Shown: positions 1 through 64,000 of the stretch, piece after piece
How the letters are laid out: every line of letters begins with the position of its first letter
Numbering within the stretch: the stretch's first letter is position 1
Source: Cucumis sativus
Taxonomy: Eukaryota; Streptophyta; Magnoliopsida; Cucurbitales; Cucurbitaceae
Direction: 5' to 3'
Length of the DNA: 64,000 nucleotides
NCBI RefSeq assembly: GCF_000004075.3
Contig: NC_026657.2
Span: 9,796,001 to 9,860,000 of the forward strand
Notes under the pieces: generated by a model
What the model was told of the DNA's origin: nothing
Databases searched by the model: none
Seen by the model: the letters and a program-made list of their open reading frames with translations, nothing else
Position numbers and translations under genes: made by a program

Positions 1-2136
1 ATATGCATAATAAAACAATTAAATTTCAAATAGAGTTAAAGATTGAGTTATTTAGATTGTGTGTCAATAAATTCAAACAAAACATTTGATTATGGTATTA
101 TTTCTCAACCAACTTTGTATTTGGATGGATTCTTCACCATTTCGGTTTTTAGTATTTTTAGTTTCAAACATGGTGCCTTGAAAACTTATTATCAATTATG
201 CTTAATAAAGTTTACTAAACTTTATTTCAAAAAGTATTTTATACACACGAGTGTGATGAAAGTGGTAATCTTGTGTTACGCATTACTTTTTAAAAAGTAA
301 TTTTCGACGAAGATGTTCGTACTTTTAAAAGAAAAATATTAGTTAAATATTTTCTTTTAAGTATGAGTACTTTAAATGTCTCTTTTTTTTAGATATTCTT
401 TAACTACTTTAAATTCAAAAAAATATTAAGGAAAAAAAAAACTTTTCAATAAGTTGAAAGTACCTTTTACCATTATCTAAAACCTTTACTAAATACTACC
501 AAATTTTGAAAGAAAAGGAAAATACTTTCCATCGTCCATAAAAGCACTTTAATAACACATGCAATGCTCATACTTAAAAGAAGAAGAAAAAAAATATGAA
601 AAGATGAATTTGAGTGGCTTTCGTTTCCGTCAATGATCTTAACTTTCCATTTATGATTTTTGAGTACAACATATAGAATTACAACACAATTTTAACCAAT
701 TCTAACCTTCAAAACTAAGGGAGATCGTTAAATATAGAAAACAAAGATAAATTATTTAGTAGATTTTGTAGATTTTTTGTGCGTAAATAATTTGTTTTTT
801 CTTTGGTAAAAACCTCAAAAATTAATAATATAAGTTAATTATTGTAAAGCTCATAACTATCAATCATCATCCTACAATGAGCATAATTTAATTGATATTA
901 TATTTGTTCTACCAACTTTAAAATCAAACATTTGTTTTTTACTTTTTGCCGACAATTAGTAAAATGTGTTTGTTTTAATATTTTTTTCAATACAATTAAT
1001 AAATTGTTGGAATAAATGATAATTGACGTTGTTTCTTCGTGAAAATTAATAATTAGATTATAGAAAAATACTTACTTCTTTTCGAATGACCACAAATAAG
1101 TCATTTTCTATTTGGTTAAAAAAACACACATTTTTCATTATCCATAATCTCGACGATAAGTAGATCCACAAAATTTTGTTCGTTGATCTTTTAAACATGG
1201 TGCTACTCTTAAAAGAAAATTGATATGTTCTATCCCTATGAAACAATTATTCTCAAAACTCAAACATTAGGGTGAGTAAATTTGTCTTAAATAGACAACT
1301 TAAATTCGCTGGGTTCAGATCTAAAATGCATATATGAGTTTCTGTTTGTTGGGACAATAATATTACTAACATAAATTTGAAAAATATTTAAATGTGTTTC
1401 ATTTTATATATTTATAAATCATAAAAACTATTCTTACTTGTCCACCAAGACTTATTTGACAATAAATTAATGTTAATTTGTTTATGAATATAACTTAGGT
1501 TTAAAAAATTGATTAGATTGGCCCAATTTTAGTTCATATTGTTCTAAAAAAAATTAAAGTTTAGCTTATAGTTAGATAAATTCTAATATTTGGTTCTTAC
1601 GATTTGACAACTTTTATAAAGAGTTCATACGGACGAGACTATTTTCTATGTTTTTATCGAATTAAAATGACTAAGATCTAGCTATAATCCATAGAAACTA
1701 AATTCTATCATTGTAAAACATGAAGGACCAATTTTGTAATTTATATAATAATTGTTTTAAGGAGGCAAGGAGCACGTGCCCCCTCATATTCTCGTATTTT
1801 AATATTAATTTTGAAGTTTGAAAGTACAAAATATATTAAATAATGCTCCTTTAAGAGTAAATTTGATTTATGGTGCAATATTCCATGGGAAAGGTATTAT
1901 TTTTTATTTTTTTGACGCAATTTTTAATTCACATATTTACATTACTTACGTATATATTTATTTTATTTCATTTCAGAATTAAATGATACAAGATAATTTT
2001 TTTCCGTTCATCGTTAGAATACAAGTATAGTATCAATTCACTAGTAAGTTCAAATTCTTCTTAATATTATTAGTTTTTACTTTTCAATCTATGTGATAAA
2101 TCATAATACTTATATTGTTTAATACCAATTTTGTAG
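1..2136. other. AT-rich intergenic DNA
   Basis: I see no protein gene, RNA gene or clear repeat structure here. Short open frames occur at 43-300 (plus) and 1058-1246 (minus), but their translations are low in complexity and match no family I know. The segment around 1755-1800, containing GGAGCACGTGCCCCC, may be the eroded left part of the hAT element that follows, because that element's recognisable coding remnant begins about 350 bp downstream. Confidence 0.5.
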
Positions 2137-2930
2137 AGTTAAATATATTGGGAATCACAAATGACTTGTCTCAAGTCTTACAAAGAAATGATCGTGATAT
2201 TGTGAATGCAATGAATTTAGTAACCTTTGTAAAAGTGGATTGCAATCAATGAGAGAGACTGGTTGGGATTAGTTATTGAAAAAAGTTTCTAATTTATGCA
2301 ATAGTCATGACATTGAAGTTCTTCAAATGGATGTTATGTTTTTACTTCAAGGACGAAAATGTTGAAACTCTCAACCAATTACAAATTTGCATCATTATTA
2401 TGTTGAAGTCTCCTACGTTGTCATTGATTTGCAACTTCAAGATTTGAATAATTGTTTTATTGAAACGAGTACTGGATTGCTTCTCTGTGTGGCCTGTTTG
2501 AATCCAAGTAATTCATTTGCTGCATTCGATAGTGAAAAACTTAGTCGACTTGCTCAGTTTTATCCAAGAGACTTTTATTCTATTGAACTCTCTATGTTTG
2601 AGGATCAACTTCAAAATTACATTACTAATATGGTTGAACTAAAAAACATTGGTGATCTTGAAGTGAAAATGGTCGTTATGAAAAGAGATAAGGTCTACTT
2701 ATTATTTTATCGATTGCTCGCATTGACATTGATTTTACCGGTTGCAACAACTGCTGTAAAGATAACATTTTCTGCTGTGAATATTGTGAAGACTCGACTG
2801 CATAATGAAATGGGAGATTAATGGATGAATGATTGTCTTATAGCTTATATTGAGAAAGATTTGTTGGATAAGTTAAATAATAAACTTATCATGGATCGAT
2901 TTCAAAACAAGAAAACTCGTAGAGAATAAC
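2137..2930 (+). pseudogene. decayed hAT-type transposase (zinc finger MYM/TTF-like, C-terminal half)
   Basis: Conceptual translation resembles the C-terminal half of plant TTF-type/MYM-like zinc-finger hAT transposases, which are DNA-transposon enzymes acting in the nucleus. Segments around 2160-2250 read like LSQVLQRNDRDIVNAMNLV, and the longest open stretch (2387-2821) includes LLLCVACLNPSNSFAAF, LAQFYPRDF and the dimerisation-region block LALTLILPVATTAVKITFSAVN. The frame is broken several times upstream of 2387. A TAA at 2819-2821 stands where the family continues; beyond it the same frame goes on with WMNDCLIAYIEKDLLDKL up to about 2930, so this is a premature stop (plausibly CAA to TAA). 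The catalytic N-terminal half is not recognisable. The text near 3010-3025 (GGATCCGCCACTGAC) resembles the end of such elements. This is a dead copy. Confidence 0.75.
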
Positions 2931-3030
2931 GGTAATACATATTAAATTAATTAATTTTTAAAATATTTTTTTAGTGTTTTTGTTTCATGGTGTCCCTATA
3001 TAAAATTTATGGATCCGCCACTGACCTTAC

Positions 3031-4287
3031 ATGTTGTAAAAAAAAAAGATATTAATTAAGTTTGATAATTCTTAGAAGCTAACCCATCATAAGAAATAAT
3101 AGTATTTTTTTGTTACATCTATGAGTTTTGGAACAAGTTTACATACATTCTAACTAATCTTATGGGATAATTTGTTTGACCCTATAACACTTAAGTGTCA
3201 AAGAAGAAACTGATATGAATTTATTTGTAGGGAGATGATTGACGGGTAGAGATTAAATTCAGGACATATTAATTAGTCATTGGGAGTGTTGGTAGAGAAA
3301 ATGAAATATTTAGAAGTGGAATACTTTTTAAAGCAAGGAGGAAAAAAGCTATATAAAACTCTAAGAGTATCTTTAATAATTATAGAGAATCAAAATCAAT
3401 GTACAAAAAGAGAGGAAAAAAAAAAGGAAGGAAGAGTGAGAGAAAGAGAAAGAAGTATATGTGGTGATGAGAGGGAATCGAAAAGAATGGTGTAAAGAGG
3501 AGACATAAGCAGTCAATAAATCAAAGATAATGTTTGGTGTTTTTATTTAAACTATTTTTTGCTTTCTCACTTCATTGGTCCCAACATATATAAAATCACC
3601 TTTTCTTTTCCTTTCTTTTCTTTTTTCTCTTTGCCAATTTTTTCCTTTTTCTTCCTTTAAAGTTAAAGTCATCAACCCATACCCTTTTCAATACCCCAAT
3701 AAATCCTCCCTTTCTATAAACTCTTTCATTCACTTTTTTTTTTTTTTTTTTATGAAAAATATATATATATATATATATTTCTGATTCTGTAAATTCAATT
3801 TGTAAAACCCAATTTCAAATTTTATTTTTATTTATTAATAGTAATTATTTGAAGTGGAAATACCCGATTTAGATTGAGAATTAAAATGAGAGTTTTATTT
3901 TTTTTCATTTAATTTGATGGAGGTCTCAAAAGAGTCTCTCAATTCATTTCGCTTTCATTTTGTTTACAAGATTGTACGGACGGAGGGGGTGGGGGGTGGG
4001 GGAGATCACATGGGGCCCACAATGAGTCTTGATGATCTCATCCTCTTTGTTTCTTTTTTTATATTCATGCTATGGGCCCCATTAACAAAAGACAATAAAA
4101 AGACAAATTTTTATTTTTATTTTCTTTCTATTTTATTTGTGGGAACTTTCTAAGTGAAACGAAATGACTGAAATACCCCCATGGCTTATTGTTTCATTTT
4201 TTGTTTTCTTTTTTTCTTGGGATGGGGGATTGAGGATAGAGTTTAGGGTTTAGGGTTTGAATGAGTGATGATTAAAGTGGGATGCCA
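3031..4287. other. intergenic DNA with simple repeats, G-rich tract and telomere-like motif
   Basis: No gene is supported. The stretch contains a TATATAAA-like motif near 3586 followed by a pyrimidine-rich run, a T-run and (TA)n at about 3733-3778, a G-rich tract at 3985-4002 (three runs of five or six G separated by single T), and two and a half copies of the plant telomere-type unit TTTAGGG at about 4241-4259. The last is a common telo-box arrangement and need not mean a real telomere relic. Confidence 0.5.
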
Positions 4288-4296
4288 AAGTACTTT
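4288..4296. repeat. left target-site duplication of the Mutator-like element
   Basis: AAGTACTTT lies immediately left of the first GGGG of the left terminal inverted repeat and is repeated exactly at 8088-8096. A 9-bp direct duplication is the hallmark of Mutator-superfamily insertion. Confidence 0.9.
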
Positions 4297-4407
4297 GGGG
4301 AATTATCAGAAATAGGATAATTTGGAAGGATCTAAAGAGTTTTGAGATGAATTTTAAAAAAGATGACTTTTAGGACAAATTAGTTGGAAAAAGTCTATAT
4401 TACCCTC
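4297..4407 (+). repeat. left terminal inverted repeat of the MULE
   Basis: It aligns to the reverse complement of 7977-8087. Shared blocks include GGGGAATT, AATAGG, AGAGTTTT, TAAAAAAG, TTTAGGA, AAATT and TACCCTC. Identity by eye is roughly 70 percent with a few single-base gaps. Confidence 0.85.
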
Positions 4408-4923
4408 AAGTTAAAAAATATCCTAAAATCAATTTATGAATCCTCTCTTCTCCTTCTCCTTCTCCCTCCGTTTTTTCACTTTCTAAAAATGTTTCATTTT
4501 TCTCTCATCCCTCCCTCTAGTGTTTCATTTTCACGAAATTTCCTTTTTCTTCCTTTTCCATTCTTTAATTCGTTTTCTTGAAATTTCTTTCTCAAAGCTC
4601 TTCCCATGGTCTCCACCGGCCTTTGAAAACCATTTTCTCCATTTTCTCACTTCCAAAAAGAATATTTCATTTTTCTCTCATCTCTCTCCATTTTCATACA
4701 TTGTGGGATAAATTGGCCTTCCTAATTCTAAGAGCATGAGAATGTTGCTCTCACCTGCATTGTTGTACATTATATAAAAGTTCTGCACACTTTACAATTT
4801 TCCAAGATAATGAAATAAAAATTGCATACCAAAAAACAAAAATGGTATTCATTCCATTATATAAAACTATTTATGTACATAGTTTGGAACATATACAATT
4901 CCTTCAAAAGTTGGAACTAAAAG

Positions 4924-5466
4924 TCAATACATGGGATTGTTGGTCCATAATTGAAATGCCAATTGTTTTCTAAAATATGACATGTTTTCTTGACATAATG
5001 TAGCTACATCTAAACCAGAAGCTTCATATTCGAAATACTTAATTGTAAATACACCACAATCACTATTGTTGCGTTGAAGTGGAATGGAGTCGACAATGAC
5101 AAGTGGCCAAGGTTCCTTGTGTGTTGATGATCCGCCTCTCCTAACAAAGAATCCAGTAGCATCGAGCAAATTTGGCACCATCTCTTGAATTGGCTCTAAT
5201 ATGCTTCTCATATCTTCGGCACTCGTCAGCGACGGAAGCGAATCCCATACCTTAACTTGACAACGTACCAAGTCCAAGCATAATAGAATCCAATGATTGC
5301 CATGGATATTGAATGGAGAGTAAATGTAATCAACATTCACCCAAGGATCTTGACAGTCTTGTTTTGATCCGACAACATAGTCAACCTGCTTACTAAATGT
5401 GATAAACTGCTTACTAAGCTGCATTATACATGAGACCGTTAGTTGATGTCGAAGCCATACTGAAAC
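4924..5466 (-). CDS. Ulp1/SENP-like cysteine protease, C-terminal catalytic exon, transposon-borne
   Basis: This encodes a peptidase family C48 domain. The family cleaves SUMO from proteins, but MULE-borne copies have no proven substrate. The open frame extends to 5520, yet a pyrimidine-rich tract and ...TTTATGCAG splice acceptor just before 5466 suggest the true exon starts at VSVWLRHQL. Numbering the 198-residue open frame from 5520, the catalytic set is present: H76 in GNHWILLCLDL, D93 in VKVWDSL, Q149 in SIPLQRNNSDCG and C155 in DCGVFTIKY. The protein ends at NNPMY followed by a stop at 4924-4926. Upstream exons are not recognisable; on that side the frame runs into the 178-bp array. I read it as a truncated gene inside a MULE, with its catalytic residues intact, so decay is recent or selection persists. 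Confidence 0.8.
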   Translation of the reverse strand, partial: VSVWLRHQLTVSCIMQLSKQFITFSKQVDYVVGSKQDCQDPWVNVDYIYSPFNIHGNHWILLCLDLVRCQVKVWDSLPSLTSAEDMRSILEPIQEMVPNLLDATGFFVRRGGSSTHKEPWPLVIVDSIPLQRNNSDCGVFTIKYFEYEASGLDVATLCQENMSYFRKQLAFQLWTNNPMY

Positions 5467-5525
5467 CTGCATAAAAAAAAAACTAATTAAATATAATTGC
5501 ATAAGAGACTTACTAAACATGGATG

Positions 5526-7163
5526 CACTAGCATCTTGGGACTTCTACTCAAAATTTTGGAAGGTGAGAGATAGGTGCTGATAGGTGCGAGATGCTGGAA
5601 AACTACAAGGCAAAGTTGCTAAGTCTAATAAAATTGCTAACCCTAAAGCCTTAACACCTAGTAGAGTAGCTAAACATGCATTCTAAACGGTTTAGGAAGT
5701 TAACACTCTTATATTGGGACTTCTACTCAAAATTTTGGAAGGTGAGTCTAATAAAATTGCTAATCCTAAAGCCTTAACACCAAGTAGACTAGCTAAACAT
5801 GCATTCTAAACGGTTTAGGAAGTTTACACTCTTATATTGGGACTTCTACTCAAAATTTTGGAAGGTGAGAGATAGGTGCTGATAGGTGAGAGATGATGGA
5901 AAACTTCAAGGCAAAGTTGCTAAGTCTAATACAATTGCTAACCCTATAGCCTTAACACCTAGTAGACTAGCTAAACATGCATTCTAAACGGTTTAGGAAG
6001 TTTACACTCTTATATTGGGACTTCTACTCAAAATTTTGGAAGGTGAGAGATAGGTGCTGATAGGTGAGAGATGATGGAAAACTTCAAGGCAAAGTTGCTA
6101 AGTCTAATACAATTGCTAACCCTATAGCCTTAACACCTAGTAGACTAGCTAAACATGCATTCTAAACGGTTTAGGAAGTTTACACTCTTATATTGGGACT
6201 TCTACTCAAAATTTTGGAAGGTGAGAGATAGGTGCTGATAGGTGAGAGATGATGGAAAACTTCAAGGCAAAGTTGCTAAGTCTAATACAATTGCTAACCC
6301 TATAGCCTTAACACCTAGTAGACTAGCTAAACATGCATTCTAAACGGTTTAGGAAGTTAACACTCTTTATATTGGGACTTCTACTCAAAATTTTGGAAGG
6401 TGAGAGATAGGTGCTGATAGGTGAGAGATGATGGAAAACTTCAAGGCAAAGTTGCTAAGTCTAATACAATTGCTAACCCTATAGCCTTAACACCTAGTAG
6501 ACTAGCTAAACATGCATTCTAAACGGTTTAGGAAGTTTACACTCTTATATTGGGACTTCTACTCAAAATTTTGGAAGGTGAGAGATAGGTGCTGATAGGT
6601 GAGAGATGATGGAAAACTTCAAGGCAAAGTTGCTAAGTCTAATACAATTGCTAACCCTATAGCCTTAACACCTAGTAGACTAGCTAAACATGCATTCTAA
6701 ACGGTTTAGGAAGTTTACACTCTTATATTGGGACTTCTACTCAAAATTTTGGAAGGTGAGAGATAGGTGCTGATAGGTGAGAGATGATGGAAAACTTCAA
6801 GGCAAAGTTGCTAAGTCTAATACAATTGCTAACCCTATAGCCTTAACACCTAGTAGACTAGCTAAACATGCATTCTAAACGGTTTAGGAAGTTTACACTC
6901 TTATATTGGGACTTCTACTCAAAATTTTGGAAGGTGAGAGATAGGTGCTGATAGGTGAGAGATGATGGAAAACTTCAAGGCAAAGTTGCTAAGTCTAATA
7001 CAATTGCTAACCCTATAGCCTTAACACCTAGTAGACTAGCTAAACATGCATTCTAAACGGTTTAGGAAGTTAACACTCTTATATTGGGACTTCTACTCAA
7101 AATTTTGGAAGGTGAGAGATAGGTGCTGATAGGTGAGAGATGATGGAAAACTTCAAGGCAAAG
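5526..7163 (+). repeat. tandem array of ten ~178-bp units
   Basis: The phrase TTGGGACTTCTACTC recurs at 5536, 5714, 5837, 6015, 6193, 6372, 6550, 6728, 6906 and 7084, giving spacings of 178, 123, 178, 178, 179, 178, 178, 178 and 178 bp. The second unit lacks about 55 bp, and the tenth is cut after about 80 bp at AAGGCAAAG. The first unit is the most divergent, while units 3-9 are almost identical, the pattern expected from unequal exchange or replication slippage. Each unit carries an internal near-repeat of GATAGGTG and GAGAGAT words. No long open frame spans the units. The array lies wholly inside the MULE. Confidence 0.97.
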
Positions 7164-7976
7164 GAAATGGTCTTTCAACAATGCAGCTTATGATAATGTC
7201 TTTAGAATACAATATTTAGAATGCATGTTTAGCACATATCTATTGTACTGGTAACTTTGCAGAGTTTATATGGGATACCAAATATATGTTCGAATTCAAG
7301 TTCTAAACTCCAAGGTATGGTTTTTCTATTATTACAGTACATTGCAAAGGAAATGGTTTTTCTTCCTAAAAACAGAATGGCTCCCACGGTTCTCTATGTC
7401 TGTGTGCATATGACATGCATTTCTTCTCCAAAATGTGCCAAAAACAAAAAACTCACATCTTAACAGACAACTTAAACAAACAAGATGGAATACTGTAATA
7501 ATAAATAAGCTACAACAGACTAACTCTAAAAAAAAAACTGAGATTTTATTACTCACTTGACTTCAAAGATGATGGATACGGCACTGCCAATGTAGAGGAG
7601 TGGATAAGAAATGGAGAGGTCCGGTGAAAACAAACCTGAAATCGAAATGGATGGAAGTGGAGAAGCGTCCGCCGGAGATGAAGTCGAAAGTAAAACGGAG
7701 ACCCGTGCAGAAGAAATGGAGACGTTCCGTGAACAAGTTGAAATCGGAAAATATAGCGGAGAGTCGTGAAGAAGAAATGGATGGAAGTGGAGAAGAAATG
7801 GACGGAAGAGAAAAACGTTCACCGGAGGCGGGAGAGAGTTGAAGAGGGTAACTGCAGACGCGGGAGAGTTCAAATGCTGAGGTTTACGTTTTTCTTTTGA
7901 ACGGCCTTCTGTCTTCGGGTTGAAGAAAAGGAAAAAGAAGAAAAGGAAAAAGAAGAAAAGAGGAAGGAAAATAAAA
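7164..7976. other. MULE interior between the array and the right TIR
   Basis: There is no recognisable protein domain. Around 7260-7314 an AG-flanked and GT-flanked open segment (SLYGIPNICSNSSSKLQ on the plus strand) looks like a captured exon but matches nothing I know. Between about 7610 and 7840 the plus strand has diverged tandem words of the GAAATGGATGGAAGTGGAG type, and 7916-7965 is purine-rich AAGAAGAAAAGGAAAAAG repeats. The minus-strand open frame at 7553-7993 translates to Phe- and Ser-rich low-complexity sequence and is probably leader, not protein. Confidence 0.5.
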
Positions 7977-8087
7977 GAGGGTATTTTCGTCATTTCACCT
8001 CCAATTTATCCTAAATCTCAACTTTTTTACAATCAATCCTAAAACTCTATTTCTACCCCATTTTTGGCCTATTCTTGTCAATTCCCC
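7977..8087 (-). repeat. right terminal inverted repeat of the MULE
   Basis: It is the reverse-complement partner of 4297-4407 and ends exactly at the CCCC before the right target-site duplication. Both the Ulp1 exon and the 7553-7993 open frame run leftward from this end, so a promoter, if there is one, probably sits here; that is inference. Confidence 0.85.
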
Positions 8088-8096
8088 AAGTACTTT
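8088..8096. repeat. right target-site duplication of the Mutator-like element
   Basis: AAGTACTTT directly follows the terminal CCCC of the element and matches 4288-4296 exactly. Confidence 0.9.
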
Positions 8097-11000
8097 GTTG
8101 GCCCTTTTCTTTCTTTCTTAATTTCTTTCTCTCTCTCTCTCTCTCTTTTTTTTTTTTGGGAGTTCTGACCGTTTTGCTTTTTGGGTGAAGGATTAAAGTG
8201 TTTTGGTGCCTTTTGATGGCAACATGGCCAACCCAAAGTGGAGAAAAATAAAAGGATTCATAATAGAGGGAAAAGACAATAGTGCCATTGAAAAAATGGA
8301 CTACCATTCAAAAGACTAAATAAAAAGGAAAAATATCACTTTCCTCTCTTTTCAGTTTTCATCAACACTCCTTCCATTTTAATAATACCTATTCTTTTAA
8401 AATGGATAAATACATAGAATTGAAAATATACTCGTTTCATTCACTTTTCTTGTCATAAATTATCATCACTTCAAACAACTTTGAAACTAAAACAAAACCC
8501 ATCATAGTTAGTATTAATTGATTTAATGTTAAACAAGTTGTATAGTTTAGTCTCTTGATTCTTCAAGGTGGAATTCTCAAGCATAATAACCCAACAAAGA
8601 ATTTACTTCAATTTATCTACGATTTAATATCATATGAGTTTTATTAGCAATCAAATATTGTATGATTATGATAAGTTGTATTGTACGATTCATGTGAAAA
8701 GCAAGTTAAATAAGTTCCGAATAAAGGAAAAGATGAAAGTGAAGAGAAAAAAAGTCATGAAATGGAGGGACCGAATCATAGTTTTAAGCCAAGAAAAAAG
8801 GGTTATTAAATTGTGGAGTTTGGATGATGTGGGATTGGGGAAGGGGACAGAGATAGATTGATGAAAGTTGGAAGGCTGCACCAAACTTTGGGCAGTCGTT
8901 GTTTCAAATGTTGCAAATTCTTACTATCAATATAATATAATATATATATATAATTTTCAATATTGAAAATCAATTCCTGTTATTGTCAATGGAATAGTGT
9001 TTGTTTCTATTCTTCCCGTGATAAGATTGTGAGTCAATTTCAATCTATATCTCTTGAAAAAGAAAATAAAATAAAAACTTTATTCACTAATTTCAATTTA
9101 AAAGAAAAAAACGTTTTGTTTTCTATTAAATATTCAAACTTTAATAATAAATAAGAATTGAGAACACATTATAAATGAATCAAAATAATTTGAGATGACA
9201 TCGAGATTGAGACCTATAGTGCGTTTAGTAAGGTTTTGGGTGCTTCTTTTTAGCTAAAATTATTTTTAGTTTAAACTTCAATAAGATAACCATTTAACTA
9301 ATCTACTCTTCATTTTATAATAAAATTATTTTTATATTTTAAATTTAATGTAAATTGTCAAACTTTTCGTAACAATTTAATCGATCTACATATTAAAAAA
9401 ATCTCACAAAATTATAACAAACAATATGTTTTTAACGTAACTATGTTATATAAATTTTAAAGTATAAATATTAGATTGATTGACAAACTACAATGTTATT
9501 TCTAAATTCAAGAAGTAAACGTATTTTAAACAAATATGTTTTTATTTTATTGATTTGGTTAATTGGTATTTTGCTTCTTGTTATATATTCTATAAAAAAA
9601 AATTGAATTGGTAGGGTCGTTTATCACAGAAGCAAACTTTTTTTTTTTTTTTTAGATAATCACATGTGAAGTAAATCTTATCTTTCTTTCTAAAAGGCCT
9701 CATTAAATCCTCAATGTTTTAAAGTTTAAATATATCTAAAAAAAGGATAAGGAAATAACAATAAAGAAAAAGTGGGTAAAAAATAATTAAAACGTGTAAA
9801 AGGCAATTGGAAAGATGTATGTAATTAACAATCTTTTTCAAAAGTTGCAAAACCCAAATACTACTCTCAAACATGACTATTAATGATAAGAGAATTTTCT
9901 TTAAAAAAGAAGAAAAATATTGTATTTTGGGGACCAAATTGGCTAATTATTGACAACTTTTTTTTTTTATATATATATAATTTTTATGTATTTATTTATT
10001 GCAGTATTATTGTTAAAATTGTTGGAGGTTGAATGTTTGCTATTTGTGGTGTGGCCCAGCAAATGTAGAGAATAAAGATTGGTAAATGGGCCTTTTGGAT
10101 TGACCATTTCCTTCAAACTCCACACTCTAAACCAAGCAGTAAGCACTCCCCCATTTGAATGAACCCACCAAACAGTCCCCAACACACACTGTTCAAAAAA
10201 GTGACAAATCCTGGTATCTCAATCATTTTTCTTTATTACAACCCTGCCTTTTTTCCCCCCTTTCTTTTTTACTATATTCAAATTTTCAAGGCCCCATTTT
10301 GATATTCTAATTCTGAACTAATTTCTATCCAAGTTTTTAATAACTGCTTTTTCAAATTTTCGGATGTTTAACACTCCTAACATATATACCACAAAACATA
10401 GAAACTAATATATGGAAGTGACAACATTAGGAATTTAAGTATTTTCCTCAGAAATAAAAACCAAGTATAAAACGAAAAGAGAGAGATTTTGGTTGGTGTT
10501 AGTAAGTGTTTGGGATTAGAATATTAATAATTGTTATGGGTGAGAAAGAATGATGAAAACACAATAAACTAATTGAAAGGGAAAGATTTGGCGTAATCAA
10601 ATCCAAGTACCCTCTCTTTTTTCACTTAACTTTCTTAAAGTTGAGATTTAACTTTGATATCATTTATCATCACCAACACCTAATTAAATGTACCATCTCA
10701 GTCTTTATCTTCATTACATATTTTCTTGTAGGCTTTAAAAAGTACCTAATTTAAATTTGTTTAAAAAATTACTTTCATTATTCATCCACTTTTCTCATTC
10801 ATATTTTCTAAAAACATTTCCCTAAATTCTCAAACTCGAGACCTAATTGAAATTAAAACTTAAATCGTAAGGGTACAAGTTCAAGTTTCAATTCATCCAC
10901 AGTTATGGTAAGAGATTTGGACAGTAATTACCAATTTGTTTGGGGGGTAATTTACTCCATTTGTTTTTATGTGATTTGGGAGAGTAATAAGGAAAGAAAA

Positions 11001-14000
11001 ATCCAATGGATATATGAAAAATGGGGAGGGGGTTGGCCACAAAGAGGGAGATAGAAATGGAAAGTGGGTAATGGATTTGGATATAAAAATAGTGTGGGAG
11101 AATGGAGGAGTAAGTGAAAACGGCGTCGTTTAGGGGGCGTTGGGATTAGGGTTAGATTGGTTTTACATAAGTCCTATTTGTATAGATAGCATAGACTCAG
11201 TGTAGGGCATAAAAATGAAGGAAAGATTCTAATTTGCTTTTATATTTATGGTACAATTCATTTTCAATGCAACCAACCTCCCCCCCCCCTCTCCATTTTT
11301 TTTATTTTGTTTTTTCTGCCCTTCGCTTCACACCCCCTCCATCCATCCATCCATCCATCCATCCAACTCCTAATTTTGAAAAAATTAAATACTATCACAT
11401 CATCAATATGTTTTTACAATCATATGCTAATTAAATAGTTGAAAATGTAAATTTGTGTGTCAATTTGAGGCATAATCCTAATACATCTTCCACTATGTGT
11501 TTTGTATTATACGATTTTCACTCTCTTTTAAGTTTATGATTCAAAACAAGTTTTCTTTCAAATAGACCTATCATGTCAAACAGAAGATGAAGCAAAGGGA
11601 TGCCCCTATTACTATTAGTTTGTCTCTTTTTACAAAGAATAATGTGTAGTACAGTAGTTCAAATATTAATTGGTTTTTGCATTTATAATAAGGTATTTCT
11701 AAGTTATATCAAACCATTCATGATTTCAGAATATTCCCCTTATTTGTCTCTTTTCTTTATCTTCTATTCTTCCGGTAAAATTTTGTAAAACTATTTGAAA
11801 AATTTGAAGAAATTTTATACTCTTTATGTAAAAAATATATACATTACCAATGCTATAAAATAAAATCTGAACAGATACTCTAAATTTGTTGTACTCATCG
11901 ATTATTTGAATGGATTTTAAAGGGTATACTAAGGTAGTGGTAAAGGGAAAGTTGTGAATGGTGAATAATATGTTTAATTATTTGAAAAATGAAAAGGAGG
12001 AGGGCTTTGCAGTTTGAGTGTGGGTACTTAATCTAATTTAATTAATAATTACAAAAAGGTTAGGGGTTTTTATTTATATTTGGATTTGCAATGCCATGCC
12101 CATTCTCAACCATCTCCTTCTCTTCCCTACTTTATCCATCATTTCCACCTTCTTTAATCACCTCTTTTTTAAACACTCTTATTAACTTAATTAATCACTC
12201 TTTTAAGTTTTAAATAATCTTATTAACTTAATTATTTCTTTAATCACTCTTTTGAAACACTCTCTCTTTAACTTAATCAATTATTCTTCATTATTCAATT
12301 CTATCTTTTCAGATTTCACGCTCAATATTCACCTTTTTCCCCCATACACCTATTATCTTTCTAATACCTTTTCATAATTTATGTTTAAATTCCCACCTTC
12401 TGTTCTTGTTCTTCAATATTAAATTGTTTTGTATGCATAAAAGTAACCATTGCACTCTTTATTGATATGAGTTAGGGTATAAAAGTAAAACCATGTAGTT
12501 TTAAGCGTATATTTATCAAAAAGTCTCGTACGAATAAAAATAATCACTTTTTTTTATTATTTATTTGTGTATATACACTCTTTTTCGTTATCTAATCGAT
12601 GTAGAATGATTGCACTCACAACTAACATTTTACTGTATAAGCCCATTTATTATTAAAAACACCATTTAAAAATATTTTTTAATATATTGAACAAATTCAT
12701 AGCTATCATATTGTTACATAATTTCGGAATGATTCATATACAAAAGAGAATAATACAAAAAAAGGGGACAATAATAGCAATAATACAATAATATAATGTT
12801 GAGTGATGAAGAATATTCCTTAACTATGAAGTTGGTTTTCGATTAAAACGTGACTTTATTTAAAGATTGTGTCTGTTAAGTTCTATAAAAAAGCTATGCC
12901 AAACAAATCTAGATGTGCATGAACGAACACAAATATGTGGCAATGGGTGATCCATACATATTTTCGTCATTCCTTCTATTAATTCAATCTTCTACTTTTT
13001 TCTTTTAAGTATATATTTATTTTTCAATTTTACAATTAGGTTTTGTATGTGTTTGGATTTATTCAAATAAATAAATAAAACCATTATAAATTTAGCAAGA
13101 AAATCATATATATTAAAATTTTGTCAGGTTGATATTTCAATGTTAAATTTTGTAAAAAGTGAATAACATGGTCATTATATCAAAAACTTCAAAAAACATG
13201 TATTCTCATTTTTTTAAAAAAATTAAAATTTCAATATTGCGATTTAACTTGGAAAATGGAAGAAGATAAACATACAACTCAAATCGTTCTTAAAAAAGAA
13301 ATGAATGGAAGAACAACATGGGTGCACCACATAGGCTAATTAAGCATTTTAAAAAAATGAGTATAAAGAACTTGGAAGAAAAACATATGTAAAATAAAAT
13401 AAAAATCTTAAGGAAATGGAAAACTAGGAATTAATTGGGGTCATGTGTGGATATTAATTATATGGAGTTTCACCATATTATTATATAATTCCATGGACCA
13501 TACCTTTACACTTTACAAGCCTTTGACCCACCCAAAACACAATGTGAATAAAAAAATATTTTTCTTCAAAAACAAAAACCACATGGCACCACTTGCTTAC
13601 GACTATTTGTTTTAGCGAAATTGAAAAATCTTCAAAACTAATGTATCAAATAGGTTTGTTTTATTCGTAAACTAAAATGAAGAGATTTGTTAAGAATGAA
13701 GTTATTGTGTTAAGTTATAAATTGATAGGAAGAGTAGTAGAAAGCAATGTAGTAGATGGGGTGGTGTAATGTTTTGTTTGCTATATTGGTAATTAAAAAA
13801 AGAGAAGAGAAAGTGTGTTAGGAACACAATGTCTAGGAGGAGCACCCAAAAAAATGAATGTGTGTTAGAGGGTGGAATTTAGGACCCACCACACGCACAC
13901 AACTTTAATTTAATGTTGTTTTATTTGCCTTTGAGCAAATGGTTGAAGTGGACATTTTACTTGGGAAACTCTCCCCCTTATTCCTTCCTTTCTTTGTCTC

Positions 14001-15770
14001 TCTTAAAAAAGGTTTGTTCTTCTTCCTTTTTTAAAAAAAAAGAAAAAATTAAAAAAGATTAAGTTGGATGAAGGGAAAACAAATCCCAAACTCAAAATCA
14101 AACAAATATTGCCCATCTTCTTTTCCTTAGCTTTTTCTCCCTAATCCAATACTCAAAAAGAAAAGAAAAGAAAAACTCTCTTCCCATTGATAAAAAAAAG
14201 GGAAAATGGCACAACCCAAAGAAACAACACAAAATAGAACAAAAGAAGCCCATGCCTCCCACACAAACCCTTCTCTTTTATTTATTTCTCTCTTTTGTGT
14301 TGTGGGGTTAATGATTTTGTGCATTTATTGCATATTCTTGAACTTTGTGTGTCCATCTCAAAAAAAAAAAAAAAAAGAAAAAAAAAAGACAATCCATCTC
14401 ATTTTGTTGGAAAAAAAAGAGCTCCACTGCTGTCATTAAATAAAAAACTCAAGAATTAACCTCGAAAAATTACAAACTATATAAAAAAAAAACCAAAACA
14501 AAAGAACTACAATTATATCACTTATAGAATTGAACTAGAATATTAAACTTATAATATCCCAAGTTAGGGTAATTTAAAAATATAGTAAAAAATTAATAAT
14601 TATTTACCAAATATATCAAAATCTATTAAATTCTTTATACCTCGTTTGAGAATTTTTAATTGTATTTTGTATATACTTTTAAGTATGGTTGGAGAGGTTG
14701 TTTTACAAAATCTTGAAATGTAAGAATAACTTTTTCAACTATAACAAGCAATATTTCATATTTGTGGAAGAAAGTAAAACTTAGTTAAATGTTGCATTCT
14801 TAAAAGTTAGTAAATCTAGGTGGGTTTCGATATGAAATGGTTTTGTAAAGGTTTCTTCCAATTTGAAGACAAACTCCTTTCATAATCTTCATCCTCGTCA
14901 TCACTTTCTCTTTCTCTTTCTTTTTAGTGTTTGATTTGAAACTTTGAATCCACTTTTAAAAAAAAATATATAGAGATGGATGGATGGCGTGGAGGGAGGG
15001 AGGCAAGATTGTATTCAAAAAAATAGATTTGTATGACTGAAGCATTTAAAGACATTTCCTTTTGTGGTCCTAAACCCTTTTAAGTTAATTCCCCAACTTG
15101 CGTTACATCCTTTTACTAATTTTGTCAAAATACTTTGCTCATAATTATAACAACACATCACACTACTCTCCTCCTCTTAAATCTTGTTCCCAATTTTTCA
15201 CTTGTGTCACATCATTTCGCTTTTTTATATGCAAAACACTCCAAATTGGAAAATAATATGTAATCAACCTACATTCAATACACCTCTCCTCGTAACCATT
15301 TAATATAGATTCACCTAAAAGCGTGTCGATGTACTTAGAAGAGTTCTAACATACTATCAAGTGAAGTAACAAAAGTAAAAAAAGATAAAGTCAATAAATA
15401 GATTTGTCATCTCCTCTTGAAGTGTATGTATTTGAGGAGTTACGATTGAACTTGGGTATTCTTAGCAGTCGACTAGCTATTGACATTGACGTTATCTCAA
15501 ATTTGATATCATATGTATATGTATGTAAAATTTAAGGAACTCAACCAGGCTCATACGGTAGGGTGGGATTTGAAGTTTGATTAGTAGTGTTGGGGTTAGG
15601 CATTAGGTGGGAAAATAATGGTGAATAAAAGGATAGGAATGATTGCGTGTGAGGTTGCATACACCAAAGCAAAGGCAAAGAGGGTTGCGCAGTGCAAATG
15701 AATGACAATCAAATCGTCAACCATAGTAATCATATCTCATCTACCAACCACAAAGGCAATCACAACCGTC
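8097..15770. other. long AT-rich intergenic region
   Basis: I find no protein or RNA gene I can support. The stretch holds simple sequence: (CT)n near 8129-8146, a T-run near 9640-9652, (ATCC)n at about 11338-11364, and A-runs near 14360-14388. A diverged local duplication of CTTATTAACTTAATTA and AATCACTCTTTT words lies at about 12175-12265. Open frames such as 14206-14439 are compositionally biased and unlikely to be coding. Part of this may be distal regulatory DNA for the AGO10 gene at 20-26.6 kb, but nothing shows that directly. Confidence 0.5.
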
Positions 15771-15777
15771 CAAAAAA

Positions 15778-15815
15778 TTATGTAATGAGTACTCTCTAGC
15801 AAACTCATTACATAA
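15778..15815. repeat. perfect 13-bp inverted repeat
   Basis: TTATGTAATGAGT (15778-15790) and ACTCATTACATAA (15803-15815) are exact reverse complements separated by 12 bases. The repeat sits just upstream of a G-box and a TATA-like motif, so it may be a paired binding site; that is inference. Confidence 0.8.
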
Positions 15816-15821
15816 TAAGAA

Positions 15822-15862
15822 CACGTGGCCGATGGGACCCATGTTTCACCCCATCTATAAAG
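15822..15862 (+). promoter_or_regulatory. orphan promoter-like block (G-box and TATA motif)
   Basis: CACGTG (15822-15827, within ACACGTGGCC) is followed by CTATAAAG (15855-15862), then by a C/T-rich stretch like many plant 5' leaders (about 15890-16000). No credible open frame follows; the 72-codon frame at 15832-16050 is itself C/T-rich and starts upstream of the TATA motif. It could start an unannotated non-coding transcript, or be a relic or chance. Confidence 0.35.
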
Positions 15863-16062
15863 TCGTGGATGTCATCATACACAATCACTACTCCCCCCCT
15901 TTGTCCATATCAGGATATCACCCACACATCTCATTTGATCTCCTACTTCCCATTCCATTCTATCTCTTCTCTTCCTCTCCTCCTCTATTCTTTTCCAACC
16001 CTTCTTCATCAACCATATTTTCAATTTTTGTTTACATAACTAAATTATAAGTCTAACAAACT

Positions 16063-18580
16063 CTAGTTTTAAGGGCAGAGTTTGTTGTAATAATTGATGG
16101 CCGACTCCACCAATCTTACTCAATAAAATATGTGTTTGAAGGGTTTTATTAGATTTTTACCTTGAGTTATGAAGTATGAGCTTGTGTTGAGACTTTCTTT
16201 TTGTTGATTACACAAATATCCCACTTTGTACTTTGTTTACATTTTTTATAATTCTTTTTATTCCCAAGTTTGTTTTACTTTACTATATATTACTCATTTT
16301 TAAATATGTATTTAAACATACTTTTGACCCCTTAACTTTTTTTCTTTCTTTTCGGTGTTTCTATTTCTTTGGTATATAACTGTTTGAGTTGATCATTACA
16401 TTTATTTGTAGAAGATGATTGACGAAGTTAGTTGTTTTAGGTGGATATTATAGTTGATCGTTGGAGGAGGCGGATCTCACTTGAGTTGGTTGTCATAGGT
16501 GTAGTTGTTAGAGTTGGTCGTTAGAGTTTTGACTCCGAAGGTGAGTTTGTCGCCAAAGCATGTCATGAGTGATGATTGTCATTGAAGCAAATTTGTGGTA
16601 GTTGTTGACGTAGTTGTGGCTAGAATTGGTCATCGGTAGATGATGTCAGATGATGTCATTGCAAACATTGAAAGAAATGAGGGTTGTCTACATAAAATTC
16701 TTAATCAAGTTTTTTTCACACACTTCACATGCTAAAAGTGAGTTATTCTATTTCACTCAACCAATTCCAAATTAGGGGTCTACACAATTCATACAATTTT
16801 GTTAAACAATTTGTAAGACTTAAAATTCATTTGATACAACTAGAAAAGAACGAAGGACATTCTTTAAATTTGAAACCAAATAAAATCACATTTGAAAAAT
16901 CTTAAAATACACTTGTAATTTAACTAAGAAGCCTCTCTCTCGTGAAATTAATTTATTTCGAAAATCAACAGAGGAATTTGTTGTTGAATTGTTTATAGGC
17001 GGGCCAACATCTATGATTTGTTTCCATTTCAAGGTCCACAACTTAGGGAATAAAGTAAAAATCTACAATTTCTATTGATATGCATAAGGTTTTTTCACTC
17101 TTCTTTCACATCATAAATATAAAAGACATATTATTTCATGTAGTTGGAGAATGCTTTATATGATGTACAAATGGCAAAAAAAAGTCAATTGAAAGACACC
17201 CTATTAAAACGAATAAGTTAGTGTTGATATGATTTAGAAATAAACATAGTTGATATCAAACTTAAAAGGAGTGGACATCATATGGTGAATCTACACATTC
17301 ACTATTGTATAGAAAGTGTTCAAATCAATGAGTGATACTTAATAATTCAAATATGTTTGGTCAAAAGTTTATATCAACATTCGAATTATTTGTGCACATG
17401 TGGAGGAAATATATGTTTTTGGAAAAGTATTGAGGCTGTGGGAACTTTGTAAAAGTTTGGTGGTGAAAGAGAAATATCACATAAGTGGTTATCCACAGTA
17501 AGGCATGATTTTGTTAGAATTGTATGAATGCTTTTGTTGTTTTGTAATTTTTTTCAACTTCAATATTATGTACATATCGCAATGCCATTCAAAAAACAAA
17601 AGGATAAAGTGTAGTTTTGACTTGTCATTGTTCTACCATTGTTTTATAATTTATAATGTTAGAATGAGATTTGAAGCACAAGGCCAATTTTCTTACGTTA
17701 TCAAATGCCAAATGAATCCTGATGAGGCAAGTGAAACACACTTAAACTTAGTACTTATGAAAATAAAATGTATATCATCAATTTCTCTAATTATGTTGTC
17801 TTCTTTAGTTTAACTATAAGAGGGTAATGCCCGTCATGGCTAAGATTGACACCTTGAAACACTAAATTATACAACCAATTATCTTGCATAAAAAAAACCC
17901 GTATCGACCAATGATCATATTATTACATATAACATCCACTCTTAGAATTTTGTAAAATAAGTACTACCTAGCTATACTTATAACTATATTGTTGGTACGA
18001 GTAATCCAATTGCATTGAACACATATGATATTTTGAATTACTAGAAGTATATATGTAGTATATGTTCAAATACGGGGTCTTATAAAGTTATCTATTTTGA
18101 ATAGTTATAGTCAAATAAACTCATTGCTCATTCGTTAAGAAGTTAAGAAGTGTAGTCGATTTTAGGAATTAAAATAAATTAATTTAATACTAAGAAAAAC
18201 AAAAGAATGAAATTGATAGTTGTCATTCATCCACCAAAATCACATCTATGTGACAGTACCAATTCAAGTTCATGGAAAAGAGATTGATTATGTTTGAAGT
18301 GGTGGATAGTTGAGTGTAAATGAATGTGAGGAGAAGAGAAAAAGAAAGAAAATGAGAAAGAGAAGAGTGGACCCGAGAGAATGGACCGTTACAAGGAGGA
18401 GGGTAAGAAAGGGCAGAGAGGAAGAAAGGGTTAAGTTAAAGAATAGAGATAGACAGCATCATAGTCTAGTTAGCCTACCTTAAAAAGATTGAATTTTTTT
18501 GGGGCTTTAACAAATTAAACCATTGCATAGGGAACAGCCAAAAAACAAAAGAAAAAGGGTTTCAACAAAAATGAAAAGAG
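16063..18580. other. intergenic DNA upstream of AGO10
   Basis: No gene is supported. About 16390-16660 consists of degenerate words of the GTTGGTCGTTAGAG type, which look like an old, decayed tandem repeat. The open frame at 17505-17813 has no recognisable domain. From about 18290 the DNA becomes purine-rich, with a GAGAGAGA run at about 18578-18591, as often seen near plant promoters. Confidence 0.45.
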
Positions 18581-18911
18581 AGAGAGAGAGGAAACATAGC
18601 AGGAGAGAGGACTGCAAGTTCGAATTATTCTTCTTCTGTGTATGATTGCTTTTATAAATACTCAGTCGTCTCTTTTGGACTCTCCTTCTCTCTCTCTAAT
18701 GCTTCCTTTAATTTATGGTATGTGGTACGTCCCCGAGGCTGCGCGATCAGAAACAGAACCGAATTAGAGGATAGAGAAAAACAGAGTAAAGAGAAAAAAC
18801 AGAGTCTTTTTAAAAAAGGAAAGAGAACGGAGAAGATGGATGGGGGGGCAGGGTGCTCACAAGCCTTTTACACGTGATAAAGAAAACACCAAAAGCCACC
18901 TTGCATGCGTG

Positions 18912-18918
18912 TATAAAG
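18912..18918 (+). promoter_or_regulatory. candidate TATA box of the AGO10 gene
   Basis: TATAAAG lies about 30 bases before a pyrimidine-rich leader containing (TTC)n at about 18960-19003. It is upstream of a consensus 5'-UTR donor (TTTTGG/GTGAGT, exon end 19173) and points toward the AGO10 coding region. A transcription start near 18940-18950 is inferred, not shown. Confidence 0.5.
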
Positions 18919-18944
18919 CTTCTTCTTCATCATCATCTCTCTTT

Positions 18945-18968
18945 CTCCACGCTCTTCTCTTCTTCTTC

Positions 18969-19000
<32 letters not shown>

Positions 19001-20221
19001 CTTTCTCAAACCTCTCACACATTAAACCACCTCTCAACCCTCTTTTTGCTTTACCCTTCTTCACATTTTTCACCCATTTCCTATTTTACTCTCTTTTCTT
19101 CTGTTTTGTTTGTTCCAGTTTTGGTACCTCTCACTGCTTGATTGGATTGGTTTGGTTTTGGTTTTGGTTTTGGGTGAGTTTTTGTTTTGTGTCTTGTAAT
19201 TCTGGGTTTTCTTCCTCTTCTTTACTGTTACTTCTTGTGGGCATTCAATGGGGCCTGCCTTTTATTTTTTTACATCATTAAATCTTTGGGTATTGGATGG
19301 ATAGTGAGTTTACTACCCTTTTCAATGTTTATTCTTTGTCTTTGGATTTGTTCTTGATTTTTGTTTTCTTCTGGATGGTTTTATTCTCTGTCTCTGCCAC
19401 TTCCCTAAGTTCCATATCTTCCTCTTCCTTTTAATACCATTTTTCTCTTCTTTTGTATATACTCCTCTTGCGTTTTTATCTGTTTGGGTTTACCCATCAT
19501 CCCCATCGAGATTTTCGTTTCTAATAGCCAGACAACACTAGTAAATAGGTTTGTCTTATGGGTATTTCCGCTTTGGGTTTATTTTTCTGGGTTTTCTCCG
19601 TTTTATCTTGCTTCAATGGAAGATTTAGTCGAAATAAGATCTGGATTTCGAATTTCTGTCACTTTTTTTGGACTCTTCTCCTTGCATATGGGAATTTTCT
19701 AGCCGTCGGAGATGGGTTTTCTTTTATGCTATGTAGTATTGGTTCACTGTTCTATGAAAACGAAAGCTTCGTTTGGTTGAATTTGTTTTACCATGTTTTC
19801 TTTAGGGATATATATGGTGAAACAATGGTTTTTTTAATTGGGTTTTTGATTTAGCAAAGGAACAGTAATGCTTAAAAATGTAGAAGAAACGGCCAAAATT
19901 TTATTCCGCTTTCAACTTTACTTTGCGTATGAAACAATGGATGTATTTCTCTGTATCATTGTCTCTGTTTTTTTAACCTTTTGAAGAATTTTTCGTCATC
20001 TTGTTTGCTGACATGCAATTTTCCTCTTCTGGGTTCTTTTTTTTTTCACCTCCTCAGCAGGATGACGTCTTGAATCCGTGAAGAAGAGGGAAAATGAGTT
20101 CAGAGTAAACGTGACTGTGAAGAAACTTCATGTTCACCATTTTGTGAGCCTTTAAGCTCATTTCCAAACGAGTTCTTGTACCATTGCCAGTCTATTTTCC
20201 AGACAGTAAAAGAAACCCACC
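18945..20221 (+). other. AGO10 5' leader with an intron and three minimal uORFs
   Basis: The non-coding first exon (start approximate) ends at about 19173 before GTGAGT. The intron runs to CCTCCTCAGCAG, and the second leader exon begins at 20061. In this second exon are three very short upstream frames: 20062-20073 (ATG ACG TCT TGA), 20094-20108 (ATG AGT TCA GAG TAA) and 20130-20147 (ATG TTC ACC ATT TTG TGA). All end before the main start at 20222. A leader intron and short uORFs can modulate expression; their effect here is unknown. Confidence 0.6.
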
Positions 20222-23200
20222 ATGCCAGTACGGCAAATGAAAGAGAGCTCCGAGCAGCACCTTGTAATCAAAACCCACTTGCAGAACACTGTTCAAAAAG
20301 CTCCAAAATCAACCCAAAATGGCAAAGGTCCGCCGAATCTGGAACACCAGAACATCAAATTTCGAAACCCCTCTTCCCCTCCGAGTAAAAACAGGGGTCG
20401 GAGAAGGAGCAGAGGTGGTCGGAAATCCGATCAGGGAGATGTGTTTATGAGGCCCAGTTCTCGGCCCTGCACGGTGGCACGTAAACCCGATGAACCTGAG
20501 TTTAACGCCGGAGCTATGGTGGCGAGTACTAATCCAAATGGTGGAATCATTAGTGGGATGCAAATGGGTTTTCGTAATTCAAGCAAGTCTTTGAGTTTTG
20601 CCCCAAGACCTGGATTTGGTCAAGTTGGAACAAAGTGTATTGTAAAAGCAAACCATTTCTTTGCAGAGTTACCAGACAAAGATTTGAATCAATATGATGT
20701 AAGCAAACAAGGAGTTTAACAGTGAATTTTCCCTTTGCATTCTAGTTCATGTGCCTAAAGCAGGCAATATATTTTATTTGTTCTTTCATAACTGGGGAGG
20801 AAGGGAGTGAGAAGGGGAGGAGGGTCCCTTCAATCTGACAATCAATTTTAAGCAGCAATTTTCTTGTAAATTTTTGCTGTTGTATTGTAGTTGAAAATGA
20901 ATAAGTATCTCTTTTCGTCATGTCATTTTCTCAACTTAAATGGCCTTCATTCTGTTCTTTTTGTCTGCTTGACTTATATCTTTCCTTCCCCTATTTATTT
21001 ATTTATTTTCTTTTGTTTTCCCTCCGTTGGGGGGTGGGGTTCTACAGGTTACAATTACTCCTGAAGTGGCATCAAGAACTGTGAACAGAGCCATCATGGC
21101 TGAATTGGTGAGATTATACAGAGAATCTGATTTGGGAAAAAGATTACCAGCTTATGATGGCAGAAAGAGTCTGTATACAGCTGGTGAGCTTCCTTTTGTA
21201 TGGAAAGAGTTTACCATCAAGCTTGTGGATGAAGAAGATGGAGTCAGTGGTCCCAAGTAAGAATTTACAGTCGTAACAGTGTCTTTGTTTTTTCTCTGCT
21301 CCCTCTTGAATTTGAAAAGCTTCGTATTCTCTGTGTTGTCAATTTCCTGTGTTGTTCATTATGATAACGTATCCAATGAGTTCTAGGATACTAAAATTTT
21401 GAACTAATGTGGATTGTTACAACAGTCATTCAACTAATACAATTGTAAATTTGTAAACGAATACCCAGGAGGGAGAGGGAATATAAAGTACTTATTAAGT
21501 TCGTTGCACGTGCAAATTTACACCATCTGGGTCAGTTTCTGGCGGGCAAGCGTGCTGATGCTCCACAAGAAGCTCTTCAGATACTGGACATTGTATTGAG
21601 AGAGCTTTCATCCAAAAGGTAGAGAATTGGTCTATATGTTTTAAGTTCATACAAGCATCAGCAACACATGCTCATGTTTTGAAGTTCTTTTTTGCTTATT
21701 GTGGTGGTATGTCATGTAGGTACTGTCCTATAGGGAGATCTTTCTTTTCTCCTGATATTAGATCACCTCAGCGGCTCGGTGATGGGCTAGAATCATGGTG
21801 TGGATTTTATCAGAGTATTAGACCTACTCAAATGGGACTGTCTCTGAACATAGGTAAATTGGAACGTACAATTAAAGCTTTGTACTATGATTTGCGCATA
21901 TTTTACTTTAAGTGTGTAATCTTATTATTCTTCTCATTCTGTTGTTAAAAGATATGGCTTCAGCTGCGTTCATTGAGCCTCTCCCTGTCCTTGAGTTTGT
22001 TGCTCAGCTTCTAGGGAAAGATGTTTTGTCACGGCCACTGTCCGACTCCGATCGAGTAAAGGTGCATCCTTTTATATATCTGATCGTGTGCTCTTTTTGA
22101 GCCTCAGACACTTTACCTGTTTCCTTGTCCATTTCATGAGTTAAATTTAACTTTGGACATAAAACAGATTAAAAAGGCTCTGAGAGGGGTGAAAGTTGAA
22201 GTAACACACCGTGGAAATGTTAGGCGGAAGTATCGAGTTTCGGGTCTGACATCACAGCCTACAAGAGAATTAGTGTAAGCTCTAATGTTCATGAATATGT
22301 TCTTGCGCCTGCTATACATTGTATTGAGTCCAAGCTTTTCTTTATCTACGTTGGTTGTTTACGTGTGCAAATGCTCTGGTTGCTAATGACACTTCTTTAT
22401 TAGATTTCCTGTTGATGACAACTCAACCATGAAGTCAGTTGTTGAATACTTCCAGGAGATGTATGGCTTCACCATTCAGCATGCACATCTCCCTTGCCTT
22501 CAAGTAGGAAACCAGAAGAAGGCAAATTATTTGCCAATGGAGGTTGTTTTTAATACTTCCCCTGTTAATATTAGAGTAATAATTCTTCACCTGTTATGAT
22601 TATAGTAAATGTGTAACTAGCCTTTCTGCCTACTGTCTTGTTTCCTCAACTCAACCCATTTAAATGACAATAAAGCATGAAGTTAGGGTAGATAAACAAG
22701 TTTTTGCACCTTTAAGGCCTTTTGCCTAATAGGAGGAGAAAAATCTTGTGTGTGTGTATGTGTTTTTTTTCTTAAACTGTAATCTAAAACTCTTGCATTT
22801 GCAGGCCTGCAAAATTGTGGGGGGGCAAAGATATACAAAGAGATTGAATGAAAAGCAAATAACAGCACTTCTAAAAGTCACGTGTCAAAGACCTAGGGAT
22901 CGAGAAAACGACATTTTGCAGGTATTGTGGGAGCTGTTGTTATGGGAATTTCTTTTATCCTACCATAATGTATTTACAGGAACAGGATATTTATTGCCCA
23001 ATAGGAAGATGATGCTAAGTTTATTGCAATAATTTTATCATTCTTTCTTGGTTCTTTTTCTATTCGCTGGAATAACAGTTTCTTCTCCTGTCTTTCTAAC
23101 TTTGCTAGACTGTCCAACATAACGCTTATGACAATGATCCTTATGCTAAAGAGTTTGGGATTAAAATCAGTGAAAAATTGGCTTCTGTTGAAGCTAGAAT

Positions 23201-26200
23201 TCTTCCTCCTCCATGGGTATGCCTATCTCTTCTAATTTCATGCTATTCAGTAAATTAATGAATGCGTTTTGTTTACCCTGACATCAACTTTGTGATGAAC
23301 CAAAACAGCTAAAATATCATGATACTGGTAAAGAGAAGGATTGTTTGCCTCAAGTGGGTCAATGGAATATGATGAACAAGGTAAGTGCATCGTTAGATAA
23401 ACTTTGGTTCAATGATTGTACTTGAGCACCAGCTTATTATATTATAATTCTGAGATGGCCAATTCTTTGACTTATCAAATAAAATTTCTTTTGTTCTTTC
23501 TCCTTCAAAGTACATCTAACAACCGCCACTTTCCCTGTTGATTCAAGTATTTTCTTTTTGTGCAACTAATACAAAACCACCTGTGATGACATTGCTCTCG
23601 TGTATTGCAGAAAATGATTAATGGAATGACTGTTAACCGGTGGGCATGTATCAACTTCTCTAGGAGCGTGCAAGAGAGCGTAGCTCGTGGGTTTTGTTCT
23701 GAACTTGCTCAGATGTGTCAAGTGTCTGGAATGGTATGTTGGTGCTGATTCTTTCTTGAAGATTGATGTGTTTCACATATTATTGACCTCAAACTGATTA
23801 TGTTGTAGGAATTCAATCCAGAACCAGTTATTCCAATATACAATGCAAGGCCAGAACAGGTAGAGAAAGCTTTGAAGCATGTGTACCATGCTTCCATGAA
23901 CAAGACTAAAGGAAAAGAGTTGGAGTTATTATTAGCTATTTTACCTGACAATAACGGGTCGCTTTATGGTGAGCTGATACAACTTTGTCTACTGATGATT
24001 ACTGGCCATATTTTTCTGATAAAATGATCAGGAAATGAAGAAGATGTACCTAAAATGATATCTTTCTTTTCTATCATTGTGATTTGTAGGTGATCTTAAG
24101 CGAATTTGTGAAACTGATCTTGGTTTAATATCACAATGCTGTCTTACAAAGCACGTGTTCAAGATAAGCAAGCAATACCTTGCTAATGTGTCACTGAAGA
24201 TCAATGTCAAGGTATGATGCTGGTCCACGATCTTGTAATTGCACTAAACAACAGTGTTATCTTCTTCATATTTTGGATGAAAGTGGAACAGAATCTTGTA
24301 ACGTTAAGGAACTGGTGTAGTTACTCCTAGTGCTACTTGTCTGGTCTGAAGGACTTCATAAGGCTCTACTTATCCAATAATGAAAACGATAAAATCACTT
24401 TGGATTCTAATGAGTTTTGTTTGCTTTTCTTCTTTTCCTCTTCGCTACCAATTCAATCTCAGATGGGTGGAAGAAACACCGTTCTTCTAGATGCTATCAG
24501 CTGCAGGATACCACTTGTGAGTGACATACCAACAATTATATTTGGAGCAGACGTGACCCATCCAGAGAATGGCGAAGATTCCAGCCCTTCAATAGCTGCT
24601 GTACAGTCTCCTAGTTACTGATATTACTTGTTTTTATTCCACATTCCTGATTGTGTTACTAATGGAAGTTTGATCCATTGCAGGTAGTAGCCTCTCAGGA
24701 TTGGCCTGAAGTGACAAAATATGCAGGGCTAGTATGTGCTCAAGCTCATAGACAAGAACTTATACAAGACTTGTACAAAACTTGGCAGGATCCTGTCCGT
24801 GGCACTGTCAGTGGTGGCATGATCAGGTCTGGTCTATGAGATCTTGTTCGTTGGAGATTATGTTACTCGTTTTTTTAGAAAGGAAATGGATGGTGCATAT
24901 ATTGCTTCTTCTTTGAATATTGATTTATATGGTGCCAATTATTGTCACAGGGATCTTCTGATTTCGTTTAGGAAAGCAACAGGGCAGAAGCCTCTCAGGA
25001 TAATATTTTACAGGTAAGCAGTTTTATCTTCATGTGATATTGACTAGTGTATTTTTTTCTTACTTTTTCAACTTTGAGTTGGAGAACCTTTTCTGAATCA
25101 ATGGGTGTTAGCTCGCAAAAGAACATATCTTGTTGAAAATTCTTGTCTTTTTTTTTTTTTGTTACCATGAGGGATAGTTAAAAGAGGGATCAAGCTGTTT
25201 GGACATGTTTCATGTTAAGAATCGTAGCTGTTACGGATGGCTGGTTGCATCCCTCGCTCATTGTTGAGCTTCTGAAAGAATGGTTCATTATATATAAACT
25301 AAAGCAGTATTTCACCAGCAAACTTCAGTCCTGTTGACTAGAGTATTTTTTAGGAGTTTTCGAAACTGTTTGGCAAGACAAAAATATCCGTTTATATAGC
25401 CATAAATTGAAGGGTTCAACATCGACATGAAATATTCACAAATACCTTTTTATCTTTTATAAATGATCGTGTAACATTACAAAAGTCATATATTTGCTCC
25501 AATATGAATAGAAATACTAAATAACAATATCCATAAGTTAGTTAAAGATTAGAAGAAATAAATAAATTATTAATCTAAAAAACTATTTCCTGCTTCTGTT
25601 TGTTTTAGTTTAGGCATGCTAGCTGTCTTAAGTGCTTGCCAATTTTCTTGCCAGGGACGGCGTGAGCGAAGGACAATTTTATCAAGTATTACTTTATGAG
25701 TTGGATGCAATCAGGAAGGTGAGGAACCTAGGAATACGTCCTCTTTGTTTTGTGTTTGACCTTTTTTATAACATAGCACCCTTTTGGTACAGGCATGTGC
25801 TTCTTTAGAACCGAATTACCAACCACCTGTAACATTCATTGTCGTACAAAAGCGACACCACACCCGATTGTTTGCCAACAACTATAGAGATAGAAGTAGC
25901 ACAGACAAGAGTGGGAACATTTTACCTGGTACAGTTAAATCCTTGTTACTCAGTCACTTTATCTTTCTGTGACGCCAGGCTTGAGTCGTTAATCCCATAG
26001 TTGGTCCGTTTATTCGATTTTCAGGAACTGTAGTCGACTCCAAAATATGCCACCCAACAGAATTTGATTTCTATCTCTGTAGTCATGCTGGAATTCAGGT
26101 ATATTGACCTCCTCCCTCTTCTCTTCCTTCAAGTTTTTCAACTGAGCTATCATTAGTTCACTGTCTTGATCCAGATAAACTCATTTTGTACTGTTTTCTG

Positions 26201-26648
26201 CAGGGAACGAGTCGGCCAGCTCACTACCATGTTCTTTGGGATGAAAACAATTTCACTGCAGATGGAATTCAGTCGTTAACAAACAATCTTTGCTACACGT
26301 ATGCAAGATGTACACGTTCAGTTTCTGTCGGTAAGCGAGCTTCTGTTATTTTTGAGTTTAACTTTTGCTGCCATAGGCTCATATCCATGTTCATGATTTC
26401 ATCTCAGCTTTTATAGTTACATATTTGCTGTTCTGAAGTTGCTGGTTTTGTTTGGCATTCATGCAGTCCCTCCAGCATACTATGCACATTTAGCTGCATT
26501 CCGAGCTCGATTCTACATGGAACCGGAGATGCAGGAGAATGGCTCAGCTGGTCGTTCGGCCAAGAGTACACGTGTCACCGGAGAATGTGGGGTTCGTCCT
26601 TTGCCAGCTCTAAAAGAAAACGTGAAGAGAGTAATGTTTTACTGTTAG
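20222..26648 (+). CDS. AGO10: Argonaute protein, AGO10/PINHEAD/ZWILLE type
   Basis: This is a small-RNA-binding Argonaute. AGO10 in Arabidopsis sequesters miR165/166 to maintain the shoot meristem. Coding exons: 20222-20698, 21048-21256, 21469-21618, 21720-21853, 21952-22061, 22168-22274, 22404-22542, 22805-22921, 23109-23216, 23309-23380, 23611-23733, 23809-23968, 24090-24211, 24463-24600, 24684-24826, 24951-25013, 25655-25718, 25793-25928, 26025-26098, 26204-26330 and 26467-26648. They total 2955 nt, or 984 residues (Arabidopsis AGO10 is 988), and all introns are GT-AG. The N-terminus [18 protein letters not shown] and a basic block near residues 58-72 are typical of AGO10, not AGO1. PAZ lies in the middle, and MID-PIWI fills the C-terminal half. 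The slicer tetrad is complete: D706 (FGADVTHP), E747 (AHRQEL), D792 (FYRDG) and H932 (YYAHLAAF). It ends RVMFYC as usual for the clade. The start is fixed by the conserved N-terminus. Confidence 0.96.
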
Positions 26649-27150
26649 AAAGTAGAAGCACCAAGCAAAGGAGAGGCTGGTAGTCGGAGCGATGACTGGA
26701 AATGTTCAGGCATCAGAAACTTGACTCCTTCCTCTTTCCTCTGCATTTGAGTTTCTTTGTAAATGAATCATCATCATCAATGTGGGTTCAGGTAGGTGAT
26801 TTTAGTTGGGAGTAAATGTAGAGTTGGTTAGTTAGTTATAGGCCACCCCTTAGGTGAGAGTTTTACATTTGCTTTACTACTGCACTTTGTAATTGTCAAA
26901 ATCAAGTAACAGTGAGACGCACACCCACTCAAGCCATAGATGACAGATTCTATTCTCACCCACATTTGTAAAGAGCTGTTTTTTTCCATAATGAATCGGT
27001 ATAGATGTGTTGGAAATTTCTCTCATAAAGTCTGCTCTGCCTTCATTTGTACCCTTTCATGTTCCAATGCATCATCCCAAAACAGACCCTAATCTTTGTA
27101 TATTCGTTGCATCAGAAATTACTTGAAGAACCTACCTGTTAATATGATTA
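26649..27150 (+). other. probable AGO10 3' UTR and downstream flank
   Basis: Sequence after the TAG stop has no further open frame. The transcript end is not defined; no strong AATAAA is obvious, though AT-rich AATGAATC-type words occur near 26762 and 26992. Confidence 0.4.
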
Positions 27151-30100
27151 TTTTAACATGTGTTTATATATATATGTATTTTGCACTTGGACTATACTTT
27201 AGAACTAACATATTTTGCACTTGGACCATGGTCCAACCTTGTGATTCTTAAATCACAAGTCTAGCCCCAAAACCCTTTTTTAATTTTGTTATACAAATTG
27301 TGTAATTGTCAACTAACCTGCGTATGAATTAATACACTCTCAAAAAAGATATTATCTCATTTGTTTTTAAAGTTTCTTTTATATTTGATTGGTAAACTTC
27401 AACCTATTTGAAATCGGTCTTATAAAGAGAAAAAAGAATTAGCCCAATGAAGAAACCTAATAAAAAGAAAGCATACGCAAAGAGTGACAAACAAACAAAA
27501 ATTATATCCATACCCCAACCATACGAAGCTGTGCAAAAATGACAAAATTCGTCAGCCCAAACCTAATGTGAATGAACATTTGAACTAAAAGGTAAAAAAT
27601 GCCCTCATAATTCCCTTTTATTTGAACTATGATTGTTGTATGATTTTTATTTTGCCAGTTAGTAGTTTTTAATATTCCCTCGTGATTGCCTTCTAATTTC
27701 CTTACAATTACCTTCTACTAACAATTACCTTCTACTATTTGACACATAGTAGATGTGTGATATTATTATCTCAACTTTTCTTATATTTTTACAACAATAA
27801 CTTCGTCGTTTAATAGACATGCGATTGCTTTCTAATTATCATATTATTTATCTTTTACTCTTTGATATATAGTTATTTATGGTATTGTCATTTAATTGTC
27901 TTTGACACATGATCAGTAGTTTATGATATTACTGTTTTTTTTTTTTTTTTCAATTGGTAGGTAGTTTCTGGTTGTCTCTTGCCTGCTTTTATTTTGGTTA
28001 TCTGGTTCACTATCTTCGAATTTGATTAATATGTGATTGTTATCCTCGATAAACTTCCATCTGACGTTCTAAAATTTGACAATGAATTAATTAAAAAATT
28101 ACAATGTCAAGATGCTCCAATTTACATTAATTGAAATGGATATCCACTACAATTAATGTGCAAAATTATGCGCAACACAAAATATCAATTAATGATGTAA
28201 TGCACAACCGTGAAAAAATAATAATCGTTTTGTTTCAATTTTTTCTATCCATTGACAATTCTCAAATATATTTAATAATATAAATGAATTTAGAAATATT
28301 TGTTAAATTTTAAAAATAAAGATCTTTATGTATTAAGCAGACAAGCAAGAACGTTGGGGGAAATTCATGATTGCTTTTAATTTCATTTAGAAAAGCTAAA
28401 ACAATGTTAGGTTATATGTAAACAATTATTATTTAAATTCGAACCACTTAAAAATAGTTGCATGTTCATGTTTTGATTTATATTTTTGCACGTTTGTGTA
28501 TTCTTATTTCCACATCTGAGTCTCGGGTTCAAATCTCCATCATCAAGAGAGTGTTCTTTACTTTCTTTTTGTTTTTTTATATTATACTTCTTTTATTTTA
28601 ACATTTTTTTGACCTAATTTTTTTTCTTTATATTATATTTATTATATTTCTTAAAATTCCTTTTGGACCTTTTTGTTTTCATACTATAGTGTTATTTTGT
28701 TTTTATTTATTATTAACTTTTTTTTTCATATTTAACCTTGTACGAAAATTTCAATATTTTTTAGTTTTTTATTTTAAAATTTTGAATTTGTAAATATAAA
28801 TTATTTTAAAAGTTTAGAAATATTTAATCATATGTGAGTCAAAATTCAAGTGGGAGATAACACTTATCAACCAAATTTTGATAACACTTCAAACATAGAT
28901 ACAACAATTGTATTTATTTCTGCATTGATACTTATTTGTTTTAATTGATATAATCTTTTTTGTCATTTTATCAAACATATGACATCTTTTTTTTTTTTTT
29001 TTTGTAATATCATGTATTATTACAAACAATGAAAGAAATGAGAACACAGAAAATAGTTCTTAGATAAATTCTTCGTTTTCTTCTTCTTTTTTTTCTTTTT
29101 GATAAAGAAAGAGAACATATGAATGGTTATAAAACATATGCAACGAATTCTGAATCCAATTTTAATATCAAATAAAGAAATAGTAACACTTTGGTCTTGA
29201 ATTCTTCCTAATGTAACAAACTTTGATTAGATAAATGTCGATGAGTAAGAACTAAAGGTACACGTCCAAGAGACCAAGATCAAAACTATATTGTACGTTA
29301 TGGTTATTAATTACACCCATAAATCAAATATACAAATATAATATACATGGCAACAAAATTTTTGTCCAACTTTTCGAACTTTTATTAAACTAATTTAAAA
29401 TCTCTCTGGCAACAAGGTAAGTTAATTATTAAACTCAAACATTAAATTTTAATGACATATATACTTGGATATAAAATTGTATTTCAATTTTTTTTTTCAT
29501 CAAGTATTTGTAAGCTATTTAACAGAAATCTTATATGTACACTTCGCAAAGCGTGGCATGTAAACCTCTAGTTCCAAACACTTGTCATTTAACTACATAT
29601 CTATCCATTAATATTTATAATTTGGTTTGATATAAAATTTTATTATTAATTAGTAATATCCTAATTCATTTACATTTATTTACTTATTTCTATTTTTATT
29701 TTATGGTGTAAATTAATTAGATTTTTTTTCGAAAATAATAAAAAGAAATAAACTATTAGTCAAAGATTGCTACAAATGTTCTCGTGTTATCTATATTTTC
29801 TTAAGAGATTGAAAATTTTATCATCATTCAGAAGAAGTTGGAGAACCAAAACAAAATAAGTATATACACATCAAACATCAAATATTGAGGTTCTTCTTCT
29901 CTAGTACCCTATTTTTCTGCTCAAAATTAAGGTTTAGAATGTAGACCAACAAAAAATGTAAACTTTAAAATTACATTTTATTTTTACAATATAATAAAAA
30001 TATTTATATTCATGTCAATATCAAAATTTAATATCATACATATACATTATGAATCATGGTATTCCATAAACAGTATCAAACTGGTAGAAGAAAAGGATTC

Positions 30101-31384
30101 TTGCCCTGCTCACACACTATTCATCAGTCAATAACGCTCTTTATTTTGTGAAAACCCCAGAGAGAAAAAAAAGGATACGAAAAAAACCTTATGGGAAAGG
30201 AAAATAAGTGATTTTTTCTGAAGCTGATTTGGGTATTCTTTTCTTCAGAGGGCTACTTTTCCTAGGCAGCCTGAAAATGGAATGTAAAAAACCTTTTCTT
30301 CCCTTCCACATGATCACTATATATAACTATCTTCCATCTTCTTCAATATTATTATTATTATTAAGTGTTAAAGTTGTTTTGTAGTTATGTGGCTTTTAAT
30401 GGAAATATGAAAGTTCTGTGCATGGACCAACAAAAAAAAACTTGTTGAAGGTTATGACAGATTCCTACCAAAAATAAGATTGAGCGATAGAGAGTTAAAG
30501 GAAGTTGGAGGTTTTCAAATTCTTAGTAATATTCAAAGAATTTCAAATAAAATGTATCTAATGCAAAATAATTAAGGAAGTAAGTACATTAATTAGTAGT
30601 TGTTTATTCATAATAAGATTGGGTTAATCTAGATATTTTTTTTTAAAAAGCACTGTTCAAAAGGGTTGAGCCCAAAAAAAATGCAATTAATGCCCAAATT
30701 ATAAACAGAAGGAATTACAGATTAGGACACCGATTGAAAAGGATTAAGGTAATTAATTAATTAATAAGCTGGTAATGAAATCCAATCAAACATCTGTCTT
30801 ATCTTCTAAAATACATTGAAGGCGAAAACAAGCATGTTTCTTTTAAATCACACTGACAATTTTTCAAAGAATTAATAATGAGTGTTTTTATTCACTAAGC
30901 TATGTTCGGATTTAGCTAAATAATAATTATAAGTTTGGTGTAGATTTTTGTTTTGAAAAAAAGCCGTTAAAACTGGTGTTATATTGTGACTTTAACATCC
31001 ATTTTTTTGCAGAAGGATAGTTAATGCTCTCTTTTCTCTTTTTGTTTCTTATTTCTCTCTCTTGATGAAAACAAAAGAGATATAATGGAAATCATGTGAA
31101 AAAAATTACTTGATGGCATCAATCCCAAAAAACAATATGAAACAGACAAATTGCAACTCCATCAATCTTAATAATTAGGGGTCACTCAAAATCTTCCCTT
31201 CAGATAAACACCTTTCTTTCTTGATTCAATTGAGACCGAACGAAAATCCAATAATGACAATAAAATAAAATTTGAAGAAATTAAAAAAAAAAACCATATA
31301 TATCAGCCCTAGCTGGAAAGAGCTTAAAGATAAACCCGCCGCCTTGATCAAAGCTTTGAAGGAATCACAAACCCTAATTCCTGC

Positions 31385-31415
<31 letters not shown>

Positions 31416-31640
31416 AACAAAAAAAAAGAAAGATGAATCCAACAGTAAAATGAAAAATTGATCATAACCCAGTAAAAAAAAAACAAGAAATTAAAGGATC
31501 ACATACCTTAATAACGAAACCATATGAAAGAGAAAAATTAGGGTTTTCTTTTTTTATTTTTTTTTGGGGGGGGGGGGGGTGGGGGAGAGGAATAAAATGA
31601 AATTAGGGCTAATTTTTAGGGATTAGAGATAGATAGATGG
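27151..31640. other. AT-rich intergenic region
   Basis: No protein gene is visible. ATTTTGCACTTGGA occurs twice near 27178-27225. About 27640-27930 carries degenerate copies of a unit with TTGACACATAGTAG-like and GATATTATT-like words. 28517-28534 (TCTCGGGTTCAAATCTCC) resembles a tRNA B-box but has no partner A-box or cloverleaf. Homopolymers C22 then A12 (31384-31417) and a T-run then G14 (31566-31579) are mutually complementary and lie next to MIR167. A donor-like AAG/GTATGT on the minus strand near 31500-31508 might belong to the miR167 primary transcript. Confidence 0.5.
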
Positions 31641-31654
31641 TAAAAGGGCAAAGC

Positions 31655-31790
31655 AACAACAGGTGAAACTGCCGCATGATCTGATCTTTCCTCAAAGAAG
31701 CAGAAGAAGCAGAAGAAGAAGAAGAAGAAGAAGAAGAAGAAGAAGAAGAAGAGAAAAGTTAAGATCATGCTGGCAGCTTCAACTGATAGT
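31655..31790 (-). ncRNA. MIR167: MIR167 precursor hairpin
   Basis: The complement of 31762-31781 reads TGAAGCTGCCAGCATGATCT, the conserved 5' portion of mature miR167, continuing TA or TTA at its 3' end. The opposite arm, the complement of 31662-31681, reads GATCATGCGGCAGTTTCACC, a canonical miR167* with 2-nt-type offset and few mismatches. On the minus strand the mature sequence is on the 5' arm, as in all known plant MIR167 genes. miR167 guides cleavage of ARF6 and ARF8 mRNAs in auxin signalling; that is family knowledge. The loop of about 75 nt is mostly a trinucleotide repeat. Arm boundaries are approximate. The plus-strand open frame at 31663-31845 is a translation of this hairpin and is not a protein. 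Confidence 0.93.
31693..31751 (+). repeat. (GAA)n microsatellite in the miR167 loop
   Basis: An almost pure AGAAGAAG repeat, with two AGAAGC interruptions near its start, fills the terminal loop of the MIR167 hairpin. It reads (CTT)n in the RNA. Such a tract should vary in length between relatives without disturbing the mature miRNA. Confidence 0.9.
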
Positions 31791-31961
31791 GGTTCACCAT
31801 AAATTGAAGGAGTTAAAGAAAAAATTAGCTCAAAGTAAAATCTAGGGTTTGGGATGAAGAAGGAAGAGATTGAAGAAAAAGGGTATAAATAGAAGAAGAA
31901 TTTTTATTATTTATCTTAAAAGAAAAAGGATTAAAAAAGTGGTCCCTTAGTTTATTGAAAG

Positions 31962-31968
31962 TTTATAA
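31962..31968 (-). promoter_or_regulatory. candidate TATA box for the MIR167 transcript
   Basis: On the minus strand this reads TATAAAC in CCCCTTATAAACTTTC, about 180 nt upstream of the mature miR167 5' end. That is a plausible core promoter for a Pol II primary transcript. A competing TATAAATA on the plus strand (about 31884-31891) points the other way and is not assigned. Confidence 0.4.
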
Positions 31969-31999
31969 GGGGCAAGTGGGTGCAAATTGAATATTATCA

Positions 32000-34900
32000 C
32001 GCCAAGACTACACCTCATGCAGCTCTTTTGCAGAAGGGCTTAATGGGTTTTTTCTTTTCTTTGCATTAATTAGCCTTTTAACCCTATATTGGCGTGGGGA
32101 CCTTTTAAAAAAAAGAAAATTCAATTTTAATTAACATTTTCCCTCTTCTCTCTCTCTCTCTCTCTAGGTATGAGAGAGAAAGAGAGATTAATTAGGGGTG
32201 TGGTGGTTCACCATTAACGAAAACCTATTTCACACAACAATACAAATAACAAACACACAGAGAAAAAAGAAAAAAAAAAGGGACCGTTTCTTGCATGCAA
32301 CCTTCTTAGTTGTCACTTTAAAACCCTTTTCAACTTCTTCTTTTTTAAAAATTAAAAATCGATTAAGTTTGCTTCTTTGTTCAACCTAAATCCAATGAAT
32401 TTGAAAACTGACTTGTCTCATCTTCTATGTATATATTTATATGAGAAATAAGCCTTAAACTAAACCGAATGATTAAGAGATACATAGTTTAGTGTACACA
32501 CACACACACACATATATATATATATTGTGAGTGGCGAGCAAAGTTTGAACCTGAAATTAAAGTGTTATTTAATTTTTTTAAAAAAACCGTGACATTGAAT
32601 AGTTTTTCTCTCCTATATACCCCTTTGAGCTGTAATTATACATAAGAACAATATTTAATAGGTAAATCCAAAATTAAATGAGCATCTTTTTCTTTCCCAA
32701 CTGCCAACTCAACTGTTGCACCATCTTTGATAACGACAATTTAGAGAGAGAGAGAGAGAGACTTTGATGACACAAAATAATTTAATTATGTGTTTAACTT
32801 AAGGGGGTTGGGTGTTAATTTAATTAAAAGGCGTAGTTTGCTTTAATTTCTTGTTTAGTATATAGTCCTTTTGATCATCTTTTTTCTTTAATCCCATGGG
32901 AATATAAATAGAAAGCATATATATCATAGATAGAAAAAAAAAAAAAAGTTCATGGAAGTGTAGCATTATTAAGAATATGTTTAATTATATTTTTTTTTCC
33001 TACTAAAGTTTTTGTAGGGTAGATGGATAATGTATCCCTTCATCAGTAAGAACAAATTAAAGCATCTTCTTTTATTTTATTATTTGTGTGTTTTCTCTCT
33101 GATTATTGCCATAAGTAGGGTTATAATTGTAGAATTATGGTAAAATTAGGGTGTGAAAAGGAAAAAGAAGGGGTTGGTGTTATTAAATAATTTAAAGATT
33201 AAGGGGGAAAGGGTGATGGTAGGAAGTAATTAATGATACTTACTTTAATAGAAATGTTAATGCATGCACTACTACTACTACTACTCTAGGGTCATATAGG
33301 TTTCTCCATTCTAGGGTTTCCACTATGATTCAAAAATTCATTTTTAATTTCATTTCACCCATTATATTCTCTTGGATCAATTTTATGAATATCACTTTAC
33401 GCTTAGTTTAATTTCAAATTAAATCCAGGCTCCTTTCTGATCCTCACATAGTTAAAATTATTATTGTTTTTTTAAAACCCATTTTCGAATATGACAGTAT
33501 AAATCAAAATATTTTTCAAATAAATTTTTATATAATAATATTAATAGAATTTTATCCGTGTTTGTTAGCAACGTGGATAGACATTAGTACAAATTTATCG
33601 GTATCTAATATTGACAAAATCTAAAATTTTGTAAGTATTTTTAATCCTTTTACTATTTATAATAATTTAATTTTTTTATATAAATATCTATAAAACAAAT
33701 TTTGAATATATAAAATTTACATTTAAAAATATGAATTTAAATGTTAAATTAATCTTGGAGGATTAAAAGATTATTTCTAAACATTATTTAAATTTGTTTT
33801 AAATGTTCAAAAGTACTCGTTATAAAATTACAGCAGCTAAAAAAAATATAATTTTTATTAAAAAGTTATTGTAAATATTTATAAATATATAATAAAATTT
33901 CATATTCTATTAAATATATGCATTAAAAATGTCCAACATTTTATTTTGAAACTTTATTTTATTTTGTAAATATTTTGCTTCATTATGTTTTATTTTAAAA
34001 TGTCGTTTTTTTTTGTTAGAGTAAGTGGAGTATACTAATACTAAAACATACCGTAAGAAAGAGAAATCTGCTAACGATAATAAATAATGATGAATTGTGT
34101 TTGAAGGCTTTATTTAAATAAAATTACATCAACTAAAAAGATGTGAAGATAATTTTTATTAGAAAAATGTATGTGAACTAATTTTATTTGTACATGCTAT
34201 CTAATTTAACAAATCAATAATTAATAATTAAATTGACAAAGGAAACCAAAAAAATGATTTATTTAATTAGTTACTAAATTTTAAAAATATATGTGTTTCT
34301 TTCTTGAAATTTCAAAAACGTATGTGTAGTGTATTTGCTCGTACATAATAGGTTTAAAAAGGTTTAAAAGATCTCCTCAACTATTTATTCAATACAATTA
34401 TATGAATTTTGAATTAGAAAAGTAATTTCAAAATAATTTTAAAGAGAAGCTATCATTTTTCTTAAAAAAATATTTTAAAATAATAACAAAAATCACTGCA
34501 AGCACCTTCTAAACTTTTTTTTTAATAAAAAAAAACTCAATAATTAAAAAACCCACCCATGCAAAAATAGGGACTAAATGGACATCTTTTTAAAAATTCC
34601 TAGATTATAAATAATTAATAGATACTTAGCTATACATATTTTCTGAGAAGTAACACTATTAATTATATGAATAAAAGAGAGAGAAAGTTATAAAATAGTT
34701 TTTCTTTTACAGAAAAGTATAAATTATAACTTTTGCAATTAAAGTGACATTTTGTGTATCATATAACTTAAGGAACGGGAATAATTTGATAAATGATTTT
34801 AGGAACAAAATTACTTATAAAAGTGTTTTTAAATATAGGAGAACGCTAAAATGAGATTATTAGTTGTTTTGCTATTTCTATAAATAAGTTAGTCATTTTA

Positions 34901-35910
34901 TCATATACGAAAACAATAGACTAGATATTATTTAATTATTTTTATATGAATATATAATGTCGCAAAATAAATAATTTTACGTTTTAGGAATGGGTTAGAA
35001 TACGATTATAAAGCCTTGTTTGTATCTTGTCTATATTGAGACTCAAACGCTTGTGTGAAGATTGTCTTTTAGACAAGATAAGGTGAAAAGTTTGACGATT
35101 TTTTTCCTTTTATCATTGATTGTTATGTTAGTTGTTTGATTAATTCTTACTTGGAGGTCCGACATTTCGTTGAGAACACATGAGATTTAACTTATTTTTC
35201 GTGCATCAACAAACTTTCGTTTTTTGCATTGAAATTGGAACACAGATACGCATGAGTTAGACTTGGCAAGTTTTTTTCCTTGGTTTTCTAATTTTTCAAA
35301 TAGGTTACTTTCTAGGTATAATCATATAAAACTTTATCCTTGCACTTATGAACAATTTATTAGAGTATAACAAAAGCAAAACTCAATGGAAGCGAGAATT
35401 TCATTTCTTAAATTGTATGTGAATTGAGTTATGCGATAATTGGAGGCGGTAGGATATATGTTTATATGGTATGGGCCTCGGCCATTAGGAGGTTCGAGAA
35501 TGAAAAAAGAAAAAAGAAAAAAGAGAAATAGGGGTTTTCAAGATCCCAATATTTCCAAATTTCTTTGAAGTTTCCTTTTTATGGTTAAATATTTTGATGC
35601 ATAGAGAGGCCAAATCGGAACAATGGGGATCTCACAGATCCCTCTTTACCTTTAAAAGCCACACCTACCATTTACATTCTTTATTATTTTATTCACACCT
35701 CTTTATACAAAGGATAACGTAAATTATGATTTGTAATTATATTTACAAATATGTCCTTTGTATAATTATAATAGTTACAATTATATAATTCATATAATTA
35801 CCCTAAATTATAATAAAATGTCCTTCAATTTGTGACAACAATGACCTTAAAACTTACTTAAATTTTTGTAAGGTTAATTGTAATTGATGAAAATTTTAGC
35901 TATAACAATT
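32000..35910. other. AT-rich intergenic region upstream of MIR167
   Basis: No coding gene is supported. It contains (CT)n at about 32145-32165, (CA)n running into (TA)n at about 32498-32525, (GA)n at about 32744-32760 and (ACT)n at about 33268-33285. The first one or two kilobases probably include MIR167 promoter DNA, since the miRNA is transcribed leftward from here; that is inference. Confidence 0.5.
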
Positions 35911-35914
35911 AATA

Positions 35915-36056
35915 ATATAATAATATTTTAAAAATTGCAAATATAGCAAAATTATCGCTGATAGACTCGTATGGGTCTATCGGTGATAGACTCCCATCAT
36001 TGATAGAATTTGACAAATTTTGTTATATTTACAAATTTTTTAAAATGTTGTTATAT
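35915..36056. mobile_element. fold-back MITE-like repeat
   Basis: The left arm (about 35921-35969: ATATTTTAAAAATTGCAAATATAGCAAAATT then GATAGAC) is the approximate reverse complement of the right arm (about 36002-36056, ending in TTTGTTATATTTACAAATTTTTTAAAATG). GATAGAC and GTCTATC words lie in the centre. The 140-bp fold-back with no coding capacity fits a miniature inverted-repeat element; the superfamily is undetermined. Related but more diverged words (GATAAATCTATCAATATG, GTGATCTATCAC) occur near 36720-36800. Confidence 0.6.
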
Positions 36057-38149
36057 ATTTAATTATTTTAAATCTAATCACTAAATTTGTAACTATTTTT
36101 TTAAAAAAATTGTTCAAGAATATTCTTATCATTAGTTTTGGATGGAAACAGTTAAATTTTGTTTACATATTTCTTGAACTATTGAAAAGTTTGATAAATA
36201 CCCTTAAATTTACAAGAAAAAAAAAACTAAAAAATATTTCAATCAACCCAATCTTTGTATCAATTTTTTTCATAAAAAATAAGAACTAAAACATTAAGTT
36301 AAAATCATAGTTCAAATTTTGCATTGATTTGTCAATGGATGTTTTAATATCCATATGTTTGATTATTTGAAAAAATTGATATTTTAAAAGTTTTAATATT
36401 CATAGAAGGGGGGAATCGATATTTTCATTATGCTGTAAAAAATTTCACAAATCATGAGAAATAAACATTGTAATGATACTAATATAATTAATAGACATGT
36501 TTGATTATTTGAAAAAATAATAAATTTTTATTTACTAACTTTTTTCTATCATATCTATCGAAATCATTTTATTTTATAAAATTAAGACTTCGATATATCC
36601 ATCAACATCGATATTTTAAACATTAGTCAAAACATAAAATTCAATAAAATCTCACGAAGTTCCAAAATGAAAATTAGCGTACTAAAACAATCATTACTAA
36701 AAAAAAAAAAAAATCAACACAGATAAATCTATCAATATGTTAAATACAACAATAGCTATTTACATTGATTGTATACGTGATCTATCACTCTTGTGTTAAT
36801 AGTCAAATAAATTTAAAATTATGGTTTTAAATTAAAATTTTAGTTGGTAAAAAAATTGGTATATAATTTAGATAATTAAGAGGATTTTTAATCTTCTTTT
36901 AAACTTAAGGGTATTTATAAAACTTTTCAATAGTTTGTGGTTATTTTTTAAACAAAAATTTAAAGATTTTCATCCAAAGCTAATAGTAAAAATATATATT
37001 TTTTTAACTCTTTTTAAAAGTTTTAAGAGTATTTTTTTTACATTTAAAAATTTAGGAATATTTTTGACACAAACTATAGATGATTTAACACACGCTTAAA
37101 TGATAAATTTTATCTCTCAAACCTAAAACAACGCGTCAAATGAATTTGACCGTTTATACATTTTTTAGTTAATTTTACAAATTAATGACACAAAAGTGAA
37201 AATTAATTTTCCTTACCCACGAAATTATCACATCATGATCATATCAACTAATTGAACCGATGTTTACTCTTGACATTTTTAAAAATAAACTTCAAGCTTT
37301 CGCTAATCAATACTAACATGTAAGAATCCACAAGTCAAACACATAGTAACACATGTATCAAAATTGAAATTAATATGTAAATACGAAGATATAAAAATTT
37401 GCATTTCTAAAAAGATAAAGTACAAATCTTTTGACTTATCATGCCTTCTTTGATTCTAAAACAGAGGAAAATTGGACAAAATCAAGTTAATTACTCACTT
37501 GCCACATTTTTATGAAGTTGACTCTCACTTTATTGATTAAAAAAAAAAAAGCATGGTTCTTTGTTTGTACTACATTATAATGGAATTGCCAAGGGACTCA
37601 TTATATGCAGACAAATTATATCGAAGATTGAACCTATAGTAAGAACAACAATTGAATATACACCAAAAAATCCACATACATACGTACTTTAAACATGATA
37701 CTCTACTCTAGTGCATTCATATACAAGTTAGTCTAAAATCCCACATACTATCACAATCAAAGAAGCATTTTCTTTTAAAACTATGATACTTGAATATATC
37801 TGCCTCAATAGTTAGTATAGAAAGAGGAAAAAGTCGATCCAAAATATAGAAACCTACAAGAGTTTGTACCAACCAATTTGAGTGACAATAAATGATTCAA
37901 TAAAGAACAAGAGAGAGAGAGGGTTTGATTAGTCCCAATATAAACTTATTGTCAACTTTAAGCTTTTGTGAAAGGAGAAAGGGAATCAGAATCAAGGAAT
38001 AAAAATTAAAGTAGGGTTTCCCAACAAAACCTATACAAAGCTAGAAAGTAGAGCCTCGTTTTCTTAATGGTGGGTGTCGCAGGAATAAGGAGTTTTTTCT
38101 TTTCTTTTCTTTTCTTGTGTGTAGGCAAATAGAGTGGTCCTTTCCTTCG
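36057..38149. other. AT-rich intergenic region
   Basis: I see no gene. A-runs occur near 36701-36713 and 37540-37550. The (TTTTC)n tract at about 38090-38116 marks a change to less AT-rich sequence that continues to the LRR-kinase gene. Confidence 0.5.
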
Positions 38150-38377
38150 TCAACAGATTGAACTGTGTGCTTCCTCAAGCAAACAATGGCAATGCCAAAA
38201 GCCATACCCTTTTTCTTTTCCTCTGTTTACCTGTTTGAACAATTCAACAACCTTATGCATCAATCCCTCTCGAGGATGACGTATAAAACCCAGAAAGGAA
38301 ATAACTCCCTCTAGAAAGAAGAAGTCCCAAGTGACGAAGCCAAAACTGAAACGTTTACGGAAGTAAGGAAGAGTCTC
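38150..38377 (-). other. uncharacterised 75-codon open stretch
   Basis: On the minus strand a frame stays open from 38377 to a TGA at 38150-38152. It reads GVISFLGFIRHPREGLMHK and later GYGFWHCHCLLEEAH. A splice-donor-like CAG/GTAAAC follows KVVELFKQ. I do not recognise it. It lies about 1.25 kb downstream of the LRR-kinase stop on the same strand, so it could be part of an unannotated transcript, a pseudo-exon or chance. Confidence 0.25.
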
Positions 38378-39631
38378 TCAACAATTGAAAAGCTCAATGA
38401 CTTCCATTGAATCTGATTTCACCCACAATTCCTGTTTTCATATTGTAGTTCAAAACAGAGAGAAATTTAAAATAAAAGATGACTAAAATCAAACAGCAAA
38501 GGCCATAGACGAAGAATCTGTTTACATGCTATAGTACACAAAAAAGATTTAAAATCAAACAGCAGAGGACACGGACGAATAATGATACACTATTATCACA
38601 TAGCCTTTTATTAAACAATTTAAGGCCTTCAATCCTACCTAACATTAGCCTCAAGATTCCAGTTCAGAATAATCTCTGTTTGTCAGTTTAATGCTTGTAA
38701 AGGAAAGTCGGCCACCTTTTTCTTTTTTTCAGCAAAATGTTTAGTGTGGATTGGCATAGCATAGTGATTTGCTCCTGCCTGCCGCTCCATGTGACATCCC
38801 AAAGTTAAAACATCTTATTGGCCTGCTTAAATTATGCAAATGCAATTTTACAAATCTCAACTTTGATGCTTGATAGGTTCTAAGTTTTCAAGTTCATTTC
38901 AAACCATGATGTTACAAAAATCTATCTGCGTCCATATCAAACTCTGACTACATAGTTCCAAGAGAAATAAACTAAGCAGCAAACTAAAATCAAAGAGTGG
39001 ATCCATATTGATGACCACATGAGCCCAAGGTTAGTGTTCGTACCATATCTCATTCCATGAGCATCTTCGTGCCAAAAATGTCGACAAAGCACCTAATAAA
39101 ACTTTAGGAAAATATTGCTAAGAATAAATAATCAAAGGCAAAAAACAAACAAAAATGAAAGGAAAAAGAGGGGGTTGAGTGAGGGAATGTGAAAATTATG
39201 ATGATATCCGCGTGGATTGTAAAGAACATAAAGCAAAAATGTCAAAGCAACTCGCTTTTTCAAGGACAGTCAAAGAAAGCATGGGAAAAATAATTGATAA
39301 TATAAGATTATGTTGAAGCCAATAATGAGGTACAGCAACTAATGAGGTTCCCACGTTCTCTAAAATGACCTCGAGTTTTCTTTACATAACTGCATCACAA
39401 CTAATTGAACGTGGGGTAAATTTGCCTAATTTGATCTTAATTACATTACGATAAGATAATCTACCTGACTCTACTTACCCACTGTATCCTAAATCAATAT
39501 GTGAGCCTAACTGATTCTGGGGCAAAAAGGCCCTACTACTACTCTACCATAAGGATTCGGGAAAGCTAATACAATCATTCCAAGGCTTCAAAATTTGGAA
39601 TAAGGTTATGGGGTGGTCAGGGTATTTAATT
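38378..39631. other. downstream flank of the LRR-kinase gene
   Basis: There is no further coding sequence. The part nearest 39631 should contain the 3' UTR of the minus-strand kinase, but its end is not defined. The base composition is milder than in the preceding AT-rich block. Confidence 0.4.
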
Positions 39632-42600
39632 TCATGTAGCTAGTTCTTGTAATGATTTAACTTTGACTGTGTGCTCCAGCAAAATTCTGTGGAGTTCTTC
39701 AGCTGTTGGTCTATCGTTCGGGTTCTCTTGAGTACACTTACGAAACAAGTCAATCAACAGGGCTTTAGTTTCTTGGTCTTTTTCTTGACCCTCTGATTCT
39801 TGAACTGATGATTGAGACATCGTGCTTTGCTTTATAGTTCCCAATTCCTCCTCAAGGTCACCTGCCAATTCTGGTCTTTTACCCATCTGTTCAGATTGAA
39901 AAAATAATAGTTGATTAGGGAAAATCCTAAACTTACAAATAATTTAGTCGCTGAGCTAAGTTCTTTTTAAACTGTACTGGGAATGGGAAATGGGAATCTA
40001 GATGAAGAGAGTAGAAGGAACCTGAAGATGATCGAAGATCTGCAATTCTGTAAGCCCCAAGAACGGAATCTGCAAGGTCAGCAGTTCCAATAACAGACAT
40101 CCAAACGACCAAATATCTACTTCCTGCAACCAAAGGAAAGAATGAATATCATCCAGTTATAGACATCATAAATCATAGGTTGAGAGCATAATGCACAACT
40201 AAAAGCAAACTAGGTTAGAAAATAAAACACCATAAACTTCTACGCTAACTAACAGAACAGGACTGACGCAAAATTTACCAGTAACACTATCTCCAAACAT
40301 TCTAAGAAGCTAGGGTTTTTCTTGGGTCCCCATATAAAGATTTACTGGCCTGACACTCCTACACATCACTCCTTCCTAGTAACAAACTTCCATTTGGTAT
40401 TTTCTTAGTTTTACAGGTGAAAGACAATATGACCGACCCTTTGACTCCCTGGCCCCATATTTCACAAATCCAGGGCGGTATTTTTTCTATTCACATATGT
40501 TACAAAATGGAGGTCTCACGTGCCTATCAATGCCCCACTAGTGCATTCATCTTAACCTGTACGTGAAAGTGAATGGAAGGAAGTTTAGGTCGCTGATAGA
40601 TCAAGCGCTTCCCATGTAGATCTACAAACTTGTCCTTCATACTGCATTAACACTTCAGGCTCACTTGTCTCTAAACTCAGCTCAGTGGTTAGTAGTACAC
40701 CCTATTGACCCAAGCTCTGATTGCAATTCAAAACTCAAAAGTTAGTTGACATGGGAGGGAATTTGACCTTTGACCTTTGACCTTTGACCTGTCCCATTTC
40801 ACTGGATGTAGTTGTGAAATAACGTAATGTAGGGTGGATATACTTACGAGGAATTGTAACCTGTAGGCTAATAATAGAACCCAAACAGGACACTCATTTC
40901 ACGGAACCCAACCAAAAACAAAAATATATTGAAATATAGATGATACACAAAACACAAGACAAACCACGTAATTTGAGGAGTACTTGAAAGCTCCTCCTGA
41001 AATCACTCAACCCCAAAACCACATGAATTAGTGCTAAGATTTTCCTTTCTCACCCCTCTATTTGTAACAAATTACCAAAACACTTGGCTAGGCAGTTACT
41101 GACATACACTTCAAATCTTAATAATATTCCCAATTCAATCCCTAATAAAGTTCCTATCATTACCCATCCCTAAAACACACCGTGTTTTTCCCCAACAAAA
41201 AATAAAAAACAGTACTAGGCATTTTTTGAGGTACTTGGACCTTCCAAGAGAACACCATGCTAAGAAGAAACCTTGATCTGAAAGCCTGAAACATCCAAAG
41301 AGAAAAATGAAAAGCTAATCTACATACCAGTCCATAAACATGTGGTGTATGCATTGCTCGTAGAACTTCTGGAGCCATCCATCGGGGTGTTCCAACACAA
41401 ACATCAGGAGGCGGTATTCCAGTATGAGCAATACAACAAGTGTGCAATAAAGATCGAAGGGGCACTGCTCTATCAAAATCACAAAGCTTAACGATGGGAA
41501 CTCCATCAGATTTTTCATCAAAATCCATCAAAATATTTTCACTTTTGATGTCTCGATGAATGATGTGTTTTGAATGCAGCTCTACCAAAGCACTTGCAAC
41601 ATCTCGAGCTACATGCAATGCCAAATCCATTGGAACATGTTCTTTCCCAGCTTTGTACAACTTGTCCATGTAGCTCTGCAACATACAAAGTAAAACATAG
41701 ACATACAATGAGAAAAACAATCACTGACACAGATATGCTAATTTAACAAGTTAGAAGACAGTTTACCTTCAAAGATCCCCCTTTAACATGCTCTAAGAAA
41801 ATTGCAGACCTAAGTAATCGACGCTTTGGCTTTCCATTTTCAGAAGGAATCCATTCAGAAGATATCTGATGTCCATACATCTGAACTATGCATGAGTGTT
41901 TCAAAGCACCCAGAATTCTGACTTCACCTAAGCAACTGAATTCAAAGTTTCTTATTTCTTCAAATGAAGATTCACAAACTTCACGTTTCCGTAACTGCAA
42001 TTTCCAACAAAATAGATGCCCCCTTATTACAGGTTTCAAAGCAAAAATTACAAGCAACGACATACAACACAACATAGGAAGTATGAACTGAAATAATAGC
42101 TAAAGTCAGTACATCATAATGTAAAAATAAACAATACTTTTCAGTTGCCTAAAATTTTACCTTTGCTGCAGCCTCAACTGACGCAAGTTTGCATTTTATT
42201 ACAGAACTAGAAGGAGCCTTCTCAATCTCATCACAATTGGAAAGAGAGGGAAAAGAAATCCCTGGACTGGATGTCACCCCAAAAGAAATAGGAAGTTTGG
42301 CACGACTGAGAGGTATGTACCTACAACAGCATGCAATAAAAGATTTAAAAACTAAAAATTAATTAAATTATAAAAAAGGTATAGTTTTTTAACCGAACTA
42401 TAGGCAATGAGCTAAAAAACCTGGTACTGAATCAAATAAGTGTAATAAAGTTAAACAAACACCACAAAGAGCTGTGCAAAATAAAGCATGAATCTACATT
42501 ATCATAAAGATAAAACAAACATACAAATAAATAAACAAGTGCACAGGAATAATAAACGTTCAGAATCAATCCTTAAACAGACATCTTTAGTTGAAGAAAT

Positions 42601-45510
42601 TCAAGGCCATTGGAACTGTCAAAAGATACCTACCTACAAAAATATTCAGGATCTGCTTCTTCTCGTATATCGTTTGGTCGGCATGCATCAACAACCATTC
42701 GAACCAAAGTATTACCTCTTTGCACTAAGATCACGTTCCAGGCATGAGGCAAGAAATCCAAGTAACCTCTCACAAGCTCGCAAGGTACTGGAGGCTCCAT
42801 ACGATCACACAAATACTGAAGAATTAATCAAAGATTTGTTAAGTCCGAGAAAATATAAGCCACTCATGATGGAAAGAACACAAGAACAAACATAGAAAGG
42901 TTAAAGTAATTAGTAACATAATCACCTTAAGTAGCAAAGCTCTATGTCTGCACACCCCAAACTGCAAAGCTCCCAGAGGAACTATGATGGAATTTCGACT
43001 AGCTTTAATAGAACGAAGAGACTTCTCACAGATATCGGTAAAAAGAATATCCTCATAATTATCCACCGTCAATTTGGTGGACGAAGTAAGATTATCCCGA
43101 TCTCCAGTTGAGCAGGTGCAGACAAAAGGCTTTTGATACTTTGAACCAGAAACAACTCTCCGTGTTTTCTCAACCATTGCACTTCTATCACTGCCTCCAA
43201 AATGATCGGATACAAATAAAGCAAGTAACTGTGCAATATACACATCATCAATAACTTGATCTCTTTCTTGGGTTAGCTGGTTAATCTGCTTTAGACGGAG
43301 TACCAATGACTTGGCAGCTATTGTTATAGAATCTAATACTTCATCGTGTTCCCTGGAGGCACATACAAATAATCAGTATCAATATCCACTCCCCACTATG
43401 AAAGTCGTCATATACTCAAGCTACTCAGAGAATAATCAGAATCACCAATATAACACCTTAACTAATCTACCTGTTAACAATAATGACTTCACGTGAATCA
43501 AGATGGAAATTCTGCTCATAATTCCTTAATGGCATGAAGGGGCGATCACGTCCAGCATCATAAAATCCATCTGGCAAATAATCCTCCACGTTGCAAAAAG
43601 AGGTACTATTGTACTTGCAAGATAAACTTGAGCTGTATTCAACTGGCTTTCTTGACTTGCAAGGTTTAGGATTATCAAGTTCCTTCTCAGAACATCTTTT
43701 CAACTTAGCATTATCCTTTGATACTTGTGAAGATGACCCTTCTTGGTCATGTGCTCCATTTCCTGTCAGTGGCAAAGTCTTGCTAGTCTCACAACATTCA
43801 TTTTCATCCCTTGTCATTGTTTCTGCAGCAGCATCACAGATGCTTGAACAATCCTCCACTGGAAATTCCTTTTTGGGATCAAAATTGTCATTCTCATGGC
43901 TCTCGATATGATTTTCCCTTTCAGCTCCCACATCACAAGTTTCTTTACTATCAAATAATTCATCAATAGCCGATGAATCTCCAACTGTAGTTTCAGAAAT
44001 AGAAGCAGAATCAAGCCTCTCAGGTTCTTGATTTTCATGGATCTTTACTTCAGTGTGATGATCTACTCCTTTCCACTTCCTGCTGCTGTTCAAACGTTCC
44101 TGGCGTGCTTTCTGCTGTAAATAATGCCGTCTCCGCCATCGCTTACCTGATCTTTTAGATGCAAAGGATCTACTATTCGTTGAAGGTCCCATTAATAGGT
44201 TTGATGAAATGTTACGCATACCTGCAAAACAAGGTCCTGAACAATAAAAATCAAAGAACCAAGATGAAAAATCCATAGCCAAATATTGCTCATACACTTA
44301 GGGCAGAACATACCTTTAAGAGGAAAACTATTCTCATTGTCTTGATCGGTGGCTTCATAAACATCCATTTCAACTGTAGAACTAATCCATTCTTCATTGG
44401 CAGTATCATATTCAAGATTTCCTTCAAAATTACAGCATATCCAGGAGGGTATCTGACAGCTTTTCAGTAATTTATTGTACTGTACCAGTGAAAAACCATA
44501 GCAAAACGTACATTAAAAATACATTATGTTGTTCCTAGACAGATTAGAGAAGTGCACAATAATTTTTAGCAACCAACTATGCAAAACCACTCAATTGCCA
44601 ACCTCCCAAAGAAACTATGTAAATATGCATAAACCATGTTTTTTCCCTATGACGAGAAAATAAAACAGAATAAATAGACAAATACCTGTAAATTCAAGTT
44701 TCTAAGGCTATGCATAGATACAAGTTCAAGAGACCCCAATGATGTTAACCTATTACTTGAGAGATCCAAGTTCTCCAGCTTTTGCAGGGAAGACAAAGCA
44801 GGAGGCAGTTCCACCAATTTGTTATTGGCAACTCTCAAGGATATCAAAGAGTTCAAATAACCTATTTCTGATGGAAGGCTCTTCAGCTTATTAAATGAGA
44901 GATCCAGATACTCCAAACTATTCAGGCAGCCAATTTCAGGAGGAAGAAATCTGAAGGAAAAGGAAACACAACAAATTTTCTTAAAGATCACACATCAAAC
45001 ACACAAACAAAAAGAAAAAGAAACTTGACTTTTATTTTGTTATAAGAAACCAGGCTTTCAAACAGATAAAAGGAAAAACACAAGGGTACACAAAAACTAA
45101 GACCACCAACAAAGGCGACGATCACATAATGTCATAATCTATCACTTGACACAATTTCCTACAGCAACGCTTGGAGGAGAGATCGTAATTTTGGTCCAGT
45201 GTCACCTAATGTGTTATGTGAGTCCACATATAAGACTCCAAAATAAAAGTAACAAGAGATCATGAGGTGGAAGCCTTGTTATTTTTTATACTTCTAAGTG
45301 ACATTTTCAGGGTAGCATATAATGATTTCAGATAAAGAGTCGAGTCAATCACAGAGGGTGGTCACATGTAAATTTTGCTTAATCATTTGGAAATATAGGA
45401 AGCAAATTCAAGTTTTAGATGAGGGATATAGGGATTCAGAATGTAAACCGAGTCATCTGACGCTCTTTTATGTATCAAACCATATACCTCCCCCTCCCCC
45501 TCCTCCCCCC

Positions 45511-45542
<32 letters not shown>

Positions 45543-46315
45543 AACAACAACAATTAATAATAGTAACAAAAAAACAAAATTAGAAAACCAAATCATTAGG
45601 TTGTTAAAGTCTAATGCTACATCGCCTGTTCCTAAAAAATTCCCAACAAACCATAGCCCATCATGTTTAAATCAGAAAACTATCAAACGATCTAACTCGT
45701 TTCACCACCCTCTAAATAAGTTGAACATAAGCACAGCAGCCAACTAAAGCAATAATATACAAGCTCAGGTTTTCAACTTCCTTTATAAATGAGGTACGCC
45801 CACCTAATAGAAAAGTGACAAACTGAGAGCTTAGTCAAGCACTTAAGGCCAGCGATCTCGCTAAGAATTGGAAAGGAGGATGGCTTAGGAGGAATCTTCG
45901 ATAGCTCAAGCTCCTTCAGACCCTTCAGTTTGTGCAATGATAAACCACCAAAACCCGGTGAGGATAACTTCACCTGCAAGCATTCTAACCCCACAAAGTT
46001 CTTCAATTCTGACGGAAACAAGTTAATCTCGTTTCCAAAGAACTTAAGCATTCTCAATTCTCTAAAGTCACCAACTGATTTCGGGATCAAATTGAACGCA
46101 TTCCGAAAAACATACAGACCCTTTACTGAGCTGCTGGAACCCTCCAAGAAATTGGAATCCAAGTTTCTCCCCGATACATCAAGAACCGAATCATCAGCAT
46201 CGTTTCCATTGTCATCCTCAAACGAAACCAACTCAGAAGATTTCAAATTTCTTGACTCCACAAGACCGGTTTCCGAGGAGTCGGCGACCGTTTCTTCAGA
46301 GTTAATAAGCTGCAT
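39632..46315 (-). CDS. leucine-rich repeat protein kinase (At1g04210-like, intracellular)
   Basis: Exons in transcript order: 46315-45804, 44950-44686, 44479-44314, 44221-43471, 43352-42926, 42815-42634, 42320-42161, 41994-41767, 41675-41328, 40123-40022 and 39886-39632. They total 3396 nt, or 1131 residues, all GT-AG and in frame. An acidic N-terminus leads into LRRs at about residues 55-260 (LEYLDLSFNKLKSLPSEIG, LENLDLSSNRLTSL). A linker follows with a very basic patch near 335 (KRSGKRWRRRHYLQ) and Ser/Glu-rich sequence. The kinase domain (about 770-1115) has VIKCK, HRDIKSENIL, VGTPRWMAPE and DIWSFGCLLLELL. The DFG position reads DFD (KLCDFDRAVPL), so metal binding is atypical; I recall the Arabidopsis relative having the same. 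No signal peptide or membrane span is seen, so it is probably cytoplasmic. Substrate and role are unknown. Its 5' end is head-to-head with DMC1. Confidence 0.92.
40762..40790 (+). repeat. (TTTGACC)4 short tandem repeat in a kinase intron
   Basis: Four TTTGACC units lie in the intron between exons 9 and 10 of the LRR-kinase gene. TTGACC includes the W-box core, but intronic position and pure tandem form make slippage the simpler explanation. Confidence 0.85.
45484..45541 (+). repeat. C-rich homopolymer tract in LRR-kinase intron 1
   Basis: Short C-runs with T lead into 27 consecutive C (45505-45531) and then about ten A. In the kinase transcript this is a poly-U then poly-G tract within the 853-nt first intron. 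Exact length is uncertain, since such runs are error-prone in sequencing. Confidence 0.85.
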
Positions 46316-47957
46316 TTGGGGTAATAGCGGGTTTCGATAACAATCCGCAGGCTAGAATTGCTGAGAATCAAGTAGTTGAAGGTTTAAGCCTTCGAAACAG
46401 GTATCAAAGAATTCGAAGAAAAAAAAAATATCTTCATAAGGGAGAAGAATTTGAAGCATACAGCATGAAAACGAAACGTAAGAAGAGCAAAAATTGTAGT
46501 TAAAGAAAGGGATAAACCATGGAAAGAGGAAGAAGGAGCGGGCGACAATGGCCGGAAGAGAACCGCTCCTTGAGAATAAGTTAAGAGAAACCCTAGAAAT
46601 GTAGTGAGAGTGGGAAAAGAAAACGTTATAACGGGACGGGATTTAGGAGCGATGATTGAATAATTTGGTAAGTTGGACACTGCTTACGTATTGGGCACTC
46701 CACTTTTCCTTTCCTTTAAGGCGCTCCCCCTTTTTTTTCCTTTTTTTTCCTATCCCTCGTTTAGTTTTAAATAAATGGATAAAGTCATGGTGTTGTGTTT
46801 AGCTCCCAAATCCCCTTTGCATTCTCTATTTTTCTCTTTTAGTTCTTTCAACGAAAAATTGAACTCTCTTGTCTAACATACTTACTGGATGCTAAATTAT
46901 TAATTAAATTATAAAAAATAACAAATTGTGACGTAAAACAAAATTTTCTGATTATATCAATAATAAATACTGATAGACCACATATCACTCTACCAGTAAC
47001 ATTAACATTGATACTCTACCAGTAACATTAACATTGATAAAAAAAATCCATCAGTTTTTATTATTTATAGATTAATTATTTTGTAACCAAATGTTTTATG
47101 TTTTTAAGTAGTATTTAGCTATACTTTTTAAATCCACTGAAGTGATCTCTAGCCACCAAATAATTTGGGTTGTAGTTGTTTGTTTTTCTTTTAAATCTAT
47201 TAAATAAAATAATCATATGCTTGGAATTATATATTTTCAATAGTTTAGATGACTATGTTTGTTTTTAAAAAAACAATCTAAACAAAATAAGATAGGGATT
47301 ACCCATTTAACAATACCTTAAATTTTTAGTGGGAATAAAAATAACAAAATCATATTTGATAGGAGTTCGAAATTACAATGAACAATATCAACAACATTCT
47401 CATAATATTTATGACGAGACTCTCAGTATCTTGTTGAATAATTTGTTTCAGATTAGTACCATTAAATTAACATAGTAGATGGTATTTTAGTTTATATATA
47501 TTAATTTATTTTTAAACAAATAAAATTGATAAATAAAAGAAAAACAAAGGGAAAAAATGTTATAAAAATTGATTAGGTATGAACATCCTAATTCCTAAAA
47601 TTATCGTCCATGTATGGAAACTAAAAGAGAGTAAATATAAATTCATCCGTTAGAGACGAAGTCTATAGAACTACTTCCAATTGGTTATGTGGATGTGTGG
47701 TGAAAAGTTAAATTTATCCACAAGCCAATAAGGACGAGTCGCGTAATTAGTTAAGCCTGTGATAGGGGATGGGAGTGCCCACAACACGCGACAATATGGC
47801 CTTTGGGCGCGTGCTCAAATGTGGTGAAAGTTCCAAAAATACCCCTCCAATTACATCCGCTTTTGAAATGGAAGCCATCTCAAAACACATAATTTCATTG
47901 CCGTTTACATGACCGAACGGCAAACGCTAACTTTCATTTGCCCGATTCCCGCTCCCT
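46316..47957. promoter_or_regulatory. divergent intergenic region between LRR kinase and DMC1
   Basis: The two start codons point away from each other and are 1.77 kb apart, so both promoters lie here. The 46450-46600 part is GC-richer and probably holds the kinase leader; a 98-codon minus-strand frame at 46384-46680 is Phe/Ser-rich and may be wholly or partly upstream of transcription. A 26-bp unit ACTCTACCAGTAACATTAAC... is exactly duplicated at 46987-47012 and 47013-47038. A GATAGACCACATATCACT remnant of the fold-back repeat type precedes it. Confidence 0.6.
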
Positions 47958-47965
47958 TATAAATA
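47958..47965 (+). promoter_or_regulatory. candidate TATA box of DMC1
   Basis: TATAAATA lies 125 bp before the DMC1 ATG. TTTCCCGC at 48005-48012, downstream of it and probably in the leader, matches the E2F consensus. That would fit a replication or meiosis-linked gene, but is inference. Confidence 0.6.
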
Positions 47966-48082
47966 CAGTCTTCTTCTGTCAACATCATTTTATTTCTTTC
48001 TAACTTTCCCGCGACCTTCCTCTACGTCGTTCGTAGCCAGGAAAACAGTTCTCCGGTTAAGGCACCTTCAAGATAACCAACG

Positions 48083-51000
48083 ATGCTTGCAACACTCAAG
48101 TGAGTTAGAGATTTGTTTACGTTATCGTTTCCCTCCGTTATGTACTAATTACTCTGCAATCTATTCGCTGCATTATCTTTCATCTTCCGTCACTGTGATG
48201 TTGCTCAGAGCGGAAGAACAAAGCCAACAGCTACAGCTTGTAGAGCGCGAAGATATTGAGGATGAAGATGATTTGTTTGAAGCGATCGATAAACGTAAGT
48301 TTCAGAGCTTTTAACTTATAATTAAGTTATTGTTTTATTGTTCAAATAGTTCCATCGACTTTGCTTGTTTCGTGAATTTTAAACGGAACTTGATTTCATG
48401 AAGCCGTGTCTTAGTGATCTGCTTGTTTTCCTTAGAGTTTGATTCGTAAAACTTCAATGCTGATCGATTTTCCTTTTCCGAAGCGAAATGAGATTACCTG
48501 TATACGCGTCATGCGATCTCATTCGATTGATTCATTTGTTAGGCAAACATATTGGCTCCGGCGATTTAATTTAGTGAACATTTCATTTTACGCTAGTCTA
48601 GCGTCCGGTTTAGCTAGTTTTAATAGCTTGTGGTCTATTTTCTCATGGCGTGTTACTCTTCGAGAGTTTTGCTAAATCGTGAAGAAATAGGCGAATTATT
48701 TTAGCTTATCAACTGACTATCATGTTGTTCCACTACATCCGAAAGAGTTCCTTGGCATTTTCTGTGCAGTAACTTCTCATGGAATTAATGCTGGAGACGT
48801 GAAGAAGCTTCAGGACGCAGGGATATACACCTGCAACGGTTTGATGATGCACACGAAGAAGGTAAAACAATTCTGACGTCAAAATCTATATATCCTGAAT
48901 TTTATATCATTGTAGTGACCAAGAACTCTGTATTTTAGCACTTGACCGGGATAAAAGGCTTATCCGAGGCGAAGGTTGATAAGATATGCGAAGCTGCCGA
49001 AAAGCTAGTGGTTAGTGATTCAGTCACCACTTCTCTATTATCCACGATGCCTATAGCGTTTAGGACGTGTCATAATGCTATGAACTTCAGCTAACAATTA
49101 TCTTTATCTGTTGCTTTTCAGAATTTTGGTTATATCACTGGAAGCGATGCTCTGCTCAAGGTAAGCTGCTTCTGTTTTTTATTAGTAACAATTGGAGCGT
49201 TCAACTAAATAGGTCCATAGTTCACCAAGTTTGCATCGTCCACCCTTTCGTTTCCCCCTACTGCAAGTTTCACGTCGGAAACAACTGTGTTCGATTTCCT
49301 TTAATTTTCTACCAGTTCCTACAAGTTCAATTTTCAGTAAACCGCTTTCCGTCATGAAATGCACTTAGTCCTTGATTTTTGTTTGTAGAGAAAGTCCGTG
49401 GTTCGCATTACCACTGGAAGCCAGGCTCTCGATGAACTCTTAGGAGGCAAGCCTGCTTCACGACGTTTTTTTTTTCACCATCTGAGACATCATAAATACT
49501 AAATTTTTATTCTGATTATTTCCTGAAGGTGGAATTGAAACTCTAGCAATCACGGAAGCTTTTGGAGAATTCAGGTAAGGATGTATGTGTAAATAGTTTC
49601 TTCAATTTTGTTAATTGAGAATCGAAGTTCTGTATTTAACTTGTAGCTACCCTCTAACTTCGTTAAACTAATACCTAGGTCCGGGAAAACGCAACTCGCG
49701 CATACTCTATGCGTCTCTACGCAGGTTTATCTACGTCTTGGGCTTCACATCTGATCTTTAAAATTGAATTCGTTTTGTGTAATGTTATACTTCGTTATAT
49801 GCGTAGTCAAAGGAAAACTAAGGGTTACCGTGTCTTTCTTTTACAACTAACAATTACCGAATGGTTCTTTCACTGCCTCAAATCTGATGAAATCTTTGCA
49901 ATTGTGCTTGGCATTTTCTTTGCAGCTTCCTACCAGCATGCGGGGAGGGAATGGAAAGGTTGCATACATTGACACTGAAGGCACTTTGTATCCTAATTTT
50001 TTAAAGCTTATTTTGTTATGTCGTGTGGTTTGGGCACGTCTATTGAACTGAAATTATTATTTTCGGAGGTGCCCCCTTTTCAGTGTCCTCTCCTTAACGA
50101 CATGCACCTTGTAGCCGACCTGATCGAATTGTGCCCATAGCTGAAAGATTTGGCATGGACCCAGGAGCTGTTCTTGACAATGTAAGCACCGTTTTTGTTT
50201 TGTGTTGTTTTGTTGTTGTTTTTTTTTTTTTTTTTTTTTGTTCCTTTTTCCAACTAGAACTACCTGTTGCAATTTTTTTATATTAATTTTCTACTGATGA
50301 AATAGATCATATATGCTCGTGCCTACACCTACGAACACCAGCATAATCTTCTGCTCGGTCTTGCTGCAAAAATGTCTGAAGAGCCATTTAAGCTTCTGGT
50401 GAGTCAGTAGGTAACCTGTAATTCAAATGCCAAAAACTATGGTGTCTAATGTTGTACATTCTATCTTCTAATTTCAGATTGTCGACTCTATCATCGCACT
50501 TTTTCGAGTGGATTTCACCGGAAGAGGAGAACTTGCAGAGCGCCAGGTTGAATCAAATATAGTTGAACTAAAAACAACGTTTTAGAATTTGATTTCCGTA
50601 GCTTAATATCCCTCATCTCCTTTGTTTCATCATTTACACAAGCTGGTTGTCACATGCAGCAAAAATTGGCACAGATGCTGTCTCGATTAACTAAAATTGC
50701 AGAAGAGTTCAATGTAGCAGTTTACATGACCAACCAAGGTAGTGATTGAACTTTATGTAAGTCGTTTCTGGTGTATCTCATTCAAAAAACACAGACAGCT
50801 CATTTTATGGTCAGAGTATCCCGACCTTCATACTTGTATTTGCTGGATTGATCGAGACTAAATTGTTTGCTATGGAGCTAAACTGGTGTTTATAATTCAG
50901 AATCTCGGTTTTACTGATAGTAATCTTACTGCCGACAACAGTCGTTGCAGACCCCGGTGGAGGAGTGTTTGTTTCAGATCCCAAAAAACCAGCAGGAGGC

Positions 51001-51307
51001 CATGTTCTTGCCCATGCCGCTACAGTTAGATTGATGTTCAGGAAAGGCAAAGGTGAACAACGGATCTGTAAGGTGTTCGATGCCCCTAATTTGCCAGAGT
51101 CCGAAGCTATATCCTTAACTCACATCACCTCACACTTGACACTTCCATTCTCAAGATTTCTTAAATCATCAAACTATGATCTAAACAGAAGTCCTGCTCT
51201 TCTCCTGCACTCATAAGAAATGCTGCACATTCTACACAAAAAATTTCCCTTAACAGCAGCACGTATTTCAGATAACACCAGGGGGCATTGCCGATGCGAA
51301 GGACTGA
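48083..51307 (+). CDS. DMC1: meiotic recombinase DMC1 (RecA/RAD51 family)
   Basis: DMC1 forms filaments on single-stranded DNA and drives interhomologue strand exchange in meiosis. Exons: 48083-48099, 48209-48294, 48770-48861, 48939-49010, 49122-49160, 49389-49446, 49529-49574, 49679-49724, 49926-49987, 50115-50181, 50306-50398, 50478-50546, 50660-50738, 50942-51108 and 51263-51307. They total 1038 nt, or 345 residues (Arabidopsis 344). An acidic N-terminus ([20 protein letters not shown]) and helix-hairpin-helix region ([14 protein letters not shown]) precede Walker A GEFRSGKT (134-141) and Walker B LLIVD (225-229). The DMC1-type end [13 protein letters not shown] is present. Intron 6 begins GC, not GT (GGAG/GCAAGC). 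The last intron begins ATATCCTT and ends AC, as in U12-type introns. The gene is tail-to-tail with the next one, 579 bp between stops. Confidence 0.95.
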
Positions 51308-51886
51308 GGTCTCATATGATTTTGGAATACTGAAGGTAGGCTCAGGTTGAAATGTTTAATTTCTCATCTAGTTACTAGATACGTATGTTTATCTCGAAGT
51401 GACAATATATCTCCTCCATATGTAGATTGTAACTTTTAGCATCCCATAACGTTTCTTGGCTTACCTCATAAGCAATACAAAAGATAAAATAATCAAAGGG
51501 TATTCTCCAGAATATAATTGAAACAAATAATGTTATATCTCAGTTGAACTAAGATAAAGCCAAATATGTAGTTGGCAAGGAGAAACTTTATTGGCATAAA
51601 TCCAAAACTACAGTGAATTCTGTTGGGATCAAAACCCTTCATCAAAATATAGAAGTTGACAAAGCATTAGGAAAACAAACTCTTATTCCATCGTAACCAG
51701 AATGTAACTCAATTAAGCCAACAGATTCATAAGATATAAGTTGTAACTGCATGAACATGCCCATTACGGAAAGTAAAAGTATAAACCTCAGGTACCCATT
51801 TAAAAGGCACAAATTAGAGGAATAAAAGATGAAAATATGGAAAGAAGCCGTAGGAAGGCTAAGACAAAGTAAGCCGAATCATGCAC
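51308..51886. other. convergent 3' flanks of DMC1 and the aluminium-induced gene
   Basis: There is no open frame of interest. The 579 bp must hold both 3' UTRs and their polyadenylation signals on opposite strands. Overlap of the two transcripts is possible. Confidence 0.5.
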
Positions 51887-53590
51887 TCAGTAGTTTGAAG
51901 ACCAATTTGCAGCACTCCCAACTCTTGGCATACCAGAACTTTCCTTTCGAGCCTCAGCGTCCACCTTGAAATTGGCTCCACAGACATTACCTGAACTGTC
52001 CACCCTAGGCACTGGCTTCAGCTCATTAAGTGGATGCTCATAACTCCTTAACCCACCAGAAGTTGTGAAGAAACAACCTAAAATACCAAACATATTGCAT
52101 AATATAAATGATCAGAAACATATTCGATTCTAGTAAACTTCAATTTGAGCATAGCTCAATGATAAGACATAAATTACTATCTCAAAAGTTAGATTGTTCA
52201 ATACTTCAACCTTGCAATTGACTTATTTTGGAAAGGACAATTGCCAAATGGTGATAGAAGTAGAAAAAATTTAACCGAATGAATTCGTTCAAATGGTTAC
52301 CTTTGGGGAAAGGAGCAAAAGATTTTCCACAACCCTTCTTCATGATTTCAACATCATCGGAGAGAACAAGCTGTCCTTCAGAATCAGTTCCCCAGTGGAA
52401 GGGAACGCTCCCATCAGCATCCTGCAGCCGATAAAAAGAGACATTAAGAGAAAATGGAGATTAACGATCACAATAGAAATTTGTGGCAAATCATGGTTAA
52501 ACTAAGAGAACAAGGCAACTTACAGAAGCAAAAAATGAAGTTTTCGAGGAACTGTCGTATAGGATAAACACAAATTTCCCTTGAATATCTCTCACGACCT
52601 GATCGGCTGGGTATGGACCCCGATCTCTTAATGTTCGATAGGCTTCAATAACGATTATAACCTCGTTTGCAGCTTTGTTCAGACCGTATTGTTGTTTGAG
52701 TTGAGCAACATTCTCAATGTGCCCTTGGAACAAGCAGAAAATGTCGTCCACAACCGCAAATAATCTAAGGTTACAGAAATAAATTTCATCAAATTTGCCA
52801 ACAGCAGGGAAACTTAACAAATGTTCATACTTGCCAACAACCCGCAACTCTCTTACCAACGATTCAACACAAATCCCATGGCAATTAAGATTATTGATAA
52901 AGTCCAAAAGAATAAGCCAATCCAAGAATCCCATAGTTTTGGTTGAGGATGAAAAACAAGAACAAAAATCATTTCAAATCTCGAAAGATTTGACCCTCCA
53001 TTATTTCGATCGAATCAAAATGGAAAAACTCAAGCAAAACAGAAAAGGACAAAATAATGGCCTGAAAGAGTGCAACCATTTCCTCACCAAATACACAACC
53101 ATCACAAAAACATACGACGTGATTTCATAGCTAAGAACAAAATAGGGATCAATAAACAAAGAAAACTCGATGCTTCTCAGTTTAAACAGATTCTCATCCA
53201 ACCAAAATGAAAACCCCAATAGAAGAAACCTCGGGGAGACAATAAGTAAACAAGATCAGTGATCAGATCCAGAAAGAATATAGAAAAAGAAAGAAACAAA
53301 AATAATAAAAATTAAAAAACAAAAAGCGTGTGAATATTAGAGTTTTCCAGAAAACATTGGCAGAAGAAGATGAAAGGGTAATGGTAATACCTTGGGAGGA
53401 TAGGGTTCTGTTTTTCGACGGAATAGGCCAAGAGACCGGAAGAGCCGAGGTTGACGATGACAGAACCAGGATAAACGGAGCTAAAATGCTGAGCCAGAAT
53501 TCCATCTTTGAGAGCCCAAGTGGAATCGGACTCAGGGCTCTGCAGAGCGTCGGGACTTTTGGCCACAGATTTGTCGAAGACGGCGAACAT
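51887..53590 (-). CDS. aluminium-induced/TSJT1-like protein (DUF3700, YGL and LRDR motifs)
   Basis: Exons in transcript order: 53590-53391, 52764-52524, 52421-52301 and 52077-51887, giving 753 nt and 250 residues; all are GT-AG. The family has a class II glutamine-amidotransferase fold and is induced by aluminium, auxin changes or dormancy, but its reaction is unknown. Visible family signatures are Y93-G94-L95 in QQYGLNKAANEV and LRDR (112-115) in YRTLRDRGPYPADQV. Also present are FAPFPKGCFF, GLRSYEHPLNELKPVPRVDSSG and the end VGSAANWSSNY. The N-terminus is MFAVFDKSVAKSPDALQSP, without the Cys2 nucleophile of active amidotransferases, so catalysis is doubtful. The closest Arabidopsis relatives I recall are At3g22850 and At5g43830. 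A TATATAAAT on the minus strand at about 53745-53753 is a possible TATA box. Confidence 0.93.
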
Positions 53591-53759
53591 TTTGTAGATC
53601 GTCGATCGGAAAATAAGAAAACTAAAAACACGGTTGGTTTAGTTTCTGAATGCAAAACAGATGATGAAAAAAAGATCGATTGCAGTTGGAAGACGGAGGA
53701 CCTGGAGTTTAGAGATACTTAAAAATTAAAATAATACGTAATATATTTATATAAATAAA

Positions 53760-56700
53760 AATAAGTTTATATGAATACCCACTATTGCCCCTCCTCTTTT
53801 CCTCAATTGTCACAAAGCTTCCCACCCACAAATTTTTTCGGTACTTTATCCTTCTCCCACCTTCTCGTCCATCTTTTTTCTTTTAACGAGTTAAATTACT
53901 AGTTTAGTTGTTTAATATAGGTTCCTGAGTAGTTTTGAAATGGATCTAAAACATACTCTTAACCATTGAAAATTATTTAATATTTAATTTTATATTTTTA
54001 ACATTATTTTTATATCATCAACTTTTATTTTTAATTATTAAAAAACATGTTCTATAGTAATTATAAAATTCATAGAGTTATTTTAACCTGATTAATCTGC
54101 TTTAACTAAATTCATAATTTTTACTAATCCATTGATTTTTTAATTTTATGTGTAATAAATTTGTGGATTTTATAAATATTTAAACTTCAAATGTATTGAA
54201 TATGTAATGATTTAGGTTGTGATATAATCTTCTCATTTTGTAAAGAAAAAGATGAATTATAGTGATCCAAAAAAGGAAGAAAGAAGATTATTCTTAGCAT
54301 CGTTTTCCTTTCCCTTCCTTTTTATTTCTGAAAAGTCATTACTTTATATCGATTTCAAGAAGCTTTTGAAATTCGTTTGACTAAATTTTTTCTAAGCGGA
54401 AGTTGTTTTTGCTAATGATGTATATTCATATCATGCAAGCAAAATAAATAAAGGCTTCTATATTGTCCTAACTTTTAAACATTAGTATTCAAGATAACTG
54501 TATTTATTTCTTTAATTTTTTAAATATATATATATACTTTTAAATTTTGAGATAAATTTCTGTTTTTCCTATGTATGAGCTCCTAAAAAAGTGTCATTTT
54601 AGTTTTTTTTATTACTTTATTAATAGCACAGTGGGCAATTTTTTTCTTTAGTTTAATAACAATGAGAGAAACCTCAGTTCATTTTATAAAGATGGTGAAG
54701 CTTCCTTGATTTCATTTATCTCATTCAAACTCTATTTACTCTTATTCTATCTCAAAACTAATTGAGTTTTGCAATTAAAAAAAAGTAATTGATCAGTTAT
54801 AAGTGGACCATCTTGATTTTTTCAAATTCTTTAACATCATTTATTAGATTATATGATATTAGATAATATTATTAGACCTACCTATTATGCACTGTTCAAT
54901 AACTGTAGTAAAAGTTTAGTATTCAAATGATTGCTTATTTAAAGTTTTAAATTCATAAACTAAAATTGGATTAGAATATTATTTCGAACTCTATATAGTA
55001 AAAATTTATTAAATCGATTTGATTTCAATTTTTTTTTTATATATATATTTTGTATGTTTTTTTCCTATCTATAACTATTTCCCTTTTTCTAAACTTACTA
55101 TCCCTCGAGAAAACCAAGTATCCATACATAAGGGGTTGTGTTGTAATTTTGTTAAAGGAATAGGGTCAAAGTGGCAGTAAAGTTTTGGAGGATTACAATA
55201 ATATAAACAAAGAAACGAATAAAAAACACTTATGGTATAGTACGCAAATAAAATCGTATTTTTTTATTTATTCATTAAGTACTCGTAAAATGTGGAATCT
55301 AAAGCTTATCCGTTCAAAAGACCAAAAAAGACATAAGCAAACGTGGCACCACGCCTTTGTAGTACGACCAGAATATTCACATTAATCAAATAATAAAGAT
55401 TTTATAAGTATCAATTTAAATAAGAAAGATTTCATAAGAATATCAATTTTTATCCATTATAGTTACTATGCCCAATGCAATTTTTATTATTGAGATTTAA
55501 TCACTACTATTTATTTGGTACTTTCAAAATAAACATCTTAATCTTTAAATTTTGGAAAATAGTTGTGAAGGTGTTGAATTTTAAAAAGTTATTTTTAATT
55601 AGAAAAATAAACTAAAATATTTATTAATAGATATTAGTATTTATCATACACTATAAATTTTTGTTACATTTATAAACATTTTTTTACAATTTTATCATTT
55701 ATTTAAGGTGTATTTTTATAATATAAATATTAATTAAACTTGAGTGTTAATATACGTTTTTAAAAGATGGAAACGAGTAATATATAATAAGGAAGAGTGA
55801 TATATAAGCAAATGCATACATAAGTACATATTTATAAGAAGTTAGGGGTCAACCCATTGGGATACGTGAGAAGGAAACACGTGGGTGACACAAATTTTCC
55901 ACCCCACCACCGACTTCATGGCTCCACCAATATTTTCTTTCTGACTTTTTTTTTTCTTTCAAATTCAATCTCTTGAAAGTTTCTTTTCCATCAAATCCTC
56001 AATGGATTTGATGTTTTTTATTTTTGGATTTTCACACATGTTTCATCAACCACGTTTATGTAAAAAAGTTTTAAAGGGTAATAAGTTTTCAAAACAGTTT
56101 TATTTTAGTATTTAATCCTTTAGGGAATTATATGATATTATTTACAAAATAAATTGACTTTTTAAATAACACCAAACTGAAAACTAACCATGAAGATACT
56201 TTTGGCAAGTCTTCTCGGTGATTTTTGTAGTATAGATACTTGTTTAAAAGAGAGAAGATCTGACCATTTAAAACTTTAATTTACAAAATAATTTTATAGA
56301 ATTCAAAATCAAAGTTGAATAGGTAGAATTGATGTTTAATCGAACGTGACTCTTAAAGATAAGATATACTTTTACATTGTATTGTTTTTAGTTCAAGAGA
56401 TTCATTTGATGTCAATAATTAGATGCACTTATTTATGGTGGCGGTAGAAATGGATACACATCTCACTAGTATATTGTACATTCTCTTTCATTGTATAAGC
56501 AAGATACTTATATGAATGAAAAATATAGTGATAATTGTATTTACATTTGAAAACAATATGTGATTAGAAAATTACAAAAATTTTGGAGGACTTAGTGGGA
56601 TGATAGTGGTTATACAATCCAACAATGTATCATTTTGTGCATGCAAGTGATTTCACACTAGATATGTAATAACATGAAAATAAGAATTATTACATCATCT

Positions 56701-58345
56701 ACCATTTTAAATGGATGGTAAACTAAAACAAAATTGTATAATAGTAAAGCGGATCAAGTACCAACTATTATTCTAAAGTTTGATAGTTTGATCTTCTCAC
56801 TCAAATTACTTAATGATAAATTTATTGTAGAAGAATGAAAAGAAACTCATGGAGTAGAATATGTTGAAAAAGTTAAAATCACTGTGATATCATTAAGACC
56901 TTTAATTTAATAATTCGAAACTAATTTCAACAATACAAATATTCATGTAAAATCGTAAAACTAAATATTTAACTAACGTTGAAAAGGAGCACAAACATTA
57001 CTTGAAGTGATTTTAAACCTGCCTAAAGTAATTTTGGAAACATGCATCAAACTGTTTAAGAAGAGTGCTTAATCAATACCCAACCCTAATGGAGAAAGTT
57101 CTTGATCGCTTTGGACTAGAATGCAGAGACGTTTTCTGCTAATACTTTCTTTCTGTAACCAAACTTTAACGGTAACATTTCTCCTCAAAGTTCGAATATT
57201 TGAACCCCATTTTTTTGTCACTTGAAAGGGAAAGATAAAACTTTTGGATAGTCCTCTATGATTTTGATGAGAAAAAAACTGACTCACAATGAAACAATAA
57301 GAATGTCTTATTATTTTTTCCAGATATATGAAAACATGAGTCTTCCACTTTAATGAAATGGATACATCAAACAAATGAAAAGTTGGAACAGTATTGATGT
57401 AAATCTGCATTCAATATGAATTCCGTTTAATTATAACTTATAATATTAAAACATGACCTACAATCTTCCACTAAGAGATGCACAAAATTTTAAAAAAGAT
57501 AGACATTTGAAATTGAATCCTCTGGAAGGTCAGGCATGTTTCATCTCAAACATTTAAATAGTCAATTTCGATAGAGACTGACTAAGATGTTACATAATTT
57601 TAATTCCAAAAGAAAACAAACTACCCATTATATGTTTGGCCTAAAGTTTTGATCTCTATAAATTAAAGAATTAATGGTGAAACGAGATGCATGTAAAGTA
57701 ATGCAAGATAAAAAGGAATAGCGATCCCCTAAATAATATCCGGATTAAAAACAATCCACATAAAAGTAACATATGGGTAAAAGAAATTGTAACAGGCTCC
57801 CACATCAAACTCTAAATATTTCAAGCCCTTCCAAAGAACTATTCATATTCAAAATTATACCATCAGAAATATGGTGAGGGATTTCCTTTAACCATCTCTA
57901 AGAAATGGTTAGAGACTAAACTGTAGAAATGTTTTCCATTTCTCATTTCCTATAAGTTTGAACAATAGTAGATAGAGATAGTTATTCCCTAGCGATCATT
58001 AAATGGTATGATGTACGTAACATAGTTTCAATTCGCTGAGTGTATAATTTAGTTTTTGGTTTGTATAATAGACTTTCAGCTTTTCATAACAAAAGAGGGG
58101 CAATGAGGATGCTATTTGGAACCACATCATCTCATTGAAGCATTATAACTAAGGTAAACGGCTTCTCCCTAACTTCAAGAAGATCTAACACGTGAACCCA
58201 AGTTATGATGAAGGATGGTAGCATAGTCAAAAGTGATTATATAACGTACCAATGTAATTTTTTCAACAAATGATAGTTTATAATTCATTCCTAAAGTTCC
58301 TGAAGCCTAACAAAGAGACGATAATGTTACCACTAGGATGGAAAC
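53760..58345. other. AT-rich intergenic region between the aluminium-induced gene and p24
   Basis: No gene I can name is present. (TA)n-rich patches occur at about 54520-54536 and 55040-55050. Short GATATTAGTATTTATCATACACTATAA words near 55625-55660 recall the fold-back repeat family. The minus-strand frame at 57069-57410 (113 codons) includes KKWGSNIRTLRRNVTVKVW and has no domain I know; it may be transposon debris or chance. About 55850-55920 carries ACACGTGGGTG, a G-box-like site far from any start codon. Confidence 0.45.
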
Positions 58346-60876
58346 TCAGACACGGTTATACGCAACCGACTTGCTGAAGAGCCGACGAATATAAATGACC
58401 TGAAGGCCACTTGCAACAGCAAGCAACAAATACTCTCCCACTGTATAGAAAATTACACGCTTTCTTGTACTCTCATTTGCTGCATTCAGAAGGAAAACAA
58501 TAAGTTGTCAGCTTCATCTCAACAATGGGGCAAGGAAACGGTAGCAAAAACAATAACAGAGTGTCCTAATTTAATAGACAAAACGGTCTTAAAGAATAAC
58601 TTCTTGGTGCAGTAGAACTACCCATAACTTCAACTTCAAGTGTGGTTAGGAGAAATTAAACATTCGCTCCACCCACCGTGGACTCATATGTTAATATATG
58701 CTAATTTCATCATAAGCATTGGCATGTGGGACTACTAGCGTAGAATGGAAAATGAAAGATGAAATTTAAGGAATTTAAACTCAAAATCTCTAAATTTACT
58801 TTCTTGAGCTAAAGTAATAATATCTTACGTTCTGTTAGGAAGCTGACATTGGTAACTGTATAAGATTCTAACAAAAATTGTGTGGTGGGGTGGGGGTGGG
58901 GGTGGGGGGTGAATTGTGGTAAAATCATGGCAGATGGTTATTTTCATTCTAGCTTCTATATCTTGGCAGAATTTTAATATCTAAAAAAATGTTAGTTTAT
59001 ATCTATTGTACATCATTTTTTCTCAAGTCATAAGTTCAGTCTATAACCTCTCATTTTTCAGTAGAATTGTGTGCTACCCAAACAAAAGGATAGAATAAAT
59101 TATCACTTCTTCTATACATCCTTCAGCTATTTTCTTTCTAATATCTTATCTCACTAGCACATAACCAAAGGGAAGATGGGGTGAGAACAAGAAAAACATA
59201 TTGAAAGCGAAAAGAAAAACAAAAATATTGTCAAATATACTCTTTTTTAACGTGCCATGGCTGAACAGTGTGAACCATAAATATGGATAGAGTCCGTCAT
59301 GTCTATGCCTCTACATTAATATTAGACTAGAAGAAAAAGGGTGCAATTTCTAACGTAATTCCATGAGATATAATTCTAGTTGAAAATAATTAGATTAATC
59401 CAAATTTATTTATTCAGCTCATGGTTTCAACATTTGATCCTATAGGCATTGTTAAAGGCTTCATGATTAAGCTATCATGTGTTGGAATCTCACACAGAGA
59501 CCTCAAGTTCCAATCATATTCATGATAGTTATGTTGGACCACTAGAGAAGAAAAGACATTCATCTTGTGCCAAGGAGTTAAATACCACATTCGCTAACAA
59601 GAATTCCACGAATTGCCATAAATATACCAATCCTACAAAACTGTGCAAAAAAAAAAAACACATACTGTGACGGTGGCGTGCATCACGTGCTTTCAGATAT
59701 TTCTGCTCAGAAATGACTGACTCCAATGCCTCTCTAAGCTCTGCAATTTTAACATTTATGGGGTCTAGATGTTCTGCAAAAAATTACCACAACGACGTGA
59801 ATGAGGTTTCATATGCAAACCAATAACTCTAAGCACAAAAGTGTAGCATCTATGCAGCACTGTAATCAATTACCATCTTTAGCATGGTCATGTTCGTTGG
59901 GAATGTGACCAACATGGATGTAGAAAGAAACCGTCTCTGGAGTCGAGTAGGGATTATGAAAACAGAATTTATACATTCCACTGCGAGGAGCCTTAAACTC
60001 AAACTTGTCACCAGATGTCTCCTTCAAAGAATGTACCACATTACCTGCGGGGGATGTAACCTGCAAGAAAGTAACCCACATTAGGATATCTTCAAAAGAA
60101 CATTTTATTATGGATATGAAACAATCAGCCACTAGATTCAAAACGCCGTCATGAGATTTCAGGTACACCAATATCCAGCGAATCAAAGCCAAAGAAACAA
60201 CACATCTAAGATAAGATGGATTAAAGAAGAAGAAGAAACAAAAGGGCACATTTTTATGTACTTCTCTAAACATATCTAGGATGCAGGCGGCTCATGGCCC
60301 GAAAGAAGATTAAAAATGTGAATTGATTGATCAGAGACAGCAAATAGAAGATAATCTCGCATAATGAATTACAATTGTCAATATAAAATATGATCAGAAA
60401 TCCAAACAAACTAACACCATACATCAAAATTAACAAAAGGGCAAACATTTCAAGGTTCTTAAAGAATTCAACATCCTTTACCCTTCTCTCCCAAATCAAA
60501 TTCACAAAATAAAAATAAAAAACCCAGCAAAATCGGATCCTCGCACCCCCTCCCCAAATCCAAGATCCAAATCTACAAATCGGGAGAAACGAATGACAAC
60601 GCCGTCATGAAATAATGAATAAAAGAACAGATAAAAGATGGAATGAACGGAGATTACAGTGAATTCGATGCCGGGATGATCGGCACCCCAGAAAATATCA
60701 TGATCGACGACGACAAAATTCCCAGAAACAGAGTCGCCTTCGTACAATACGTACTCATAGACGCATTCAACCTCGTTCACAGTGACAGAAATGGAATCGA
60801 TTCCGGCGATTAGGCTCAACAGAAGAAAAGCCGCCAACAGAAATCCGAGACCCTTCTCTCTCACCCTCCTCTCCAT
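58346..60876 (-). CDS. p24 family cargo receptor, beta subfamily (EMP24/GOLD domain)
   Basis: p24 proteins cycle between ER and Golgi in COPI/COPII vesicles as cargo receptors. Exons in transcript order: 60876-60658, 60060-59874, 59773-59666 and 58479-58346, giving 648 nt and 215 residues; all are GT-AG. A signal peptide (about 1-29, hydrophobic FLLAAFLLLSLIAG) leads into the luminal GOLD domain, with C38 (NEVECVYEYVLYEGD) and C106 (MYKFCFHNPYS) as the conserved disulphide pair. A short coiled coil (DPINVKIAELREALESVI) precedes a membrane span (VIFYTVGEYLLLAVASGLQV) and a short cytosolic tail RRLFSKSVAYNRV, as in plant p24-beta proteins. Closest are Arabidopsis p24-beta-2 and -3. The start is the only ATG that gives a signal peptide. 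It is divergent from ELIP, with 2.8 kb between start codons. Confidence 0.94.
58887..58909 (+). repeat. G-rich tract with quadruplex potential in a p24 intron
   Basis: Four G-runs of 4, 5, 5 and 6 separated by single T lie in the last intron of the p24 gene. The gene is on the minus strand, so its RNA carries the C-rich strand and the G-rich strand is the template. Confidence 0.85.
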
Positions 60877-61677
60877 TTTCTCTGATTTACGGGTTGATTT
60901 CTTCTTCCGAAATCTAAAAACGATGAATGGGGTTAGGAAGCCCTTCCCCCCTTCAAATTTGTAAAACTACCCCTTCCTCCTCTTAGTGTTTTACAAAACT
61001 GATCCTTTCATAATTTTTATTATAGCGCGTAATGAAAAATAAACCCGCGGGGTTGGGTTTATTATTGTTTCATATGAATAGACATTATAACGTAAACGTA
61101 TTCCTTTAATTCTATTTTTGTCCTCTAAGTCCACAATTTTTTCTATTTTTGTGTCTAAAACGTATAAGTTTATACCTACGTTGGTTTTACAAAAATTAAA
61201 AATATTTATTTAACCTCTGGATTCTAAAAAAAATTACTGGAAAAAAACATAAAAGTCCTAACACTTTTTTAAAATTTTGACAAACATGACTATAATTGAT
61301 TATAGTAAACAACCTAACGTGTTTTTAAATTTATTATTTTTTCAATTTAAAAAGTGTAAATGATTTTTTCTTTTTTACTAATTTTACAAACTCCAAAAAT
61401 AATATAGATTTGAAATACTATTTTGATGGGACTTTTTTTATTATATTTTAGCAATTGTTAATTTTGATATTCATACTTTTAACTATAAGTATTATAAAAC
61501 GTTTGTTTTCATCTTTATATTGTTTACTTTTTGTTCATTTTGAAATAAACATTTTCTTACTTTTTGTTCATTTTGAAATAAACATTTTCTTGGGCAAAAA
61601 ATGAACAAAAGTTCTAAATATTAACCCACTAGTATATGGTTTAATTTCCAGAGTACCAGTACAATAATCATGAACAT

Positions 61678-61681
<4 letters not shown>

Positions 61682-61729
<48 letters not shown>
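61682..61729. repeat. (AT)24 microsatellite
   Basis: A pure dinucleotide repeat of about 48 bp, followed by (TTTA)n. Confidence 0.95.
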
Positions 61730-61733
<4 letters not shown>

Positions 61734-61904
61734 TTATTTATTAATTAAACTAGATGCTCGATAAAATAGGAATGATAAGTGTCCATAAATACTAAATGCC
61801 CACATTAAGCCTACAAGGTTTCACTAGGACGATTTAATCCAGATAAGCCCCCAAGTTAATAAACGATTATGTTTGTGAACCATCATAACAAGAACGCAAT
61901 GTGT

Positions 61905-61956
61905 CACAATCGTAGCGTTTCAACCTCGAAACAGACGATTGAACGCTACGATTGTG
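61905..61956. repeat. inverted repeat with ~18-bp stem
   Basis: CACAATCGTAGCGTTTCAA (61905-61923) pairs with TTGAACGCTACGATTGTG (61939-61956) apart from a single extra T, around a 15-nt loop. Partial complementarity continues outward. There is no coding context. It could be the core of a small transposon or a hairpin RNA locus. Confidence 0.75.
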
Positions 61957-63392
61957 CGGCACTTGTTCTAACTCGATGAACAAGTCAGCCGATCAAAATC
62001 CAAGAGTCGTGGGTAACGTCGATGTATGTCGTAACCTTCGTTTGCGTTTTAAGGAAATTTTATTTATAAAACGCGGGAAAGAAAAAAGTATATTGAAATA
62101 GACGTTACAATAAGCATTAAAGACTGTCAATTGTAAGGAAAAATGGTTGCTTGCAAAGAGTACAACTAATGCTTGGGCGGGGATTCAACTAGTATGTCTC
62201 TCCTATAGTACATTTTGAACATTTTCTTATCTGGCAGGCTTGCATATGAAAATTCCGAAACGTCACACCCAAGCTTTTATAACCTAGAATGAAAAGCAAA
62301 CACCTAAACTAGTTATGGAAACTAAAGATGAGATAAACTGGGGGTAATCGGAGCATATAACCAAAGGTAAACACACTTTGAAAAAATATGTCCGTGACAC
62401 ACTCCCCCACTTAAACAGTTGACGTCAAAATCAAACAATGGATTTCACGTAGCTCAAAACTAGCATAATCAACTTAGCCACAAAAACTGTTTTGAGAGGA
62501 GCTCTATAAAAAAAAATTACATTGAAACCAGAAGATGAAAGGAGAAGATGGGGTTGAAAGCCTAAAAGAGAATTGACCTAAAAATTCATAAAATCTAGAT
62601 ATATAACAACAACCATCTTCTTGATGCTCATGAGTAGTAACATGGTACTCTTACACGTGTAGCAGGGTTTTTCATTCGTCACAACGCTTTACAGTAGTGT
62701 TGCGATACTACAATGTTTTGGCACTTACAACTTATAATGCAACGTCACATCAAATAGCAAGTCATGCGACACTTGTGCTAAGGTAGTTATGTAATTTTGT
62801 GCGACTTTTCTCCCAATTAACCTTACTTCGACAAGGCCTAGATTTGATCTATTTCACCTTCATTAGATTCTTAACGTTGAATCATTCCTCTTAAATGCTC
62901 TATACCTATAAAATTGTAATTTAATATATTTTTAAGTTAGAAAAACAATTAAAAACGTGGGAAATAATTTTGGGCTTAAAGGCTATAGCAAAAAGAGAAA
63001 AAGTTGTACGAAAAGAAAAAAAGATGGTAATTGTGAAGACTTGTGTTTAGAAAGTAGGTATATGGTATAAATACTTGCAAACGAACTTCTAATAACCTTC
63101 ATCACTATACATGCTTTTGTCGTCGTCCATCGGGCAAGTGGGTATTGAGGGTTTGGGCAGCCTCGATTGAGTGAAAAACGAATTAATCTTTTTATAAAGT
63201 ACGAGATGTAAATGAATTCCTACCACTAAAATTATCTCAACAAGGCTCTTGCTTCGCAGTGGTTTACTCCACGCCACAAGTTATGAATAAAAACCCAAAT
63301 TACTACTCCACTGATCTAGAAACTTCTTCCAACTACTTTTGAAGCACGCTGTACAAAAGTTTCCTTTGATCCTCTACGGTTAATTAGGAAGC

Positions 63393-63519
63393 CACGTCAT
63401 TTCCCTTTTCATGTGTGGACAAACAAAGACACGTGACTCTCTTCTTTGGCAGTAATTAGAAACTGCTGACGTGGTACTTAAGTATCCACCATTCCCTACC
63501 CCATCCTCCGCTATATAAA
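63393..63519 (+). promoter_or_regulatory. ELIP promoter: three ACGT elements and TATA box
   Basis: CCACGTCA (63392-63399), CACGTG (63430-63435) and TGACGTGG (63467-63474) share the ACGT core bound by bZIP factors such as HY5. TATATAAA at about 63513-63520 lies 160 bp before the ATG. ELIP genes are known to respond strongly to high light and to HY5; occupancy here is inference. Confidence 0.65.
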
Positions 63520-63677
63520 CCCCCGCCGAGAGTCATCATTCCACCACCAATATCGTTTCACTTCCGATTCGAGTGTAAATTCCATATCTATTTCTTCAAC
63601 TACCGCTACCGTTACCACCAGTTACAGTTGCTGCCTTCTTTGCTCCGAAGTCGTTTCCTTCCTCGACGCAGATCACG

Positions 63678-64000
63678 ATGGCCGCTTCTGCTGTGATGCA
63701 ATCCATTCTGTCAACCACCGCTACTCGAGGTGTTTATAGGACAACGACGAATCGCCTACTCCCGGCGGCGCTTCGACCGTGCTCCCGGAGTACGGCCGCC
63801 TTTCGAGTGCGATGCATGGCGGAGGTATACGTTTACTTCGATTTTGTAACTTAACTTTGTAGGGACTTAACCGTAAAGTAATCCATTTCTCCGCCTTGAT
63901 TTTAGGAGGATCAGAGAGAGCAAGCGATTCCATCATCGATCCCACCGTCACCTCCCAAACCAGAGCCATCTCCCTCGCCACCGTCTAAGGTGAACAAACG
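63678..64000 (+). CDS. ELIP1: early light-induced protein, ELIP (5' part, cut by window end)
   Basis: ELIPs are thylakoid pigment-binding relatives of light-harvesting proteins that protect chloroplasts under high light. The first exon, 63678-63824, encodes MAASAVMQSILSTTATR and ends FRVRCMAE. It is a Ser/Thr/Arg-rich transit peptide whose end, VRCMAE, matches the Arabidopsis ELIP processing region as I recall it. After a GT-AG intron the second exon starts at 63906 (EDQREQAIPSS) and continues with the Pro/Ser-rich spacer (PPSPPKPEPSPSPPSKV) typical of mature ELIP N-termini. The three membrane helices lie beyond the window. The call rests on the short N-terminus, the Pro-rich spacer and the neighbourhood with p24-beta and DMC1. 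Confidence 0.85.

Follow-up and report, generated by a model that had tools for sequence, protein, structure and literature searches.

Two probable U12-type introns, one of them of the AT-AC subtype, in the DMC1 recombinase gene of cucumber

The nearest described counterpart of the intron considered here lies in a different gene: intron 4 of plant CBP20 is a U12-type intron that combines AT-AC ends with a U12-type branch point, occurs in short versions of 76-284 nt and in moss carries, according to the text of the relevant passage, an additional C in the 5' part of the branch-point region (PMC5932401). The last intron of cucumber DMC1, intron 14, has the same ends, a branch point of the same kind, a comparable additional C and a length of 154 nt, but whereas the CBP20 intron is present in all ten plant species compared in that account (PMC5932401), intron 14 is known here from one genome. 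The donor and branch signals of intron 14, and its AT-AC subtype, also resemble those of U12-type introns in Arabidopsis, where the passages on IAOD and intronIC count 269, with 26% of them AT-AC (PMC7367187). Intron 14 belongs to a class of introns already known, and as a class it is nothing new. In the literature covered by our searches, largely as listings, we saw no statement that plant DMC1 genes have U12-type introns; the word DMC1 is absent from the main texts of PMC2426677, PMC4892727 and PMC10639083, and in PMC4071758 it occurs in one reference only. Databases may already list an Arabidopsis counterpart of intron 14.

The last intron of DMC1

DMC1 is a meiosis-specific strand-exchange protein. 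Its gene lies in the window, the whole 64,000-nucleotide stretch analysed here (bases 9,796,001-9,860,000 of contig C3), in a genome of 226.6 Mb divided into 88 contigs; matches in our genome searches fell on seven contigs, C1-C7, of 22-41 Mb. Against solved structures, the predicted product matches the DMC1 structure 1v5w with an E value of 9.5e-131, residues 18-345 being aligned and the last residue included. The name is right because the best DMC1 chain scores 439.1 bits and the best RAD51 chain 379 bits, both structures being presumably of human proteins; judged by this similarity, the gene at 48083-51307 is DMC1 and encodes a predicted full-length recombinase nearer to DMC1 than to RAD51. 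Upstream of the gene, at 46988-47039, a 26-base unit, CTCTACCAGTAACATTAACATTGATA, stands twice head to tail (noted by eye). The features at issue at the 3' end of the gene are as follows.

48083..51307, + strand: DMC1 gene, coding part, with 15 exons, 14 introns and 345 codons plus stop (gene model and homology to 1v5w)
50942..51108, + strand: exon 14 (gene model, homology)
51109..51262, + strand: intron 14, AT-AC, probably U12-type, 154 nt, phase 0 (sequence, gene model, splice enumeration, motifs, pairing)
51109..51117, + strand: 5' splice site of intron 14, ATATCCTTA, one mismatch to RTATCCTTT (A at position 9)
51245..51254, + strand: branch-point region of intron 14, TTCCCTTAAC, TTCCTTRAY plus one extra C, with the branch A at 51252 or 51253
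51260..51262, + strand: 3' splice site of intron 14, CAC, with in-frame AG competitors ending at 51256, 51259 and 51271
51263..51307, + strand: exon 15, coding part, 14 codons plus stop (gene model, homology)

A sequence-only reading had proposed that DMC1 ends with a U12-type AT-AC intron, and the sequence is best read in this way; a normal C-terminus needs the removal of 51109-51262. The U12-type donor can be read directly at 51109 as part of ATATCCTTAACT, the branch-point match TTCCCTTAAC stands at 51245-51254 as had been claimed, and the intron does end in ...CAGCAC at 51262. Joining 51108 to 51263, likewise proposed there, gives GAA GCT/GTA TTT CAG in frame and completes a 345-residue DMC1 that aligns with 1v5w through the final residue, the intron standing just ahead of the last 14 codons. 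Within the branch motif the CCTTAAC core is intact and TCCTTRAY is matched with one mismatch, and the region before the intron end is 45% pyrimidine and 23% T, the lowest among the 14 DMC1 introns, so that a polypyrimidine tract is absent. The distance from the branch A to the last intron base is 10 nt (51252) or 9 nt (51253); for U12-type introns an optimum of 11-13 nt is given in a passage that states no limit (PMC3584512). U12-type introns also disfavour phase 0, as part of one survey reports (PMC7367187), and intron 14 is in phase 0. On the evidence as a whole we put the probability that intron 14 is a U12-type AT-AC intron, spliced by the minor spliceosome, at roughly 90%.

How far the protein itself dictates the splice sites was examined by enumerating splice choices of five types, with donors taken from 51050-51135, acceptors as far as 51420 and a minimum intron length of 56 nt. 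Each of the resulting 416 pairs was scored by alignment to the C-terminus of 1v5w. The AT-AC pair 51109-51262 came first of the 416 with a score of 231, followed by a GC-AG pair, 51106-51259, at 225 and an AT-AG pair, 51109-51259, at 220, while the unspliced, intron-retaining form scored 153. The earlier claim that there is no GT-AG alternative survives this enumeration, in which the best of 80 GT-AG combinations reached 180 against 231, and gene predictors limited to GT-AG introns would misplace the C-terminus of DMC1 here. The GC-AG pair is a close scorer that the sequence-only reading had not considered, and it can be set beside another apparent GC-AG intron of the same gene.

51106..51259, + strand: rival GC-AG version of intron 14, score 225 versus 231, donor GAA/GCTATA, three bases upstream
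49447..49528, + strand: intron 6, apparently GC-AG and U2-like, donor GAG/GCAAGC (gene model, motifs, pairing)

That the last intron is instead a U2-type GC-AG intron at 51106-51259 would cost little in the alignment, as this pair is in frame and changes a single residue of the protein, A331 to H, and intron 6 offers an apparent precedent within DMC1. Its donor, GAA/GCTATA, nevertheless lacks the GC-AG donor consensus that intron 6 displays (GAG/GCAAGC), and the matches to ATATCCTT and CCCTTAAC would be left unexplained; we reject it because of this poor donor and because the alanine it replaces is kept in both the DMC1 structure 1v5w and the RAD51 of the same genome, and we regard its chance of being correct as close to negligible. 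Very improbable, too, is the reading in which donor 51109 is joined to a nearby AG, at 51259 or 51271, in place of AC, either for all transcripts or beside the AC-spliced form (giving SEAHVFQ or SEAITPGG). Both ends would keep the frame, and the choice of U12-type 3' sites has been described as error-prone in part of a source that also describes AT-AG pairs as disfavoured (PMC3584512). From the branch A it is just 6-7 nt to the AG at 51259 and 18-19 nt to the one at 51271, and relative to 1v5w the first would insert one residue and the second delete three, with scores of 220 and 213. The AT-AC intron 51109-51262 therefore remains our preferred reading.

Motif matches of this kind are common enough by chance that their positions matter more than their presence. 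Combinations of donor, branch point and intron end numbered 20 and 21 on the two strands of the window, against 15-28 in six random controls, at a donor threshold of one mismatch that leaves intron 9, discussed below, outside the count. Genome-wide, the exact 12-base ATATCCTTAACT occurs at 71 sites and its reversed pattern at 86, and a near-consensus branch point with YAC follows within 500 nt at 6 of the 69 sites examined, DMC1 included. We accordingly rejected the motif pair alone as proof, given that its frequency in the window is that expected by chance and that 5 of 68 other exact 12-base sites share a branch-like match and YAC within 500 nt. For each of the two introns, 400,000 random introns were generated with its own end dinucleotides, and 35 of them matched as well as intron 14 and 30 as well as intron 9. 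These random introns were first-order, the matching thresholds had been taken from the intron in question after viewing and 14 introns had been inspected, and for the latter two reasons the fractions are better read as roughly one in a thousand. The evidence for intron 14 is the coincidence of these signals with exon ends fixed by homology, the motifs alone being insufficient. Two of the ATATCCTTAACT sites, C5:3980500 and C5:3985964, lie in opposite orientation; the bases upstream of them are the same, and a downstream match recurs at almost the same distance, which suggests an inverted repeat.

Pairing of the 14 donors and a second intron

A further candidate of the minor class, missing from the sequence-only reading, emerges when the DMC1 introns are compared with one another.

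49988..50114, + strand: intron 9, 127 nt, phase 2, GT-AG and probably U12-type, with donor GTATCCTAA preceded by an exonic T (motifs, pairing, random-intron test)
50091..50098, + strand: branch-point match of intron 9, TCCTTAAC, identical to the consensus and 16 nt from the end of the intron

Compared with RTATCCTTT, the donor of intron 14 has one mismatch and that of intron 9 two, and the remaining 12 DMC1 introns have 4-7. We predicted the pairing of each donor with the genome's own U11 and U6atac, of the branch regions with its own U12, and of the donors with the standard U1 5' end, which is present in the genome. Introns 14 and 9 are predicted to pair most strongly of the 14 DMC1 donors with U11 (-5.6 and -5.2 kcal/mol) and with U6atac (-5.4 and -4.5 kcal/mol), and most weakly with U1 (-0.5 and -1.3 kcal/mol, the other 12 ranging from -4.3 to -12.8). 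The eight donors of RAD51 pair with U1 at -4.1 to -8.4 kcal/mol, but one of them reaches -6.4 with U11 and one -5.5 with U6atac; weak U1 pairing is therefore the only clean separator, and we rejected the U11 and U6atac energies as means of classifying donors outside DMC1. The predicted U12 pairing of the branch region, at -5.3 kcal/mol for intron 14 and -7.0 for intron 9 against -3.4 to -9.7 elsewhere in DMC1, was rejected as a classifier as well, as it does not discriminate between the introns; the -7.0 of intron 9 is not centred on TCCTTAAC, which itself gives -6.7. In intron 5 (49161-49388), whose donor is U2-like, TCCTTGAT matches the U12-like branch motif perfectly at 12 nt from the intron end, a match that is probably due to chance.

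On these sequence criteria intron 9 is very probably U12-type as well, a member of the GT-AG subtype. An unlikely reading that still deserves some weight treats it as a normal U2-type intron whose donor happens to be weak, in which case DMC1 would have one U12-type intron. Such a reading draws on the GT-AG ends, on the two donor mismatches to the U12 consensus, on a distance of 17-18 nt from the branch A to the intron end, above the 11-13 nt optimum, and on intron 5, where a U2-like donor is likewise accompanied by a perfect TCCTTGAT 12 nt before the end. It sits poorly with a predicted U1 pairing of just -1.3 kcal/mol where the 12 U2-like donors have -4.3 or stronger, with U11 and U6atac pairing that is second best of the 14, with a perfect TCCTTAAC, and with the count of 30 equally good matches in 400,000 random introns. 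The last exon base of intron 9 is T, a base described in part of a survey as in excess among GT-AG U12-type introns (PMC7367187), which also speaks against a U2-type assignment. The region before the end of intron 9 is 64% pyrimidine, no lower than in several U2-like introns.

Relatives and minor-spliceosome machinery

The paralogue RAD51 of the same genome (C1:26385500-26388000) has the positions of DMC1 introns 6 and 8 in common (by eye), but its exons are unbroken at both positions of the U12-type DMC1 introns and neither intron is found there. At the protein position of DMC1 intron 6, RAD51 has a GT-AG intron. For barley DMC1, the passages describing mutations place positions 2495 and 2515 in intronic, non-coding sequence and position 2571 at codon 183 in exon 9, and the authors' in silico analysis put neither of the mutations at 2495 and 2515 in a branch point (PMC6579892). 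Barley R183 corresponds to R184 here (alignment from residue context), barley DMC1 being one residue shorter, so that a barley intron must end at most 56 bases upstream of 2571; the position of intron 9 predicts an end 32 bases upstream. The barley coordinates thus fit an intron near the position of intron 9, its type being left unaddressed. From the exon with G212 onward, barley has exons 10-14 and cucumber exons 11-15, an equal number that is compatible with conservation of intron 14 but does not prove it. Like the barley gene, wheat DMC1 has 14 exons, and 344 residues are given for its product in part of one report (PMC7021665).

Components of the minor spliceosome are recognizable in the genome, with U11 at 76.6 bits, U12 at 90.4 bits and twelve U6atac matches (best 100.7), all over the Rfam cut-offs. 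U4atac was not found among the 48 of 12,176 candidates that were scored, a result that does not show its absence, and a 25-position model of the U11-48K zinc finger gave no match in the genome. Three places encode DIM1-family proteins, and the one on C7 scores 109.2 bits as thioredoxin-like protein 4B against 46.5 bits as DIM1, so that by sequence similarity the genome has a TXNL4B/DROL1-like gene on C7. DROL1 is called the plant orthologue of TXNL4B in passages of a study that describes it as needed for AT-AC introns, with splicing defects in Arabidopsis mutants (PMC11039992).

Splicing of the two introns and DMC1 output

In intron 14, U11 would pair with ATATCCTT and U12 with CCCTTAAC, after which U6atac would replace U11 at the donor and the minor spliceosome would join 51108 to 51263. 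This route in the plant would follow the general scheme of U12-type splicing, whereas the sequence, the frame, the homology, the motif positions and the predicted pairing are what the locus itself displays. Both intron 9 and intron 14 would need removal for a 345-residue recombinase. By translation, retention of intron 9 ends the protein at residue 193, and when intron 14 is retained, 35 unrelated residues take the place of the last 14. Dependence of DMC1 on the minor spliceosome would thus involve intron 9 too, not intron 14 alone.

Intron 14 departs from the consensus in its extra branch-point C, its short branch-to-end distance and the A at donor position 9, and slow splicing is plausible because of these three departures. 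Features linked to poor splicing, on account of which the intron may be spliced slowly, are the extra C, a branch point closer to the end than the 11-13 nt optimum and the AT-AC ends; where minor sites of the two classes competed directly in human cells, those with AT-AC ends were used less than those with GT-AG ends, as part of one study reports (PMC8280824). Slow splicing of intron 14 may in turn limit DMC1. We give little weight to the bolder speculation that DMC1 output is deliberately gated by the minor spliceosome, such that two U12-type introns, one of them weak through its extra C and short spacing, would hold back the full-length recombinase, while an intron 14-retaining form with a foreign 35-residue tail could poison filaments in a similar way to a C-terminal GFP fusion of Arabidopsis DMC1. 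That fusion is described as dominant negative: among 71 wild-type plants in which it was expressed, 59 showed sterility or a strong loss of fertility (PMC9451096). Against a retained-intron product, part of a wheat report describes the Dmc1 homeologs as without splice variants, and lists predicted variants for wheat ancestors (PMC7021665).

For Arabidopsis, passages of one study give 3.5 seeds per silique in dmc1 mutants against 54.1 (PMC9451096). In the same mutant an intronless DMC1 coding sequence failed to rescue and a genomic copy did rescue, for which the authors suspect introns or splicing; sections 6 and 13 of that paper link neither the rescue failure nor the GFP effect to U12-type introns (PMC9451096). 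Arabidopsis counterparts of introns 9 and 14, if present, would be candidates behind the failure of the coding sequence to rescue. If the last and the middle DMC1 introns need the minor spliceosome, defects in DROL1 or in U11/U12 proteins could reach fertility through DMC1.
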